Below, piece after piece: positions 1-64,000 of a DNA stretch of 64,000 nucleotides (within the stretch, counting starts at the first letter, position 1; every line of letters begins with the position of its first letter). A program made the position numbers and the translations under genes. The stretch covers positions 124,001-188,000 of the forward strand of contig NZ_PVWK01000140.1 in the NCBI RefSeq assembly GCF_003003795.1, written 5' to 3'. This DNA comes from Stenomitos frigidus ULC18 (GTDB lineage: Bacteria; Cyanobacteriota; Cyanobacteriia; Leptolyngbyales; Leptolyngbyaceae). The notes beneath the pieces were generated by a model. The model was not told where the DNA came from. It did no database searches and worked only from the letters and a program-made list of their open reading frames with translations.

Positions 1-405
1 TTTTTCACTGAGACACAGTAAGCGATCGTGCCCTTGGAGAAAGAGAGCCTTTTTGAATGAGTGACTGAAGGGATGATGAATGAGAGCAACTAGCGGTTTG
101 TGAAACAATTTGAGCGATCGTAAGCACGCTAGCAGAAATGTATTGGTCTGGCAGGCGGAGTAAACAACGTCATAGTTGGCGCGGCTGAACAGAACATAAA
201 GCTGCTGATCAAGATGATCGCCCAAACCGATTTTGCGTCCAATTTTATTGAGCAGCCTAGACGTTTGATACGGCACAATTTCAACCTCAATGCCATGTTT
301 GGCAAGATGCGTTGCCCCCCAAAGATGCTGTCCGGGATACTCGCCGTTTTGCCAGAGTTCCCAGGCGTGATCCATTGGGTAATTGTTGAGCAACAGCACT
401 TTCAT
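1..405 (-). CDS. Glycosyltransferase, N-terminal part (cut by window edge)
   Basis: An open frame runs from an ATG at 403-405 on the minus strand to the left edge without a stop (135 codons). The product begins MKVLLLNNYPMDHAWELW and continues with an alternating beta/alpha pattern, including FSRANYDVVYSACQTNTFLL and a later HHPFSH, as in the N-terminal Rossmann half of GT-B (family 4-like) glycosyltransferases. The donor-binding C-terminal half lies outside the window, so substrate and family cannot be fixed. It is transcribed in the same direction as the polysaccharide export genes to its right and is probably the last visible member of that cluster. No strong Shine-Dalgarno is seen; the upstream stretch holds a short tandem repeat. 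Confidence 0.75.
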   Translation of the reverse strand, partial: MKVLLLNNYPMDHAWELWQNGEYPGQHLWGATHLAKHGIEVEIVPYQTSRLLNKIGRKIGLGDHLDQQLYVLFSRANYDVVYSACQTNTFLLACLRSLKLFHKPLVALIHHPFSHSFKKALFLQGHDRLLCLSEK

Positions 406-425
406 GGACAGTTTTGAGTGGAGAG

Positions 426-441
426 AGGAGTCAGGAGTCAG
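426..441. repeat. Heptanucleotide STRR (AGGAGTC)
   Basis: Two adjacent copies of AGGAGTC lie between the partial glycosyltransferase and the ABC exporter. The same heptamer occurs three times inside the STAND-TIR gene at 18838-18858. It belongs to the short tandemly repeated repetitive sequences known from filamentous cyanobacteria. Confidence 0.6.
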
Positions 442-551
442 AAGCGTATTGAGTTGATTGAGCGGTTAGGGAGCAGTGGTCAGCGTCTTTCTAACAACTA
501 ATCACTTCTTCTGCTCCATAAATTGAGGACTGCGATCGCAGGCTTTGCTAA

Positions 552-2471
552 CTAAAACTGTTCGGTATTGGTGGCTCCTGTGATGGTGGCTTCGGCGATC
601 GCACCAACATTGCCGCGATCGCCCACTTCGTACTGCATTTGGTGATAGTTCCAGAGCTTGCCGCGTTGATCAAGCAGTTCCTGGTAGGAGCCTTCTTCAA
701 CAACACGTCCCTGCTCCATCACGACAACTTTGTCGGCGCGAATGATGGTCGAAAGACGGTGGGCGATCGCAATTACGGTGCGTCCTTCTGCTAACTTTTC
801 GAGCGATGCCTGAATGAGCCGTTCAGAAATTGAATCGAGGGCACTGGTGGCTTCGTCCAGAATGAGGATGTCAGGATTGCGGAGAATCGCACGCGCGATC
901 GCGATCCGTTGTCGCTGTCCGCCTGAGAGCCGCACTCCACGATCGCCCAGGCGAGTATCAAAGCCTTCAGGCATCTCCTGGATGAACTCTAGAGCGTTTG
1001 CCAATTTCGCCACTTCAATAATGTCGTCCTCTGTGGCTCCTTCTGTGCCGTAGGCAATGTTGTCGTGTACAGTCGTGTTGAAGATGAACGTATCCTGGCT
1101 GACGATCGCAAAACGTCGCCGCAGCGAATTAATTTGAAACTCCCGCAAATCAACACCATCAATGAAAATGCCTCCCCTCGTTGGATCGTAAAAGCGGGGA
1201 ATTAAGTCAACGAGAGTGGTTTTGCCAGCTCCCGACGCGCCGACCAGAGCCGTCATTTCGCCCTGCTTAATCGTCAGATTGATGTTGTTGAGGACAAATT
1301 GCTCGGAATCATAGCCAAAGTCAACAGACTTAAACGTAACGGCCTGACGCAATTCCGAAAAGGGAAGATGTCCGTCCTTTAAATAGGGCTTGTTTTCGGT
1401 CTCCAGCAACTCTCTAATGTTGTTCAGCGATCCCCAAAAACCGCCCATTGCTGCTCGACTGCCGTTAATTTCGTGTAGGGCTGGTACCAGGCGAAACAAA
1501 ATAAACAAAAACGTCAGCAGCGTCGCCGTTTGCATAATGCCATTGGTGACAAACAAGGTCAGTGCCAGAATGATCATGCCAATCAGCACCGTCGTGGCTA
1601 AGGCCTCTGCAAGCGGACGCACCAACGCATACCCTTTGGTCGCTTTCATGGAAGCGTCTAAAACATCGCTGCTTGCTTTGTAGAAGCGTCGCCGCTCAAA
1701 GTCTTGGGTCGCAAATGCCTGTACGGTACGGATGCCGTTGATGAACTCCATTGCCGTGGCAGTAAAGCGACCATTGGACGATGATACCCCCGTGCTAGCC
1801 TGCCGAATCCGCGTCATTAGCCCAGACAAAGCAACTGAAAGCAGGATGAAGAGCGTCAACGAGACGATGGATAGCTGCCACGAGAGCCGAAACATCAGGT
1901 AGACGTAGACAGTGAGCGTCAGACTGCGCGTAATGATGAACGAAAGTAGACCGAAGGCAGCTTGCAGTCTGCCAATTTCACTGGTGAGTGTATTGAGTAA
2001 TTCGCCGGAGTTCGTTTTGGAGAAATAACCGAGACTCAGCGCTTGCAGTTGCTCAAAAATTTGTTTTCGCAGGCGATCGACCAGTTTTTGCTGGGTCAAT
2101 TCTGTGTAAACCTGAGTCAAATAGTTAAAGCCAGACCGAATCCAGGTTGCTGCCAAAATCAGCGCTGAGACGCGATACAGACGATTGGTTGAAGATTCGC
2201 TGACGCCCAAAATCCACTGGTCAAACCAGCCTAAGCCCGTGTGAAAGGGGGGAGCATCTGGATTGACTAAGCTTTGTAAGAATGCCAGCAGGAAGCCAAA
2301 ACTAAAGCCCTCAAAAGAAGCTGCTCCCATAGCGCACCCGATCGCGAGGATCGCTACGAGTGGAAAATGCTTAAACTCACGCAGGATGGTGTAGTTTTCC
2401 TGCCAAAAGCTAGTGGCTTTCAGTGTTCGTTTGAACGATCGTCGGAGGGGTGCAGGAAGTCTTAGGAGCAT
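552..2471 (-). CDS. MsbA-like ABC exporter (fused permease and ATPase)
   Basis: A 639-residue half-transporter. The N-terminal part (about residues 35-335) has the hydrophobic helices of an ABC type-1 exporter membrane domain. The C-terminal part is the ATPase, with Walker A GASGAGKTT from residue 411, the ABC signature LSGGQRQR from residue 515 and Walker B ILILDEATSALD just after it, plus an H-loop in IAIAHRLST. This is the normal length for MsbA/HlyB-type lipid or polysaccharide exporters, which work as homodimers in the inner membrane. Its place among glycosyltransferases and a Wzc kinase suggests export of a lipid-linked glycan, but substrate is an inference and multidrug export is not excluded. 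It follows the sugar transferase gene by 74 bp in the same direction. No clear ribosome site is visible before the ATG. Confidence 0.9.
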   Translation of the reverse strand: MLLRLPAPLRRSFKRTLKATSFWQENYTILREFKHFPLVAILAIGCAMGAASFEGFSFGFLLAFLQSLVNPDAPPFHTGLGWFDQWILGVSESSTNRLYRVSALILAATWIRSGFNYLTQVYTELTQQKLVDRLRKQIFEQLQALSLGYFSKTNSGELLNTLTSEIGRLQAAFGLLSFIITRSLTLTVYVYLMFRLSWQLSIVSLTLFILLSVALSGLMTRIRQASTGVSSSNGRFTATAMEFINGIRTVQAFATQDFERRRFYKASSDVLDASMKATKGYALVRPLAEALATTVLIGMIILALTLFVTNGIMQTATLLTFLFILFRLVPALHEINGSRAAMGGFWGSLNNIRELLETENKPYLKDGHLPFSELRQAVTFKSVDFGYDSEQFVLNNINLTIKQGEMTALVGASGAGKTTLVDLIPRFYDPTRGGIFIDGVDLREFQINSLRRRFAIVSQDTFIFNTTVHDNIAYGTEGATEDDIIEVAKLANALEFIQEMPEGFDTRLGDRGVRLSGGQRQRIAIARAILRNPDILILDEATSALDSISERLIQASLEKLAEGRTVIAIAHRLSTIIRADKVVVMEQGRVVEEGSYQELLDQRGKLWNYHQMQYEVGDRGNVGAIAEATITGATNTEQF

Positions 2472-2545
2472 GAATTTTCGGTAAAGGGTTGCGGTAGCCT
2501 TATTGTCAATGGAAGCTGTGGCGTCAGCAAGCGCTCACGCCTACA

Positions 2546-3460
2546 CTAGAAGGCACCAAACCCTGAAAGTACTTTGGGCACTGTCATCAAGAGAATTTTG
2601 AAGTCTTGACGAAGTGACCAACTACCCATGTAGCGCAAGTCAACTCGGTTCACGTCATCCAGATCCCGCAGGTGCGATCGACCCGTCACTTGCCAAATGC
2701 CTGTGATGCCTGGTAGCGCGTTCAACCGTTGTCGCACGGCTGGGCTGAGCCGCACGGCATCATACAGCGCCCAAGGACGTGGTCCCACTAAACTCATCTC
2801 GCCTCTCAGCACGTTGATCAGTTGGGGTAACTCATCCAGGCTATATTTCCGCATCCAGCGACCAACGGGGGTAACACGGGGATCATTTTCACATTTGTGC
2901 AACCCTGCCTGGTGTCCCATCACCTGGTGGTGATACAGTTCTGCGCCGGTTACCATCGTGCGGAATTTAAGAATCCGGAACAACTTGCCCCGCTCACCAA
3001 CGCGCCATTGGCTGAAGAAAACGGGCCCCGGTGATTGTAGCCGAATCAAAAAACTCAGTCCCAGCATGAGAGGCCCGATCACCAGTATTAGCAAGGCGGC
3101 AGCACTCCAATCGACCAGCCGTTTGAGCCACCATTTCAGTCGATTTTGCTTTTTGGGTAGAGCGGCGATGCTAGGTACGCTCAGGTAGGCGGGTTTATTG
3201 ACTTTGGCACATGCATCAGCCCAAAGTGCCAGTGCAGCTTCGCCAATGTCAGGCGTCAGCTTCACCAGATGAATGGGCGATCGCTTTAAGCAATCTGCCA
3301 GCAATTGTTCGCTTTCTAACGCTGGCAGCAGTGGCGTCGTTTGTGTGGGAGATAACGTGAGTAAGAGCTGTTTTTGTCGCCAGGTGAGTGTGTAATAGGA
3401 GGCTCGATCGCGCGATGGTTTTCTCATCGCGGCTTGGTTGGAAAGGGAAAGGGTAGACAT
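2546..3460 (-). CDS. Polyprenyl-phosphate sugar-1-phosphate transferase (WcaJ/PssA-like)
   Basis: A 304-residue protein with the bacterial sugar transferase domain in its C-terminal two thirds. One hydrophobic segment (about residues 113-135) is followed by the family motifs: PGPVFFSQWRVG, then LKFRTM, then RKYSLDELPQL and SLVGPRP, and PGITGIWQVTGR near the end. These enzymes start exopolysaccharide repeat-unit synthesis by moving a sugar-1-phosphate to undecaprenyl phosphate at the inner membrane. There is a single membrane segment before the catalytic core, not the four-helix N-terminal region of full-length WcaJ, so it resembles the short PssA/WbaP C-terminal type with a cytoplasmic extension of about 110 residues. 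It sits 43 bp downstream of the Wzc-type kinase gene on the same strand and is probably cotranscribed. Confidence 0.9.
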   Translation of the reverse strand: MSTLSLSNQAAMRKPSRDRASYYTLTWRQKQLLLTLSPTQTTPLLPALESEQLLADCLKRSPIHLVKLTPDIGEAALALWADACAKVNKPAYLSVPSIAALPKKQNRLKWWLKRLVDWSAAALLILVIGPLMLGLSFLIRLQSPGPVFFSQWRVGERGKLFRILKFRTMVTGAELYHHQVMGHQAGLHKCENDPRVTPVGRWMRKYSLDELPQLINVLRGEMSLVGPRPWALYDAVRLSPAVRQRLNALPGITGIWQVTGRSHLRDLDDVNRVDLRYMGSWSLRQDFKILLMTVPKVLSGFGAF

Positions 3461-3503
3461 ACGCTTGGGGGTCTTGAAAGGGTAGATTTGCAGGAGTGTT
3501 AAT

Positions 3504-5702
3504 TTATAGAGTGGCTAACTGTCCTTGGCGCTCATAGGAGAGATAGCGATTTGCCGTCAGGTCAGACCCGTTAGCAATGACGCCGATGACATTAAGCTTG
3601 CTCAGCAGGGCTGTTGCTTGGGTCAGTTCAGCCCGCGTGACGTGACCAATGCGCCCGACCAGCACCATGCTGCTGCAAAACGATGCGGTCAGCAGGGCGT
3701 CGACAATACCCAGAACCGGGGGGGCATCAATGATGATGAGGTCATAGGCTTGCTCCAGAGCCTGCACTAAATCACCCATGCGTTCAGCGCTCAAGAGTTG
3801 GGCAGGATCAGTTGGTGTGGGGCCGGAGGTGAGAATCGACAGGGGAATGTCGGTATAGCGGTGCGACGGCTGAAAATCGCCATGATGTCGGAGCGGAGTG
3901 TGCCGTGTGAGCAGTGTCGACAGCCCATAGTTGTTGGGTAAGTCAAGCTGCTGGTGTAAGCTAGGACGACGCAGATCCGCATCGACTAGCAGTACCCGCT
4001 GATGCAGGCGCGCGGCGCTAATGGCTAAACCGAGGGCGATCGTCGACTTACCTTCGCCTGCTAATGCCGAGGTAACCACCAGGGAACGTAATCCAGCTGC
4101 ACTCGGCAACAGCTGAATATTTTTGTAAATCAAGTCCAGGGATTCACGAAAGGGTTGCCAGTGAATGACTTGCATGATGGGTGGGGCTGGCACACCCACT
4201 TCGCGGAAGGGCACCAGCGCCGCTAAACCTCCCTCATACTGGAGGGCTGGCACCATGCCCAAAAGCGGTACAGCAACTTGCTTCAAGTCATCGGCATTAT
4301 GGACGGCGTCGTCCATGGTGTCTCGAATGAAGGCGGCTACACTGCCTAGCATCAGACCGGCAACGGCTCCTAGCAGAATGTTCTGTTTCACATTAGGGCC
4401 AATTTGCTTACCGAGCTTGGGTTCTTCAACCACCTGCCAATCAAAACCACCACGTGCAATTTCAAGGGCAATATCCTGGCGGGCTTTTAACAATTGTTGC
4501 AAGGTGTTCCGCCCAATCTGAACATTGGGCTGCAGCCGACCATACTCTGCCAGCAGACTGGGAAAGCGTCGGAGCTGTTGTTGGAGCGATCGCTCTGCTT
4601 CGTTCAAGCTTTGAGCACGACCTTGCAACGCCACCAGATTCACCTGTGCGTCTACCAGTGCGTTTGCCAGGGTCAGATCGGTGGCGCTTAACTGTCCGAC
4701 ACTGAGCCCTCCGTCGCCTTTAACGTTGACTTGTGCAGCATTGTTACCCAAAATTCGCTGCACCTCTGCTGCCAGTAAATCGCGTTGCCGTTGCCGTTGG
4801 TCGATCGCCTGTTGCACGTAAGGACTGGCCGCCTTGAAGCGCAGGCGTTGTTGCGCGATCGCCAGCTCACTCTTTTGAATCTCATTTAACAGGCTTTGAT
4901 ACCGAGACGACTGGCTCAGCCGTGCGGCTATGAGAGCCTGCTGTGGCGACAGTGCCAGTTCTTGTTGCAGTGTTTGGTAGCGACCCTGTACTTCTCGTAT
5001 CTGCGCCTGGTTAGTCTGCTGCTCCTTCTGAAGATTGCTGAGGGCATCAATCAAGGCGCGCGACTGCACTTCCGGATCAACCAGATTTTGGCTTTTGCGG
5101 AAGCGTTCCATGGCATCTTCGGCGCGATCGACCTGCTTTTCCACGAGGGGCAGTTGCTCATCCACAAACGCTAATCCGCGAGTCAACCGCAGCTTCTGTT
5201 GCTCTCGGTTATAGTCCTTGTAAACCTGCTGCACTGCCATCAGCACTTTCTGCGTTTTTTCTGGGTCATCACTGGTGTAGACGGCCTGGAAAATTTTGGT
5301 TTTTACCTTATCTTCCTCAACTTGTGTCAAGACCAGCGCTTTCTGGAGTTCTGCCGCTTCTAATTTGGGATACTCTGCTTGTAATAACACAACCGCTTTT
5401 TGCAGCAGTTGAGAACTGCGCATTTGAGTAAGCTGTGTCGAGTAATCAATTTCCACATTGCTATCAGCAAACTGATTCTCTGACCCGGCTCCAGAATCTT
5501 TTTTGCTTTGATAATTGGGCTCTACCAAGAGCTGCATTGAGCTTTGGTAAATGGGCTTTTTCAAGAGCGTGTAGATGGTTACTGCAGACAGAACAGTGAG
5601 AAAAATACCCAGGAGCCAAAGCTTACGGCGAAACAAAGCCGCCACTAGCTGCCCATAGCCTGGATCAGTTTCAACCGTATTAGCGAGATTACCTACTGTC
5701 AC
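3504..5702 (-). CDS. Wzc-type chain-length regulator / tyrosine autokinase
   Basis: About 732 residues. The N-terminal Wzz-type domain begins with a transmembrane helix (LWLLGIFLTVLSAVTIYTLL), followed by a long periplasmic coiled-coil region rich in Gln, Arg and Leu and a second helix (ILLGAVAGLMLGSVAAFI). The C-terminal domain is a BY-kinase/ParA-like ATPase with Walker A AGEGKST, Walker A' LLVDADLRRPSL and Walker B DLIIIDAPPVLG. Such proteins set chain length and drive export of polysaccharides with Wza. The usual C-terminal tyrosine cluster is reduced to two tyrosines in the last 15 residues. GTG at 5702 is preferred as start because AAGG lies nine bases before it; an in-frame GTG at 5711 abuts the AAGG directly. 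It lies between a glycosyltransferase (56 bp upstream) and the sugar transferase. Confidence 0.9.
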   Translation of the reverse strand: MTVGNLANTVETDPGYGQLVAALFRRKLWLLGIFLTVLSAVTIYTLLKKPIYQSSMQLLVEPNYQSKKDSGAGSENQFADSNVEIDYSTQLTQMRSSQLLQKAVVLLQAEYPKLEAAELQKALVLTQVEEDKVKTKIFQAVYTSDDPEKTQKVLMAVQQVYKDYNREQQKLRLTRGLAFVDEQLPLVEKQVDRAEDAMERFRKSQNLVDPEVQSRALIDALSNLQKEQQTNQAQIREVQGRYQTLQQELALSPQQALIAARLSQSSRYQSLLNEIQKSELAIAQQRLRFKAASPYVQQAIDQRQRQRDLLAAEVQRILGNNAAQVNVKGDGGLSVGQLSATDLTLANALVDAQVNLVALQGRAQSLNEAERSLQQQLRRFPSLLAEYGRLQPNVQIGRNTLQQLLKARQDIALEIARGGFDWQVVEEPKLGKQIGPNVKQNILLGAVAGLMLGSVAAFIRDTMDDAVHNADDLKQVAVPLLGMVPALQYEGGLAALVPFREVGVPAPPIMQVIHWQPFRESLDLIYKNIQLLPSAAGLRSLVVTSALAGEGKSTIALGLAISAARLHQRVLLVDADLRRPSLHQQLDLPNNYGLSTLLTRHTPLRHHGDFQPSHRYTDIPLSILTSGPTPTDPAQLLSAERMGDLVQALEQAYDLIIIDAPPVLGIVDALLTASFCSSMVLVGRIGHVTRAELTQATALLSKLNVIGVIANGSDLTANRYLSYERQGQLATL

Positions 5703-5758
5703 AACGACCACCCTTAAACATAGAAAAATAAATTAGTAGATTGATGCACCCATGCTAT

Positions 5759-6835
5759 TCAAACTCCCCCAATGACATGTTCAACTTTGCCAAAAAAAGC
5801 TTCCTCAGAAAAATGCCGGAGCGCATGTTCCCGAATAGTGCGATAGTTCCATTTGATTGCGTTAGCAGTCAGCAAAGCCGATTGCACAGCTTCTGGAGTT
5901 TGACGATTAAATAAAACGCCTGTTTTTCCAGGAATCTGAGTATCGAGAACGCCCCCTGCTCCATACGCAATGACGGGTGTACCGCTTGCGTTTGCTTCGA
6001 CTGGCACCAACCCATAATCTTCTAAAGCAGCGACAATAACGGCGCGCGCTTTAGACATTAATTGTGTACGGTCGGCATCACTAACATGTCCCAAAAAGCG
6101 AATATTTGGCATAGCATGCGCCTCTAAGCGTGCTCGTTCAGGCCCGTCGCCTGTTATGTAAAGCGGCAACCCTAACCAGTTGAACGCTTCGATGATAATG
6201 TCTGTACGCTTGTAGCTAATGAGCCGAGCCGAGGTCAGATAAAAATCGTCTTTTTGACCTGAGAACACAAATTTGCTGCTGTCGATCGGGTAATTAATAA
6301 CGATCGCAGGCTTGTTGTAAACCGACTGAATACGTTTCGCGACAATGCTCGAATTGGCGATGTAAAGATCCGGTTCCTGAGAGTAGTTTAGATCCACTTT
6401 CCGCATCTGCTGAAAGATTTTTTCTAACAGCGGATACACCTTTCTGAACGTTGTGTATTCGCGTAGATAATTACGCGTATCCCACAGGAAGCGCGTAACG
6501 TTGTGGCAAAAGCAAACGTGCCGCGCCGTGGGTCGTTTGCGAACCGCTTTAGCAAAGCTGCTGCTACTGCTGATGATTAAATCGTAGTCCTGTAAATCGA
6601 GCGATCGAAAGGCTGGAAAATACAGCGGCGCTAATAGTCTGAACGATTTACTGGCTCCTGGAATTTTTTGCAATGCAGTCGTGTGTACTACTCGATCGTG
6701 AAGATCAATCGTTCGTTCTGGGTCGTACAGCGACGTAAAAATATCGGCGTTGGGATAGCGTCTGCAAAGCAGTTCAAAAACACGCTCTGCTCCACCCCGT
6801 TGAGTTAGGTAGTCATGCACTAAGGCAATTTTCAT
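5759..6835 (-). CDS. Glycosyltransferase family 4
   Basis: A 358-residue GT-B enzyme. It starts MKIALVHDYLTQRGGAERV, the typical acceptor-side N-terminus, and carries the family-4 E-x7-E signature as EDYGLVPVEANASG in the C-terminal donor domain, together with RLISYKRTDIIIEAF and LYITGDGPE. Such enzymes retain anomeric configuration while adding a nucleotide-activated sugar to a lipid-linked glycan on the cytoplasmic membrane face. It is the first gene of the leftward exopolysaccharide set and lies 56 bp upstream of the Wzc-type kinase gene. The sugar used cannot be read from sequence. Confidence 0.9.
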   Translation of the reverse strand: MKIALVHDYLTQRGGAERVFELLCRRYPNADIFTSLYDPERTIDLHDRVVHTTALQKIPGASKSFRLLAPLYFPAFRSLDLQDYDLIISSSSSFAKAVRKRPTARHVCFCHNVTRFLWDTRNYLREYTTFRKVYPLLEKIFQQMRKVDLNYSQEPDLYIANSSIVAKRIQSVYNKPAIVINYPIDSSKFVFSGQKDDFYLTSARLISYKRTDIIIEAFNWLGLPLYITGDGPERARLEAHAMPNIRFLGHVSDADRTQLMSKARAVIVAALEDYGLVPVEANASGTPVIAYGAGGVLDTQIPGKTGVLFNRQTPEAVQSALLTANAIKWNYRTIREHALRHFSEEAFFGKVEHVIGGV

Positions 6836-7657
6836 AGCTAAAAAGTGACGCTATAGTTGTGAACCTGACATCCAAACGCTGGCTTTAGTAAAACGCTCAA
6901 GAGCCATTACGGCAAGCTACTTTAGATGTAAATGTTCAAAGCTCCTGTGATGATTAAGGATTGTTCGGGTAGCAGATAGATTTGTCGAATGTACTCGATC
7001 GCAAGTAATCGGGCACTAACTTTCTCAGCTCATCAACTCACAGGGAACTACCTATCAAGATCAGCCTGCATCGCTACTAGTATCAATTGACGCAAGCAGA
7101 TCTCAGTGCGGCAACGTATCGTCGTCAATCGACTTCTGTATCCGCTCAAACACCAAACTTAGCAAAGCGTAGAGAGCGTACAGAAGTAAAACATCTCTCA
7201 AAGGACTTAGATTGTCAAATCGTTCCAGAGAAATGTGTGCGCTTAGAGCATCACTTTAGTAAAAGTAATGATGCTTAGCAGTTTGATTCAATACTAAAAA
7301 GTGAAAATAGTAAAGCACCTGATGATTCAACAACCGCCTGAATGGCTGTTTTTAGGTGTAAATTTATACATTAATCTATGCATTCTTTACGTATTCTTCT
7401 GTGCTACTGTGTAGTGATATTGCGATGAGGCTAAAGACTGTAATCCTTGCTCAGTAGACGTTATAGCTTTTGAAAAGGTTCTGCTTGAGTGCGAATTTTG
7501 TGTGTGCCTGTCATCCTGGTCTATTAAAAATAACAAGCTTTGTGATTTGCGTATCACTTTTAACAAATTCGTAGTGTGAAGGGTTCAGCTGTTTTTTTTT
7601 GGCACGATCGCTTTAACAAAACAGGAACTTTGATGGCATTGCTACGTCTGTGGGGAC
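6836..7657. other. Divergent 822 bp gap between polysaccharide gene sets
   Basis: The gap separates the leftward GT/Wzc group from the rightward Wza gene and must hold both promoters. It is AT-rich around 7290-7460 and has no convincing gene; a 63-codon TTG-started frame at 7087-7278 has neither a ribosome site nor recognisable composition. An imperfect inverted repeat, GCATCACTTT and AAAGTAATGATGC, lies near 7248-7274. A frame of 35 codons starts at an ATG at 7633 behind AGGAAC and overlaps the start of the export gene in another frame. No repeat family of the rest of the window was seen here. Confidence 0.5.
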
Positions 7658-9184
7658 ATGCTCTACCTTCTCAGCAACCGTCTCATGGTTTTGGCACAAC
7701 CGCTTTTGCTTTCCCAGCAGATGAACGGCGCGATCGTTAGCTTGGCTCCTGTTGTCGCACTTGGATTATTTCTTTTGCCATCGGCTGGCATAGCGCAGGT
7801 TGTCGATCGCACATCCAATACCTCCGTACGCCCTACCATTGATCCCTCGTTGCCCCAATCAGAAGATAGCTATTTGTTGGGATCTGGCGATCGTGTTCGC
7901 ATCGATTTTTTCAATGTGCCTGAATACAGTGGCGAATATCTAGTTTTGCCCAATGGCGCGGTAAATTTGCCGCAAGTCGGCGCGGTTGCAGTGCAAGGTC
8001 GAACGCTGAAGCAAGCATCGGCTGCGATCGCGGCGAAGTACGAACCGTACCTGACGCGTCCGATCGTCACCATTGGGCTACTGGCAGCACGACCGCTGAG
8101 GCTGGCGATCGCGGGTGAAGTGAATCGACCCGGCACCTATAATGTACAGGCCGTTTCAGCAAGTGCTGACACAGGCGTACCGAGCGTGACGCGGTTAATT
8201 CAACTAGCTGGTGGCATTACCCAGGCGGCCGATGTGCGACAGGTGGAAGTGCATCGACCGCGTCCTTACAACACTGGCGCAGACAAGGTGATCAAAGTTG
8301 ATCTCTGGCAGCTTCTGAAAACGGGCAATCTGCGACAGGATTTGCGGCTGCAAGATGGCGACAGTATTTTTATTCCTTCTGCGACAACGACCAATTTGGA
8401 AGAAGCGCAACGACTGGCGGCAGCAACGTTTGGGGCTCCCAGCGATCGCCCGATGCGGATTGCCGTGGTTGGCGAAGTGAACCGTCCTGGCCCCTACATT
8501 CTGACGCCCGATCAAACCAATCCGACGAACCAGACAAACGGCTCGGCTGTTAACCCACTGCCCACTAACGCTAATTTGAAGATTCCCACCGTGACGCGGG
8601 CGATTCAGACGGCAGGCGGCATCACTCAATCAGCCGATGTTCGTCGTGTCGAAATCCGGCGCGTCACGCAAGCTGGCCCTGTGCAAACAATCAATGTTGA
8701 CTTCTGGAACTTGTTGCAATCGGGCGATTTGCGTCAAGATTTGCCCTTGCAGGAAGGCGATACGATCGTGATTCCCACTGCAACCGCTTTGAATGATACG
8801 GAGGCGACCAAAATTGCCGCTGCCAGTTTTGCCCCTGATCGCATTACGGTGAACGTGGTGGGTGAAGTGGTGCGACCAGGCCCCGTGCAGGTGCCGCCCA
8901 ATACGCCACTCAATCAGGCCTTGCTAGCGGCGGGTGGTTTTAACAATCGTGCCAAGAAGGGTGAAGTCACGTTTATTCGTCTCAACCAAAACGGTACGGT
9001 TGCACGACGCGATGTAGACATTGACTTTGCTCAGGGTTTGAACGACAAGAATAATCCTGCGATGCGAAATAATGACACGATCGTAGTGCGGCGATCGGGC
9101 TTTACAACCGTTACCGATACATTAGGAGCCGTGCTATCGCCGATCGGCGGTGTCTTTAGCATCATCAACCTGCTGGGCTTTTAG
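7658..9184 (+). CDS. Polysaccharide export protein, Wza-like with SLBB repeats
   Basis: About 508 residues. After a signal peptide (the hydrophobic run APVVALGLFLLPSAGIAQ) comes a Poly_export domain at about residues 70-135 with YLLGSGDRVRIDFFNVPEY, then three SLBB-type units. Two of these units are close repeats of one another, each opening with AVVGEVNRPGPY or AIAGEVNRPGTY and containing RLIQLAGGITQAADVRQVEV or its variant. Wza-type proteins form the outer-membrane channel for polysaccharides. It is divergent from the GT/Wzc genes across a long gap, but is the natural partner of the Wzc protein. The start is uncertain: ATG 7721 would begin directly with a classical signal peptide, while ATG 7658 adds 21 residues. 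The gene ends inside a perfect hairpin. Confidence 0.88.
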   Translation: MLYLLSNRLMVLAQPLLLSQQMNGAIVSLAPVVALGLFLLPSAGIAQVVDRTSNTSVRPTIDPSLPQSEDSYLLGSGDRVRIDFFNVPEYSGEYLVLPNGAVNLPQVGAVAVQGRTLKQASAAIAAKYEPYLTRPIVTIGLLAARPLRLAIAGEVNRPGTYNVQAVSASADTGVPSVTRLIQLAGGITQAADVRQVEVHRPRPYNTGADKVIKVDLWQLLKTGNLRQDLRLQDGDSIFIPSATTTNLEEAQRLAAATFGAPSDRPMRIAVVGEVNRPGPYILTPDQTNPTNQTNGSAVNPLPTNANLKIPTVTRAIQTAGGITQSADVRRVEIRRVTQAGPVQTINVDFWNLLQSGDLRQDLPLQEGDTIVIPTATALNDTEATKIAAASFAPDRITVNVVGEVVRPGPVQVPPNTPLNQALLAAGGFNNRAKKGEVTFIRLNQNGTVARRDVDIDFAQGLNDKNNPAMRNNDTIVVRRSGFTTVTDTLGAVLSPIGGVFSIINLLGF

Positions 9185-9215
9185 ACCTCCGAGGTCTTCG
9201 AGACCTCGGAGGTCT
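9183..9215. terminator. Perfect 15 bp stem between convergent genes
   Basis: AGACCTCCGAGGTCT is followed by TCG and then its exact complement AGACCTCGGAGGTCT. The left arm includes the last bases of the Wza-like stop codon. It stands between convergent genes, so it may stop transcription from both sides, though no T-run follows. The core ACCTCNGAGGT recurs in the 74 bp repeats at 15159 and 16217. Confidence 0.7.
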
Positions 9216-9226
9216 GGGGCTGCCTC

Positions 9227-10069
9227 TCAAGCAGGCGGATGTTCTAGCGCGATCGTGCCCAACACTCCGGTGCGAAAATCATTCAACAACTGACGTGCGG
9301 TTCGCTCAACATCACCCTGATGACGATGGACTGCGAGTTCATGCAGGTAGCTCTCGCCTGTGAGCGGCTGCGCATCAAGGCCATAACGCGATTTTAGCGA
9401 CGACTCGACCGCCATTTGCTTGAGCAAATCCACCAACGCAGCGGCCACTCGTTGATTGTCGTAGGCGGCTTCGCCAATGTCGTCACAAATTGCCAGCTTG
9501 AGTGCAGCATCCTGGTCCGTCAGTCGTGAGGGCAGAACACCAGGCGCATCTAGCAGTTCGATTTGATCAGAAATTCTCACCCAGCGTAATTGTTTGGTGA
9601 TCCCTGCACGGCGAGCACTATCGACTACCCGCCGATTGAGCAAGCGGTTGATTAACGCGGATTTGCCAACGTTTGGAAACCCAATGACAACTGCCCGCAC
9701 GGGGCGGGGCAACATACCGCGATCGCGCCGCCGCTGATTCATCTGCTCTCCCGCTGCTTGTGCCGCATGAAGTACGGTTTCAATGCCTTTCCCATGTTGA
9801 GCATCGGTAAAATACGGCTCCTCACCCTGCGATCGAAACCACTCGATCCACTGTTGCCGTGCCTGCGCCGGTATCATATCGATGCGGTTCATTACCAACA
9901 CGCGCCCTTTGGTGCCCAACCACTGCTGCACCTGGGGATGCTCCGTTGAAAGTGGAATCCGCGCATCCCGCACTTCCAGCACGACATCGACACGCTTCAG
10001 CTGCTCCATCAGCGCTCTTTCTGCTTTGGCAATGTGACCGGGATACCACTGAATTGGAGGAGTCGTCAT
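9227..10069 (-). CDS. ylqF: Ribosome biogenesis GTPase YlqF/RbgA
   Basis: A 280-residue circularly permuted GTPase. The G4 motif comes first (VMNRIDM, about residue 59), G1 is GFPNVGKSALIN near residue 130 and G3 is DAPGVL near residue 174, the order expected for the YlqF/YawG family. The N-terminus WYPGHIAKAERAL is characteristic. In Bacillus the protein takes part in late assembly of the 50S subunit; that role is taken from the family. Length is normal. The gene is convergent with the Wza-like gene and separated from it by a perfect hairpin. Confidence 0.92.
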   Translation of the reverse strand: MTTPPIQWYPGHIAKAERALMEQLKRVDVVLEVRDARIPLSTEHPQVQQWLGTKGRVLVMNRIDMIPAQARQQWIEWFRSQGEEPYFTDAQHGKGIETVLHAAQAAGEQMNQRRRDRGMLPRPVRAVVIGFPNVGKSALINRLLNRRVVDSARRAGITKQLRWVRISDQIELLDAPGVLPSRLTDQDAALKLAICDDIGEAAYDNQRVAAALVDLLKQMAVESSLKSRYGLDAQPLTGESYLHELAVHRHQGDVERTARQLLNDFRTGVLGTIALEHPPA

Positions 10070-10204
10070 GAGAAGTACAGCACAAACGTTGATGAAGGAA
10101 TTACATTCGCTCTAGCGATCGTAGCTGACTGAGAAGGTTTTCTTTAGCCAAAACTTCCTTGCCTGACATTCGATCGAATCTGTAAGAGACGATCAGTGAT
10201 TAGA

Positions 10205-10351
10205 AATGGAAACGGCGTTGTTGCATGAATAATCCCTTCTAGATAAGGGTTTCAGCCGTTTAAGAAGTCGAAATTTAGATTTTTATCGGTTTTCAATCGC
10301 TGAAACCCTTGATGTTACTGGATCTATTCATGCAATAACGCCAATGGAAAC
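10205..10351. mobile_element. MITE with IS5/IS903-like ends and 9 bp target duplication
   Basis: A 129 bp element (10214-10342) is bounded by 18 bp inverted ends, GGCGTTGTTGCATGAATA on the left and the complement with one mismatch on the right (10325-10342). Directly outside lie perfect 9 bp direct repeats AATGGAAAC (10205-10213 and 10343-10351), the mark of transposition. A second, inner inverted pair is AAGGGTTTCAGC at 10245-10256 and its exact complement at 10299-10310. There is no coding capacity, so it would need a transposase in trans. The GGC-TTGTTG-A-AATA pattern and 9 bp duplication recall the IS903 group of the IS5 family; that assignment is an inference. The rest of the 10070-10521 gap holds nothing recognisable beyond the promoter space of the next gene. 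Confidence 0.8.
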
Positions 10352-10521
10352 TGTAATCACCTGATCGTGCTGGGATGAAAGCATGATCAATCGTGACTGC
10401 CCCCTTCCTGAGCCTGCCTTAGTCTACTGTGGACATCCTTACTGCTCAGTATTATTGTGATGGATAAATATTGCTTTACCGAAGCAGACTAAAACGTGAT
10501 CAAACTTTTGAGGGTGAGTGA

Positions 10522-11166
10522 GTGGTACATAAAATAAACGATTGCAGGCTTCCAGTGAGCCTTTTGGCAGGGATGACGATCGCGACGATCGGCTTGGAAT
10601 TACCTGTCCTTGCGGCTCCTCAGCCTGCTCCAGTGTTGGTATCTCAAGTGGCTTGTAGGGTCAGTAATAGGATTAGTATGATTGCCGTTTATACAACGGC
10701 GAACCCTCAAAATCCAGAGGTGCTAGGTCGCAATCTCAGGGGTGGTACTCTGATTGGCTTGGCAGAAACGTTGACGGTGCGCCCGCCAGAACGTATTCAA
10801 ATCACCGACCCGATCAATGGCTTTGTCGCTTATACAGGACTGGATTGTGGTAGAAGTTCATCTAATCCGTCAACCAAAACAACTGCCTGTCGCAAAGTCA
10901 GAAGCGATATTGTCAATGCAAATGTTTTTCGAGCACCAAACTGGAACTCGTCACCGATCGCACCGATCGATGTGACTCGACCCGTTTTTGTGACTCAAAC
11001 TGCAGGACGTACGACTTCTTTTACAGATGTAAACGGTGAAGTGTGGGTAGAAATTGATTTACAACTCACCTTTAGCAGAAACTTTGGTCTCTCACCCAGC
11101 GTGGGCTGGCTTCCTGCCACTGATCCGAACAGTCAGCTCAGTACGTTAGTCAATGGGTGTGGTTAA
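10522..11166 (+). CDS. Secreted protein of unknown function
   Basis: A 214-residue protein started by GTG at 10522 with a purine-rich GAGGGTGAG just upstream. The N-terminus has a signal-peptide pattern, with the hydrophobic run LPVSLLAGMTIATIGLELPVLAAP and a probable cut after AAP or nearby. The mature part starts APVLVSQVACRVSNRISMIAVY, has four or five cysteines and a C-terminal portion FGLSPSVGWLPATDPNSQLS. Composition resembles SH3-like periplasmic proteins of cyanobacteria, but no family motif can be named with confidence. It stands alone between the MITE and the MtfA-like gene, both read or placed independently. Confidence 0.65.
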   Translation: MVHKINDCRLPVSLLAGMTIATIGLELPVLAAPQPAPVLVSQVACRVSNRISMIAVYTTANPQNPEVLGRNLRGGTLIGLAETLTVRPPERIQITDPINGFVAYTGLDCGRSSSNPSTKTTACRKVRSDIVNANVFRAPNWNSSPIAPIDVTRPVFVTQTAGRTTSFTDVNGEVWVEIDLQLTFSRNFGLSPSVGWLPATDPNSQLSTLVNGCG

Positions 11167-11281
11167 TTAAACCTTTGCAACTGGCTCAAACGGTTTTCTC
11201 TGCCTAAGATCAGCATAAGGGCTACAAGTTAGGTGGCAATTTTGCGGCTGACACTAGAGAAAACGTGGGTCGGGCAGGGGT

Positions 11282-12115
11282 ATGGTCAAAACGATTCTCT
11301 TTTTATGTGGACTGGCGATCGTCATCAGCTTGATTTTGGCGGCACCGTTGTTGACCCGCTGGCGACGTAAACGCATTCGCGATCGTGCCTTTCCTCATCA
11401 GTGGCAGACGACACTCGATCGCAAGATCCCTCTTTACAAGAGTCTGCCCAAACCACTGCAAGAACGACTGCGTGGATACATCCAGGTTTTTTTAACAGAA
11501 AAGACATTTACGGGTTGTGGGGGCTTGACGATCACCAATGAAATGAGGGTAACGATCGCCGCACAGGCTTGTCTACTGCTGCTCAACCAGAACGAACGGT
11601 TTTATCCAAAACTCAACGCCATTCTGGTCTATCCAGGTGCGTTTGTGGTGAACACGACGCAATCAATGGGCGGTTATGTGGTGGAAGAGAAGAACGTCGC
11701 GCGACGAGGCGAGTCCTGGGATCGGGGCATTGTAGTGCTGTCGTGGGAAGACATTCAGTACGATGCGACTCATGGGCGCGATGGTCATAATGTGGTTTTG
11801 CATGAATTCGCCCATCAGTTGGATCAAGAAGGTGGACGTGCGGATGGTGTGCCGTTTCTTACGCCTCCAGTTGATCGCGCTACCTGGGCGCAGGTCTTTA
11901 GACGAGAGTACGATCGGCTGCAACGCGACGTACAGCGTGGATTAAAGACCGTCCTTGATGCCTACGGTGCAACCGACCCAGCCGAATTTTTTGCCGTAGC
12001 GACGGAAACATTCTTTGAAAAAGCCCAATTAATGCAGCGCCATCACTCGGATTTGTATCAGGTACTGGAATGCTACTACCGTCTAGATCCTGCCAGTTGG
12101 GGCTCAAAGATATAA
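11282..12115 (+). CDS. MtfA-like zinc peptidase (M90 family)
   Basis: A 277-residue protein with an N-terminal membrane helix (ILFLCGLAIVISLILAAPLL) followed by the M90 domain. The zinc-binding motif is HEFAHQLD (HExxH) at about residue 178, followed by a glycine-containing stretch QEGGRADG, and the downstream acidic region GATDPAEFFAVATETFFEKA holds the likely third ligand. The best-known relative, E. coli MtfA, is an aminopeptidase that binds the glucose regulator Mlc; cyanobacteria lack that circuit as far as known, so only the peptidase activity is suggested here. The membrane anchor is an addition to the E. coli form. The gene ends 15 bp from the convergent Uma2 gene. Confidence 0.85.
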   Translation: MVKTILFLCGLAIVISLILAAPLLTRWRRKRIRDRAFPHQWQTTLDRKIPLYKSLPKPLQERLRGYIQVFLTEKTFTGCGGLTITNEMRVTIAAQACLLLLNQNERFYPKLNAILVYPGAFVVNTTQSMGGYVVEEKNVARRGESWDRGIVVLSWEDIQYDATHGRDGHNVVLHEFAHQLDQEGGRADGVPFLTPPVDRATWAQVFRREYDRLQRDVQRGLKTVLDAYGATDPAEFFAVATETFFEKAQLMQRHHSDLYQVLECYYRLDPASWGSKI

Positions 12116-12130
12116 AAGCATTGCTTCAGG

Positions 12131-12703
12131 TCAGGTCTGGTTTGGTCTGAAAAACACATCCTCGTAGAGCAGCGCGATTGGGCACTGAAAATCGATGCTC
12201 GTCAGTTCAACGTCATCCCCGTCCAGATAAGGTGTCAATTCCCATTTGCCCGCTTCATTCAGTCGAAAGCATTCCACACTGACCTGATCGGCATCAATCA
12301 GTACGTACTCTCGGAGCGTTTTAATTTGGCGATAGTGGGCAAATTTCCCACCTCGATCGTACGCTTCAGTAGTCGGTGAAAGCACTTCCACAATGAGGCA
12401 AGGGTGCAACAGAAACTGAATCGCAACGCGATCGTGCTCATCACAACTGACTGATAGATCAGGGTAGTGAAAGGGGCCGTTCTCTGTGACACCAACCTTG
12501 ATATCAGAATTAAACACACGACAGCCGCTGCTTCGCAGATGCGATTTCAACGCTGTTGCAAGGTTGAGCGCAATCGTCCCGTGGGGAATCGTCCCGCCAG
12601 TCATGGCAAAAACTTCACCGTTGACATATTCATAGCGAAGTTCCTGACCTTGCTCCCAGTCCAGGTACGCTTGCGGTGTCAACGTTTGGAAATTTGCGAC
12701 CAT
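12131..12703 (-). CDS. Uma2 family (DUF820) putative endonuclease
   Basis: A 190-residue member of the Uma2/DUF820 family, which has a restriction-endonuclease-like fold and is greatly expanded in cyanobacteria. Visible hallmarks are the N-terminal YLDWEQGQELRYEYVNGEV, the segment HYPDLSVSC (catalytic Asp of the PD-(D/E)XK type), and CLIVEVLSPTTEAYDRGGKFAHYR with its Glu and Lys. The cellular role of these proteins is not established. It lies 26 bp downstream of the UspA gene on the same strand and could be cotranscribed with it. Confidence 0.88.
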   Translation of the reverse strand: MVANFQTLTPQAYLDWEQGQELRYEYVNGEVFAMTGGTIPHGTIALNLATALKSHLRSSGCRVFNSDIKVGVTENGPFHYPDLSVSCDEHDRVAIQFLLHPCLIVEVLSPTTEAYDRGGKFAHYRQIKTLREYVLIDADQVSVECFRLNEAGKWELTPYLDGDDVELTSIDFQCPIALLYEDVFFRPNQT

Positions 12704-12729
12704 CGCTCTCGTCTAAGGCTCAATGACGT

Positions 12730-13134
12730 TCAAGGCACAATTAAGACGGGACACGGCGACAGGTTAATCACACGATTGGTGACGCTATCGGAGACGCCTT
12801 CGTCAGTGAGACCCAAGCCACGACAGCCCATAACAATGAGATCGGCGGAAACTTCGTCAGCCACATCACAGATGGTAAATGCGGGCTTGCCTTCGCGCTC
12901 GATCGCATCGGCTTCAATCCCCTGTTGAGCAAATAAGTTTTTCGCAGTGGTCAAGAGTTCGGCAATCGCTTCTGGTGAGGACATCGCATCAGTCGTGCCA
13001 TCTTCAGCGGGTGGTTCGACAACAGACAACAAAATCAGTCGGCTGTTGTGGATTTTAACCACGCCAGCAACGGTTTCAGCCGCTTGTTGCGATTCGCGGC
13101 TACGGTCGATCGGAAAAAGTACAGTCTTAAACAT
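12730..13134 (-). CDS. Universal stress protein UspA family
   Basis: About 134 residues when started at the ATG at 13134 (MFKTVLFPIDRS); an upstream TTG at 13149 adds five residues without support. The family features are the N-terminal beta strand followed by ID, and the C-terminal ATP-binding pattern DLIVMGCRGLGL...SVTNRVINLSPCPVLIVP, which matches G-2x-G-9x-G(S/T) only loosely: the glycines are present in the first half but the usual GS before V is replaced by DSVT. It is divergent from pgk, with 68 bp between the starts for both promoters. Confidence 0.88.
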   Translation of the reverse strand: MFKTVLFPIDRSRESQQAAETVAGVVKIHNSRLILLSVVEPPAEDGTTDAMSSPEAIAELLTTAKNLFAQQGIEADAIEREGKPAFTICDVADEVSADLIVMGCRGLGLTDEGVSDSVTNRVINLSPCPVLIVP

Positions 13135-13202
13135 GGTAATGAAGACCAAGGGTACGTACTTCTGTACAATAGGTAGAAAGACTCATTTGGGAGGTTCTTT
13201 CG

Positions 13203-14423
13203 GTGCCTAAGAAGACTCTAGCAGGTTTATTATCCTCTGATTTAGTGGGCAAGCGCGTCCTCGTGCGGGTAGATTTTAATGTTCCTTTAGATGACCAGGG
13301 CAACATCACAGACGATACGCGCATTCGCGCTGCCTTGCCGACGATTCAAGATCTCACCTCTAAAGGCGCAAAGGTCATTTTGGCGAGCCACTTCGGTCGA
13401 CCCAAAGGTGACGATTACGCGGCTCGTGTTGCCGATAAGTTTCGCCTGACTCCCGTTGCCAAGCGCTTGTCTGACCTGTTGGGTAAGCCAGTCGTGAAAA
13501 CAGACGACTGCATTGGCGACGATGTGGCTGCTAAAGTCGCTGGACTAAGCAATGGTGATGTCCTACTGCTAGAGAACGTTCGCTTCCATCCGGGTGAAGA
13601 GAAAAACGATCCCGAATTTGCGAAGCAACTGGCATCGGTGGCTGACTTGTATGTGAACGATGCGTTTGGCACCGCGCACCGTGCCCATGCTTCAACGGAA
13701 GGCGTCACGCATTACCTCAAGCCATCGGTTGCTGGCTTTTTGATTGAGAAAGAGCTGCAATTTTTGCAAGACGCGATCGAACATCCCCAACGTCCTTTGG
13801 CGGCGATCGTCGGTGGTTCCAAAGTCTCTAGCAAAATCACCGTCATCGACACCCTACTCGATAAAGTAGATAAACTGCTGATTGGCGGCGGTATGATTTT
13901 TACCTTCTACAAAGCGCGTGGGCTAAGTGTCGGCAAGTCCCTGGTAGAGGAAGACAAACTGGAACTGGCAAAAGCGCTGGAAGCCAAAGCGAAAGCGAAA
14001 GGCGTTGATCTACTCCTGCCTACGGATGTCGTGATTGCAGATAACTTCGCGCCCGATGCCAATGCTCAAACCGTTAGCGTTGAAAATATTCCCGATGGTT
14101 GGATGGGTTTGGATATTGGACCTGACTCCGTGAAAGTCTTCCAGGATGCACTTTCTACTTGCAAATCGGTGATCTGGAATGGTCCGATGGGTGTGTTTGA
14201 GTATGATAAGTTTGCGGTGGGCACAGAGGCGATCGCGCGTACCCTGGCAGACCTCACTAAAACGGGTACTACAACCATCATCGGTGGCGGTGACTCGGTC
14301 GCAGCTGTGGAGAAAGTGGGTGTTGCTGACCAGATGAGCCACATTTCAACGGGTGGCGGTGCCAGTCTGGAACTGCTGGAAGGCAAAGAATTACCTGGTA
14401 TTGCAGCGTTGGATGATGCCTAA
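13203..14423 (+). CDS. pgk: Phosphoglycerate kinase
   Basis: A 406-residue enzyme that transfers phosphate between 1,3-bisphosphoglycerate and ADP in glycolysis and, reversed, in the Calvin cycle. N-terminal motifs include [13 protein letters not shown] and [11 protein letters not shown]; the C-terminal nucleotide domain carries [10 protein letters not shown] and [14 protein letters not shown], then [17 protein letters not shown]. Length is normal. Translation starts at GTG 13203 behind GGGAGG at about 13190. It is a monocistronic unit by layout: a divergent UspA gene upstream and a hairpin immediately downstream. Confidence 0.97.
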
Positions 14424-14425
14424 AC

Positions 14426-14452
14426 CACGATCGGCTGAAAGGGGCGATCGTG
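14426..14452 (+). terminator. Probable pgk terminator
   Basis: CACGATCG (14426-14433) pairs with CGATCGTG (14445-14452) two bases after the pgk stop, and is followed by a T-containing run TCGCTTTTCGCTTTTCGC. The rest of the gap to the ferredoxin gene (14453-14815) shows no gene or repeat. Confidence 0.55.
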
Positions 14453-14815
14453 TCGCTTTTCGCTTTTCGCTGACTTACTCTCAACTAGTATCTTCTAATA
14501 GCTTTCACCCGTTGTTGCTTCTTTTGAGAAAGCATCGGACGCAGTGAAGGCTTTTTTATGGTCGAGAATACCTGCCTTACAAAGGCGATCGTGTAGAAAT
14601 CTACCTTGTAGTAGATCGCTTCCGTCGTATAGGGCTACCTCTTGATAGAGAAGTTGCCGCCTGCCTTTGGCTAACCTTTGCGGTGATGCATCACTTGTTG
14701 AAGTGAGCTTGCTTTCCCGCTCGTACGTTTGCTTTCGACTGTTTATCGGCTGGCTTGGCAAGAACGTTAAACAGCCGTTTTTCCATACAACACGTTAGTT
14801 AGAAGGTTTACTACT

Positions 14816-15118
14816 ATGGCAACGACTTACAAGATCAGGCTCAAGAACGAAGCAGAAGGCATTGACCAGACCGTAGATGTTTCGGATGATGCGTACATTC
14901 TTGAAACGGCTGAAACCGAAGGTATGGAACTGCCGTTTTCTTGCCGCCAGGGCGTATGTTCCACCTGTACTGGAAAGTTGATTGAAGGTTCGGTTGATCA
15001 ATCAGAACAATCCTATCTGGATGAAGATCAGGTTGCGGCTGGCTACGTGTTGATCTGCGTTGCACATCCTACTTCTGACTGCACAATCGAGACTCATAAA
15101 GAGGAAGAACTGGCCTAG
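14816..15118 (+). CDS. petF: Plant-type [2Fe-2S] ferredoxin
   Basis: A 100-residue soluble electron carrier. The cluster ligands are C43, C48, C51 and C81, in the C-x4-C-x2-C-x29-C spacing of plant-type ferredoxins, and the C-terminal [13 protein letters not shown] is nearly the classical PetF ending. The loop reads CRQGVCSTC where the main photosynthetic ferredoxin usually has CRAGACSTC, so this may be a secondary PetF paralogue and not the principal photosystem I acceptor. A GAAGG motif precedes the ATG. It is flanked by long gaps and probably has its own promoter. Confidence 0.92.
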
Positions 15119-15158
15119 ACAGATTAAGCGGTAAACGGAATGCACGATCAATGATTTA

Positions 15159-15231
15159 GGACTGATGCATCTTGACCAAAACCTCCGAGGTTTAGCGACA
15201 ACATTAGTTGCGATGCTTGATGCTTGGTTAA
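15159..15231. repeat. 74 bp dispersed repeat, copy 1
   Basis: From GGACTGATGCATCTTGACC to GATGCTTGATGCTTGGTTAA. A second copy in the same orientation at 16217-16290 matches at roughly four of every five positions. The centre contains AACCTCCGAGGTTT, a palindromic core also used in the hairpin at 9183. The two copies bracket the conserved hypothetical gene and the 21 bp tandem array. Confidence 0.7.
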
Positions 15232-15268
15232 CGTGAGTCGGATCAAAGCGATCGCCCGCCTACACCGA

Positions 15269-15733
15269 CTATTCAGTCATCCCGGTCTTCTTCAGCTTGC
15301 GACCAAACCGTTGACCCATATCATCCACCAGCGCATCCAGTCCACTGCCTTCGCCGTGAGCTTTTACATGGCGATAGACTTGCAGTGCCGCTGAGTAGGC
15401 ATCACTACCAACCGCAACCAGTGTGTCGTCAAGCTCGGCTTGAAGCTGGTTCAGCGCCATTGCGATGGGATAAATCGCTTCAAAGAGAGCGACATCCCGC
15501 TGCATTTCCTCCAGGTCAAAGGAGCGGGGCAGATAGTCCGGGTGTTGCGTGGCAACTTCCATTGCTTTGTGGACAAACGCCCGACTCTTATCACCCATTT
15601 TGGGCAGCGCCCGCTTTGCTTTACCTGCCATTTCAATGATGAAAGGAAGTTTGGTACGAATCTCCGCCAGGTCTGCCAAAATTTGCTCACGGTCTTGAGG
15701 TAGTAGCGCTCCACTGATGTAGTTGGATGTCAT
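15269..15733 (-). CDS. Conserved protein of unknown function, helical
   Basis: About 154 residues from the ATG at 15733 (MTSNYISGALLPQ); in-frame starts at 15760 (ATG) and 15787 (TTG) would lengthen it. It is predicted mostly helical, with an N-terminal segment of charged and hydrophobic residues (REQILADLAEIRTKLPFIIEM), a centre rich in Met and Asp, and a C-terminal tail with basic residues (GQRFGRKLKKTGMTE). There are no membrane helices and no catalytic motif that I recognise. It resembles short proteins conserved in cyanobacteria and some other bacteria without known function. The gene lies inside the block bracketed by the two 74 bp repeats. Confidence 0.6.
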   Translation of the reverse strand: MTSNYISGALLPQDREQILADLAEIRTKLPFIIEMAGKAKRALPKMGDKSRAFVHKAMEVATQHPDYLPRSFDLEEMQRDVALFEAIYPIAMALNQLQAELDDTLVAVGSDAYSAALQVYRHVKAHGEGSGLDALVDDMGQRFGRKLKKTGMTE

Positions 15734-15790
15734 GAGAGGGATCTTCACTGAACTGACCATCTTATAGTTCCCAAAGGCTTTAGACAATCC

Positions 15791-16186
15791 TCAACGAGCC
15801 GAAACAAATTCTACCGTTTTGCGTGCTTGCACTCTACCAACGACGAAACGTTTGAGAAGTGCGACGAAACGTTGGTGGCTTGCCGAGAAATTTTCACGGG
15901 TTGTCGAGAAGATTTGTACGATCGCCGAGAAATCTTCATCGATCGTCGAGAAAATTTGGACGATCGCTAAGACATTTTGGTGGCTTGCGGCGAAACGTTC
16001 ACGGATGATTGAGTAAATTGGGAAAGTTAACCGAGAACGGTTGGTGAGCGTGAAACATTCTTTCACCCACGACCCTGAACATCTCACAGGTGTTCTCGAA
16101 AATTTGACCGATTGCCTCGTTAGGGTAGTCAAATGAAGATCAAAAATGGCGTGAGCTGAATTGCAGCATATCGCTGGCTTCTGCAT
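15791..16186 (-). CDS. Questionable heptad-repeat ORF across a 21 bp array
   Basis: A 131-codon frame from ATG 16186 (GTG at 16192 possible). Its C-terminal half reads through the 21 bp tandem array and so is made of seven-residue units with Phe at a fixed place: FAASHQN, VLAIVQI, FSTIDED, FSAIVQI, FSTTREN, FSASHQR, FVALLKR. The N-terminal half has no recognisable features. The frame ends just before the hypothetical gene at 15733. Since the array is also open on the opposite strand, with units such as AEKFSRV, VEKICTI and AEKSSSI, openness alone does not prove a gene. No clear ribosome site is seen. Confidence 0.3.
   Translation of the reverse strand: MQKPAICCNSAHAIFDLHLTTLTRQSVKFSRTPVRCSGSWVKECFTLTNRSRLTFPIYSIIRERFAASHQNVLAIVQIFSTIDEDFSAIVQIFSTTRENFSASHQRFVALLKRFVVGRVQARKTVEFVSAR
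15841..16029. repeat. 21 bp tandem repeat array, about nine units
   Basis: Eight clear units of exactly 21 bp start at 15841, 15862, 15883, 15904, 15925, 15946, 15967 and 15988, with a decayed ninth at 16009. The shared frame is CGAGAAA-TTT at the start and a GATCG or GCTTG at the end of units. Units diverge by several bases but the period never slips, so reading frame is kept on both strands. No spacer sequences differ in the CRISPR manner. Confidence 0.85.
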
Positions 16187-16216
16187 CGTCACGCAAAGCT
16201 GCCTTGAACACTAACA

Positions 16217-16290
16217 GGACTGACGCATTTTGACCAGAACCTCGGAGATTTCAGCGATAACATTGGTGACAATGCTTGATGCTTGGTTCA
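16217..16290. repeat. 74 bp dispersed repeat, copy 2
   Basis: GGACTGACGCATTTTGACC through GCTTGATGCTTGGTTCA, direct repeat of 15159-15231. After it, AAACTTCTGAGGTTT may be a further decayed palindromic core. It marks the right border of the block that holds the 21 bp array. Confidence 0.7.
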
Positions 16291-16334
16291 AACTTCTGAG
16301 GTTTGCATAAGCCCTAATTAACTAAGGATCGTGG

Positions 16335-16466
16335 ATTAAATAAAACCGTCTATTCCAACTGTAGGGGCGAAGCCTTCGGTAGCTGATCCTGATTGCATTG
16401 CAAAGCCTTTGCCCGAAGGCTTCGCCCCTACCAAATCTTATTTAATTCCCGTTCCTAAGACGGTTT
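16335..16466. repeat. Nested palindromic repeat element
   Basis: Three nested inverted pairs: ATTAAATAA (16335-16343) with TTATTTAAT (16438-16446), AAACCGTCT (16343-16351) with AGACGGTTT (16458-16466), and a 19 bp perfect stem GTAGGGGCGAAGCCTTCGG (16361-16379) with its complement at 16413-16431. The inner stem belongs to a palindrome type scattered in cyanobacterial genomes. No coding capacity. It could be a MITE-like unit; no target duplication was found. Confidence 0.65.
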
Positions 16467-16494
16467 CTCTTAAAGAATCTACCCGATTGATACT

Positions 16495-16541
16495 GTAGTG
16501 CAAGCGTCTCGCTTGCGACGCGGGCAAGATGTCCGCACTAC
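16495..16541. repeat. 47 bp palindromic repeat GTAGTGC...GCACTAC
   Basis: Outer arms GTAGTGC and GCACTAC enclose two small hairpins, GCAAGCG-TCT-CGCTTGC and GCGGGCAAGATGTCCGC. The in-frame GTG at 16498 that would extend the STAND gene upstream lies inside this repeat, so the extra N-terminal residues would be translated repeat. Confidence 0.65.
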
Positions 16542-16656
16542 GACAGGTATTTTCTTTCGTAGAAATCGCCTAAGACGATATGACTTATTCGGAACGAGCA
16601 ATCGGTCCTATGTAATCATTCATAGAAATACCCTCACTACTAATGAGTTGCACCGC

Positions 16657-19600
16657 ATGGTCTCCTCGAATATGACCAGCAATCCATCCAACTATTTTGT
16701 CCATACCCTGCTACGGGCACGCGACTGGCAGCATCGCCCTGAGTTCGATCGAGTCTGTGAGTGGTGGCGCACGGGTGGTCAGGGTGTGTGTGGTCTGGTG
16801 GGCATGGGTGGTGCGGGTAAAACGGCGATTGTCGATCGGCTGTTGCAAGTGCTGCCAGGGGTAATGCTGCCAAACCCCAGGCTACCAAAAGACAACACGC
16901 TACCAGCGCCCAACAGCACCGTTGTCTTTTCCTTCTACGACGCGCCCAATGCCGAAGCGTTTTTTGAGGCGCTGTCGATCTGGCTTTCTGGAGCACCCAA
17001 TGGTGCAACGGCAGTGTCCTACAGCCAACTGATCTTTCGGATGCAGAATGCTGTACCGGGGTTAATTGTGCTGGATGGCTTGGAAAAGGTGCAGGAAGAC
17101 GGGACGCGGGGAATTCTCGGACGGATTGATGCCCCAAATCTACGGGACTTTGTCAATCGGGCAGCAAATGGTTACTTTCCTCGCTTGAGCGTGCTGCTTA
17201 CGACTCGCTTTCCTCTGGCAGATCTCCAGGAAGAGCAGCCCCCGTTCTTTCAATCTATCCCCATTGAGGAAATCGACACCTCGATGGGCATCAATTTGCT
17301 GCGTCAGCGGGGAGTACGAGGACGTGACCTTCAGCTAGAGCACATTGTGAAAGAGTGCGGCTGCCATGCCCTCACGGTCGATCTGGCTGGAGGCTACATC
17401 AAAGAATATGGCAAGGGTGATCCAGATACTCCATTGGCGCTGGGCGCTGCCATCGAGCTAGAGCAAGCGGTGGAGCAAGAACAAGACCCCACTAAGCGCG
17501 CTGTCTTAAAACAGGGGTTTCGCTTTGCCCGCGTTGCTCAGCGCTATCAGGCAGCAATGCTGGAGCATGACCCTGCTGCCCTTGCCCTGCTGGAACGGAT
17601 CTGTCTGTTTCGGTTGGGAGTGGATGCAACAACGCTGGCGGCAATCTTTACTGGGGAAGCGGCGGTGCCGGTGTCGGGGGCAGCGCTGGCGGGGTTAAGC
17701 GCTCAACAGCTCCAGCGTAAGCTCGACTGGCTGGTGCAGATGCGGATTATTGAGGAAACCAGAGTGCAGTCTCGCGATCGCACCACGCGCATCCTGTACA
17801 ACATTCACCCTGCCGTGCGCGATGGTTTTGTGCAGGGCATTGGTCGTGATATTGCCGCCCTTAGCCACCAGGCGATCCGCACCGGGCTGGAAGTCTCCCT
17901 GGGAAAGACTCCTGGCGAAAACCCCTCCGACCCCGCCACCCTAGATCTGCTGGAAGAGATTGTGTATCACGCCATCGCCAGCGGGCAGGTACAGGAGGCA
18001 TATAAAATCCATCGGGATAAGATCGGTGGGCACCAGAACCTGGGCTGGCGGCTGGGTGCTTATGAGCGGGGTGAACGGATTTGCCGTGCCTTTGGCGGCG
18101 CACAGTCCCCGGAAACGATTGCTGCGCTGCTGCGAGATCCCCACCGGCTCGCGAAAACGTTCCTCCCCTGCCTCCCCCTGTCCGACGCTGATCGAGCTGT
18201 CTTTATCAACGAATGGGGGCTGTATCTGCAAGCGCTTGGCCGCCTTGATGCCGCTGCCCGCTGCTGCGAAGCTCATATCGACATGCGAATGCGGCAGGAG
18301 AACTGGCAAAACGCCTCGAGGGGAAACCAGAACCTGTCTGGTGTGTGGCTGCTGGCAGGGCGACTGCGGTTGGCACTGGCGAGTGCTGAGGAGGCGTTGC
18401 GCCTGGCAGAGCAAGCTGACAGTAATGAACGTCGCTATCAATCATTTATCCTTCTTAGTCAGTCCCATACTGCGCTGGGGAAACCACGAGAGACGCTCAA
18501 TCACTTTGCAGACTGCCAGCGCCTCTGGGGAACAGCTCCACTGGATAGCAGTTTAGGTAACGCCTACAGTATATTTTTGAGCCTGATGGGTCGTCGGCAG
18601 GAGGCGACCAGGTTTTGTGAAGGCAACAAAAGACGGTGCCGAGACCGATGGGGCGAAGCAGATGAATTTTCCCCCATCGCAGACCTCATTCTTGCTGATT
18701 TGTGGCTCAGCGCTGGAACGGTGCAATCGGCTCGAGATTGCTACCGTCAAGCCTATGACTGGGCGCTGGCGCGAGAGGCGAAGGACGTTTTATGTCGGGC
18801 AGCACTGGTCAAAGCTCGCATTGAGCTGGCAGAAGCCAGGAGTCAGGAGTCAGGAGTGAGGGCAGAACCGTTACAAGCGGCTCAGAATGCCCTTATGGAA
18901 GGGCTAAAGCTTGCGGTTGACTGTGGCTATGGCATCCATCACATTGACCTGCTGCTAGAGCAGACTCACCTGCATCTCTTCCTGGGCAAACCTCAAGCCG
19001 CCCTCGCTGACCTGCACCTTGCCCTTGATGGCGGCATTCCTGCAAACGACCAGATCGGTCAACCCGAACTGCTGGCAGCGCATGACCCAGAGTGCGGCTA
19101 TGCCTGGGGGATTGCCCTCGGTCTGCACCGCCGTGCCGAAGCCCTGCTGCTGCAAGCCGCTCACACACTGGGCACCGATTCCTTTGCTCCCGCTCGGCGC
19201 AAGACATTGCCTGCAACTGTTCAAACCCTGATGACTCAAGCAGAAGCCTGCCTCACCGCTGCCATGATCTGCTGGCACGACCTGCGTGACCCAGAGGTGC
19301 AGGATTCCAATTTTATTCACCCCACCACAGATGAGGCATATAACTATCGCGCTGCTGAAACCTACCGGGTGCTAAACGATTTGCAGGGCGGGTTGCTGAC
19401 CCAATATCCCCTCCCCTCCCGTACAGACACCACTACCCCGGAGCCGCTCTCTCCCTCAGAATTGCTCATGACGAAACGCTTCAATGTTGCCCTGTCTTTT
19501 CCGGGTGAACATCGCCCCTTTGTTGCCGCGATTGCCGATGTGCTAGCCCAAACCCTGACAAAGCCCAGAGTCTTCTACGATCGTTTCTACGAAGCCGAAC

Positions 19601-19896
19601 TCGCACGCCCCAATCTCGACATCTATCTGCAACGCATCTACCCCGACGATGCTGACTTGATTGTGGTATTCCTCTGCGAAGACTACAACAACAAAGAATG
19701 GTGCCATTTGGAAGCCCGCGCCATCCGCGACCTGATCAAGCAGCGGCGGGATGAGGAGATTATGTTTGTCCGTGTAGATAATGGCAAGGTCGATGGAGTG
19801 TTCTCCGTCGATGGCTACGTCAATGCCCACGATCGACCTGCTAGTGAGATTGCCCAGTTAATTTGTGAGAGACTGCAACGGGTTCAGGCTGGGTGA
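16657..19896 (+). CDS. STAND ATPase - TPR - TIR protein (putative defence protein)
   Basis: A 1079-residue protein from ATG 16657 (ATG 16672 is equally possible). Domains in order: a STAND/NB-ARC-like NTPase with P-loop GMGGAGKT from residue 49, a Walker B-like LIVLDGLEK near 137 and a following LTTRFPL sensor-like segment; a helical middle region (about 430-900) with tetratricopeptide-like pairs; and a C-terminal TIR domain from about residue 938, starting FNVALSFPGEHRPF. The TIR has the acidic residue expected in NADase TIRs as WCHLE, with Glu at about 1019. In known TIR-STAND proteins a trigger bound by the repeat region causes ATP-dependent oligomerisation and TIR NAD+ cleavage; that is inference here. 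Three AGGAGTC copies are inserted in frame at 18838-18858. It holds one HIP1 octamer by my count against four in the shorter neighbour ileS. No cofactor gene is adjacent. Confidence 0.87.
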   Translation: MVSSNMTSNPSNYFVHTLLRARDWQHRPEFDRVCEWWRTGGQGVCGLVGMGGAGKTAIVDRLLQVLPGVMLPNPRLPKDNTLPAPNSTVVFSFYDAPNAEAFFEALSIWLSGAPNGATAVSYSQLIFRMQNAVPGLIVLDGLEKVQEDGTRGILGRIDAPNLRDFVNRAANGYFPRLSVLLTTRFPLADLQEEQPPFFQSIPIEEIDTSMGINLLRQRGVRGRDLQLEHIVKECGCHALTVDLAGGYIKEYGKGDPDTPLALGAAIELEQAVEQEQDPTKRAVLKQGFRFARVAQRYQAAMLEHDPAALALLERICLFRLGVDATTLAAIFTGEAAVPVSGAALAGLSAQQLQRKLDWLVQMRIIEETRVQSRDRTTRILYNIHPAVRDGFVQGIGRDIAALSHQAIRTGLEVSLGKTPGENPSDPATLDLLEEIVYHAIASGQVQEAYKIHRDKIGGHQNLGWRLGAYERGERICRAFGGAQSPETIAALLRDPHRLAKTFLPCLPLSDADRAVFINEWGLYLQALGRLDAAARCCEAHIDMRMRQENWQNASRGNQNLSGVWLLAGRLRLALASAEEALRLAEQADSNERRYQSFILLSQSHTALGKPRETLNHFADCQRLWGTAPLDSSLGNAYSIFLSLMGRRQEATRFCEGNKRRCRDRWGEADEFSPIADLILADLWLSAGTVQSARDCYRQAYDWALAREAKDVLCRAALVKARIELAEARSQESGVRAEPLQAAQNALMEGLKLAVDCGYGIHHIDLLLEQTHLHLFLGKPQAALADLHLALDGGIPANDQIGQPELLAAHDPECGYAWGIALGLHRRAEALLLQAAHTLGTDSFAPARRKTLPATVQTLMTQAEACLTAAMICWHDLRDPEVQDSNFIHPTTDEAYNYRAAETYRVLNDLQGGLLTQYPLPSRTDTTTPEPLSPSELLMTKRFNVALSFPGEHRPFVAAIADVLAQTLTKPRVFYDRFYEAELARPNLDIYLQRIYPDDADLIVVFLCEDYNNKEWCHLEARAIRDLIKQRRDEEIMFVRVDNGKVDGVFSVDGYVNAHDRPASEIAQLICERLQRVQAG
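18838..18858. repeat. STRR AGGAGTC x3 inside the STAND-TIR coding region
   Basis: AGGAGTC, AGGAGTC, AGGAGTG in tandem. Twenty-one bases equal seven codons, so the frame stays open (RSQESGVR). It lies between helical repeats, in a place where a short loop insertion would be tolerated. Confidence 0.75.
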
Positions 19897-20038
19897 AAAA
19901 CAACAATGCTGATCACCTACACAGTTGTGGTAAGAGGGCGAAGGGATAAGCAGTAGGCTCTTAAATTAGGACTGGAATAGAAATCAAACGCTTGACAGGC
20001 AAAGCGCTGCTTTCATCCTTTATCCCTTATCCTTCTAC

Positions 20039-22933
20039 TCAAAACTCCCCTTCCAACGCGGGAATGCAGCGTTCGCAGAGTAGCGGATGTTCAGCCGATT
20101 CGCCAACGTGGGTGGAGTAGTTCCAGCAGCGATCGCACTTTTTGCCATCCGCATCAACCACACCGATTTGGAGAGCATTGGCTTGAGCGCTGTATTTCAA
20201 GCCCTCTAAACGTTCCGTCGAGTCTAAGAGTTCGACTTGAGACGTGAGGAACAGGTAGCGTAGCTCATCCACACCGTTGCCGCTCAAGCTATCGGCAGGA
20301 TTGAGTGCTTGCAGGGTTTGCTTGAGTTCTGCATCAGCCGTATACAGCAGCAGCTTGGCTTCCAGGGAAGAGCCGATCGCTTTGTCGGCGCGGGCTTTTT
20401 CCAGCACCTTGTTGACCTCATCGCGGCTTTGGGCGAGGGTTTGCCATTTTGTAGCTAACTCTGGTGCGCGCCACTGATCCTCTAGCGTGACCCATCCCGC
20501 CTGAAAGACAGACTTGTGCGGTGTGGCGTAGGGCAGCGCTTGCCAGATATCTTCTGCCATGTGGGAAAGGACGGGCGCGATCGCTTTTGCCAAGTTTTCG
20601 AGGGCGATCGCCAGAACGGTTTGGCAACTGCGACGACGGGGAGAATCGACCGCGCTGATGTAGAGCCGATCCTTGGCGCTATCCAGATAGAAGTTGGACA
20701 GATCCACGACACAGAAATTTAGTACCGTTTGGAAGAAGCGGAAGAACTGGAAGCTGTCGAAGGCATCCGTGACTTCGCTGAACACTTCGGTGATGCGATG
20801 GAGAAGGTAGCGATCGAGTTCTGGCAGTTGCTCATAAGGAACCGCATTTTTAGCTGGATCAAAATCATGCAGGTTGCCCAGCAAAAACCTTGCTGTGTTG
20901 CGGATCTTACGATAGACATCCGCCATCTGCTTGAGGACGGTTTTGCCCAGGCGCATGTCTGACGAATAATCCACCGAAGACACCCACAGCCGTAGGACAT
21001 CTGCCCCATAGGGTGGTTCTTCCTTCTGGTTTTTGCCGCCCTTGATGATGACCGTTGGATCAACGACATTGCCAAGAGACTTGCTCATCTTGTAGCCCTG
21101 CTCATCCAGCACAAAGCCGTGAGTCAGCACGGTTTTATAAGGCGCACAACCATTCACTGCCACACTGGTCAGCAGACTGGACTGAAACCAGCCGCGATGT
21201 TGGTCAGAGCCTTCTAGATAGATGTCAGCGGGGTACTTCAACTCGGAGCGTTGCTCTGCGACGGCTGCCCAGGAGGAACCGGAGTCGAACCACACGTCCA
21301 TCGTGTCGGTGCCTTTGCGGTAGGTGTGTCCGTTATTGCGGTAAGACTCTGGCAGCAGTGCTTCGACGGGCAGTTCCCACCAGGCATCGGAACCCTTCTC
21401 AGCCACGATCGCCTGTGCAAACGCGATCGTCTCCTGGGTCAGCAATGGCTCTCCTGTCGCTTCGTCGTAGAATACAGGAATGGGAACGCCCCAACTGCGC
21501 TGGCGGGAGATACACCAGTCCGACCGCTCCACCACCATTGACGTGATGCGGTTCTCGCTCTGCGCAGGAATCCAGCGTACGCCAGCGATCACGTCCAGTG
21601 CGCGATCGCGGAAGCCCTCGACAGAGGCAAACCACTGTTCTGTCGCTCGAAAGATGGTCGGCTTTTTGGTGCGCCAGTCGTAAGGATATTTGTGGACGTA
21701 GGGTTCTTCTTTCAGCAGCGATCGTGCCTCTTGAAGTGCCGCAATCACCGCCGTATTGCCGTCGCCCAGCACATTCAAGCCAGCAAACGGCCCCGCTTCG
21801 TCGGTGAAGTTGCCGTCGTCATCGACAGGTGCGAGGATGGGCAAGCCGTAGCGTTGACCAACAATATAGTCATCCTGACCATGACCGGGAGCGGTGTGGA
21901 CTAAACCTGTACCCGCTTCTGTGGTGACGTAATCGCCGCCGATGACGATCTCGCTGCGACGGTCAAAGAGGGGATGCTGGTAGGTCGTATGCTCCAGCGT
22001 TCTGCCCACCATTGTTGCCTGGACAGTCAGCGTGGTGCCCAGGATTTCTGAGAGGCGATCGACCAGATCCTTCGCGACGATCAAATACTTAAAGCGACCA
22101 GGAGCGTTTTCACCCACTTCTACGACCGCGTAGATCAGCTCTGGGTTGACGCTTACGGCTAAGTTGGCAGGGATCGTCCAGGGAGTCGTCGTCCAGATGG
22201 CAACGCCCAGTTCGCCCGTACCCATAAAGGAATCGAGCCCCATCATCAGCGCGGACGATAGCTGCTTGACCTCGAACGCCGCGTAAAGACTGCGCGAGGT
22301 GTGCCCTTCGGGATACTCTAGCTCTGCCTCTGCCAACGCTGTTTTAGAACTGGGGCTCCAATATACAGGCTTCAAGCCCCTGTAGATATAGCCTTTCAGC
22401 ACCATCTGCCCAAACACACCGATTTGCGCCGCTTCGTATTCGGGCTTCAGGGTCAGGTAGGGATGCTCCCAGTCACCCCACACGCCGTACCGTTTAAAGT
22501 CCTGTCGCTGCTGGTCAACGGTTTTGAGCGCAAACTCTTTTGCTTTCTGGCGTAATTTGAGCGGTGTTAACGCTTTACGCTCCTCAGATTTTAGGGTTTG
22601 CAGCACTTTCAGCTCGATCGGCAACCCGTGACAGTCCCAACCCGGCACATAACGTACCTTCCGACCTTGCAGTAATTGGTACTTGTTGATGACATCCTTC
22701 AACACCTTATTGAGCGCGTGCCCCATGTGCAGCGACCCGTTGGCATACGGTGGGCCATCGTGCAGCACAAACAGCTCGCCCGGATTCTCCTGCGATAGCT
22801 GCTGGTAAAGCTGTTCCTCCTCCCAGAATGCCTGTAGTTCCGGTTCCCGTTTGACCGCATTCGCGCGCATGTCAAAGTTCGTCTTGGGTAAATTAACCGT
22901 GTCTTTATAGGAGCCGGGTTCTGTAACAGTCAT
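20039..22933 (-). CDS. ileS: Isoleucyl-tRNA synthetase
   Basis: A 964-residue class I synthetase that charges tRNA-Ile in the cytoplasm. The HIGH motif is HMGH in GPPYANGSLHMGHALNK near residue 63 and the KMSKS motif is in GYKMSKSLGN near residue 620. The editing (CP1) domain lies between them, with TTPWTIPANLAVSVNP and GTGLVHTAPGHGQDDY. The C-terminus carries the zinc-binding cysteines CDRCWNYS and CERC seen in bacterial-type IleRS. Full length, no disruption. It is convergent with the STAND-TIR gene. Confidence 0.97.
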   Translation of the reverse strand: MTVTEPGSYKDTVNLPKTNFDMRANAVKREPELQAFWEEEQLYQQLSQENPGELFVLHDGPPYANGSLHMGHALNKVLKDVINKYQLLQGRKVRYVPGWDCHGLPIELKVLQTLKSEERKALTPLKLRQKAKEFALKTVDQQRQDFKRYGVWGDWEHPYLTLKPEYEAAQIGVFGQMVLKGYIYRGLKPVYWSPSSKTALAEAELEYPEGHTSRSLYAAFEVKQLSSALMMGLDSFMGTGELGVAIWTTTPWTIPANLAVSVNPELIYAVVEVGENAPGRFKYLIVAKDLVDRLSEILGTTLTVQATMVGRTLEHTTYQHPLFDRRSEIVIGGDYVTTEAGTGLVHTAPGHGQDDYIVGQRYGLPILAPVDDDGNFTDEAGPFAGLNVLGDGNTAVIAALQEARSLLKEEPYVHKYPYDWRTKKPTIFRATEQWFASVEGFRDRALDVIAGVRWIPAQSENRITSMVVERSDWCISRQRSWGVPIPVFYDEATGEPLLTQETIAFAQAIVAEKGSDAWWELPVEALLPESYRNNGHTYRKGTDTMDVWFDSGSSWAAVAEQRSELKYPADIYLEGSDQHRGWFQSSLLTSVAVNGCAPYKTVLTHGFVLDEQGYKMSKSLGNVVDPTVIIKGGKNQKEEPPYGADVLRLWVSSVDYSSDMRLGKTVLKQMADVYRKIRNTARFLLGNLHDFDPAKNAVPYEQLPELDRYLLHRITEVFSEVTDAFDSFQFFRFFQTVLNFCVVDLSNFYLDSAKDRLYISAVDSPRRRSCQTVLAIALENLAKAIAPVLSHMAEDIWQALPYATPHKSVFQAGWVTLEDQWRAPELATKWQTLAQSRDEVNKVLEKARADKAIGSSLEAKLLLYTADAELKQTLQALNPADSLSGNGVDELRYLFLTSQVELLDSTERLEGLKYSAQANALQIGVVDADGKKCDRCWNYSTHVGESAEHPLLCERCIPALEGEF

Positions 22934-23433
22934 GGAGGCGTAGGGGTTAAGGAATAGGGTGTGAGTGGTTGTAGTATATGTAGTATAGCAATGCTGCGCT
23001 TAGCGGTGGGTTAGTAGGGTATGGTTTGCCCCCTGCTGAACGGCTGCGATGCATCATGGTTAATCAGCTATCTGAAGCTTTAAGTCTAGCGAATTGCGGT
23101 ACTAGCAATTTGGTGAATGCTTGAGTCAGCGTGCGATCGTCTGTGGCGGCGACCGACTGATGCCCCACGACTGAGGGCGATCGCACACTGCTGCTTGTGG
23201 CACTCCCGCTTTGAAGCGTGATGGCATCAGGAGGAGAAGCGATGGCTGGATGCAAGCCGCAGGCTCCAACGGCATCGTTGCCTGAAGCAACTCGATTTTT
23301 GCGCAAGCCCTGACATTTAATAAATTTCATTTCGCTTGGTGTGAAGTCACAGGTGTTTACCATCACATCTGCTTAGGATTGATCCCAGAAACGTCAGTTT
23401 TCTGAATTAAGCATTGTTTCAAGATGAAGAACT
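22934..23433. other. Gap upstream of ileS, no convincing gene
   Basis: This 500 bp stretch must hold the ileS promoter on the minus strand. Near 22964-22985 there is a small direct repeat GTAGTATATGTAGTATA. A 100-codon minus-strand frame at 23064-23366 has odd composition and no ribosome site. Nothing else recognisable. Confidence 0.4.
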
Positions 23434-23640
23434 ATGACCCAGCTTGAGTTAGCGCAGTGCCTACATTTGGCTAAAACACTTGATTTGATTGTGTCGAGTC
23501 GCATGATTAACGGAGTCTTGTACGTCTACGATGCCGCTGGGCAAAAGAGACCGTGGGACAGCTTTATCTCCGATTACCCAATAGAGCGGCTGAAGGCGAT
23601 GATCGATCGCCTTCAGATGCGCCTCAAAACAGCCAGCTAA
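23434..23640 (+). CDS. Small conserved-looking protein of unknown function
   Basis: A 68-residue frame with ATG at 23434 behind AAGATGAAGAACT. It looks like a small soluble domain: N-terminal helix ([17 protein letters not shown]), two short strands ([14 protein letters not shown]) and a C-terminal amphipathic helix ([16 protein letters not shown]). Composition and codon use are those of a real protein. Its stop codon overlaps the pheS stop from the opposite strand by four bases. No family is recognised. Confidence 0.5.
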
Positions 23641-24638
23641 AACTGTTGTAGAAAGCGCAAGTCGCTGGTATAAAGGCGGCGAATATCATCAATCTGGTGC
23701 AGTACCATTGCCAAGCGTTCGACGCCCATACCAGCCGCAAAACCAGTGTAAACTTCAGGGTCATAACCAACGGCTTTCAAAACATTGGGGTCTACCATAC
23801 CGCAGCCCATAATCTCCAGCCAACGCCCCTTCCACTGCACATCCACCTCGGCGGACGGCTCTGTGAAGGGGAAGAAGCTGGGACGAAAGCGAATTGGGAC
23901 TTCGCCAAATAATTGTTCCAAAAAGACTTTGATCGTACCCTTCAAGTCGGTGAAGGTTAGCCCTTCATCCACTGCCAGGATTTCGACCTGGTGAAACACC
24001 GCAGAATGGGTTGCATCGACCGTATCCCGCCGATAGCAGCGTCCCGGCATGACAATACGCACAGGCGGCTCATTGGTCTCCATATAGCGAATTTGCACAG
24101 AAGATGTGTGTGTTCGCATAATGTTACCGTCTGGCAGGTACAGCGTGTCTTGCATGTCGCGCGCGGGATGGTCGTGCAGGAAGTTCAACGCCTCGAAGTT
24201 GTAGTAGTCCGTCTCCATTTCTGGACCTTCGGCAACGGTGTAACCCAGGCCGACAAAAATATCCGTCACTCGATCCATCATGCCGTTGATCGGATGAATG
24301 CGCCCTTGGGGTCGATACACTCCCGACATGGTGATATCTAGCGTTTCTGCTTCAAGCTGTGCCTGGATTTGAGCCGCTTGTAAGGCAGTGCGACGACGAT
24401 CGAGGTCGCTTTGAATCGCTTCCTTCACCTCATTTGCCAAAGCCCCAATACGGGGACGATCGGCCGCGTCAAGCTTTGCCATCCCGCCCAAAACCTGGGG
24501 GATTGGTCCTTTTTTGCCCAAATACTTCACCCGAAGCTGTTCCAGTTGCTCAAGCGAGTCGGTCGCTGCCAGAGCCTGTTGCGCTTCTTGTCGAATGGAT
24601 TCTAATTGCGCTGCGAGTTCTTGAAGCTGAACAGTCAT
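23637..24638 (-). CDS. pheS: Phenylalanyl-tRNA synthetase alpha subunit
   Basis: A 333-residue class II synthetase subunit that pairs with PheT (not in this window) to charge tRNA-Phe. The N-terminal coiled-coil arm (about residues 1-85) binds tRNA. Motif 2 is around [22 protein letters not shown], with the FHQVE segment after it, and motif 3 is [10 protein letters not shown] near the C-terminus. Normal length. The upstream DNA at 24650-24682 is a GGTTGTT-type short tandem repeat, so the promoter probably lies beyond or within it. Confidence 0.96.
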
Positions 24639-24649
24639 ACTAATGAAGT

Positions 24650-24682
24650 TGTTGGTTGTTGGTTGCTGGTTGTTCGTTGCTG
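24650..24682. repeat. GGTTGTT-type STRR
   Basis: Run of TTGGTTG/GGTTGTT heptamers with single-base variation just upstream of the pheS start. A related run, CAACCAACAACTAAC, stands at 44537-44551. Confidence 0.5.
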
Positions 24683-24882
24683 TTCGAAGCCAGAGGTCGA
24701 TCGCACGACGAACAACTAATTACTTTCCAAGCCCGAAGAGTTGAATAAGATCTGGATCGGGAACGCAAGCTCTGATGCAGCTTATTCCACTGCACCCATC
24801 CTTCAGTTTAGTCGCTGAGTGGAGGCATAAGCGATCGCTCCCAAAAATCCCCACTTTCCATTCCCCATTCCCCGACCAATCA

Positions 24883-25689
24883 ATGAAACTACTCATCAGC
24901 AACGATGACGGCATTTTCGCTCTGGGTATTCGCTCACTCGCGAACCGTCTAGCAAACGCAGGGCATCAGGTGACGGTTGTGTGTCCCGATCGAGAGCGAT
25001 CGGCAACCGGGCACGGGCTCACACTGCATCAGCCGATTCGCGCCGATCGTGTCGAGTCGGTGTTCCATCCCAACGTCAAAGCCTGGGCTTGTTCCGGCAC
25101 ACCCTCAGACTGCGTGAAGCTAGCGCTTTGGGCGTTATTGGACAGCCCTCCCGATTTAGTGCTGTCTGGGATTAATCATGGGTCTAACCTCGGTACAGAT
25201 GTGCTGTACTCTGGCACCGTATCGGCAGCGATGGAGGGAGTGATTGAAGGTATTCCCAGCATTGCCTTTAGCTTGGCTAGCTTTGTGTCATCCGAGTTTC
25301 AGCCTGCTGCTGCGTTTGCCGAATCGTTGGTGGCTCAACTGGCTCAACAACCGCTGCCTGAGCTACTGCTATTGAACGTGAATGTGCCTGCTGTGGAAGC
25401 AGAGGCGATCGCGGGAGTTAAAGTGACTCGCCAGGGCATTCGCCGTTACATTGATGTCTTTGAAAAGCGACTAGACCCACGTGGCAAGACTTACTACTGG
25501 CTGGCTGGTGAACTGTTGGAGGACGTGAATGATGCCCCTGAGTCAACCGAACACGCTCCAACGGATGTCCAGGCCATTCGTCACAATTACATCACGCTGA
25601 CCCCTTTACAGTACAACTTGACTGCCGCCTCTGGGCTGAAAAGCTTGAAGGACTGGAAATTTGATCTCCCCGTTGAGTATGCTAAATAA
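24883..25689 (+). CDS. surE: 5'/3'-nucleotidase SurE
   Basis: A 268-residue metal-dependent phosphatase acting on nucleoside monophosphates. The start at ATG 24883 gives the conserved N-terminus [15 protein letters not shown] with the metal-binding DD pair; a longer frame back to 24775 only adds unrelated sequence. Other family motifs are [22 protein letters not shown] and [11 protein letters not shown]. Length fits the family. It is divergent from pheS; nothing in the short gap marks a shared operon. After the stop comes a 600 bp gap. Confidence 0.95.
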
Positions 25690-26309
25690 AGGCTGTGGGT
25701 GAACAGTCAGTGGATAGACGCACTCAACGATAAAGTTTTGATAAACAGGCATCGTCGTTAACATAAACTGATGCAAGCGCTTGCAGTGGCAGAGATATGG
25801 CACTGTTATGACCTTATATGAATGCGGATCTTCATCAAGCCAACATTCCTCAGCAGGCTCCAGCAAGCGGACATTAAGCGGCTTCAGGGTGATGTCTATG
25901 CAGTTGAACGATGGCTTATTGAACAGGGTGCCAAATGACAGGAGTCGTGCAGCAATGGTGCCTGACCTGCGGCTAATCGCGACTAAAGATACCACAGTGG
26001 TAGAAAAAACTTGCAGCCCTGATGTGCATCTATGTTACTGAACGGGTACTTTAACTCAAAGCCCTATAAAGGGTAGGGTTAATCTGCCACCATTGCACTG
26101 TTTCCGATTAGCAAACGTTACAACCTTGACGATGAGATCACGGAGTGGTGCGATCGTGATCACTGACAAAGCGGACATTTTTTATAAAGCTGCCTTGAAG
26201 GGGCAAATTGAGTATCGGTTTTAACGTTACGTTCGCCCAGGTTTGGCTTTCTGGCTGCTGAGAAAGGCGCTTTACCTGGAAACTCGATCGAATCTTGCAA
26301 GAAGTACCC
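25690..26309. other. Gap after surE, mostly unexplained
   Basis: 620 bp with no clear gene. A 38-codon plus-strand frame at 25822-25938 ends DIKRLQGDVYAVERWLIEQGAK, which looks protein-like and may be a gene remnant. Minus-strand and other plus-strand frames across 25606-26041 overlap each other and lack ribosome sites. No palindromes of the families listed elsewhere were seen. Confidence 0.4.
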
Positions 26310-27215
26310 ATGTCCAATACAGAAAATCAGTTCACAGCCACCTTCTGGGGCGTTCGGGGAAGTATTGCTAGTCCGGGCTCCGCTACGGTTCGCTATGGTG
26401 GCAATACTCCCTGCGTAGAAATGCGAGTAGGGAGCGATCGCCTGATTTTTGACGGCGGCACAGGCATTCGAGTCTTGGGTCAAGCACTGTTATCCCAGAT
26501 GCCGCTGGAAGCGCACATGTTTTTCACCCATTCCCATTGGGATCACATCCAGGGCTTTCCGTTCTTTGTACCAGCGTTTGCTAAAGGTAATCGCTTTAAC
26601 ATTTACGGGGCGATCGCGCCGAATGGCTCTACGATGGAACAGCGCTTGAATGACCAGATGCTGCATCCAAATTTTCCTGTGCCCTTACAAATTATGGGTG
26701 CCGACCTGAAATTCAATGACATTGAGGTCGGACAAGCGGTAAAAATCAATGACGTTCTAGTCCAGAACGCTCTGCTGAATCATCCAGGGCAAGCAGTGGG
26801 CTATCGGGTTAACTGGCGTGGACATGCCGCTGCTTACGTGACCGATACCGAGCACTTTCCAGACCATCTAGACGAGAATGTCCTGTTTTTGGCCGACCAG
26901 GCCGATCTGCTCATCTACGATGCGACGTACACGGACGAAGAATACCACTCCAAGCAGTTCAGTAAAGTTGGTTGGGGTCACTCGACCTGGCAAGAAGCCG
27001 TCAAGATTGCCAAGGCTGCTAACGTGAAGACGCTGGTAATCTTCCATCATGACCCTTTACACAGCGACGACTTTCTTGACCAGGTTGGAGCCGAAGTTGC
27101 TGCTGCCTTTCCCAACAGTTTGATGGCGCGAGAAGGGCTAGTGATCCAAATTTCGCCGCCCACTGACCGAGTTGAGCCGGTGCTGATCGAGGCTGAGCTT
27201 GGTGTGTCAGTGTGA
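26310..27215 (+). CDS. MBL-fold metallo-hydrolase
   Basis: 301 residues from ATG 26310 with AAGAAG ahead of it; an upstream TTG (26295) would add five residues. The metallo-beta-lactamase signature is THSHWDHIQG (HxHxDH) at about residue 74, followed by a second metal-binding site in VTDTEH and a terminal His in LVIFHHDPLHSDD. The N-terminal ATFWGVRGSIASPGSATVRYGGNTPC is characteristic of a group often annotated near cyclic-nucleotide phosphodiesterases and RNase Z relatives. Substrate is unknown. The gene is followed immediately by a hairpin made of AAGGATG-like repeats. Confidence 0.88.
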   Translation: MSNTENQFTATFWGVRGSIASPGSATVRYGGNTPCVEMRVGSDRLIFDGGTGIRVLGQALLSQMPLEAHMFFTHSHWDHIQGFPFFVPAFAKGNRFNIYGAIAPNGSTMEQRLNDQMLHPNFPVPLQIMGADLKFNDIEVGQAVKINDVLVQNALLNHPGQAVGYRVNWRGHAAAYVTDTEHFPDHLDENVLFLADQADLLIYDATYTDEEYHSKQFSKVGWGHSTWQEAVKIAKAANVKTLVIFHHDPLHSDDFLDQVGAEVAAAFPNSLMAREGLVIQISPPTDRVEPVLIEAELGVSV

Positions 27216-27216
27216 G

Positions 27217-27272
27217 AAGGATAAAGGATGAAGGATGAGTTCAAAGCGTTTTATCCTTCATCCCTTATCCTT
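27217..27272 (+). terminator. Repeat-derived hairpin after the metallo-hydrolase
   Basis: AAGGATAAAGGATGAAGGAT (27217-27236) can pair with ATCCTTCATCCCTTATCCTT (27253-27272) with two mismatches, starting one base after the stop codon. The arms consist of AAGGATG-type heptamers, also found near 20020-20034. Confidence 0.55.
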
Positions 27273-27327
27273 GAGCCTTTCTTCTCCGCCTGATCGTCCC
27301 GCCCCTTTGTGTGTAAAAATGTAAAGC

Positions 27328-28278
27328 GTGTGGGTTACTTCATCGCCAACTACTGTTCTGACTCCAACTGCCGTTGCTCTAGGAAACTTTGATGGTGTGC
27401 ATCAAGGGCATCGACAGGTAATTGCACCTGTCCTTTTGGACTTAGAACCTGCTGATCGAGTCGATCGCGTACATGCGACGGTTTTGACGTTTCACCCCCA
27501 CCCACAAGAGTTTTTTACAGGGCAAACGCGGCTGTTACTGACTCCGTTGATCGAGAAGGCAGCACAGCTAAGCGCGATCGGGGTAGAGCAGCTTGTGCTC
27601 TTGCCCTTTGATCAATCACTGGCCAGTTTGAACCCAGAGCAGTTTGTGGAGCAAGTTCTCCTAAAGCAACTGAAGGCTACGAACGTGAGCATTGGCTCAG
27701 ATTTTTGTTTTGGGCGGCAGCGATCGGGCACGGCAGAAATGCTACAGGTGATCGCTGCCAAACACGGTATCACCGTGACGATCGCGCCGTTGAAAAACTT
27801 GGGGGACGATCGTATCAGCAGCTCTGCGATTCGTCAGGCACTGCAGCAGGGAGACATGCAGCGTGCCAACCAGCTTCTGGGGCGACCGTACAGACTCATT
27901 GGCAAAGTTGTTCGAGGACAGCAACTGGGGCGGACAATCGGTTTCCCAACGGCGAATCTACAGCTTCCTCCAGACAAATTTTTGCCTTGCTCTGGCACGT
28001 ATGCTGTCCGCGTTCATTGCTGCGATCGTGATAGCGTGGTTGACTTATCAGTTGTGCCGACGCTACCTGGTGTGATGAATATTGGCTACCGACCCACAGT
28101 GAACGGTACAACACAAACAATCGAAGTTCATTTGCTGGATTGGTCAGGTGATCTCTATGATCAGACCCTGATTGTCAGCATCGAAGCCTTCTTAAGATCG
28201 GAGCAAAAGTTTCCTTCTCTGGATGCCCTCAAAGCACAGATTCAGCAAGACTGTAACGCCGCTCGTCTATTGTTCTAG
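27328..28278 (+). CDS. ribF: Bifunctional riboflavin kinase / FAD synthetase
   Basis: A 316-residue enzyme that makes FMN from riboflavin and then FAD. The N-terminal nucleotidyltransferase domain has LGNFDGVHQGHRQV (residues 17-30), and a later SSSAIRQAL; the C-terminal flavokinase domain has GRTIGFPTANL and PGVMNIGYRPTVNG. Start is GTG 27328 (MWVTSS), a common start for cyanobacterial members. Length normal. It converges with pstB, and a palindrome lies between them. Confidence 0.95.
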   Translation: MWVTSSPTTVLTPTAVALGNFDGVHQGHRQVIAPVLLDLEPADRVDRVHATVLTFHPHPQEFFTGQTRLLLTPLIEKAAQLSAIGVEQLVLLPFDQSLASLNPEQFVEQVLLKQLKATNVSIGSDFCFGRQRSGTAEMLQVIAAKHGITVTIAPLKNLGDDRISSSAIRQALQQGDMQRANQLLGRPYRLIGKVVRGQQLGRTIGFPTANLQLPPDKFLPCSGTYAVRVHCCDRDSVVDLSVVPTLPGVMNIGYRPTVNGTTQTIEVHLLDWSGDLYDQTLIVSIEAFLRSEQKFPSLDALKAQIQQDCNAARLLF

Positions 28279-28321
28279 TGAGCAGCTTTCCAGAACATAA
28301 ACGACCCATCACTTGTCTGTC

Positions 28322-28353
28322 CTGTAGGGACGTAAAGCTTTGCGTGCCTACAG
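28322..28353. terminator. Palindrome between ribF and pstB
   Basis: CTGTAGGGACGTAAAGC pairs with GCTTTGCGTGCCTACAG with two mismatches. It belongs to the same TGTAGGGACGT palindrome family as 34048-34083 and 35431-35460 and stands between two convergent genes. Confidence 0.55.
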
Positions 28354-28430
28354 AGTTAAAAGCTTGCTTGAAAACGCTTTGATGCGGTTCTGCCGTCCGT
28401 TATGCGATCGAACTTAGCATTCTTCATCCC

Positions 28431-29267
28431 TTACCCAAAGCGACCTTCCACATAATCTCTGGTGCGCAATTCGGCAGGCTGCATGAAAATCTGAGACGTG
28501 GGACCAAACTCAACGAGTTGACCAATGCGGCTTTCATCCGTACTGAAAAAGGCAGTGTAATTTGACACGCGGGACGCTTGCTGCATATTGTGCGTGACGA
28601 TAACGATCGTCAATTCTTGTCGTAGAGTGTCGATCAACTCTTCGATCTTCATGGTGGCGATCGGGTCGAGCGCTGAGCAGGGTTCATCCATCAGCAGCAC
28701 TTTAGGCTTGACTGCCAGTGCACGAGCAATGCAGAGGCGCTGTTGTTGACCACCGGAGAGCCCTAAGGCTGATTTCCCCAGATTGTCTTTGACCTCATCC
28801 CACAGAGCTGCTCCGCGCAAAGCCGCTTCAACGACTTCATCCAGCGAGGCGCGAGGCGGACGACCAAAGACTCGTACTCCATAGGCAACGTTATCGTAGA
28901 TGCTCATGGGAAAGGGATTTGGCTTTTGAAACACCATGCCGATTTTGCGTCGCAGGCGATTCAGATTGACCCGTGGGCTATAAATATTCTGACCAAAGAA
29001 CTCGATCGTGCCATCCACGCGCACCTTTGTTTCCAGTTCGCTAATGCGGTTCAGTGCTTTTAGGAAGGTGGATTTACCACAGCCAGACGGCCCAATAATG
29101 GCGGTCACTTGCTCCTGGTGAATATCCATCGAGATGCCTTCGACAGCTTTTTGGCTGCCGTAGTAGAAACTCAGGTTTTTCACACTTAGCGCAGGATTGT
29201 CGATGGCGATCGACGAGGAAGCAGTATCAACAGGGTGCATGAAAAAATTGTCCGTGCTGGATGACAT
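28431..29267 (-). CDS. pstB: Phosphate ABC transporter ATP-binding protein
   Basis: A 278-residue ATPase that powers the Pst high-affinity phosphate importer. Walker A is GPSGCGKST at about residue 58, the signature is [15 protein letters not shown] near 168, and Walker B is [12 protein letters not shown]; the PstB-specific LNRISELE and [18 protein letters not shown] follow the P-loop. It has an N-terminal extension of about 25 residues compared with typical PstB, so ATG at residue 10 could be used instead. It is last in the leftward pstSCAB order, 21 bp after pstA. Confidence 0.97.
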
Positions 29268-29288
29268 AGTTTAGCTGGATGACACAGT

Positions 29289-30164
29289 TTAGCGGTTAGG
29301 CAGACGTTTGCGGGTGATAAACCGCGAGAGTAGGTTGGTCAGCAAAACCATACCGACCAGAATGACCGACGCCGTCCACGCTAGCTGGTTTTGTTGAACA
29401 TACGCGGAATTGGCGTAGTTGTAAATCATGACAGACAGCGATGGTGCAGGTTGGAGCAACCCTTGCGACCAGCCTTGTGTGAACAGTGCCGTGAAAATGA
29501 GTGGAGCCGTTTCACCAGCGGCGCGGGCAACCGCCAGCAGCGCGCCTGTGGTGATACCGGGTAAAGCAGTTTTCATCACCGTGCGGGCTGTCTGGAAGGC
29601 GTTAGCTCCCAGGGCGGCAGACGCCAGCCGTTGCTGCATGGGCACCAGCTTCAGCGCTTCTTCGGTGGTGAGCACGACGATCGGCAGCATAATTACAGCC
29701 AGCGCAAAACTACCCGCCAACGCCGAAAATTTAAAGTTGAGCACAATGACGGCATAGGCGAAGACACCCACCACGATCGACGGTACGCCGCTGAGAATAG
29801 TGACGACAAACCGGACGGCTTGCGCGATCGGCTGCTGCTTCCCAAATTCCGATAAGTAAATAGCGGTCAGCACACCAATGGGAATGCTGATCAGCGAGGC
29901 GATGCTGACCATCATTACAGTGCCTTGAATCGCATTGGCAAAGCCATTAGGGACGCCTTCCAGACCCACAGGCGCGGGTAGCGAAGTCAAAACCTCCCAC
30001 TTGAGATGGGGGACGCCTTCCCACAAAATTTTGAGCAGGATGGCCAGCAGCGGTAACAGTGCGATCGCGGTGCCCAAAAAGGCTATCGTCGTCATGCCAT
30101 TGCTGAACCACTGGCGACGGACGGGCAAGGGTTGCATCAATTCTAGAGAGTCATCATTTGCCAT
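29289..30164 (-). CDS. pstA: Phosphate ABC transporter permease PstA
   Basis: A 291-residue inner-membrane permease with six likely transmembrane helices. The ABC permease EAA-like loop is seen as EALKLVPMQQRLASAALGANAFQT, and the family pattern LSGVPSIVVGVFAY lies in the fourth helix region. It forms the phosphate channel with PstC and PstB. Its start overlaps the end of pstC by 11 bases, indicating translational coupling. Confidence 0.95.
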   Translation of the reverse strand: MANDDSLELMQPLPVRRQWFSNGMTTIAFLGTAIALLPLLAILLKILWEGVPHLKWEVLTSLPAPVGLEGVPNGFANAIQGTVMMVSIASLISIPIGVLTAIYLSEFGKQQPIAQAVRFVVTILSGVPSIVVGVFAYAVIVLNFKFSALAGSFALAVIMLPIVVLTTEEALKLVPMQQRLASAALGANAFQTARTVMKTALPGITTGALLAVARAAGETAPLIFTALFTQGWSQGLLQPAPSLSVMIYNYANSAYVQQNQLAWTASVILVGMVLLTNLLSRFITRKRLPNR

Positions 30165-31155
30165 AGCCCAATACCCTTACCATCAAAATTGCTACGACAT
30201 TAATCGCCAGCGTCAGTGCAAACAGAATTAATGCTAAATACATCAGCGACCCGATATGCAGCGGATCGAGCGCTTCGCCAAACTCATTTGCCAGCAGTGC
30301 CGGGATCGTATAGCCCACGTTGAAAAGAGAGGGACTGATCTGTGCCGAGTTCCCAATGACCATTGTGACTGCCATTGTCTCGCCCAGAGCACGACCCAGA
30401 CCGAGCATGGCTGCCCCCAAAATGCCCGACACGGAGGCCGGTAAAATCACTCCAAAAATCGTTTCCCAACGCGTGGCTCCCAGCGACATGGACGCTGCCC
30501 GTAAGTCGGTTGGAATTGCCATTAGTACTTCACGGCTAATGGCAGCGATCGTCGGCAGAATCATAATCGCTAGAATCACCCCTGCTGCAAGCATGCCAGA
30601 GCCAAACGGCTGTGTGCTAAACAAGGGAATCTGCTTGAAATGCGCATAAAGCCAGAGCTGAATTGGCTGCAAAGACGGTACCAGTAGATAGATACCCCAA
30701 AGACCAATGATAACGCTGGGAATGGCAGCAATGAGCTCGACCAGAAACGCAATGGGCGATCGCACCCAGGGCGGCAAAAAATTCTCGCTGGTGATGAGAG
30801 CGACTGCCAGCCCGATCGGCAGCGCCAGTACAAGAGCGACCGTCGAAGTCACAACCGTGCCGAAAATGTAGGGCAACGCGCCAAACTTCACATTGGCAAT
30901 ATCCCACTCCTGGCTGGTCAAAAAGCCGAAGCCGAATTCCTTAATGGCAGGTTGTGCCTGCTGGAAAATAACCCATCCCATCCATAACAGGATGAGCACT
31001 GTGATGAGCGCAAACCCTCGCGTCAACCAAAGAAAACCTTGATTGGCCCAGGATGCCATGCCATCGGTTGCCATGATGTCGTCACTGCGATCGGCAGTCG
31101 TCGATCGATTAGCAGAAAAAGCGGAAGCAGATTGGGGTGGTTCGGCTGAACTCAT
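30154..31155 (-). CDS. pstC: Phosphate ABC transporter permease PstC
   Basis: 333 residues from ATG 31155 (MSSAEPPQSASAFS). A longer frame to 31221 is open only because it translates a GAGTAAG tandem repeat and is less likely. The permease has six or more helices and the family patterns AAIPSVIIGLWGIYL and EVLMAIPTDLRAASMSLGATRWET (EAA loop). The N-terminal 40 residues are cytoplasmic and Ser/Ala rich. It lies after pstS, with a hairpin in between that probably lowers expression of the downstream genes relative to pstS. Confidence 0.95.
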   Translation of the reverse strand: MSSAEPPQSASAFSANRSTTADRSDDIMATDGMASWANQGFLWLTRGFALITVLILLWMGWVIFQQAQPAIKEFGFGFLTSQEWDIANVKFGALPYIFGTVVTSTVALVLALPIGLAVALITSENFLPPWVRSPIAFLVELIAAIPSVIIGLWGIYLLVPSLQPIQLWLYAHFKQIPLFSTQPFGSGMLAAGVILAIMILPTIAAISREVLMAIPTDLRAASMSLGATRWETIFGVILPASVSGILGAAMLGLGRALGETMAVTMVIGNSAQISPSLFNVGYTIPALLANEFGEALDPLHIGSLMYLALILFALTLAINVVAILMVRVLGYGK

Positions 31156-31156
31156 T

Positions 31157-31177
31157 GAGTAAGGAGTAAGGAGTAAG
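31157..31177. repeat. STRR GAGTAAG x3
   Basis: Three perfect tandem GAGTAAG heptamers directly upstream of the pstC start codon. Their position spreads the usual ribosome-site region; the minus strand reads CTTACTC and so offers no Shine-Dalgarno. Confidence 0.75.
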
Positions 31178-31260
31178 GAAACAGCAAACCGGTGGCTGGT
31201 GAGAGCGTGAGGTAAGAGCACTGTAACAGGTAAACCGGGCTTCTAAGTACTGAGCGTAGA

Positions 31261-31291
31261 AAGCGTCCTCCAGCTTGACCAGAGGACGCTT
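31261..31291 (-). terminator. Hairpin between pstS and pstC
   Basis: AAGCGTCCTC (31261-31270) and GAGGACGCTT (31282-31291) form a perfect 10 bp stem 25 bases after the pstS stop. Such partial terminators explain the excess of binding protein over permease in many ABC operons. No T-run follows, so read-through is likely. Confidence 0.65.
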
Positions 31292-31315
31292 CAGGCTAAC
31301 GTTGAACGATCACGA

Positions 31316-32356
31316 CTAAGGCTTCACGCCAGAGTTCACTGAATCAGCGATTCGTTTCGCATCTTTAGCAGGAATCCGCACGTAGTCAAGACTAGCGTTG
31401 AGCTTCTGACCGTCGTTTAAGATCCAGCTGACTAACTTTTTGATCGCTGCTGCTTTTTCGGGGCTGTCATACTGCTTGTAAACCATCAACCAGGTCAACC
31501 CTGCAATGGGGTAGCCCTCATCAGGATCACCGACGAACACGCGATTGTTTTCAGGAATCGCTACTGTTCCCAGCGCCTTGTTGGTCTCACGAATGGATGG
31601 GGGCAAAAACTGTCCCTTTTTGTTCTCTACAAGCGCCTGCTGAATGCTGTTTTGCTTGGCGTAAGCATACTCAACATAGCCGATCGTGCCTTCAGCACCG
31701 CTTACACCTTTAGCCACGCCAGGATTTCCCTTTCCTTTGAGTGGGTTTCCAGGCCATTTGGGAGCCGTACCAACACCAATTTCAGATTTGAAGGTGGAGC
31801 TAATAGCGCTCAAATGGTTGGTGAAGATGAAAGAGGTACCGCTGCCATCAGCGCGAACGACAGGCTTGATCTCAGAATCAGGAAGCTTTGCACCGGGGTT
31901 ATCCTTAGCAATTCTGGGATCGTTCCACTTCTTAATTTTGCCAGTAAAGATGTCGGGCAACACGCTGCGAGACAGCTTGAGGTTCGGTATAAAAGGGAGG
32001 TTGTAAACAACGGCTACAGCACCACCAGCAGTGGGTACCAGAATGACGCCATTCTTGACCTTAGCCATATCTTCATCGGTCATTGCTGCATCACTGCCGC
32101 CGAAGTCAACGGTACCAGCAATGACTTGGCGGATGCCAGCACCACTACCCACACCCTGGTAGCTCACGTCAATATCAGGATTGCTTTTCTTAAATTCAGC
32201 AATGTAGCGTTCATACAGAGGAACCGGAAAGGTTGCCCCAGCGCCCGTTAAGGGGACTGCTTGCGCGATCGCAGTCAGCAGGGGACCCAGCGCGATCGCG
32301 GCAGTCATGGCTGAAGCCGTTACGGCGCGACGAAATGCAGTAGCAGGAAATGCCAT
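31316..32356 (-). CDS. pstS: Phosphate-binding protein PstS
   Basis: A 346-residue periplasmic binding protein with a clear signal peptide (FRRAVTASAMTAAIALGPLLTAIAQA). The mature protein begins with LTGAGATFPVPLYERYI, which is diagnostic of PstS, and has the phosphate-contacting segments YQGVGSGAGIRQ, DFGGSDAAM and RADGSGTSFIF. It delivers phosphate to PstCA. It is first in the pst operon and is preceded by a Pho-box-like array about 105 bp upstream and a perfect 16 bp direct repeat in the leader. Confidence 0.97.
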   Translation of the reverse strand: MAFPATAFRRAVTASAMTAAIALGPLLTAIAQAVPLTGAGATFPVPLYERYIAEFKKSNPDIDVSYQGVGSGAGIRQVIAGTVDFGGSDAAMTDEDMAKVKNGVILVPTAGGAVAVVYNLPFIPNLKLSRSVLPDIFTGKIKKWNDPRIAKDNPGAKLPDSEIKPVVRADGSGTSFIFTNHLSAISSTFKSEIGVGTAPKWPGNPLKGKGNPGVAKGVSGAEGTIGYVEYAYAKQNSIQQALVENKKGQFLPPSIRETNKALGTVAIPENNRVFVGDPDEGYPIAGLTWLMVYKQYDSPEKAAAIKKLVSWILNDGQKLNASLDYVRIPAKDAKRIADSVNSGVKP

Positions 32357-32384
32357 TTTGCCTTGTCCTCACAAAGAGACTTAT

Positions 32385-32416
32385 TGTTAGTTTCGGTAAC
32401 TGTTAGTTTCGGTAAC
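32385..32416. repeat. Perfect 16 bp tandem duplication in the pstS leader
   Basis: TGTTAGTTTCGGTAAC occurs twice without a gap (32385-32400, 32401-32416), 29 bases before the pstS ATG. It probably lies in the untranslated leader or promoter. Confidence 0.8.
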
Positions 32417-32460
32417 AATGACAACCCTACCGCTAGAGCAGTTAAGTGAAAACCAAAGGA

Positions 32461-32502
32461 AATGTAACAAAAGATTAAGGTTAGTTAAACGTTTGTTTAA
32501 GG
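32461..32502 (-). promoter_or_regulatory. Pho-box-like array upstream of pstS
   Basis: Read on the minus strand, CTTAAACA, TTTAACTA and CTTAATCT follow each other at about one helical turn (steps of 12 and 10), with a weaker GTTACATT after them. The cyanobacterial PhoB (SphR) box is built of eight-base units of the form YTTAAYYW about 11 bp apart. Two of the units match fully. Distance to the pstS start is about 105 bp, as expected for an activator site. The rest of the 32357-33039 gap shows nothing else recognisable. Confidence 0.65.
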
Positions 32503-33039
32503 TGCTTTAATTTACCCTTCTGAACGGCCGTGCTGCACTAAACAAGTTGGTTGCTTGCAGTGTCTCCGCGATCAACTGTTGCTAGCTTCAAAGTGTTTTC
32601 TGTGTTGTCAAATCACTATACAGAATGGCTTTAGGAGCTTATATATAAGTTTCAGGTGAGCCGTAACGATCGTTTCAGTCAAAACGATCGGGTTGCTTGA
32701 GCTGATTTTGATTCTCAATTTGGTTCAATCTGCTTCTTTCTGGTAGCCTGAGCGACTTATCCATAAAGTGGTGGAAAACTATTATTTTTAAGTTGAAGAC
32801 TAAACTTCAATAAAGCTGCTTAAAGGGTTGTGAAGACGACCCTTCCCCACGTACTATTTAGCTAGTTCACGCTCACTATCAGGCAGGACTCAAGCATCCT
32901 GTTATGAATAGGCTGTTGTGAACAAGGCATTTGGTTCGATGCCTGCAGCGCTCACGAGCTTTAGCCCTTGCTCAAAGGGTTGGAGAAGGGTAGCTACGCT
33001 TTGCTTTCCACACGGCTCAATCTTGCTGCAATCATTCCC

Positions 33040-34038
33040 ATGTCTAATTCTCTGGCTCTAAAAAATCTGCCTACTCCTGTGCGATCGCTGCTTAGACCAA
33101 TGCTCTTTGCGGCAATTGGCCTACATGCACTGCTGCTGTTTACGCCCATCCCGTCTGAAGAGAAGCCGAAAAAAACAGACGACAAGGAAAACCCCGTCAA
33201 AATTACGCAGTTGCCGACTGCAAAGCCTGCTGCTAAGGCACGCCCCAAGCTAGCAAAACCAGCACTGCCAAAGATTAATCGTCCTAAACCGGTAGTTGCG
33301 GTACCAAAGTCACCATCAACGCCACGTGCTAAAGGTGCAGGCGGTGCAACCGACGATACCAAAAATCCGTTTGTCGACTTTCCCCATTACCCAGGATCGG
33401 TACCTAATTATCAGGGGCTCGAAAATTTGCGAGTCGCTAGTGGTGCTTCTCTCGTTTCAGTGGTTGCCCATTTTCGCAAGGCGTTGCCTGCCCAAAAATT
33501 TACGCTGACTGACGAACCAGAGCCAAACACCTTCAAGGTGTCTAAGGGAGGCATCAGCTACTTCCTCAGTGTGATAGAAGATGGCTCACAAACGTTCTAT
33601 TTGTTAGGCCCTGATAAATTAGACAAAGCCAAACTAGCGGCAATTAAAGAAGGCAAAGTGGTGGGCATTCCGCCGGAATTGGGCGGCATCGCTAAGGCAC
33701 TTGATACCACGTATGCCATCTCTCAAGATAATTCTGCGACCTCGTTAGATGTTTCGCAGAGTAGTTCCTTCTTCGAGCCAGACAAAGATAATCCATCAAA
33801 CGAGGTCTATGTTGATGGGATCTCTGAGACCCGCATTATTGACGGTCAACCGCCCGCGCAAGTTTATCAAGCACTCCAAGCAACTGTTTTGAAAGGGTTT
33901 GAGAGCGTCACTGAGGCGGGAACGTATGGCGGTGGCCCTCTCTATGAACTCAAGAAAGGCAAGTTCACAGGCGGTCTAAGCCTGGTGCCCGGTAAAACAG
34001 GTGGAACCGTGGCTGTGATCTGGACGAAGAAGCCCTAG
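33040..34038 (+). CDS. TonB-like energy transducer with atypical C-terminus
   Basis: 332 residues from ATG 33040 (MSNSLALKN); an upstream TTG at 32968 is possible but unsupported. The architecture is that of TonB: a single N-terminal membrane helix (LLRPMLFAAIGLHALLLFTPI) with a His inside it, then a Pro/Lys-rich periplasmic spacer (residues about 45-115), then a folded region. The C-terminus lacks the recognisable TonB box-binding pattern; instead there seem to be two related alpha/beta units, about 130-205 (VVAHFRKALPAQKFTL...) and 260-332 (VYQALQATVLKGFESV...). The opposite-strand exbD and exbB genes just downstream make a role in proton-driven outer-membrane transport plausible. Classification as TonB rests on layout and context, not on the C-terminal domain. 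Confidence 0.65.
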   Translation: MSNSLALKNLPTPVRSLLRPMLFAAIGLHALLLFTPIPSEEKPKKTDDKENPVKITQLPTAKPAAKARPKLAKPALPKINRPKPVVAVPKSPSTPRAKGAGGATDDTKNPFVDFPHYPGSVPNYQGLENLRVASGASLVSVVAHFRKALPAQKFTLTDEPEPNTFKVSKGGISYFLSVIEDGSQTFYLLGPDKLDKAKLAAIKEGKVVGIPPELGGIAKALDTTYAISQDNSATSLDVSQSSSFFEPDKDNPSNEVYVDGISETRIIDGQPPAQVYQALQATVLKGFESVTEAGTYGGGPLYELKKGKFTGGLSLVPGKTGGTVAVIWTKKP

Positions 34039-34047
34039 CAAATGGCC

Positions 34048-34083
34048 TTCTGTAGGGACGTTCCATGGAACGTCCCTACAGAA
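34048..34083. terminator. 36 bp perfect palindrome between convergent genes
   Basis: TTCTGTAGGGACGTTCCA is followed directly by its complement, centred on CCATGG. It lies ten bases after the stop of the TonB-like gene and 29 bases from the end of exbD; an A-run on its right gives a T-run for exbD transcripts read leftward only before the hairpin, so it is better seen as a bidirectional repeat-type terminator. Confidence 0.65.
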
Positions 34084-34112
34084 AAAGAACAGTATGACTG
34101 AAAAATGAACGG

Positions 34113-34520
34113 CTATTCGATCGCCAACGAAACGCGATCGCCGCCAATATCGCGCAAGGTGCCCAATACCTGCACAACCTTGTCGTAGGTCACTTGTTTG
34201 TCGGCCTTGAGCACAACGGTGCCTTTAGGATTCTTTTGCAAGTACGTCACGATGAGTTGCGCCAGTTGCGTATCGGTCACCGTTGTGTTGTTCATCAAGA
34301 CCTGCCCCTGTCGATTCATCCCAACAATGATCGGTTCAACAGGCTTTTCTTTGTTGATTCCCTTGTCCGTGCTCGGTAGCGGCACATCGACTGCCTGAAA
34401 GCTAGTCAGTGTCATGGAGACAATGATAAAGAACGTGAGAACGGTCAGAATCACGTCCATCATGGGCACCAGATTCGGCTCTGGCATCTGGGAGCCTTGC
34501 TGTTGAGCTTTGAATTTCAT
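34113..34520 (-). CDS. exbD: Biopolymer transport protein ExbD/TolR
   Basis: A 135-residue protein with one N-terminal membrane helix (ILTVLTFFIIVSMTL) preceded by the family motif PNLVPMMDVIL, in which the Asp is the proton-conducting residue. The periplasmic part has the usual ExbD pattern GTVVLKADKQVTYDKVVQVLG. With ExbB it forms a proton channel that energises TonB or a similar protein. The gene follows exbB by 23 bp on the same strand. Confidence 0.92.
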   Translation of the reverse strand: MKFKAQQQGSQMPEPNLVPMMDVILTVLTFFIIVSMTLTSFQAVDVPLPSTDKGINKEKPVEPIIVGMNRQGQVLMNNTTVTDTQLAQLIVTYLQKNPKGTVVLKADKQVTYDKVVQVLGTLRDIGGDRVSLAIE

Positions 34521-34543
34521 GGTTGCCCTCGGAGATTAATAGC

Positions 34544-35242
34544 TTACTGATGCCCACTGGTCACAGGATCAGCCAGAGGGGAAACACTTGAGCGATCGCC
34601 ATTCAAGTGACCCGATTCATACCAGACGTGACGGTAGATGACTTCAAGCTCACTACCAATCTGGGAAAAGTAATCGATCTGTTTTGCCTGAAGCGTCACA
34701 AAGACACGAAAGGCGGCCAGCGCAATGATTGCAACCACCATGCCAGTTGCCGTCACAATCAGCGCTTCACCAATCCCTGCAGCGGCTTTAGACGTGTCTG
34801 CACCCGAACCGCCACCACCAATGTTCAGATTGGTGAAGGTGCTAATCAAGCCCGTGACCGTGCCCAGCAAACCCAGCAGCGGTGCAAGGGCAACCACCGT
34901 TTCAAGCAGCTTGTCACCTTTCCGCATTTGAATAAACTCTTGATCGCCGGCGGCTTCCATCGCCAGACGAAAGGTTTCGGGGGTTGGATGTCTCAGCTTT
35001 AGCGGTGCCAGCAAAAAACGACCGATCGGCAACGTCTGGTTGCGTTCGGCGATCGCCCGTGCCTCATCAAGACTGTAGCGAGCTGCATCTAACACGTCGT
35101 GGGCAACGCGATCTTCACGGCGCAGGAGCTGAAACCAGAACAGGGTACGCTCTAAAGCACAAGAAACAGTCACCAAAGACAGCCCTGCCATCGGGATCAT
35201 GACCGGACCACCTTTGGACAATAAATCAAATAGCGTCGACAT
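34544..35242 (-). CDS. exbB: MotA/TolQ/ExbB proton channel protein
   Basis: A 232-residue membrane protein with three helices. The N-terminal helix is GGPVMIPMAGLSLVTVSCAL; the family core is LETVVALAPLLGLLGTVTGLISTF, followed by a short glycine-rich loop NIGGGGSGADTSKAAAGIGEAL and the third helix TATGMVVAIIALAAFRVF. These are all standard ExbB features. It is the first gene of the exbB-exbD pair and faces the TonB-like gene convergently. Confidence 0.93.
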   Translation of the reverse strand: MSTLFDLLSKGGPVMIPMAGLSLVTVSCALERTLFWFQLLRREDRVAHDVLDAARYSLDEARAIAERNQTLPIGRFLLAPLKLRHPTPETFRLAMEAAGDQEFIQMRKGDKLLETVVALAPLLGLLGTVTGLISTFTNLNIGGGGSGADTSKAAAGIGEALIVTATGMVVAIIALAAFRVFVTLQAKQIDYFSQIGSELEVIYRHVWYESGHLNGDRSSVSPLADPVTSGHQ

Positions 35243-35394
35243 CTTAGAGTTTTGGAAAGAATGTTCTGCTTAGACTCTGAGTTCAGCTCAGCACTCCTGT
35301 TAGAATACCGGACTTACAGAGTGGGTCTGGTTAACGTCAGGTAAACAAAATGTAATCTCAACATCGAAAGTGACGATCTCTGGGCGGCCACCTC

Positions 35395-35430
35395 AATGGC
35401 GTCATCGAATCATAATCCGATGACGCCATT
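35395..35430. terminator. Hairpin, 13 bp perfect stem
   Basis: AATGGCGTCATCG (35395-35407) and CGATGACGCCATT (35418-35430). It sits between the exbB start and the end of the next leftward gene and so is probably the terminator of that gene together with the adjacent palindrome. Confidence 0.6.
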
Positions 35431-35460
35431 GCGCTCTGTAGAAACGTCCCTACAGAGCGC
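35431..35460. terminator. Hairpin of the TGTAGGGACGT palindrome family
   Basis: GCGCTCTGTAG (35431-35441) and CTACAGAGCGC (35450-35460) with loop AAACGTCC. The loop and inner stem relate it to the palindromes at 28322 and 34048. Confidence 0.6.
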
Positions 35461-35505
35461 AATCTAGACTTATGAGGCAAGATGGGGTGAGGCAAGATGA
35501 AGTTA

Positions 35506-36510
35506 CTACTTAGCCTGAGCAATCTCTCCAGGTTTGGGCTGAGACAGATCGCGAAAGATGATTTGGTCGGCGACTTTTTCTTGTGGTGGTTTGTCAGCAA
35601 CCTTATCTTGCGGTTCATCCTCCTTCCGACGTGCCAGTGCCTGCTGTTGATAAAGATCCAGAGCACGGGCGATCGCCGTTAACCGTCGATTTTGGTCGTG
35701 ACTGATGTTACCCTCTGTATTGCCCAGTCCTGGCGCTTCCCAACGGTTTAGTCGAGGATTCCAATACGATTGCGTGCGTGCCCACAGCACAGCCTCCGAT
35801 CCCGTCAGACCACGATCGCGCGCTTTTTTCAGCCACTCCACATAACCAGGTGTATCTAATGCCGCTAGGGGAGCCTGATTTGCCAGGTCGATCGCATTTA
35901 GCTCCTCTTCTAACGATAGGCTTAGGCGATGAGAATCTGCTTTTTGGCGAATGACGTCTGCCTGTCTCTGTAAGCGCTGAAGCTGTTTTTCATCTGCTTC
36001 TTCTGGTGATTTGGCTCCGTGCTGATAGGAAAAACTGCCCACATTCCACACCCCATTGCCAGGATCAGAATGTCCATAGTAGGCACGAGTCTTGCTACCA
36101 TCCGCTGTCCGTGTGCCTTCTGCATGACCCACCGTACGGGCAACTAACGAATCAGACCCGCCAGTAAAAAGGTCGGCTTGGGTGCTAGTTGAGGGTGCTC
36201 GTGAAGAGATTGTTGGGGGAGGAGAGGCTTTGGGCACTGCTGCAATGGCAGACGCAACAGGCGGATCGAAGCTAAGCGCTGGCGATCGGTTCGGGGTCGA
36301 AGCAGTAGGTATAGCTGCGTCGGTGGGTACTGCCGCTGACGTCTCAACTGGAGGTACTGCTGCACTTGCTAGCGTAGAGGCATCAGACGTGCCAACCGAG
36401 ACGTCGATCGCACCACCATTGTCAGCGTGAACAGACGTATCAGCACGAGCCGCAAGCGCACTTGAGAAACAGGCAACCAGACTGAGAGCAATCAGAGCAG
36501 GGGATTTCAT
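35506..36510 (-). CDS. Secreted protein of unknown function with C-terminal conserved domain
   Basis: A 334-residue protein with a signal peptide (ALIALSLVACFSSALAARA). Residues about 25-105 are low complexity, rich in Ala, Ser, Thr, Pro and Val, and probably a flexible spacer. The C-terminal 200 residues contain a distinct domain: RTVGHAEGTRTADGSKTRAY, YGHSDPGNGVWNVGSFSYQH, a helical segment (EADEKQLQRLQRQADVIRQK) and LWARTQSYWNPRLNRWEAPG. The aromatic and acidic residues hint at a lysozyme-like or wall-binding fold, but I cannot name a family. It precedes exbB leftward and is followed by two hairpins. Confidence 0.65.
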   Translation of the reverse strand: MKSPALIALSLVACFSSALAARADTSVHADNGGAIDVSVGTSDASTLASAAVPPVETSAAVPTDAAIPTASTPNRSPALSFDPPVASAIAAVPKASPPPTISSRAPSTSTQADLFTGGSDSLVARTVGHAEGTRTADGSKTRAYYGHSDPGNGVWNVGSFSYQHGAKSPEEADEKQLQRLQRQADVIRQKADSHRLSLSLEEELNAIDLANQAPLAALDTPGYVEWLKKARDRGLTGSEAVLWARTQSYWNPRLNRWEAPGLGNTEGNISHDQNRRLTAIARALDLYQQQALARRKEDEPQDKVADKPPQEKVADQIIFRDLSQPKPGEIAQAK

Positions 36511-36534
36511 GGGCGACTGGTAGGGTTGAGTTAT

Positions 36535-36640
36535 GAGTTACGAGTTTTGAGTTTTGAGTTAGCTTTCACCACTGACCACGCTCGGCTGAACGCTCATGTC
36601 AAAGCCTGACCACTGACCGCTGATAGCTGACCGCTGATAG
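36535..36640. repeat. STRR region (TGAGTTT and related)
   Basis: Repeats of TGAGTTA/TTTTGAG at 36535-36562, followed by a duplicated GACCGCTGATAGCT at about 36615-36643. It occupies the 5' side of the secreted protein gene at 35506-36510. Confidence 0.5.
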
Positions 36641-36660
36641 CTAAGACAAGCCCTACCCAT

Positions 36661-37131
36661 CTAAGGCTTTTTCAGCGTGCGTTCCAGGATGGCTTTGGCG
36701 GGCTCAACGATCGCCCAGGTGCCGTTTGGCTGTTTGCGTAAGGCGGCAAACTGAAGCAAATCGCCCTTGCCGATCGTGTCGCCTTGACTGACCTCACCCG
36801 TTTGTGGATTATCGAGCCCACACAGGCGAAAGAGGTAGGCGGGGACATCGGCACTGGAGAAGACTAGACAGCGATGCTGATCAATCTGAGTCTGACCGTC
36901 GAAGGGTGCATAGACATTGTTGCCCTTGAGCGCAATGGAAATGTCTCCAAGGCCACCCAGTACTGGACGATCGCCGATGGTATCGCCCGGTTGCAACTCC
37001 CAGGTTTGATAGAGTTTGATGTCTAATGTCGAGTTCTTATCTGGAGTACGGGCACAGCCAAGGGGTAAAAGCGATAGCAAAACACTAGCAATACCTACAA
37101 ACGCCCTGATGGAGATGATTGGTGTAAGCAT
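36661..37131 (-). CDS. Putative lipoprotein
   Basis: 157 residues from ATG 37131 (MLTPIISIRAFVGIASVLL). This start follows the stop of the upstream gene by one base and gives a lipoprotein signal with lipobox LPLGC at residues 23-27; the longer frame from 37209 would overlap that gene. The mature protein is a beta-rich domain: WELQPGDTIGDRPVLGGLGD, NVYAPFDGQTQ, then QGDTIGKGDLLQFAALR. The G-D-I pattern and YAPFDGQ recall M23/biotinyl-like beta-barrel proteins without catalytic residues. It forms an operon with 37133-37522 by tight spacing. Confidence 0.65.
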   Translation of the reverse strand: MLTPIISIRAFVGIASVLLSLLPLGCARTPDKNSTLDIKLYQTWELQPGDTIGDRPVLGGLGDISIALKGNNVYAPFDGQTQIDQHRCLVFSSADVPAYLFRLCGLDNPQTGEVSQGDTIGKGDLLQFAALRKQPNGTWAIVEPAKAILERTLKKP

Positions 37132-37132
37132 T

Positions 37133-37522
37133 CTAATGACGGAAGCTGAACGAGTAACCTGCATATTCGTCACCTTCGTAAAGGACGACAATCCAGGTCT
37201 GCATATCAAAGGCCAACGGATACACTTCGCGGCGAGACGAAACGCCTGCCCTCAGTTCTGCCGCTGGCAACTGGCAATAAGGCTCTTTCACAACTTGGCG
37301 GACTTGCGCTTTAGGAGAACGCTCCGGCACTGCCAACAATTTAGTGAGTTGATCCCTCGATAAGATTGCCTTCGACTGCACGATTTCCTGACAGACCTCT
37401 TTTGTCGGAGCAGGGGGTGGCAAGAGGCCGCGGGGGTCTGCGAGCAAGCCAAACGCTGCGACGACAGACCCACCAGCCAGCATGTATTTCATACTATTGG
37501 CGCGAGATTTGCGACGATGCAT
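37133..37522 (-). CDS. Membrane-anchored protein of unknown function
   Basis: 129 residues from ATG 37522 (MHRRKSRANSMKYMLAGGSV); the longer frame to 37546 is less supported. A basic N-terminus leads into a membrane helix (YMLAGGSVVAAFGLLADPRG), followed by a periplasmic or luminal domain with two cysteines (VCQEIVQSKAILSRDQLTKLL and EPYCQLPAAELRAGVSSRREVYPL). The C-terminus is WIVVLYEGDEYAGYSFSFRH. Similar short anchored proteins exist across cyanobacteria, but I know no function. It is followed by the lipoprotein gene. Confidence 0.65.
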   Translation of the reverse strand: MHRRKSRANSMKYMLAGGSVVAAFGLLADPRGLLPPPAPTKEVCQEIVQSKAILSRDQLTKLLAVPERSPKAQVRQVVKEPYCQLPAAELRAGVSSRREVYPLAFDMQTWIVVLYEGDEYAGYSFSFRH

Positions 37523-37710
37523 CGTTCCAGTCCTCGAAAGTGACAAGCGGGTAATTTCGTTAAGGTAGGCAAGGTACTGAGATGGTCTCTAAAGCGCTTT
37601 ATTGGTTGGAAAGCGACCGCAACGGTTGAGACGGTAACACCAGTCATCACGATCGCAGAACCAATGACTAACAGGGTTAGTAACGCTTGGTCGATCGTCG
37701 TGGCAATCAC
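37489..37710 (-). CDS. Possible small membrane protein
   Basis: A 73-codon frame with GTG at 37710. It has one very hydrophobic N-terminal helix (LLTLLVIGSAIVMTGVTVSTVAVAF) followed by a basic tail (QPIKRFRDHLSTLPTLTKLP). The end overlaps the start of the next gene by 34 bases in another frame, which is compatible with coupling. No ribosome site is evident before GTG, so this is low confidence. The remaining gap 37711-37971 shows no gene. Confidence 0.35.
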   Translation of the reverse strand: MIATTIDQALLTLLVIGSAIVMTGVTVSTVAVAFQPIKRFRDHLSTLPTLTKLPACHFRGLERCIVANLAPIV

Positions 37711-37909
37711 AACAACTTAATTCTAATGAAATATTTAGTACAAGAGTACTATAGATGATCTTAGCAAGTCTATAACCGAAACTTCATAAATTGCCAAACA
37801 TCAAAAAACTTCCCGTGATGAAACAGGGAGACAGGGCAATGCCCTATTCCTAGGATTGATCGACAGCGATTCTTCTTAAAATTGAGATGATCCTGACTTC
37901 AATAGTAAA

Positions 37910-37943
37910 CAGGAGGCAAAAAGAACTTATCTCCTGCCTCCTG
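37910..37943 (-). terminator. Hairpin after the PhoX-type gene
   Basis: CAGGAGGCA (37910-37918) and TGCCTCCTG (37935-37943), perfect 9 bp arms with a 16-base loop, 29 bases past the end of the phosphatase gene. No T-run follows on the minus strand. Confidence 0.45.
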
Positions 37944-37971
37944 CTCCCTGTTTGCTATTAAGAAAGCGGTA

Positions 37972-40251
37972 TTACGTGGTGATCGCCGCTTGATCACGAC
38001 GACGGATGGCGACGACAGCAGGAATGGGTGGATCATTTGGTTCCTTGGTAGGCCAATTAGAGCCGATCGGTACCGTGCGAGTTTGCGTGAATGGCTGACC
38101 ACCGGGCAACCGCATTGCATACTGACGAGTTTCGGCCGCCTTATCTTTGCGAGTACCGTTCAATTCGCCAGGGTGCTGCACCGAGAGAAAGAGCGTTTTG
38201 CCATCGGGAGCAAAGTACGGTCCGGTTAGTTCAGCATCCATCGGCGCTGTGCCGAAGAGGAAAGGGGTGCCTGCGGCTTCTCCTGCAAGGGGAATGCACC
38301 AGATGGAGTTGTTGCCGAACAGTCCGCGCAGGTTGGAGGCTTTGACTGGAACGCCGTTTTTCTCCAGGCGATCGGCCGGCACGGGATAATTCATTTTGTC
38401 CGAGGGCATATCCGTCACAATCCACAGATTGCCATTAGGGTCAAAGGCCAGATTATCGGGGTTAGAGAACCCAAAGCCACCGGCGGCTGGTTCTCCGCCC
38501 GTTGCCATCATCTTCCACTGAAACGACATGGCGGCTGGCTCATTGCCCTCTTCAGTTAAATGCATGACCCAGCCATACTCGTAAGCAGCACTACCATCTG
38601 GCCCCTTGAAGATACGAACATCAGGGCTACCATCTTCTTTGCTGACGGCTCCCGATGTAAAGGAGATAAAGAGTGACCCATCCGGAGCAATTTCGGTATC
38701 TTCAGGACGAGCGGTGCAGGTTGCACCCGCCGCATTGCCCGCATAATGCGCGTCGATGAGAATGGCACCTTGCTTTTCTGCGTCACTGCCTGCATAAAGC
38801 TGACCGAGCGTTTTGAATTTTTGCTTGAAAGCTTCGATCTGTTCGTCATCCTCGACCTGCATCACGCCGCCTTGGGGACGCTGTGGCAAGGGCAACATGG
38901 CTCCGGCAAGCCGTGCAGTGGTTTCGGGATCAACGGGTGTACTGGGAGCTAAGGCAATCCAGCGTCCCGTGCCGTCTGGGTTGAACTTGGCAGCATACAG
39001 CATGCCATCAGTCAGCAGTTCAGAGTTTGCCTTGTCTTTGGGGTCGCTCACTTTGGCTTTGCTGACAAATTTATAGATGTGTCCGCCACGCCGATCGCAC
39101 CCGGAATAGAAGGCCAGCCGTTTGCCGGTCTCTACCCGCACCCCCACGGCTTCGTGACGATAGCGTCCCAACCAGGTGTGCTTGGTGCCGTAGTCTTTGG
39201 GGTTAGCAGGATCAATTTCGACCATCCATCCGTACTTGTTACCAGCCAGCCCAAACACATTCCCCAAACCGCTAATTTCTTCATCTGTGATGTTGAACGG
39301 GCGGTAAACCGGGTCAAACGATGTACCGTCAGCATGGACTGGCTCAGGCACTTGACCCTGGATGTTCTCTTCGGCGCTCAGGACGGTGCCCCAGGGTGTT
39401 GTCCCCCCCGCACAGTTCTGCATAGTGCCGATGATTTTAGCGCCCAGTTTGTCTACATAGCCCTGGCCTTTCGACTTGCGAAAGATGGCAACAGCAGGGC
39501 CAGTGGCACTCAGGTAGCGTCCATCGGTGAGACCAGAGATGCCTGTCACACGCCGATCGCTCGTGCCATTGGTTCTCACCCAACGACCATCCGACTCACG
39601 TCGCACCGAAATGACACCCAAGCCTAAATCGGTCAAGGCTTCTTGAGCAATCAGCTTGATCTTTGCTTTTACAGGATCACTGTCTGCTAGCGCAAACGCA
39701 TTTAGCCCTGGCGCTTGATCCGCTTTGAGCACTTTTGTGGAGGCTTTTATAGCCTGATCAACTTCTCGCAGCGGCAAGGCTTTACCAATTACCTTTTCGT
39801 AGGTCTGCTGCCAGGAAACCGCGCTGATGTATTCAAAATTAACTGTCAAAAAGCCTTCGCCATTGCTGGTTTCTACCAGTGACAGGTAATCGTTGTTGAA
39901 CCCAAAGCGAGAATCACCCACTTTGTCGCCCCATTTTGCCACGATGTCGTAGGTGTAGCCTTCTGGTAACACCAGGTCATCCATCACCTCATAGTTAGCA
40001 AACGATGCCGCAAGTTGTTCGTCGCCGTTTGCGGTGAAAGAAACCTGTTTCGCGCCTGTTGCGGTGCCGTTCGCTAGCGGCATTGGCCCCTTCAGTGGGC
40101 TAAAGCCTAGTTTTGCTGGAGGCTTGCCGATCGTCCCTGCTGGCTGACTTGTTGAAACAGACGACTGCTGACCTTGTGGTCGCCCGTTACAGGCAACAGT
40201 ACCCACACCTGCACCCAAAAAGAGAAGGAAGTGTCTACGATTAATTGCCAT
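37972..40251 (-). CDS. phoX: PhoX-type phosphatase (DUF839), Tat-exported
   Basis: A 759-residue protein with a twin-arginine signal: INRRHFLLFLGAGVG at residues 3-17, followed by a cysteine (VACNG) that could be lipid-modified. The mature part belongs to the DUF839/PhoX family of Ca/Fe-dependent alkaline phosphatases, seen in the repeated beta-propeller-like stretches such as GFLTVNFEYIS, NCAGGTTPWGTVLSAEEN, HTWLGRYRHEAVGVRVETG, FYSGCDRRGGHIYKF and FGFSNPDNLAFDPNGNLWIVTD. In cyanobacteria such enzymes release phosphate from organic esters outside the cell during starvation. The pst operon lies 5 kb away. A weak TTAA-repeat pattern (CTTAAAGC, ATTAAGCT) 65-90 bp upstream may be a Pho box but is not convincing. 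Confidence 0.85.
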   Translation of the reverse strand: MAINRRHFLLFLGAGVGTVACNGRPQGQQSSVSTSQPAGTIGKPPAKLGFSPLKGPMPLANGTATGAKQVSFTANGDEQLAASFANYEVMDDLVLPEGYTYDIVAKWGDKVGDSRFGFNNDYLSLVETSNGEGFLTVNFEYISAVSWQQTYEKVIGKALPLREVDQAIKASTKVLKADQAPGLNAFALADSDPVKAKIKLIAQEALTDLGLGVISVRRESDGRWVRTNGTSDRRVTGISGLTDGRYLSATGPAVAIFRKSKGQGYVDKLGAKIIGTMQNCAGGTTPWGTVLSAEENIQGQVPEPVHADGTSFDPVYRPFNITDEEISGLGNVFGLAGNKYGWMVEIDPANPKDYGTKHTWLGRYRHEAVGVRVETGKRLAFYSGCDRRGGHIYKFVSKAKVSDPKDKANSELLTDGMLYAAKFNPDGTGRWIALAPSTPVDPETTARLAGAMLPLPQRPQGGVMQVEDDEQIEAFKQKFKTLGQLYAGSDAEKQGAILIDAHYAGNAAGATCTARPEDTEIAPDGSLFISFTSGAVSKEDGSPDVRIFKGPDGSAAYEYGWVMHLTEEGNEPAAMSFQWKMMATGGEPAAGGFGFSNPDNLAFDPNGNLWIVTDMPSDKMNYPVPADRLEKNGVPVKASNLRGLFGNNSIWCIPLAGEAAGTPFLFGTAPMDAELTGPYFAPDGKTLFLSVQHPGELNGTRKDKAAETRQYAMRLPGGQPFTQTRTVPIGSNWPTKEPNDPPIPAVVAIRRRDQAAITT

Positions 40252-40740
40252 ATTCGTTTTCCGTCCAACGGTAGAGGTGACAATTCAGGATAAATGCATT
40301 GGGTTTAGGCTAGCTTAATGGCTTTAAGAAACGGTAAAACTTTACCCCTTCATCACTGGATAGGCTTTGTCTCAGAAGATTTCCATGCAAAAAATGACCG
40401 TTAGGTACGGACAGGTTTTGCCAGAGTCTTGCCCTCTAACCATTCAGCTTGTCATCAAACCTGCCTCTATGAGCCTTTTGTTCGTTAGAAAGCTCCTAAG
40501 AGACCGTAGGTAGGGGTCAGCCACTAGAGAAAAGCTGATAGCTGATAGTTAATCCAAAAGTATGCAGTTATTTTTTAACAAGTCCTAAGGCTGCCGTAAT
40601 GGAGCCCTTGGCGATCGACTCTGTTGCCCAAAGTTACAGGCTGTCGCGATCGCGCTCGCGACAGCCTACAACTGGTTGACGAATGATTGCGAGATACCCA
40701 AACCGAAACGGTTCAAGTGACACGTACGAATGGAATCCGG
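40252..40740. other. Gap between the PhoX-type and radical SAM genes
   Basis: Holds the phosphatase promoter side at 40252-40350, a small GCTGATA-type repeat near 40528-40545 and the hairpin at 40638-40667. No gene is seen. Confidence 0.45.
40638..40667 (-). terminator. Hairpin with 12 bp perfect arms
   Basis: AGGCTGTCGCGA (40638-40649) and TCGCGACAGCCT (40656-40667), loop TCGCGC. It stands 73 bases past the end of the leftward radical SAM gene and is the likely end of that transcript. Confidence 0.6.
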
Positions 40741-42315
40741 CTACTTACCCGCGATCGCCGCCACTTTCTCCGTTGACTCTTCTGGTTGATAGTCAGCCAA
40801 CTTGGTATAGATTTCATCGCGTACAATCTCGCGATAGTCGATGAAATGCTCCAGCAGTGCGCAATTGGTCAAGTAATGCTTAAAGACACCAGGATTTTGT
40901 CGCAAAATGGCAAAGAACTGCTGCCAAAACTGGACGCGAGTGCTGCGTTGGATGCCCTGCCGCCAACAGATGGTCACCATAGCGCGAATATCCGTCAACC
41001 CTGGCAACTTAAATTTCTTTTTGTTGGGGCTGGGCTGCATTGCCAAAAAGTGGCGATAGACCCGCGCCAGGTAGCGATCGGGTTCATACAACTCCCAGAA
41101 GCAGCGCACGTATTCCTGCGCAATTTCTTCTAACGGGCGAGTGGGCACAAAGTTCGTGAGCGTTGTTTGGTGAATATTCGCTTCGCCATCGCCTGCTCGT
41201 AACCGCCCTTCCTTCTCCAATCGATGCCACAGCGCCGTATTGGGCAGTGCTTGCAGCATACTGAACAGCGCCTGGGGAATCGCAGTCGCTTCGACGAAAT
41301 CGATGATGCGATCGCCTGCCCCTGGTTTCTCACCATCAAACCCAATGATAAAGCCAGCCATCACTCGGAGACCCGTGCGATTAATAGTCTCTACAGCTTC
41401 CACCAGAGAATTACGGGTGTTCTGGAACTTTTGCGTGAGCGCCAGACTGTCAGTATCAGGCGTTTCAATGCCCAAAAAGACGGCAGTAAAGTTCGCGGCA
41501 ATCATCAGATCCAGCAATTCTTGATCTTGCGCCAGATCCACCGACGCTTCTGTAGACAAAGTAAAGGGAAAGCCATGCGCTGCCATCCAGGGAGCGAGTT
41601 CCTTGAGCATCAACTTCACGTTGCGCTTGTTGCCAATGAAGTTGTCGTCCACCACAAAGATCGATCGTCGCCAGCCCAAATCGTACAGCGCTTGTAACTC
41701 CGCCAACAGTTGAGCAGGCGTTTTGGTGCGCGGCTTCCGCCCATACAGCACAATGATGTCGCAAAATTCACATTGAAACGGACAGCCTCTAGAAAACTGC
41801 ACCGACATATCGCCATACGCGTCCAGTTCCAGCAGATCAAACCGGGGCACAGGCGTATCCGTCACAGCAGGCTTTTCACCATCGGCACGAAACACACCCG
41901 ACGTTTCACCACGTTCCAATGCCTCTACCAGCATAGGCAACGTAATTTCGCCTTCATCCAGCACCAAAAAATCTGCTCCTGCTCCCTGCGCTGCTTCCGG
42001 TACAGAGGTCACATACGGCCCACCGACAGCAACAGGTTTACCCCTCCGCTTCGCCGACTCGATGAGATAGAGCATGTCTGGCTTCTGCACAATCATGCCA
42101 GAGATGATGACCAGATCTGCCCAGTACCAATCGGCATCGCTCTCGTATCGCACATTGCGATCGGCCAGACGAAATTCCCAGGTCTGAGGCAAAATTGCTG
42201 CAACCGTAGTCAAACTCAATGGTGGCAGCGAAACCTTGCGCCCGACTAATTCAAGCGCTTTATCAAACGACCAGAATGACTTTGGAAACAGCGGATAGAG
42301 GAGTAAAACGCGCAT
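40741..42315 (-). CDS. B12-binding domain radical SAM protein (DUF4070 type)
   Basis: A 524-residue protein. The N-terminal 140 residues form a cobalamin-binding Rossmann-like domain (MRVLLLYPLFPKSFWSFDKA ... VVGG-like region PVAVGGPYVTSVPEAAQGAG). The radical SAM core has the [4Fe-4S] motif CPFQCEFC (C-x3-C-x2-C) near residue 179, and GLRVMAGFIIGFDGE in the barrel. The C-terminal 140 residues are the DUF4070-type helical extension. HpnP, which methylates hopanoids, is one member of this broad family, but the sequence does not let me assign that reaction. It is a single-gene unit by spacing. Confidence 0.88.
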   Translation of the reverse strand: MRVLLLYPLFPKSFWSFDKALELVGRKVSLPPLSLTTVAAILPQTWEFRLADRNVRYESDADWYWADLVIISGMIVQKPDMLYLIESAKRRGKPVAVGGPYVTSVPEAAQGAGADFLVLDEGEITLPMLVEALERGETSGVFRADGEKPAVTDTPVPRFDLLELDAYGDMSVQFSRGCPFQCEFCDIIVLYGRKPRTKTPAQLLAELQALYDLGWRRSIFVVDDNFIGNKRNVKLMLKELAPWMAAHGFPFTLSTEASVDLAQDQELLDLMIAANFTAVFLGIETPDTDSLALTQKFQNTRNSLVEAVETINRTGLRVMAGFIIGFDGEKPGAGDRIIDFVEATAIPQALFSMLQALPNTALWHRLEKEGRLRAGDGEANIHQTTLTNFVPTRPLEEIAQEYVRCFWELYEPDRYLARVYRHFLAMQPSPNKKKFKLPGLTDIRAMVTICWRQGIQRSTRVQFWQQFFAILRQNPGVFKHYLTNCALLEHFIDYREIVRDEIYTKLADYQPEESTEKVAAIAGK

Positions 42316-42456
42316 GTAATATCCAAACCTACAGCTACGATGATTGTTCAGTTAAGCAAACGCTTATGGGCACGCCCGATTATCATCGCTTAAGTATAGG
42401 TGTTTCAGAAAACTCGCTGAGATCTTAAGCATTGAGGCGATCGCTATAGGCTAATT

Positions 42457-42723
42457 TCACTCATCATCATAGAGAACATCGGAAGGTAACGGAATCTCAT
42501 CACCGTGCTCATAAACCGTTTCAATCCAGAGTTGCCGTGCCTCTTCGATATTCGCCATGATTTCATCCGGCGTTTCGCCCTGCGTGATACACCCTGGCAA
42601 ATCTTTAATGACTGCTACATAGCCACCTTCCGCCTCTGGATAAATGGTGATCGGGTAGCTGAGGTTAAGGTAGTGTTTCAGAGCCTTACGACTTGTCTGT
42701 TTGGTTTGCACACCACTTTCCAT
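42457..42723 (-). CDS. HicB-like antitoxin without HicA
   Basis: An 88-residue protein with the HicB fold pattern: the partial RNase H-like N-terminal part LSYPITIYPEAEGGYVAVIKDLPGCITQGETPDEIMANIEEARQLW is diagnostic, with a short basic N-terminal extension of about 20 residues. The typical C-terminal DNA-binding domain is absent. In a normal hicAB pair a small double-stranded RNA-binding HicA toxin sits beside it; none was found on either side. It follows the GNAT gene by 12 bp on the same strand. Confidence 0.85.
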   Translation of the reverse strand: MESGVQTKQTSRKALKHYLNLSYPITIYPEAEGGYVAVIKDLPGCITQGETPDEIMANIEEARQLWIETVYEHGDEIPLPSDVLYDDE

Positions 42724-42735
42724 TACTTGGCTGAG

Positions 42736-43170
42736 CTAAATTACTTTAAATTCGCTCCAGAGGTTGCAGGGTTTCCAAAACAGACAACTCTCAGATACGT
42801 AGCCACACTTCTCGTAAAAGCCTGTTGCGGTTTCATGAGCAACGGTCACAACCGAAATATCATCTTCTCCGCCAACGGCCTCTCGGATACGAACCAATAG
42901 CTCACTTCCGATGCCTTGTTTTGCATACGCCCTGTCTACGCCAAGGTCTGTGACAAACAGGAAGTAGGCAAAATCTGTAGCACCAAAGGCGATCCCAATC
43001 AGTTTCCCGTCATCATTCCTGGCAGTAATGGCAATTGACCGCCTAGCCAGGAGCTTTCGTATTCTCTCTTCAAAGCGCTCTTTAGGGTATTGCCCCCCAA
43101 GATCACTCCTTTTCAAGAAGTCATAATATTCCTCAAAAGTTAAATTCTCGTTCTCCCGGTATTCAATCAT
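42736..43170 (-). CDS. GNAT family N-acetyltransferase
   Basis: A 144-residue acetyltransferase of the GCN5 family. The acetyl-CoA-binding motif A is YAKQGIGSELLVRIREA (Q-x-x-G-x-G form) near residue 84, preceded by the beta strand LFVTDLGVDRA; the last part ATGFYEKCGYVSES is the usual motif B with conserved Tyr. Acceptor is unknown. It is the upstream member of a two-gene unit with a HicB-like protein. Confidence 0.88.
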   Translation of the reverse strand: MIEYRENENLTFEEYYDFLKRSDLGGQYPKERFEERIRKLLARRSIAITARNDDGKLIGIAFGATDFAYFLFVTDLGVDRAYAKQGIGSELLVRIREAVGGEDDISVVTVAHETATGFYEKCGYVSESCLFWKPCNLWSEFKVI

Positions 43171-43430
43171 CTCTGGTCACTCAACAACACGCAAAGCGCC
43201 TCCATTATCAACCTGGGTTGCTGGAACTTGAACGCCGACAAGCTCAAAATTCTTTGCCTACCCATGCTTGTTCGAAGCCTAACAATTCAGCACGATCATG
43301 TTGTTGTTAAAAGCACGAAGGAATCTGCTTAAACATCTGTAATGATTAGTGCGTCTCGTACTTCCACCAAACGGGTTACACACTGCGGTAAGGTGGGAAG
43401 AGTGACTTACACGCTTCAAGCTCTGAACTT

Positions 43431-44402
43431 ATGTCGCCTACCGCCACGCCGATCGCCACTCGCACCATTCGTATTGGTTCCCGCAAAAGTCAGCTTGCAC
43501 TGGTACAGACCTATTGGGTGCAGGAGCAGTTGCAAAAAGCCTTCCCAGACCGAACCTTCGAAGTGCATACCATGAGCACTCAGGGCGACAAAATTCTGGA
43601 CGTGGCGCTGGCAAAGATCGGCGACAAAGGCCTCTTCACGAAAGAATTAGAAGTCGGCATGATCAGCGGTGACATTGATTTCGCCGTCCACTCCTTAAAA
43701 GATCTGCCCACTCATTTGCCGGAAGGTCTGGTTTTAGGCTGCGTGACCGAACGCGAGAATCCTGCTGATGCGTTGGTTGTACACGAAAAGCACAAAGACA
43801 AGCAGCTTCCCACCTTGCCAGAGGGTGCTGTAATCGGCACATCTTCCCTGCGACGGCTCGCGCAACTGCGGCACCACTATCCCCACCTCAGCTTCAAAGA
43901 TGTGCGGGGCAACCTGAATACACGACTGGCAAAGCTGGATGCAGGCGAATACGATGCGCTGATTCTGGCAGCAGCAGGCTTGCAGCGGTTAAACATGGCA
44001 GACCGTATCCATCAGGTGATTTCGGCAGAAGTGTCGCTACACGCGGTTGGGCAGGGTGCGTTGGGCATTGAATGTCGGGGTGACGATGCAGAAGTCTTGT
44101 CGCTGCTAAAAGCGCTGGAGCATGAGCCAACTGCACAGCGCTGCTACGCTGAGCGATCGTTCCTACGAGAGCTAGAGGGTGGTTGTCAAGTGCCGATCGG
44201 TGTGAACACGTCTCTAGAAGGCGATCGGCTCACCTTGACGGGCATCGTGATCAGCTTAGACGGACAAACCGCCGCTAAAGATAGCGTGAGCGGTCTTGCT
44301 GCTGCTGCCGAAACGCTGGGCATTGAGCTGGCTCAACGGTTACGTCAACAGGGTGCACAGGCAATTTTGGACGAGATTCTGGCAACGGTACAACGAAGCT
44401 GA
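43431..44402 (+). CDS. hemC: Hydroxymethylbilane synthase (porphobilinogen deaminase)
   Basis: A 323-residue enzyme that joins four porphobilinogens in tetrapyrrole synthesis, feeding chlorophyll, haem, bilins and B12. Family motifs: [17 protein letters not shown] near residue 13, [31 protein letters not shown], and [11 protein letters not shown], in which the Cys carries the dipyrromethane cofactor. Length is normal. A gap of 260 bp with nothing recognisable separates it from the GNAT gene; its promoter should lie there. Confidence 0.97.
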
Positions 44403-44676
44403 AGCATGGTTGCTGTTTGTTGGTTTTTAGAGGGGGCGATCGGCTTAAGCATGCTCTTCTGTTGAGTCATGGGATTAGTACAAAAGCAAAGGAACCTCCT
44501 TTATACATTTCTCTGCCTTGCTGCCTTTTATCTAACAACCAACAACTAACGACGACTAGCACAAGGGTTGTGCCAGTATTGCTCTCAAATTTGTGTGCCA
44601 CAATCGGTAGCAATGCTGCAAGTGCCAATTTCTCTGAATCACTTTGCATCAATGCACTCAATCAAGGCTGGGCTAC

Positions 44677-46884
44677 ATGCTGGGCACCCTGCTTAACGGA
44701 CGCTTTAGAATCATCCAGGCTTTAGGTAGCGGTGGTTTTGGGCAGACATACATTGCAGAAGATGCCTTGTTGCCCGATCGCCCTGAATGCGTCATCAAGC
44801 AATTTAAGCCTGCCTATCAAGAAGCAGAGTTTTTGCAGGTTGCACGTCGCCTCTTCTCTACGGAAGTTGAGACCCTGCGAAAGCTGGGCAGTCACGATCA
44901 GATTCCGACACTGCTAGCTGATTTTGAGGAACATCAAGAGTTTTACCTGGCGCAGGAGTACGTTAAAGGAACGTCTCTAGCAGATGAAATTGCAGTCACG
45001 CAGCGGCTTGATGAAGCGGCTGTAGTTGATCTGTTACGGGACGTGCTGCATATTCTGGCGTTTGTGCATCAGAACTACGTCATTCACCGCGACATTAAGC
45101 CTAGCAACCTCATTCGGCGGCAACGAGACGGCAAACTGGTGCTGATTGATTTTGGAGCGGTCAAAGAAATTCAAACGCAAATTACCAGCATGGTCCCTGG
45201 GCAAAGCGAGTTGACGGTCGGTATTGGCACGCAAGGCTATGGGCCCAGCGAGCAGATGATGGGCAAGCCGCGCTACAACAGTGACCTCTATGCCCTGGGC
45301 ATGACCGCAATTAACGCACTTACTGGGCTGCAACCGTCACAACTACCGACCCACCCTGAAACTGGCGAAGTCATTTGGCGTGATCTGGTGCAGGTTAGCT
45401 CTGGACTGGCAAGCATTTTGACGAAAATGACCCGCTACCACTTCAGTCAGCGGTATCAATCTGCGCAGGCGGTGCTATACGCACTGGAACACCCAGCCGA
45501 AATTGTGGCTGATGAAACACAGTTGCCTGCCACTGTGGCAGAGTATCCAATCCAACGGACAGCGGATGGGGACGATCGTGCCACCGTACCCCAAACAGCC
45601 CAGTTCTCGCTCACCCACTGGCAGAGCCTCTCCAGCAGTGCGCGGAATGCAGATGGCAGACATCCCAAAGGCTTCAGGCTAGCAGCACTGTCGATCGGCG
45701 TTGCCAGTCTTGCCGTCACTGGTTTCATCCTAGGCATGCGTCAGTTGGGTATGCTTCAGCCGCTAGAGTTAGCAGTCTACGATCACATGGTGCAGGCAAG
45801 TCCAGACGCTGGGTTAGACCCACGTCTGCTGGTGGTCGGCATCACTGAAGCGGACATCACGGCACAAAAGCAGTTTCCTATTCCCGATCGCACCCTGGCT
45901 CAAGCAATCAACGCCCTGCAATCTGCTCAGCCCAGAGTGATCGGGCTTGATCTACTGCGTAATCTACCCCAAGAGCCTGGTCGGACAGAGCTTTTAGCAG
46001 TACTCAAGGCACCCAATGTCATTGCGATTACGACTTTGGGTAGTGCGAATCCACCTGCAATACCAGCACCAGCAGAAGTGCCTTTGAATCGCGTTGGTTT
46101 TAATGACGTGATGCTCGATCCAGGAGACATCGTGCGGCGCAATCTATTATTTGCCGATAGCACCACTCCCACCAGTCAAACTCCAGTGACGTTTTATTCG
46201 TTTTCTGCCCGTTTAGCGCTGGCGTATCTCGCAGTACAAAAGCTAGGACTGCAGCAGCGCTCCAGTGATCCTGACCTTTTTCAGCTTGGCAAAACGCCGT
46301 TTAGTCCCTTGGAGAAAAATTCAGGCGGTTACCAGGCGATCGATGCTCATGGCTACCAAGTTCTGTTGAAGTATCATGGACGCACGATCGCGCGGCAAGT
46401 AAGCTTGAGCGATGTCCTTAGCGGCAAAGTGCAGCCCGACTGGGTAAAAGATAAAGTCGTTCTCATGGGTACAACAGCTGCCAGCGGTAAAGATTTCTTT
46501 TCGACACCCTATAGTTCTGCCAGCGAAGAGACACCCAGAATGGCTGGGGTTATGGTACATGCGCAGATGGTGAGCCAGCTTTTGAGCGCAGCCTTAGACG
46601 GTCAACCGCTTGTCTGGTTCTGGACTGAATGGGTAGAAGCGCTGTGGATTGCAGCCTGGGCAGCGATCGGCGGCGTATTGGCCTGGTATATCCGACAGCC
46701 CCTAGTCTTGGTGATCAGTGGCACAGCGCTCTTGATCGGTCTCGCTGCCATTGGTTTCAACCTCTTTCTGCAACAGGGTTGGATTCCGCTGGTGGCTCCT
46801 GCCATTGCTGCTACGGCTACAGGCGGTATGGTAATTGCCTATCGTGCTTATTGGGCGCAGCGATCGGACCAGTTGAGGCGCTAG
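44677..46884 (+). CDS. Serine/threonine protein kinase with CHASE2 sensor domain
   Basis: 735 residues from ATG 44677 (MLGTLLNGRFRIIQALGSGG); the frame back to 44644 adds 11 unsupported residues. The N-terminal kinase domain has the glycine loop LGSGGFGQTYIAED, catalytic HRDIKPSN, DFGAVKEI and the activation segment GTQGYGPSEQ. A membrane helix (ALSIGVASLAVTGFILGM) follows at about residue 335-355, then the extracytoplasmic CHASE2 domain (about 365-650, LAVYDHMVQASPDAGLDPRLLVVGITEADI), then three closely spaced helices (AWAAIGGVLAWYI, LVLVISGTALLIGLAAIGF and LVAPAIAATATGGMVIAY). CHASE2 kinases are a cyanobacterial speciality; the ligand is unknown. It converges with the DnaJ gene. Confidence 0.92.
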   Translation: MLGTLLNGRFRIIQALGSGGFGQTYIAEDALLPDRPECVIKQFKPAYQEAEFLQVARRLFSTEVETLRKLGSHDQIPTLLADFEEHQEFYLAQEYVKGTSLADEIAVTQRLDEAAVVDLLRDVLHILAFVHQNYVIHRDIKPSNLIRRQRDGKLVLIDFGAVKEIQTQITSMVPGQSELTVGIGTQGYGPSEQMMGKPRYNSDLYALGMTAINALTGLQPSQLPTHPETGEVIWRDLVQVSSGLASILTKMTRYHFSQRYQSAQAVLYALEHPAEIVADETQLPATVAEYPIQRTADGDDRATVPQTAQFSLTHWQSLSSSARNADGRHPKGFRLAALSIGVASLAVTGFILGMRQLGMLQPLELAVYDHMVQASPDAGLDPRLLVVGITEADITAQKQFPIPDRTLAQAINALQSAQPRVIGLDLLRNLPQEPGRTELLAVLKAPNVIAITTLGSANPPAIPAPAEVPLNRVGFNDVMLDPGDIVRRNLLFADSTTPTSQTPVTFYSFSARLALAYLAVQKLGLQQRSSDPDLFQLGKTPFSPLEKNSGGYQAIDAHGYQVLLKYHGRTIARQVSLSDVLSGKVQPDWVKDKVVLMGTTAASGKDFFSTPYSSASEETPRMAGVMVHAQMVSQLLSAALDGQPLVWFWTEWVEALWIAAWAAIGGVLAWYIRQPLVLVISGTALLIGLAAIGFNLFLQQGWIPLVAPAIAATATGGMVIAYRAYWAQRSDQLRR

Positions 46885-46894
46885 TGCAGAAGGT

Positions 46895-47491
46895 CTAAAA
46901 AAGCCGTTCCATATAGCGAAAATCACGCTCAACCTCTGCCCAGAGAGAACGGTTATGCGGATCAGTGCGGAGAGCCTTTTTCAGGTAAATTCTAGCCTTA
47001 TCGAGCTGTCGTTCCTGAATCAGCTGCCGTCCCCAGCGCTGATACGCGATCGCTTGCCATTGCTTCACCTCTGGATCTTGCGGGATGCGCCGTGCCAGTC
47101 CTTCGATTAGAGCGATCGCTCTTGGAAAGCGCTGCTCCTTCAGCATCTGTTGCAACTGCTGATAGGAATTCGTTTTTAGCTGCTGCTCTAACGGCGACAG
47201 ATTGGTGTACTGAAGCGGAGGCTGTTTACGCGTAATGCGAGTGCCGCCAGTCGTAGTCGAGGGCGGTTGTCTTCCAGTCGCTTTCGGCGGCTCTGGCTCA
47301 GGACTAAGAATCGTAGATAAGAGAAATCGATAAGCCTCAGTGAGCTCAATAAACTTGTCTTTTGCGTGCTGATTGCCAGGGTTCACATCTGGATGGTAAC
47401 GCCTTGCCAGACGACGATAAGATGCCTTGATTGCATCAAACGACGCACCAGATTCTAGCCCTAAAATGCGGTAACACTCTGCAAGGTTCAT
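46895..47491 (-). CDS. DnaJ domain protein with C-terminal TPR-like tail
   Basis: A 198-residue protein with an N-terminal J domain (residues 1-62), HPD at 34-36 in RRYHPDVNPGNQ. There is no Gly/Phe-rich or zinc-finger region, so it is a type III J protein. Residues about 100-195 form two or three helical hairpins of TPR type (QLKTNSYQQLQQML, RAIALIEGLARRIP, WQAIAYQRWGRQLI, KARIYLKKALRTDP). It probably recruits DnaK to particular partners. It converges tightly with the kinase gene (10 bp). Confidence 0.9.
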   Translation of the reverse strand: MNLAECYRILGLESGASFDAIKASYRRLARRYHPDVNPGNQHAKDKFIELTEAYRFLLSTILSPEPEPPKATGRQPPSTTTGGTRITRKQPPLQYTNLSPLEQQLKTNSYQQLQQMLKEQRFPRAIALIEGLARRIPQDPEVKQWQAIAYQRWGRQLIQERQLDKARIYLKKALRTDPHNRSLWAEVERDFRYMERLF

Positions 47492-47680
47492 TTAGATGAG
47501 AAATGGCAGAATTACTAATGATTCTGCCACTACTGAGACGGAGTGACGTGGATTAAGGCGATTCAATCATTGAATTAATAAGAAGCTAAGCAAAGGAAGT
47601 GCTGTCAGTGGAGCCTTGAATGACTGCCTGCTGCCAACAGATCGCTTTCGCTTGCAACGCTTGATGCCAGTTCGGCTACC

Positions 47681-48274
47681 TTAGTTGGCAGATTCAATGA
47701 CGCGATCGATCAAGCCATACTCTTTCGCTTCTTCAGCCGACATGAAGTAATCGCGATCCATATCCTTCTCAATTTTCGCCAGCTGCTGACCCGTGCGATC
47801 GGCGTAGATCTGGTTCAGCTGCCGTCGGATGCGGATAATTTCCCGCGCTTCAATTTCGATATCCGTTGCCTGACCACGAGTACCACCAGAGGGTTGGTGA
47901 ATCATGATCCGTGAGTGAGGCAGCGCCAAGCGCTTGCCTTTGGCACCGGCTGCCAGCAAGAAAGAACCCATTGAGGCGGCCAAGCCCACACAAATGGTCA
48001 CCACGTCCGACTTAATGTGCTGCATGGTGTCATAAATAGCCATGCCTGCTGTGACCGACCCACCAGGAGAGTTGATGTACAGCACAATGTCTTTGCCGGG
48101 ATCTTCAGAATCCAGGTAGAGCATCACAGCCACGATTTGGTTGGCAATTTCATCATCAACGTCTTTGCCCAGAAAGATAATGCGCTCTCGGTAAAGACGG
48201 TTGTAGATGTCGATCCATTGTGTATACGGTTCTCCCGGCATGCGGTAGGGAACCTTGGGAACACCAATTGGCAT
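47681..48274 (-). CDS. clpP: ATP-dependent Clp protease proteolytic subunit (ClpP3 type)
   Basis: A 197-residue serine protease subunit. The catalytic Ser is in GLAASMGSF (about residue 99) and the catalytic His in [10 protein letters not shown] (about 124); the third residue, Asp, lies in the family position near MDRDYFMS. Together with ClpR it forms a mixed ring that degrades substrates delivered by Clp ATPases. The gene is 101 bp downstream of clpR on the same strand, separated by TTTTGAG repeats. The operon order clpR-clpP3 matches that in other cyanobacteria. Confidence 0.93.
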
Positions 48275-48375
48275 AAGAAGCTCCGTTGTTAGATAAATTT
48301 TGAGTTTTGAGTAGCGCTCCGCGCCACGTTGCTAGAGAGTTCTGAGTTAAATTCGGTCGCTCGACACTCAAAACC

Positions 48376-49038
48376 TTAAAGAATGCCAGCGGGAAGAGGA
48401 ACGGGAATATCTTTTTCGCTTTCGAGAACGCGATCGATCAAGCCATACTCTTTTGCCTGCTCAGGAGACATATAGAGTAGCCGATCCATATCTTTGGCGA
48501 TTTTTTCGATCGATTGGCCGGTGTTCTGAGACAAAATCTCGACCATCGTCGCTTTGTTCGCTAAGACTTCTTTAGCGCGAATTTGAATATCCGTCGCCTG
48601 ACCCCGTGCGTAGCTCTTGCTCTGATGGAGAACGATCGTGGCATTTGGCAAGCTCACACGGAAGCCCTTGGTGCCTGCGGAGAGCAGCATAGCAGCCATG
48701 CCCATCGCCGAGCCGATACAAATTGTCTGCACGGGCGGTTTGATATAGCGCATGGTGTCGCAAATGGCAAACGCCTCGGTTTCAAACCCGATCGGTTCGC
48801 CATCGTAGCGAGAGGTGCCTGTGGAGTTGATATAAATTTTGATTGGTTTCTCTGGATCTTCATATTGAAGATAGAGTAGCTCTGCCACAATCAACTCCGT
48901 CACAGCGGGCACCAGCGGCATGCCCAGATACACAATCCGCTCCTTTAGTAGAAGGGAAGGTAGATCGGGCGGCGGCGTACGGTAGAAGGAATCACCACCG
49001 TAGTAAGGAGACTGAGCAGCTTGGATGGATGATGTCAT
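48376..49038 (-). CDS. clpR: ClpR, non-catalytic Clp protease subunit
   Basis: A 220-residue ClpP-family subunit from ATG 49038 (MTSSIQAAQSPYYGG); a longer frame from 49077 is unsupported. The region of the catalytic serine reads GSAMGMAAM where active ClpP has GxAASMGxx, so the serine is replaced by glycine. The His region (IVLHQSKSYARGQA) is retained and an insertion follows, as in ClpR. The N-terminus is extended by about 30 residues compared with ClpP. In Synechococcus the ClpP3/R ring combines active and inactive subunits. It is the first gene of the clpR-clpP3 unit. Confidence 0.92.
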   Translation of the reverse strand: MTSSIQAAQSPYYGGDSFYRTPPPDLPSLLLKERIVYLGMPLVPAVTELIVAELLYLQYEDPEKPIKIYINSTGTSRYDGEPIGFETEAFAICDTMRYIKPPVQTICIGSAMGMAAMLLSAGTKGFRVSLPNATIVLHQSKSYARGQATDIQIRAKEVLANKATMVEILSQNTGQSIEKIAKDMDRLLYMSPEQAKEYGLIDRVLESEKDIPVPLPAGIL

Positions 49039-49138
49039 AGCAGGGTTGCCTGAAACGTATGGCCTGAAGTGTGTCACCTGAAACAGCGGCGCTGTCTTTA
49101 CATCTTAGCGTGACAGTTGGCACTGTGGAGAAGGGAGG

Positions 49139-49285
49139 GGAGGAGGGAGGGTGTAGGGTGTGTAGGGTGTGGGGTGTAGGTGGAGAAAGTCTTGAGTTTT
49201 GAGTTTTGAGTTTTGAGTTTTGATTGCAGCCTTCATTCCTCATCTTTAGCCTTTAGCCTTTGGCCTTTAGCCTTTCCCCACTCCC
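49139..49285. repeat. Cluster of three heptamer STRR families
   Basis: Three different short tandem repeat families lie end to end: GTGTAGG variants (49151-49180), TTTTGAG (about 49192-49223, four copies) and CTTTAGC/CTTTGGC (about 49243-49275). They occupy the space between the divergent clpR and VWA genes, so both promoters lie among or beyond them. Related TTTTGAG runs occur at 48299-48313 and 57303-57337. Confidence 0.7.
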
Positions 49286-49402
49286 AATACATTCTTCCTA
49301 GCCGATCCCTTTTCACTTTCGCCTATTCTGGTTATTAATAGGCTTACGCTGTTTGCTTTGAGGTCATGTGTTTACCTCCCGCTTTACCAGGAGCTTCGTA
49401 CC

Positions 49403-50641
49403 ATGAAAGTTGGTTTGCAGTCTGTTCTAAACGATGCCAATGTTGATGCAGCCCAAGCGGCGAGCCAGCGTCAGCTTTCAGTTTCGATCGCGGCGATCGC
49501 AGAAGCGATGAGTCGCAGCATTCCATTAAATCTCTGTTTGATTTTAGACCACAGTGGCTCAATGGGCGGTCGGGCACTGGATACGGTCAAACAGGCAGCG
49601 CAACGGATTGTCGATCGGCTGTCACCGGGCGATCGGCTGACGATCGTGGCCTTTGACCACAAGGCGAAGTTGCTGGTGCCTAATCAGGTGATTGACAACC
49701 CTGCCAGCGTAAAGTTGCAAATTAATCAACTGAAAGCAGCGGGCGGCACAGCAATCGACGAAGGCTTACGGCTGGGCATCGAAGAACTGGCAAAGGGCAA
49801 AAAAGAGACGGTCTCACAGGCGTTTTTGCTGACGGATGGCGAAAACGAACATGGGGACAACGATCGCTGCCTGAAACTGGCAAAACTGGCAACAGACTAT
49901 AACTTGACGTTAAACACGCTGGGGTTTAGCGATAGCTGGAATCAGGATGTGTTAGAAAAAATTGCGGATGCAGGCGGAGGAACGCTGTCATTCATTCAAT
50001 ACCCAGAGCAGGCGGTCGCTGAGTTCGATCGTCTCTTTAGCCGCATGCAGTCTGTCGGACTGACCAACGCCCATCTGCTGTTGACCTTAGCACCGCATGT
50101 TCGTTTAGCAGAAATGAAGCCGATCGCGCAGGTTGCGCCCGACACGATTGAATTAACGGTGCAGCAAGAAGCGGGCAAATACCTCGTGCGTTTAGGCGAT
50201 CTCATGATGGATGCGCCCAGAGTCGTACTGGCAAATCTTTACATTGCCAAGCTACTAGCAGGCGAGCAGCCGATCGCCCAGGTACAGGTGCGCTACGATG
50301 ACCCGGCAGCGGGCAAAGAAGGCTTGCTGTCAGAGATAGTCGCTGTCACTGCAAATGTGCTGACGCCTTATCAACCAGCCATTAATGCCGACGTACAGCA
50401 ACATATTCTGGCGCTGGCAAAGTATCGGCAAACGCAGATTGCGGAAACCAAGCTGCAGCAGGGCGATCGCACAGGCGCAGCCACAATGCTCCAAACAGCC
50501 GCCAAAACGGCTCTACAAATGGGCGATCAGGGAGCCGCGACCGTGCTGCAAGCCAATGCGACAAAGCTACAAGCAGGCGAAGAACTATCGGAGGGCGATC
50601 GGAAGAAGACGCGCATTGTGTCTAAAACGACGTTGCAGTAG
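49403..50641 (+). CDS. Von Willebrand factor type A domain protein
   Basis: 413 residues from ATG 49403, with GGAG 10 bases ahead; a longer frame from 49358 lacks a ribosome site. The VWA domain occupies about residues 45-230, with the metal-ion adhesion site DHSGSMGG (D-x-S-x-S) and the second part AFLLTDGENEHGDN. There is no signal peptide, so it is probably cytoplasmic. The C-terminal 180 residues hold a beta-rich region and then helices rich in Ala, Gln and Lys (IAETKLQQGDRTGAATMLQ). Cytoplasmic VWA proteins often assist metal insertion or act with MoxR ATPases, but no such partner is nearby. Confidence 0.88.
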   Translation: MKVGLQSVLNDANVDAAQAASQRQLSVSIAAIAEAMSRSIPLNLCLILDHSGSMGGRALDTVKQAAQRIVDRLSPGDRLTIVAFDHKAKLLVPNQVIDNPASVKLQINQLKAAGGTAIDEGLRLGIEELAKGKKETVSQAFLLTDGENEHGDNDRCLKLAKLATDYNLTLNTLGFSDSWNQDVLEKIADAGGGTLSFIQYPEQAVAEFDRLFSRMQSVGLTNAHLLLTLAPHVRLAEMKPIAQVAPDTIELTVQQEAGKYLVRLGDLMMDAPRVVLANLYIAKLLAGEQPIAQVQVRYDDPAAGKEGLLSEIVAVTANVLTPYQPAINADVQQHILALAKYRQTQIAETKLQQGDRTGAATMLQTAAKTALQMGDQGAATVLQANATKLQAGEELSEGDRKKTRIVSKTTLQ

Positions 50642-50913
50642 GCAGTAGAACGATCGCTTTAGTTGTCCCGATTAGCCAATAGAACGCCGTCTCAGCTTCT
50701 TACCTAGTCCCTTTTCTTCGCTTTCCAGATACCACCGTGGGGCAGAGCAGGTTGTTTTGACTGATCCATATCCAGCATGTTGGCAGGTAAACTGTCACTC
50801 TCCCGTAACATCTCATCTGGCGCGGTAGAGGACAGGGGATGGGGAGCACAGAACGAACAACACTTCTGGCGAGATCGGGGCATCAGGCACTTAGATCATA
50901 AGTTTGCGAGACG

Positions 50914-51996
50914 TTAAGAAGGAATCATAGACGCTCTGGGTCGGGCAAAAATCATCCGTCCAGCCGAGGTTTGCAGCGCGCTAGTGACAACCACCTGAAG
51001 CTCACCGCCCACATAGTCGCGACCTTCTTCAACCACGACCATTGTGCCGTCATCGAGATAACCCACGCCCTGTGCAGCCTCTTTTCCTTGCTTAAGAATC
51101 TTGAGGTCGAGACTATCGCCAGGAAGATAAGACGGACGCACGGCATGAGTCAGATCATTCACATTCAGGACAGGCACTCGCTGCACGCTGGCAACCTTGT
51201 TCAAATTGTAATCATTCGTTAACAGTGTGCCGTTAATCTCCTGCACCAAACGCACCAACTTGGCATCAACGGTAGGGATATCGTCATAGTCGGCAGAATG
51301 GATGATGATACGATCGGGATAGGCCTCTTTCATCCGGTTGAGGATATCCAGCCCACGTCGTCCTCGCACTCGTTTAATGTCACTAGAGGCATCAGCCACC
51401 TGCTGCAATTCTGCCAACACAAATTGAGGCACTAGAAGTTGTCCCTCAATAAACCCTGTATTCAACAACTCCTCAATCCGTCCATCAATGATGCAGCTTG
51501 TGTCGAGCACTTTAGTGGACGCTGGCTTCAATGTGCCCTCGGCCAGTAGCGTCGTTTCGACCGTATTAGGGTTAATCAAACGCAGCAAGGTACGACCATG
51601 CGTATCAGCTAGTGTGATGCCAGAAAAGGAAAAAAGAATGCTGCCCAGCACGGCTGCCAGAGGTTTGAGAAACGAGAATTCAGGTGGAATGGGCAGTAGG
51701 AAAATGGGTGCCAGCATTAGGTTAGCCACCAAAAGCCCAAGAACCAGACCAACCGCACGGCTTAAGAGCACATCCGCTGGCAACGCGCGAAACTGGCGCT
51801 CAAAGCGTCGATAAGCGGTTTGCATCAGCAAGCCGATCGCAAAGCCAATCAACGCTCCAAAGCCAGCTGTTACCCAGCGAAGGGCGCTTTCATTAGTGAC
51901 TTGTTGAAGAGCACTGATTGGCAGCTCTTCGATGCCGTTAAAACCGATCCCCGCCCCTGCTAGGATGAATGAAAGAATGATAATGGCGTCAAGCAT
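50914..51996 (-). CDS. PIN-TRAM domain membrane protein
   Basis: 360 residues from ATG 51996 (MLDAIIILSFILAGAG); the frame from 52038 adds 14 residues. There are four N-terminal membrane helices (about residues 5-130), then a PIN nuclease-like domain with the first acidic residue in VLDTSCIIDGRIEEL, a second set in ELQQVADASSDIKRVRGRRGLD and the last acidic cluster in LLTNDYNLNKVA, and finally a C-terminal TRAM domain (LPGDSLDLKILKQG, VGYLDDGTMVVVEEGRDYVG). This is the YacL-like arrangement found in cyanobacteria, chloroplasts and Gram-positives. It may act on RNA at the membrane; its substrate is not known. It converges with the VWA gene. Confidence 0.9.
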   Translation of the reverse strand: MLDAIIILSFILAGAGIGFNGIEELPISALQQVTNESALRWVTAGFGALIGFAIGLLMQTAYRRFERQFRALPADVLLSRAVGLVLGLLVANLMLAPIFLLPIPPEFSFLKPLAAVLGSILFSFSGITLADTHGRTLLRLINPNTVETTLLAEGTLKPASTKVLDTSCIIDGRIEELLNTGFIEGQLLVPQFVLAELQQVADASSDIKRVRGRRGLDILNRMKEAYPDRIIIHSADYDDIPTVDAKLVRLVQEINGTLLTNDYNLNKVASVQRVPVLNVNDLTHAVRPSYLPGDSLDLKILKQGKEAAQGVGYLDDGTMVVVEEGRDYVGGELQVVVTSALQTSAGRMIFARPRASMIPS

Positions 51997-52172
51997 AAGC
52001 TTAGTTTGGTTGGGGGGACTGATTCCAAACGTCTGCACGGTTAGGAATCTACCGCTCTGGATGTCGAGCTAGTGAGAGCATATCAATCGAACGCAATGGA
52101 GAGAAGCAGTGCAGCGATTCAGCTAGCATAGCAAGCAAGCGGCATAGCTTCATTATACTCTTCGTACCTGTA

Positions 52173-53519
52173 ATGCTTTTGCCCAAGGTAGATTCTAAGG
52201 AAACACTTAATCTTATCGAGCTGCCAGGGTCTGCTTATCTGCACATCCCCTTCTGTAGAAGGCGCTGTTTTTACTGTGATTTTGCGGTGTCTATCGTTGG
52301 CGATCGCCCACCCGTGGCTCGAACCGATGGCTTACCCGCTAACCCACTGAATGGCAGCAATTCTGGCACGATCGCCCATTACGTGGAGATCCTTTGCCAG
52401 GAAATTCGGCTTACCGAAGCAACTGGGAAACCCCTCGATACTGTTTTCTTTGGGGGCGGCACGCCATCCCTACTCTCCGTTGAGCAACTGAGCCGCATTC
52501 TGAGCACGCTGGAGCAGCAGTTCGGCATTGCTCCTCAGGCTGAAATCTCTATGGAGATTGATCCCGGTACGTTTGATTTGTCGCAACTTCAAGGTTATCG
52601 AGCGGCAGGCGTGAATCGGGTCAGTATTGGCGTGCAGGCGTTTCAGTCGGAACTGTTACAGGCCTGTGGTCGATCGCACACCGTTGCCGATGTGTACCAG
52701 GCTGTGAAGTGGGTCCAAGAAGCGGGCTTCGAGAATTTCAGCTTAGACCTGATTTCTGGCTTGCCGCACCAAACATTGGACGATTGGCAAGAGTCTTTAG
52801 CAAAGGCGATCGCCCTCGCGCCCACTCACCTCTCGTGCTACGACCTGACCATCGAACCTGTGACTGCCTTTGGTCGGCAATACAAACCGGGCATGCAGCC
52901 GTTGCCATCCGATGAAGTCACTGCCGAGATGTATCGCACTGCCCAACGGTTACTGACAGCAGCAGGCTATGCCCATTACGAAATTTCTAATTACGCCAAA
53001 TCAGGCTACCAGTGCCGCCACAACCGCGTTTATTGGGAGAACCGATCGTTTTACGGATTTGGTATGGGCGCAACGAGCTACTTAGACGGCAACCGCCTTT
53101 CCCGACCCCGGAAGACACGCGAGTACTATGAGTGGGTGGAGGAAGAAAGGCTTAAGGCTAAAGGCTTAAGGCTAAAAAATGAAGTTGATCCTTCAGACTT
53201 GAGCCCACTGCCAAGCGGAAGCAAGCTACAACCTTCAGACGTTTTGCTCGACACTTTGATGCTTGGGTTACGACTGGCTGAAGGATTGAGTTTGACAGCA
53301 CTGATTGAGCAGTTTGGCAGAGCAGCGTTGGAACGGGTTTGGGCGTGTTTGCAGCCGTTTCAACAGAAGGGCTGGGTGAAAATTAGTTCTAACAAAAAAG
53401 AGGTGATCGACGCATTGTTAGCAACTCTACCGGAAACGGGACGGCTCCAATTGACTGATCCAGAAGGCTTCCTCTTCTCAAACGTCATTCTCGTAGCGCT
53501 GTTTGAGGAGTTTGAGTAG
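52173..53519 (+). CDS. hemW: HemW, radical SAM haem chaperone / HemN-like protein
   Basis: A 448-residue protein of the HemN/HemW family. The [4Fe-4S] motif C-x3-C-x2-C is CRRRCFYC near residue 28, followed by the SAM-binding GGGTPS in VFFGGGTPSLLS. Other family stretches are SMEIDPGTF, NRVSIGVQAF and DLTIEPVTAFGRQYKPGM. HemW members lack the extra N-terminal arm of HemN and act as haem chaperones; most so-called HemN-like proteins are HemW. The coding region contains a perfectly duplicated 14 bp unit (53147-53174), read as ERLKAKGLRLK in frame. Confidence 0.9.
   Translation: MLLPKVDSKETLNLIELPGSAYLHIPFCRRRCFYCDFAVSIVGDRPPVARTDGLPANPLNGSNSGTIAHYVEILCQEIRLTEATGKPLDTVFFGGGTPSLLSVEQLSRILSTLEQQFGIAPQAEISMEIDPGTFDLSQLQGYRAAGVNRVSIGVQAFQSELLQACGRSHTVADVYQAVKWVQEAGFENFSLDLISGLPHQTLDDWQESLAKAIALAPTHLSCYDLTIEPVTAFGRQYKPGMQPLPSDEVTAEMYRTAQRLLTAAGYAHYEISNYAKSGYQCRHNRVYWENRSFYGFGMGATSYLDGNRLSRPRKTREYYEWVEEERLKAKGLRLKNEVDPSDLSPLPSGSKLQPSDVLLDTLMLGLRLAEGLSLTALIEQFGRAALERVWACLQPFQQKGWVKISSNKKEVIDALLATLPETGRLQLTDPEGFLFSNVILVALFEEFE
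53147..53174. repeat. Duplicated 14 bp STRR inside hemW
   Basis: AAGGCTTAAGGCTA occurs twice in tandem inside the hemW coding region, without breaking the frame. It is built of the same kind of heptamer as the CTTTAGC repeat at 49243-49275 (AAGGCTT / AAGCCTT type). Confidence 0.75.
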
Positions 53520-53558
53520 AGAAAGCATCACCTCAAAGCTTGCACCTTTCCCCATGCC

Positions 53559-55019
53559 CTAGATACCAAACAGTGTTTGCAGGCGTTTGCGAATTTTCAG
53601 CAATGGCGTTTCTTCAGATAGTTCTGACAGCAGGCCCATTGCACGCAGGGTTTGTTGGCGTTCCATCAACTTGTGTGCAATCTGGTCTGCCAGTCCGCGA
53701 TGGTCTTCCAGTAGTTTTTGTAAGTCGTTGCGTTCGATGACAAAGAGAACCGTGTCTTCGAGCGTTCTCACGGTTGCCGATCGGGGAATGCCCATCAGCA
53801 AAGACATTTCGCCGAAGAATTCACCTTCATTGAGCGTGGCAATATATTGCTCTGCCTGCTTCGAGAAGATTTCAACCGAGCCTTTCAAAATAATGTAAAA
53901 TGACTCGCCGGGTGTCCCTTCCTCGCAAACAATTTGTTCCGTTGGAAAGAGCTGCCGATAGCCATATTCAATGAGCTGCAGCAGTTCTTCATCCGTGCAT
54001 TGCTCAAAGTAAGCAATGCGCCGCAGCATGTCGCGCAGGGTCAAGTTGTTGGGTGCTTTGGGTGCAGGCTTGCGGCTGCCCACATCACCTTCGAGATGCT
54101 TGCCATTACCAGTAGCCCTTTCACTATCGGGGTGGAACAGTTGCAACACGTCCCCGATATTGCGGATGTTGAGATCGTGCTGGGGAAAAGGGACTTCAAT
54201 GCCGCGGTGGTGAAGCTCGCGATCGATGCCAAAGTACAGCGCACTTTTAATCGGTTCGCTCTCTGTCGGTTCATTCGTCCACACCAAAAGCTCAAACAGC
54301 ATAGCGCTATCGCTAAAGCCCTTAAACCAAACGCGAGGCGACGGGTCTGTGAGCACTTTGGAATCTTTACGAGCCGCTGCCAGCAACGCTTCCGTGACGA
54401 TGAGTGTATCGCTGCCCTGAGCCACACCGATCGGCACGTGGAGACGACAGCGCGGGTCACGGTAGCTCCAGTTAATGATGTTGTTTTCGACAAAGCGAAT
54501 ATTGGGCACGATGACAAACACGCCATCCAGTGTCCGTACAGTGGTCGATCGGATCGAAATGTTTTCGACCGTACCCAGCAGCTTATCGATTTCAATGAAG
54601 TCGCCCACGCGGATCGGTTGCTCGATGAGAAGCGTGATCCCGCTAATAAAGTTGCTGGCAAGGTTTTGCAGCCCAAAACCTAAGCCAATGCCCAAGACGC
54701 CTGCAAACAGCGTTAGAGAGCTGAGATTGACACCCGCCGTTTGCAACACAATCACAAAGCCGATCGCCGTCAACAGATAACGGATAAAAGTGGCAACAAC
54801 TTCACGACTGCCGCGATCGAGTCCCAGCCGTACCAGCAAGCGACGATTGATCAGATTACTGAGCGATCGCGACACCCAGAAGACCGCCACACTGATGATT
54901 ACCAGCGTCACAATGAGGCTGAGCGAATAACGATTATTGCCGACCTCGAACATGGGTGTGGCAAATAACCGCATCAACTCTGCAAACGTTGTCTGAATTC
55001 CGTTAAGCAACCAGTTCAT
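53559..55019 (-). CDS. MscS-type mechanosensitive channel fused to a cNMP-binding domain
   Basis: A 486-residue protein. The N-terminal part has three membrane helices (YSLSLIVTLVIISVAVFWV, the following hydrophobic run RYLLTAIGFVIVLQTAG and the pore helix LFAGVLGIGLGFGLQNLASNF), then the MscS beta domain (VGDFIEIDKLLGTVENISIRST). Residues about 330-465 are a cyclic-nucleotide-binding domain with the phosphate-binding cassette GEFFGEMSLLMGIPRSATV. Such fused channels open or desensitise in response to tension and may be gated by cAMP or cGMP; in cyanobacteria this architecture is known. The Glu and Arg of the cassette are present, so nucleotide binding is likely. Confidence 0.92.
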   Translation of the reverse strand: MNWLLNGIQTTFAELMRLFATPMFEVGNNRYSLSLIVTLVIISVAVFWVSRSLSNLINRRLLVRLGLDRGSREVVATFIRYLLTAIGFVIVLQTAGVNLSSLTLFAGVLGIGLGFGLQNLASNFISGITLLIEQPIRVGDFIEIDKLLGTVENISIRSTTVRTLDGVFVIVPNIRFVENNIINWSYRDPRCRLHVPIGVAQGSDTLIVTEALLAAARKDSKVLTDPSPRVWFKGFSDSAMLFELLVWTNEPTESEPIKSALYFGIDRELHHRGIEVPFPQHDLNIRNIGDVLQLFHPDSERATGNGKHLEGDVGSRKPAPKAPNNLTLRDMLRRIAYFEQCTDEELLQLIEYGYRQLFPTEQIVCEEGTPGESFYIILKGSVEIFSKQAEQYIATLNEGEFFGEMSLLMGIPRSATVRTLEDTVLFVIERNDLQKLLEDHRGLADQIAHKLMERQQTLRAMGLLSELSEETPLLKIRKRLQTLFGI

Positions 55020-55197
55020 GCATGAGCCAGTGAAAAGCTATCTGAACATTGTGCCGGATTTGGTTGCGGCTCAGAAAAAGAAACTCAATCTCTTCATGCA
55101 GTTTGCACAGTGCCCTGCTGATCAAGGTGGCAGACGGGATGAGTGATTGGCAGTCGCCCTGGTATTGCTTTTTGACCTGGCACTGCCATCAGAAAAA

Positions 55198-55227
55198 AGT
55201 GGAGTGCGATCGCGATCGCACTCCACT
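55198..55227 (-). terminator. chlN terminator, 30 bp perfect palindrome
   Basis: AGTGGAGTGCGATCG is followed by CGATCGCACTCCACT, a perfect palindrome that embeds two overlapping GCGATCGC (HIP1) octamers. On the minus strand it is followed by a run of six T (55193-55198), giving a textbook intrinsic terminator 29 bases past the chlN stop. Confidence 0.8.
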
Positions 55228-55255
55228 AAATTGCCGTATAGCTAAAAAACAATCA

Positions 55256-56665
<1,410 letters not shown>

Positions 56666-56869
56666 TCAGTGTCCTCCGTGAAGGGAGTGGTTGGTGGTTG
56701 GTTGTTAGTTGTTGGCAGTGTTGCTGCTTTTCCCTCACCCTCAATCCCTCTCCCTGGGGAGAGGGACTTTGAATCTAGCTCCCTTCTCCTGCGGGAGAAG
56801 GGCTGGGGATGAGGGCGGTTCGGATTGCTCGAACGATTATTCGGTCAATAGTGGTTAGCAGAAGAGAGA

Positions 56870-57292
56870 TTAATCGCGTCGATCGCGCGAACCACGGCAG
56901 TCTTCATCAATTTGGGCAGGCGCTTTCATCGGCACTTGGCTGGCTTGGATGTTGATCTCATGCAAAGCGGCAGGCAGTAGCTTACGGGAGCCGTTCGTCG
57001 TTTCGTTGACTGCACCTTCAGACACCTTGTCTAACTGTTCTTCGGGGTTAAAGTTGAGTCCCAGAGCCATCACGATGCGATCGGGGTTGCTGCTCAGATC
57101 GACAACCAATGGTAAAAGTTGAGCAAGCCTTGGCTCCAATACTGAGAGGGTTGCCAGAATAAAGCCAGACGAGGGGCGACGTTGCCCGTCACAGTTGACC
57201 CAAACCCCTAAACGCGACAGCCATTGACGATTTTCGGCGTAGTAGGTCAACCATTTTTCTCGCACCGATTGGCGAATTTGCTCAGTATTCAC
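56870..57292 (-). CDS. DUF5331 protein between chlL and chlN
   Basis: 140 residues from GTG 57292 (MNTEQIRQSVREKWL). The open frame can be extended to 57343, but that part is translated TTTTGAG repeat (KLKTQNSKLKT), so the shorter start is preferred. The N-terminal half has Trp and Tyr residues (WLTYYAENRQWLSRLGVWV, GQRRPSSGFILATLSVLEPRL), the C-terminal part is less ordered and acidic (NEEQLDKV-like). The gene lies between chlL and chlN on the same strand, 207 bp from chlN and 85 bp from chlL, a location conserved in cyanobacteria, which suggests a role in making or regulating the reductase. Function is not established. Confidence 0.75.
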   Translation of the reverse strand: MNTEQIRQSVREKWLTYYAENRQWLSRLGVWVNCDGQRRPSSGFILATLSVLEPRLAQLLPLVVDLSSNPDRIVMALGLNFNPEEQLDKVSEGAVNETTNGSRKLLPAALHEINIQASQVPMKAPAQIDEDCRGSRDRRD

Positions 57293-57302
57293 GGGTAAAT
57301 TA

Positions 57303-57337
57303 GTTTTGAGTTTTGAGTTTTGAGTTTTGAGTTTGGT
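57303..57337. repeat. TTTTGAG STRR between chlL and DUF5331
   Basis: Four GTTTTGA/TTTTGAG units in a row. On the minus strand they are read as CAAAACT and, if the longer start is used, encode the basic stretch KLKTQNSKLKT at the N-terminus of the DUF5331 protein. Confidence 0.75.
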
Positions 57338-57377
57338 CATCACTCATCACTCAAAACTTATCACCCATAACTTTCTT

Positions 57378-58244
57378 TTAAACCATCATCACGTCTAATT
57401 CTTGGGCTTCTGAGCGCACGGGTGGCTGAGCAGGGTTGAGGTAGAAGTCAGACAGGAGGGAGAACAGTTCGCGATCGGGCGTGTCGTTCGGCACCACGCC
57501 TTCGGGACGCGCCAGAATTTGGTCAGCGATGTTGAGGTAGTAGTCGCAGACGTAGTTGAGCGACGGATCAGTTTCCGCCATTTCAAACAGCGTCTTGCCT
57601 TTGACACGAGACACGCGAATATCTTCAATCAGCGGCAGAATTTCCAAGACAGGCATGGGGACGGTTTCAATGTACTTGTCGATCAAATCGCGCTTGGAGG
57701 TGCGATTGCCAATCAATCCACCTAAACGTAGGGGATGTGTCCGGGCTTTCTCGCGCACGGAAGCAGCAATCCGATTGGCGGCAAATAGAGCATCAAAGCC
57801 GTTGTCGGTCACGATCATGCAGTAGTCGGCGTAGTTGAGGGGAGCGGCAAAACCACCGCACACTACGTCACCCAACACGTCAAACAGAATGATATCGTAT
57901 TCGTCGAAGGCGTTGAGTTCTTTTAGCAGCTTGACGGTTTCGCCCACAACGTAGCCGCCGCAGCCTGCCCCGGCTGGAGGTCCACCCGCTTCCACGCAAT
58001 CCACGCCACCGTAGCCTTTGTAAATCACATCTTCAGACCACACATCTTCGTAGTGATAGTCTTTTTCTTGCAGCGTATCAATAATGGTGGGGATGAGAAA
58101 GCCCGTCAGCGTAAAGGTGCTGTCGTGTTTGGGGTCGCAACCAATTTGCAAAACCTTTTTGCCACGACGCGCCAGTGCGACTGAGATGTTGCAGCTTGTC
58201 GTAGATTTGCCAATGCCGCCTTTGCCGTAAACTGCGAGTTTCAC
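57378..58244 (-). CDS. chlL: Light-independent protochlorophyllide reductase iron protein
   Basis: A 288-residue NifH-like ATP-dependent reductase. The P-loop is GKGGIGKST at residues 8-16, and the two [4Fe-4S] cysteines that bridge the dimer are in [10 protein letters not shown] (about 95) and [10 protein letters not shown] (about 129). With ATP hydrolysis it sends electrons to ChlN/ChlB for chlorophyllide formation in the dark. Length is normal. It is the first gene of the chlL-DUF5331-chlN set; the promoter lies in the long gap at 58245-58921. Confidence 0.97.
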
Positions 58245-58921
58245 TCTAGTTGTCTCCTAATCGTGTCGTGGGCTGCTCAGAAACCGGGTTTCTTATTTCT
58301 AGGTTTCTTATTCGGATTGGTCGATGAGGTCATTATTGGGCAACTCGATCGCAAAGGAAAGCGCGACCAAAAATGCACAGGGCTGCTAAACGAATAATTA
58401 AACCGTCTGGATTTGCTGGAACCTTGCTAGAAAGCATAAGGCTCTATCAGTATCTAAAACCACGTCTTAATCAGTTTTAACCTTTGTTTTTTATAAAAAG
58501 TGGAACAAAAGACAATAAATAAAAAGCGTCTGGAATGTTCTCGTTAGAGGCACTTTAAAGCGATCGCGCCTCTCCACACGCCCACTTCACCGACTAAAGT
58601 CAGACTCTACCAATGGCGCTTGCTAGTCTAAACGGCGACTGATCCCCAAAAAATAAGGGCGATCGCGCTAGATGTAAGGCGCTTGCTCAACCCAAAGTGT
58701 CTGCCTATCAGTCGTTTCAAAGCTTGGGAGCGATCGCGCACACTTCAACAGCAAGCCCCTTGCCGGGATTTTCGCTCTGCAATGGTTGGTGAATGCAATG
58801 GGAAAGAAGGGCTGATTAGTGGGGCGATCGTCCAAAACGATCAACAAACCAGCCGAAACAATCAGTCTTTTATTAAAAATAGTGACAACTTGCCAAACGG
58901 CTTCCTTTCGTAACAAATGCG
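58245..58921. other. Long gap upstream of chlL
   Basis: 677 bp without a convincing gene. A near-palindrome GAAACCGGGTTTC at about 58279-58291 belongs to a type common in cyanobacterial gaps. A TTG-started 82-codon minus frame at 58668-58916 lacks a ribosome site. The region from 58430 to 58530 is AT-rich and contains TTTTTTATAAAAAG near 58487. Confidence 0.45.
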
Positions 58922-59476
58922 TTACTGCTTCACAAATCCACGCATTAGCGTTTGAGTAGGATTATCAACCAGGAGCGTTTTCTTATCGGCTGAAGCATAG
59001 AGCATGAACCTATAGCACTTACTGCATCCAGGAAGGTCGGTTGAGCCACTCGCCCTGTCATTGCGTTCAGCTACATCGTCAATAAAAATAAGCTTATTGC
59101 CATCAAGTTTGACTTTGCCGTGCAGTTTACCGTCATCGCCGAAGAGTATGAACATAGCCTCAAATGTGCCGTTTGCCTTGATTGTGATGCTCATCTGTTC
59201 AACGAATTGACGGTAATCCGTCTCAAGTTCTTTTACAGGCATACTTACTGAATTTTTCATATCACTTAATGACTTTTTCAGTGCTTTCTCATCAACGACT
59301 CCTTTGTACGTTCCTGCCAATGACTCGATCGTGAGTGGTGCGGTAACAGGGGAGGCGATCGCGGGTTGAGGAGAAGCGGGACGATCGTCGTTGGCGATCG
59401 CAGAAGGCACGGTTTGAGAACATGCTCCCACTGTTAGCAAAACTGGTAGTAGAAAGAGGATGGGTAAAATCCGCAT
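58922..59476 (-). CDS. Putative lipoprotein of unknown function
   Basis: 184 residues from ATG 59476 (MRILPILFLLPVLLTVGAC), where Cys 19 in VGAC is a good lipobox; the frame back to 59542 adds unrelated residues. The mature part has a Pro/Ala-rich linker, then a domain with LTIESLAGTYKGVVDEKALKK and later SITIKANGTFEAMFILFG and HGKVKLDGNKLIFID, a beta pattern of calycin or lipocalin-like proteins. Two cysteines near the end (GCSKCYRF) are adjacent to the region and may pair. Function not known. It has its own promoter by spacing. Confidence 0.65.
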   Translation of the reverse strand: MRILPILFLLPVLLTVGACSQTVPSAIANDDRPASPQPAIASPVTAPLTIESLAGTYKGVVDEKALKKSLSDMKNSVSMPVKELETDYRQFVEQMSITIKANGTFEAMFILFGDDGKLHGKVKLDGNKLIFIDDVAERNDRASGSTDLPGCSKCYRFMLYASADKKTLLVDNPTQTLMRGFVKQ

Positions 59477-59602
59477 AATGACGGTTGCTTTGAGTACGAT
59501 CAGACAATGAATATCGCGGAGTCTAGCAAAAGCAGTAAACACACTCCATCAGCATTGTTACTAGCCTGATCATTAAGAGTCATCAGGTCATCATTGAGCA
59601 AA

Positions 59603-59713
59603 TTAATCAGACAGTTTGAATGCGATTGTCCAATCATCTAAAATTTTGCTTCCACACAGCACAGCAGGCAGTATAACGGCAGTAGAAATGAGAAGTTGTT
59701 TAAACTGGCGCAT
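59603..59713 (-). CDS. Candidate 36-residue peptide with signal-like N-terminus
   Basis: A short frame of 36 codons with ATG at 59713 behind a strong AAGGAAAG ribosome site six bases upstream. The product is MRQFKQLLISTAVILPAVLC, followed by GSKILDDWTIAFKLSD. It has a short basic start and a hydrophobic stretch like a signal peptide or a single membrane helix. No relatives are recognised. It stands alone in the 59477-59920 gap; the rest of that gap shows no other gene. Short length limits confidence. Confidence 0.4.
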   Translation of the reverse strand: MRQFKQLLISTAVILPAVLCGSKILDDWTIAFKLSD

Positions 59714-59920
59714 AAAATTCTTTCCTTATTGCTGCAAATCTTGACTGACTATGGCTCAATGCAGCGACAGGAAGAACTGACCTGACGAGCCTGGAAGCCG
59801 TTAGCAAGGGTTTAGCAGTTGTAGCAAGCGGTTGATTTTTACAAGTCTGGTTCATCGTCACCGAGCTGACAAAAGGCATTCGTTTCAAACATCCTCTCAA
59901 CGAATATTAAGGAGACACTC

Positions 59921-60838
59921 GTGGTTCAAGATTTCACTGCATTCAGAAAAATTTCGTTTCAGACGGTCGATGTCGAGGTTGCGCTAGCAGAAATTGAGTA
60001 TCAATACCTCAGATTTGTTTGCGAAGCGACGCTGCGTAATTCCGATGAAGTGTTGCGCGAGCAAATTCGCAATTTGCATATCCCCGGCTTACCGTCGTTT
60101 GACGACTGGCGCAAACAAGAAGCGACTCCAGTTAGAGGCATCCTGGTGCCTTCGATTGAGACCAACACCATTCCAACAACCGCGATCGCAAGTCAGGAGA
60201 GCGTCGCTCCGGTGGTTGAACCTGCTGTTGCACCATCAACGAAGCCCAGTAGCGATCGCAAACCAGCAGACGCACCAACGGCTAAAGCAACTCAAGCAGC
60301 GCCATCAGGAAGCGTCACCAGCGCACTCTTGCAGGTGTTAGCTGAGCCAGCGTCAGCCAAACTAACCTCGCGAGAAGTCATTGAACAACAACACGAAAAG
60401 CTCAGCGCCCTGCTGAAAGAAGGCCAAAGCATGGATGAGCTTGCCACCCTGCTGACCAGCAACGGTGCCAAGATTAGCGCCTCTACGCTCAGAAATTATC
60501 TGTCAGCTGCCAGACGCAAAGCCAAAACAAGTAACGCTAACAATGCAGGCAAACCCGCCCGTGCAAAGAATGACCCAGCCGCTAAAAAAGTCACTGGAGA
60601 GCGATCGACTGACAACGCAGTCCCAGCATCAAAGCCATCAGTCGAGGCCGCTCCAGTGGTCATTTCACAGCCATCCACGGCTGAAGCTACAGACGCTCCC
60701 CCTGTGCCCACAAAGCCTAAAAGAGGTCGCCCCAAAGCTGCTGCAAAAGCGAAGCTCGAGCATGAAACCAGCGTGACTGCGACCCGTAAGCCCAAAACCC
60801 AGGCGCCTGCACTCAAAAAGCGAAAGGGCAGTCGATAA
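59921..60838 (+). CDS. Histone-H1-like protein with AT-hook, unknown function
   Basis: 305 residues, GTG start at 59921 with AAGGAGA seven bases upstream. Three parts: an N-terminal folded domain (residues 1-75, FQTVDVEVALAEIEYQYLRFV, with a compact acidic and aromatic pattern), a low-complexity Ala/Pro/Thr linker, and a central helical unit at about 145-200 (REVIEQQHEKLSALLKEG, then MDELATLLTSNGAKISASTL and RNYLSAARRKAK), which resembles helix-turn-helix relatives of plasmid mobilisation proteins. The C-terminal tail is rich in Lys, Ala and Pro and has KPKRGRPKAAAK, an AT-hook core (RGRP). DNA binding is likely; function is not known. It converges with the formaldehyde dehydrogenase gene. 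Confidence 0.7.
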   Translation: MVQDFTAFRKISFQTVDVEVALAEIEYQYLRFVCEATLRNSDEVLREQIRNLHIPGLPSFDDWRKQEATPVRGILVPSIETNTIPTTAIASQESVAPVVEPAVAPSTKPSSDRKPADAPTAKATQAAPSGSVTSALLQVLAEPASAKLTSREVIEQQHEKLSALLKEGQSMDELATLLTSNGAKISASTLRNYLSAARRKAKTSNANNAGKPARAKNDPAAKKVTGERSTDNAVPASKPSVEAAPVVISQPSTAEATDAPPVPTKPKRGRPKAAAKAKLEHETSVTATRKPKTQAPALKKRKGSR

Positions 60839-60934
60839 TGGACGACAGGGGGGATTGAAAGGATGAGCCAGTCACCGTAGAGACGCAAAAGACGCACTCA
60901 AAGCGCATCATGTCCTAACCATTACTATTAGGGC

Positions 60935-62044
60935 TTAAAACGTCACTACGGTACGAATCCCCTCACCGCTGTGCATCAGATCAAAGGCTTCGTTAATCCG
61001 CTCAATGGGCATCACATTGGTAATGAGATCATCAATATTGATTCTCCCTTCCATGTACCAGTCCACAATCTTAGGAACATCCGTGCGGCCTCTAGCGCCC
61101 CCAAACGCACTGCCCTTCCAGACACGCCCTGTCACGAGTTGAAAGGGGCGCGTGCTAATTTCTTGCCCAGCGCCCGCAACACCAATAATGACGCTCACAC
61201 CCCAACCCTTGTGACAGCATTCCAACGCCTGTCGCATCACATTGACATTGCCAATGCATTCAAAGCTATAGTCAGCGCCACCCTTCGTCAGCTCGACTAA
61301 ATGCGCCACCAGATCGCCCTCAACCTCACGAGGGTTCACAAAGTGAGTCATACCAAGCTTTTCTGCCAGAGCCTTCTTTTTGGGGTTAAGGTCTACACCC
61401 ACAATCATGTTGGCTCCCACCATGCGAGCACCCTGAATCACGTTTAAACCAATACCGCCGAGACCAAAGACCACCACATTGGCACCGTACTCAACTTTGG
61501 CAGTATTGATGACCGCGCCAATCCCCGTTGTCACGCCACAGCCGATATAGCAGACTTTCTCGAACGGTGCGTCTTCGCGAATTTTGGCGACTGCAATTTC
61601 GGGTAGCACCGTGTAATTGGCAAAGGTCGAGGTGCCCATGTAGTGATACAGCGGCTGACCGTCGATCGCAAACCGACTGCTGCCATCAGGCATGACACCG
61701 CGCCCTTGAGTTGAGCGAATTGCCTGACAGAGATTTGTCTTCTGGCTCAAACAATACTCACAATTGCGACACTCTGGCGTGTAGAGAGGAATGACATGAT
61801 CGCCCGTCTTCAATGACTGGACGCCTGCACCCACTTCCACAACCACGCCAGCTCCTTCATGCCCAAGAATGGCAGGAAACAGCCCTTCAGGGTCGGCGCC
61901 CGACAGTGTGTAGGCATCGGTGTGGCAAACGCCTGTAGCTTTGATTTCGACCAACACTTCTCCCTCTTTGGGTCCATCAAGCTGCACCGTTTCAATACTT
62001 AGCGGTTTTCCTGCTTCCAGCGCGACAGCGGCTCTAACGTCCAT
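60935..62044 (-). CDS. frmA: S-(hydroxymethyl)glutathione dehydrogenase / class III alcohol dehydrogenase
   Basis: A 369-residue zinc-dependent dehydrogenase that oxidises S-hydroxymethylglutathione and so removes formaldehyde. The catalytic zinc site is GVCHTD plus GHEGAGVV, and the structural zinc is held by the four cysteines of [15 protein letters not shown]. The NAD-binding Rossmann pattern is [18 protein letters not shown]. The sequence [19 protein letters not shown] is typical of class III. Full length. It is separated from the DUF2809 gene by 133 bp. Confidence 0.95.
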
Positions 62045-62177
62045 AACTCTGCTCCAACGTCCAGATTTTAGTGCTCAGATTAGGGCTTTTAGATTGAAAT
62101 CTAAAGTCTCCTAACGACTACAGTCCACAGTCTAAAGCAGTTTACCCCGGCGGCGTCGATCGCCCTTAACGTGCGAA

Positions 62178-62588
62178 CTAAATCCTTTGAGCCGATCGCG
62201 CCCACAGCCAGCCCAACCAACTGCCTACAAAATAAGGTGGAAAGTCCAGCCAGTTAAAGGTAGTGCCCAAAACAAGTCGGCCTGGCAAGGTAGCCCGAGC
62301 TGCTTCCAAAAACGGTGGATGCCATAGCTGGAGACACTCTAAGCCACAGGTACTGAGACAAACTCCGATCGCAATGGGACGCAAAGCAACACGAGGGAAA
62401 AGGAAACTAACCAGTAAAACCCAGAAAATTTCGTAAGCAAGGCTGCCGATCGCATCATTCAACCATTCGGGCGTTAGTCCTTGAGCAAAGCGAATGATAT
62501 ATCCGATCGGCACAATGAGGCTTATGCTGACTAACAGCACAAGGCGATATTTCAAAAACCGTGGATGTCCAGAGTGAAAAAGAAGCAT
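62178..62588 (-). CDS. DUF2809 membrane protein
   Basis: 136 residues from ATG 62588 (MLLFHSGHPRFLKYRL), with four likely membrane helices; a longer frame to 62681 adds an unsupported hydrophilic leader. The family features are WLNDAIGSLAYEIFWVLLVSF, the segment ECLQLWHPPFLEAARATLPGRLVLG and NWLDFPPYFVGSWLGWLW, all matching DUF2809. The family resembles VanZ-like membrane proteins and has no known function. It is a single-gene unit. Confidence 0.8.
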   Translation of the reverse strand: MLLFHSGHPRFLKYRLVLLVSISLIVPIGYIIRFAQGLTPEWLNDAIGSLAYEIFWVLLVSFLFPRVALRPIAIGVCLSTCGLECLQLWHPPFLEAARATLPGRLVLGTTFNWLDFPPYFVGSWLGWLWARSAQRI

Positions 62589-63037
62589 TCGGAATTTTAG
62601 CTGAGAGCGATCGAGGGGCAATTTTTTTTGATCGTGGAGAGAAGCAGACAGATAACTAACGGGTGAAATGTAGACGATCACTAGCCAGTGGGCACTACTG
62701 TCTAAGCAACGCTCAACAGCGACAGATGAGCCACCCGTTTTCCAATCATGCTTAAAAGCATCTGGGCTGTCGATCAGTCAATTATTGAAAAATTCGCTTG
62801 GTATATAAGAAAAGCTGATCGCAAATGCCTCTAGCGACCGCCAAAGAAACGAAAATTGTACATTATTGAAAATAAGATGGACAAAAAACTAAGGAGTTGC
62901 TATCGTCCATTATTGGTATATTTAGCCCCAACACAAAAATTTAGAAACTTTTTTCCAAAAAAGTGAGCATTTGCAAAACTCTTTGTTAAAGTTGGAGGCA
63001 ATTTTACGTCTTTCTAGGGAGCTTTATTTGAGCGTGT
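62589..63037. other. Upstream region of the sigma factor gene
   Basis: 449 bp between divergent genes, AT-rich from about 62770. GGGAG lies at about 63017-63021 and GAG closer to the ATG at 63038. A -10-like TATATA or TAAAGT cannot be chosen with confidence. No gene of its own. Confidence 0.4.
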
Positions 63038-64000
63038 ATGACTGCTAAATTGTCTTCTGATATCACTGAAACTGATTCTGCCGAATCAGAGGTTGCTGAT
63101 TCTTCTGAATCAGTAGTTGCTGAACTTGATTTTGCGATCGATTTAACCGAAATTGAAGAGTTCGATCCGGACGAAGCTTCGCCAGAGAAGGTTCCATACA
63201 AACCAACCAAAGCGGAACGTCTTGGTCTTACCGATGATTCAGTGGGCTTATTCTTACGAGAGATGGCACGCTATCCTCTACTGACTCAAGCACAAGAAAT
63301 TGAGTTGGCACGAGAAATTGTGAAGGGGGGCGATCGCGGCGAACAGGCAAAGCGTAAATTAGTGCGAGCTAACTTACGACTGGTTGTTTCAATTGCCAAA
63401 AAATATCTCAACCGGGGAGTACCGTTTCTGGATCTGATCCAGGAAGGGGCAATGGGGCTGATGCGGGCTGCCGAAAAGTTTGACTATGAGCGCGGCTACA
63501 AGTTTTCAACCTATGCCTACTGGTGGATTCGCCAGGGCATCACCCGTGCGATCGCTTCTCAATCCCGGACGGTGCGGCTACCCGTCCATATGGTCGAAAA
63601 GCTGAATCAGGTTCGCAAAGCCCGACAAACGCTCTCTCAAGCCCTGGGGCGCAAGCCTACCAAAGCCGAACTGGCAGCAGCCCTTGAAATTGATGAAGAC
63701 AAGCTGGAACAGGTGTTAGACGTCAGTCAGGGTACCCTGTCGCTGCATGCCTGGGTGGGGCGTGAAGAGGATACAGAACTCATGCAGTTGATTGAAGACG
63801 CAGATAATATTGCGCCAAACGATTGCCTTGATCACAAACTCCTGTGCGATCGCCTCAACTCAGTGTTAGATCACCTCAGTGATCGCGAACGCGACATCAT
63901 CAAGCTACGGTTTGGTCTTGAAGATGGACAGCACTACACCCTGACCGAAATCGGCGAACTTTATCAGCTTTCACGCGAACGAGTACGCCAAATTCAGGCA
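63038..64000 (+). CDS. RNA polymerase sigma factor, sigma-70 group 2 type (cut by window edge)
   Basis: 321 codons from ATG 63038 run to the right edge without a stop. The N-terminal 60 residues are acidic and lack the long region 1.1 of primary sigma factors. Region 1.2 is [27 protein letters not shown], region 2 holds the -10-binding segment [19 protein letters not shown], region 3 includes [15 protein letters not shown] and region 4 begins [14 protein letters not shown] and ends in the helix-turn-helix [11 protein letters not shown] at the edge. The short N-terminus suggests a non-essential group 2 factor of the cyanobacterial SigB/C/D/E set, not the housekeeping one. Which of these cannot be told here. 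Confidence 0.9.

Follow-up and report, generated by a model that had tools for sequence, protein, structure and literature searches.

An open reading frame of Stenomitos frigidus ULC18 encodes a rare single-gene receptor in which a STAND switch, a TPR superhelix and an exchangeable C-terminal TIR or SEFIR effector follow one another in the order of MalT. In the window (the whole 64,000-nucleotide stretch of DNA that was analysed) the frame at positions 16657-19896, its GMGGAGKT and WCHLE motifs and the glutamate at residue 1019 are present as the first-pass annotation had described them, and the domain evidence supports the proposal made there that one protein holds sensor, switch and effector. 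The protein probably serves as a receptor for defence or programmed death, and we put the probability that it works in abortive infection, as a one-gene receptor that depletes NAD through an exchangeable effector, at roughly 0.65. The gene is organized as follows:

16657..19896, + strand: CDS of 1079 aa, STAND-TPR-TIR receptor-effector (ORF list, Pfam, alignment with ortholog L052, structure model)
16720..17841, + strand: STAND NTPase module with NBD, helical and winged-helix parts, residues ~22-395 (motifs, ortholog identity, Foldseek)
16801-16824, + strand: P-loop GMGGAGKT, residue 49 (motif)
17062-17079, + strand: Walker B LIVLDG, residue 136 (motif)
17803-17823, + strand: winged-helix His motif IHPAVRD, residue 383 (motif)
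17908..19407, + strand: TPR superhelix (sensor), residues ~418-917 (MalT domain III match, TPR matches in relatives)
18097..18816, + strand: variable middle of the superhelix, residues 481-720 (ortholog identity)
19408..19470, + strand: flexible tether, residues 918-938, the site where ortholog effectors diverge (pLDDT, alignments)
19468..19470, + strand: in-frame ATG (Met938), first effector residue (present in 6 of 7 orthologs)
19486..19857, + strand: TIR_2 domain, residues 944-1067, in the TIR region 938-1079 (Pfam 36.2 bits, AbTir structural match)
19711..19713, + strand: codon of the catalytic glutamate E1019, in WCHLE (residue 1015) (TIR alignments)

Support for the ATG at 16657 as the start comes from the ortholog L052, which begins in register with it in the alignment (MVSQTPASNPTNYF versus MVSSNMTSNPSNYF). 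According to Pfam, the TIR_2 match of 36.2 bits exceeds its curated cut-off of 28, and the TPR_12 and NB-ARC matches are weak, below their respective cut-offs; the STAND and TPR assignment therefore needed independent support. This comes from homologs over the Pfam cut-offs, six full-length orthologs and the structure model. Some distant homologs of residues 22-819 in cyanobacterial genomes pass the cut-offs for NB-ARC, NACHT and TPR, and relatives of the protein show TPR_MalT and TPR_12 matches. The P-loop, the Walker B motif and the winged-helix His motif occur in the order typical of STAND proteins, and their columns are kept in the orthologs.

The full-length AlphaFold2 model has a mean pLDDT of 84.8, with tether residues 924-938 under 50. 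Foldseek ranks 6mfv first, a STAND protein whose sensor is made of TPRs (E 3.9e-9, low overall TM); residues 503-912 match domain III of MalT (1hz4) with a Z of 24.6 over 336 residues. The TPR superhelix at residues 418-917 provides the repeat sensor of STAND NTPases. Its 116-residue end, for which no match was found outside the window in 388 cyanobacteria and plasmids, was considered as a separate domain and rejected, as orthologs keep it and the model shows the end of a superhelix. The TIR alone superposes on AbTir (7uxu) with a Z of 15.0 and an r.m.s.d. of 2.2 over 128 residues, and the subfamily to which it belongs is ~19% identical to AbTir. In a TIR profile alignment E1019 coincides with the glutamate of AbTir and of the plant RPS4 TIRs, and it is invariant in 15 related TIRs. 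The domain thus combines the flavodoxin-like TIR fold with the catalytic glutamate of enzymatic TIRs; a conserved glutamate alone does not prove NADase activity. One protein therefore contains, in the order of MalT, a STAND switch, a TPR superhelix and an intact TIR. The P-loop, TPR and C-terminal TIR architecture of the first-pass annotation is borne out by the TIR_2 score, the homologs, the orthologs and the model, and of the checks it had proposed, the structure prediction agrees with it and the profile search confirms the TIR.

The same annotation had called a TIR behind TPRs less usual than an N-terminal one. The genome has 36 TIR_2 matches, and among the 33 that could be classified 22 are N-terminal and 8 C-terminal, so that the statement holds for all TIR proteins together; it fails for those with a P-loop, where 3 carry the TIR N-terminally and 4, plus the window protein, C-terminally. 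Long proteins with a C-terminal TIR include, judged by sequence, LRR- or WD40-linked Roc-COR-like ones and one NACHT-like protein. Judged by these counts, a C-terminal TIR is ordinary here.

Used alone as the query, the window protein found no ortholog in the genome collection; the orthologs were found by running a profile of distant cores over it. Six full-length loci beyond the window emerged: one cyanobacterial, four planctomycete and one from an unassigned bacterium. L052 from Leptolyngbyaceae MO_188.B28 and L057 from Planctomycetota KLAP164 have SEFIR tips, and L053 and L054, paralogs in the single genome of Pirellulaceae PLA7, canonical TIR_2 tips. L055 from Rhodopirellula bears a TIR of the window's type. 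The tail of L056, from the unassigned bacterium, starts like another TIR, hits the contig end and is unclassified, so that one of the seven full-length members, the window included, has an unreadable tail. The STAND-TPR receptor of the orthologs is 46-72% identical to that of the window, L052 being closest (72%). A survey for the same architecture, also proposed by the first-pass annotation, thus recovered the receptor at six loci with tips that differ (TIR or SEFIR), and the window's own kind of TIR in L055.

Among the best few candidates scored per genome, the window's own gene is alone in the 388 sampled cyanobacteria. Orthologs occur in at least 1 of 392 Planctomycetota, at least 2 of 170 members of the family of L055 (one of them a fragment with a stop) and at least 1 of 63 of the order of L052; these counts are lower bounds because only the best few candidates of each genome were scored. 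Viral contigs hold no relative of the core and none of the ortholog profile, and plasmids and phages gave matches to the TIR domain only, never to the receptor. In the tree the two cyanobacterial members sit among planctomycete ones: they are united with 100/100 support, the PLA7 pair is their less firmly supported neighbour (87/91), and the remaining members lie outside. Directly downstream of both Pirellulaceae paralogs lies another STAND-TPR gene, in which no effector is recognised (L053:7389-10115, L054:9162-12161), and the gene pair was duplicated together.

Across the orthologs a constant switch and a variable sensor are joined to an exchanged tip. The STAND part shows 52-79% identity up to residue 360, the superhelix middle (481-720) of the same orthologs 28-35%, and residues 761-840 about 70%. 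Between the window and L055 the TIRs are 62-65% identical and the receptors 49%. The tails of L052 and L057 are SEFIR domains according to Pfam and match the PADLOC bSEFIR model at 4.6e-47 and 3.5e-44, respectively. At the DNA level, L053 and L054 are 91.6-91.9% identical over 3.2 and 2.7 kb, and between these 92%-identical flanks about 250 bp (252 bp) in the middle of the TIR cannot be aligned, as expected of a replaced segment. By a parsimony count, at least three effector changes would be needed on the receptor tree. The rare relatives keep the receptor and carry quite different tips, so that the tip seems to be exchanged in evolution like a cassette.

A second scaffold tells a similar story. 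A WD40-Roc-COR-TIR protein of the window's genome (G000:C89, L169) is 64% identical over 709 residues up to the TIR to a protein of another cyanobacterium (L037:1868-4318); the two TIRs are not alignable, and that of L037 is 58% identical to the window's. Judged by these alignments, this is the same effector exchange in a second receptor family. The window's TIR type is also present at the end of small proteins encoded on Bradyrhizobium and Pseudomonas plasmids and of a Rhizobium S8 peptidase, and at the start of GUN4 and NTPase-TPR proteins. Its plasmid relatives adjoin recombinases, phage-type genes or a ThiF/Mov34 operon. On the Bradyrhizobium plasmid (L048:50-6420) the TIR relative closes an operon with Mov34, ThiF and a dsDNA nuclease-domain protein; on the Pseudomonas plasmid (L047:3312-8241) its neighbours are a reverse transcriptase, a recombinase and a gene of inovirus type.

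At the junction of receptor and effector, the effector opens with a methionine in 6 of the 7 orthologs, which amounts to five independent tails when the PLA7 pair is counted once. Other C-terminal TIR fusions have a methionine at the effector start in 2 of 9 cases (Fisher p 0.01, for a comparison picked post hoc). On a plain reading, the junction ATG would be a relic of the start codon with which a captured effector gene once began. GAGG or GGAAG-like stretches precede it in L052, L055 and L057, and none was seen before ATG 19468 in the window; an internal translation start at this ATG is possible. We regard it as decidedly improbable that the effector was captured as a whole reading frame including its start codon and is still also translated from ATG 19468, in which case the gene would yield both the receptor-effector and free TIR or SEFIR subunits that join a receptor-nucleated filament.

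The gene occupies a site with the following features:

14816..15118, + strand: [2Fe-2S] ferredoxin gene, bounding the variable site on the left (ORF list, congener comparison)
15158..16288, no strand: 1.06 kb holding two small ORFs (172 and 133 aa), flanked by two ~72-nt direct repeats (near 15158/16216)
15882-15978: degenerate 21-nt repeat units, inside 15158..16288
16361..16431, no strand: perfect 19-nt inverted repeat with a 33-nt spacer, upstream of the gene
20039..22933, - strand: ileS, convergent neighbour, bounding the variable site on the right (ORF list, congener comparison)

The convergent ileS and the block of repeats are both there, as the first-pass annotation had claimed. The two small ORFs at 15158-16288 match no Pfam family. 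The degenerate 21-nt repeats read as 7-residue repeats on both strands, and the inverted-repeat motif GTAGGGGCGAAGCNTTCGG has only four occurrences in the whole genome. In congener G001 the stop codons of the ferredoxin gene and ileS are about 50 bp apart and the site is empty, while G005 has a cupin and an MNT/HepT toxin-antitoxin pair there and G006 likewise carries an MNT/HepT pair, together with an AAA ATPase (accessory genes at L140:1325-2556 and L143:1347-4347). The site is variable and accepts accessory genes. Half-matches aside, the gene is absent from six congeners and other sampled family members, and a housekeeping gene at a constant chromosomal location was accordingly rejected. 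At 57.1% its GC content exceeds the 51.4 +/- 1.9% of same-sized stretches, none of which is that high. The absence from congeners, the empty or otherwise filled site, the position of the cyanobacterial members among planctomycete ones in the tree and the GC content support recent gain of the gene. The first-pass annotation had counted few HIP1 sites, as expected for an imported gene. The gene has a single HIP1 site, where the window averages 0.89 per kb (Poisson P = 0.22); this depletion is not significant, carries no weight and was rejected as evidence of import. No Rfam family was found near the gene, and no known defence gene adjoins it in the window.

How might such a protein act? The superhelix would bind a foreign or damage-signalling protein or a metabolite. 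Binding would free the ADP-locked STAND module, allowing ATP exchange and oligomerisation, which would bring the tethered C-terminal TIRs together into an active filament or tetramer. The clustered TIRs would cleave NAD+ through E1019, and with NAD+ depleted the infected cell would stop growing or die. TIR NADases work when clustered, and so do SEFIR domains, by way of the bSEFIR defence family. Effector exchange fits this mechanism, because every tip is a TIR-fold domain of a kind that becomes active on clustering; if clustering is all that the effector requires, whichever TIR-fold NADase the tether carries would do, and TIR and SEFIR tips would hence be exchangeable. Our estimate for defence draws on the domain order, the AbTir-like fold with its glutamate, the exchanged effectors, the variable sensor, the empty or variable site, the patchy distribution over two phyla and the plasmid neighbours of TIR relatives, which together would point to this function. 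It is lowered by the missing PADLOC match, by the absence of a known defence gene next to the gene in the window, by the distance of the TIR subfamily from AbTir and by the small number of full-length members, seven in all.

Could the TIR instead act by protein-protein contact, within a MalT-like signalling or developmental switch rather than in defence? The MalT domain order and the fold of the superhelix would suit this, and SEFIR and many animal TIR domains work as scaffolds. However, the catalytic glutamate is kept, the effectors were swapped for unrelated subtypes, the gene is absent from congeners at a site that hosts toxin-antitoxin genes, and it also occurs in Planctomycetota with their quite different physiology, so that we consider such a role unlikely. 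Rather unlikely, too, is a Thoeris-like arrangement in which the TIR makes a small cyclic ADP-ribose-type signal for a separate effector elsewhere in the genome, with no NAD+ depletion. AbTir makes cyclic ADPR isomers, and it is the closest solved fold to the window TIR. Bacterial TIRs are known to signal in such a manner (Ofir 2021, as cited in PMC10907252). Yet no SLOG, ThsA or macro-TM receptor gene lies beside the gene in the window, L055 or L057, and a swap to SEFIR or a canonical TIR would alter the product and break such a pairing. That the gene is a recent import without function here, as the lack of any upstream promoter-like site above chance and its single, sporadic copy might suggest, is very improbable given 1079 open codons, wholly intact motifs and 72% identity to an intact ortholog in another cyanobacterium.

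That bacterial immune systems exchange their effectors is well recognised (PMC12799240). Elsewhere such exchange is seen mostly between distant members or as N-terminal fusions, whereas here it can be traced at the nucleotide level within 92%-identical flanks of one genome, and across two phyla, with the window's TIR type also on an unrelated Roc-COR receptor. These natural chimeras form a set on which one could test whether clustering of the effector is all that a STAND receptor has to achieve.

Characterised antiviral STAND proteins usually carry an N-terminal effector and a variable C-terminal sensor (PMC10907252). The window protein shares with Avs (AVAST) and bNACHT a STAND switch, a repeat sensor and an effector in one polypeptide, with effector types that vary among members, but its STAND module is N-terminal and its effector lies C-terminally behind the sensor. 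No PADLOC family matches it at E 0.1. The single-gene bSEFIR defence is related through L052 and L057, in which the effector position is taken by a bSEFIR domain; the window has a TIR instead, the bSEFIR model matches neither the window protein nor its TIR, and the bSEFIR match includes no STAND-TPR receptor of this kind. Trypsin-NB-ARC-TPR and effectorless STAND-TPR proteins of cyanobacteria and other phyla have a homologous core (24-29% identical), but their effector is absent or an N-terminal protease, and they are without the last part of the superhelix, the tether and the TIR. Cyanobacterial Roc-COR-TIR proteins likewise place a C-terminal TIR on an NTPase, that of L037 being of the same subfamily, but a Roc GTPase and COR replace STAND and TPR. 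MalT-type regulators share the order of NTPase, superhelical repeat sensor and C-terminal output, and the superhelix resembles MalT domain III; their output is a LuxR-type DNA-binding (HTH) domain, whereas the window protein ends in a TIR and its orthologs in TIR or SEFIR. Such a MalT-like order would show that STAND proteins of the transcription-factor type and of the immune type share a layout.
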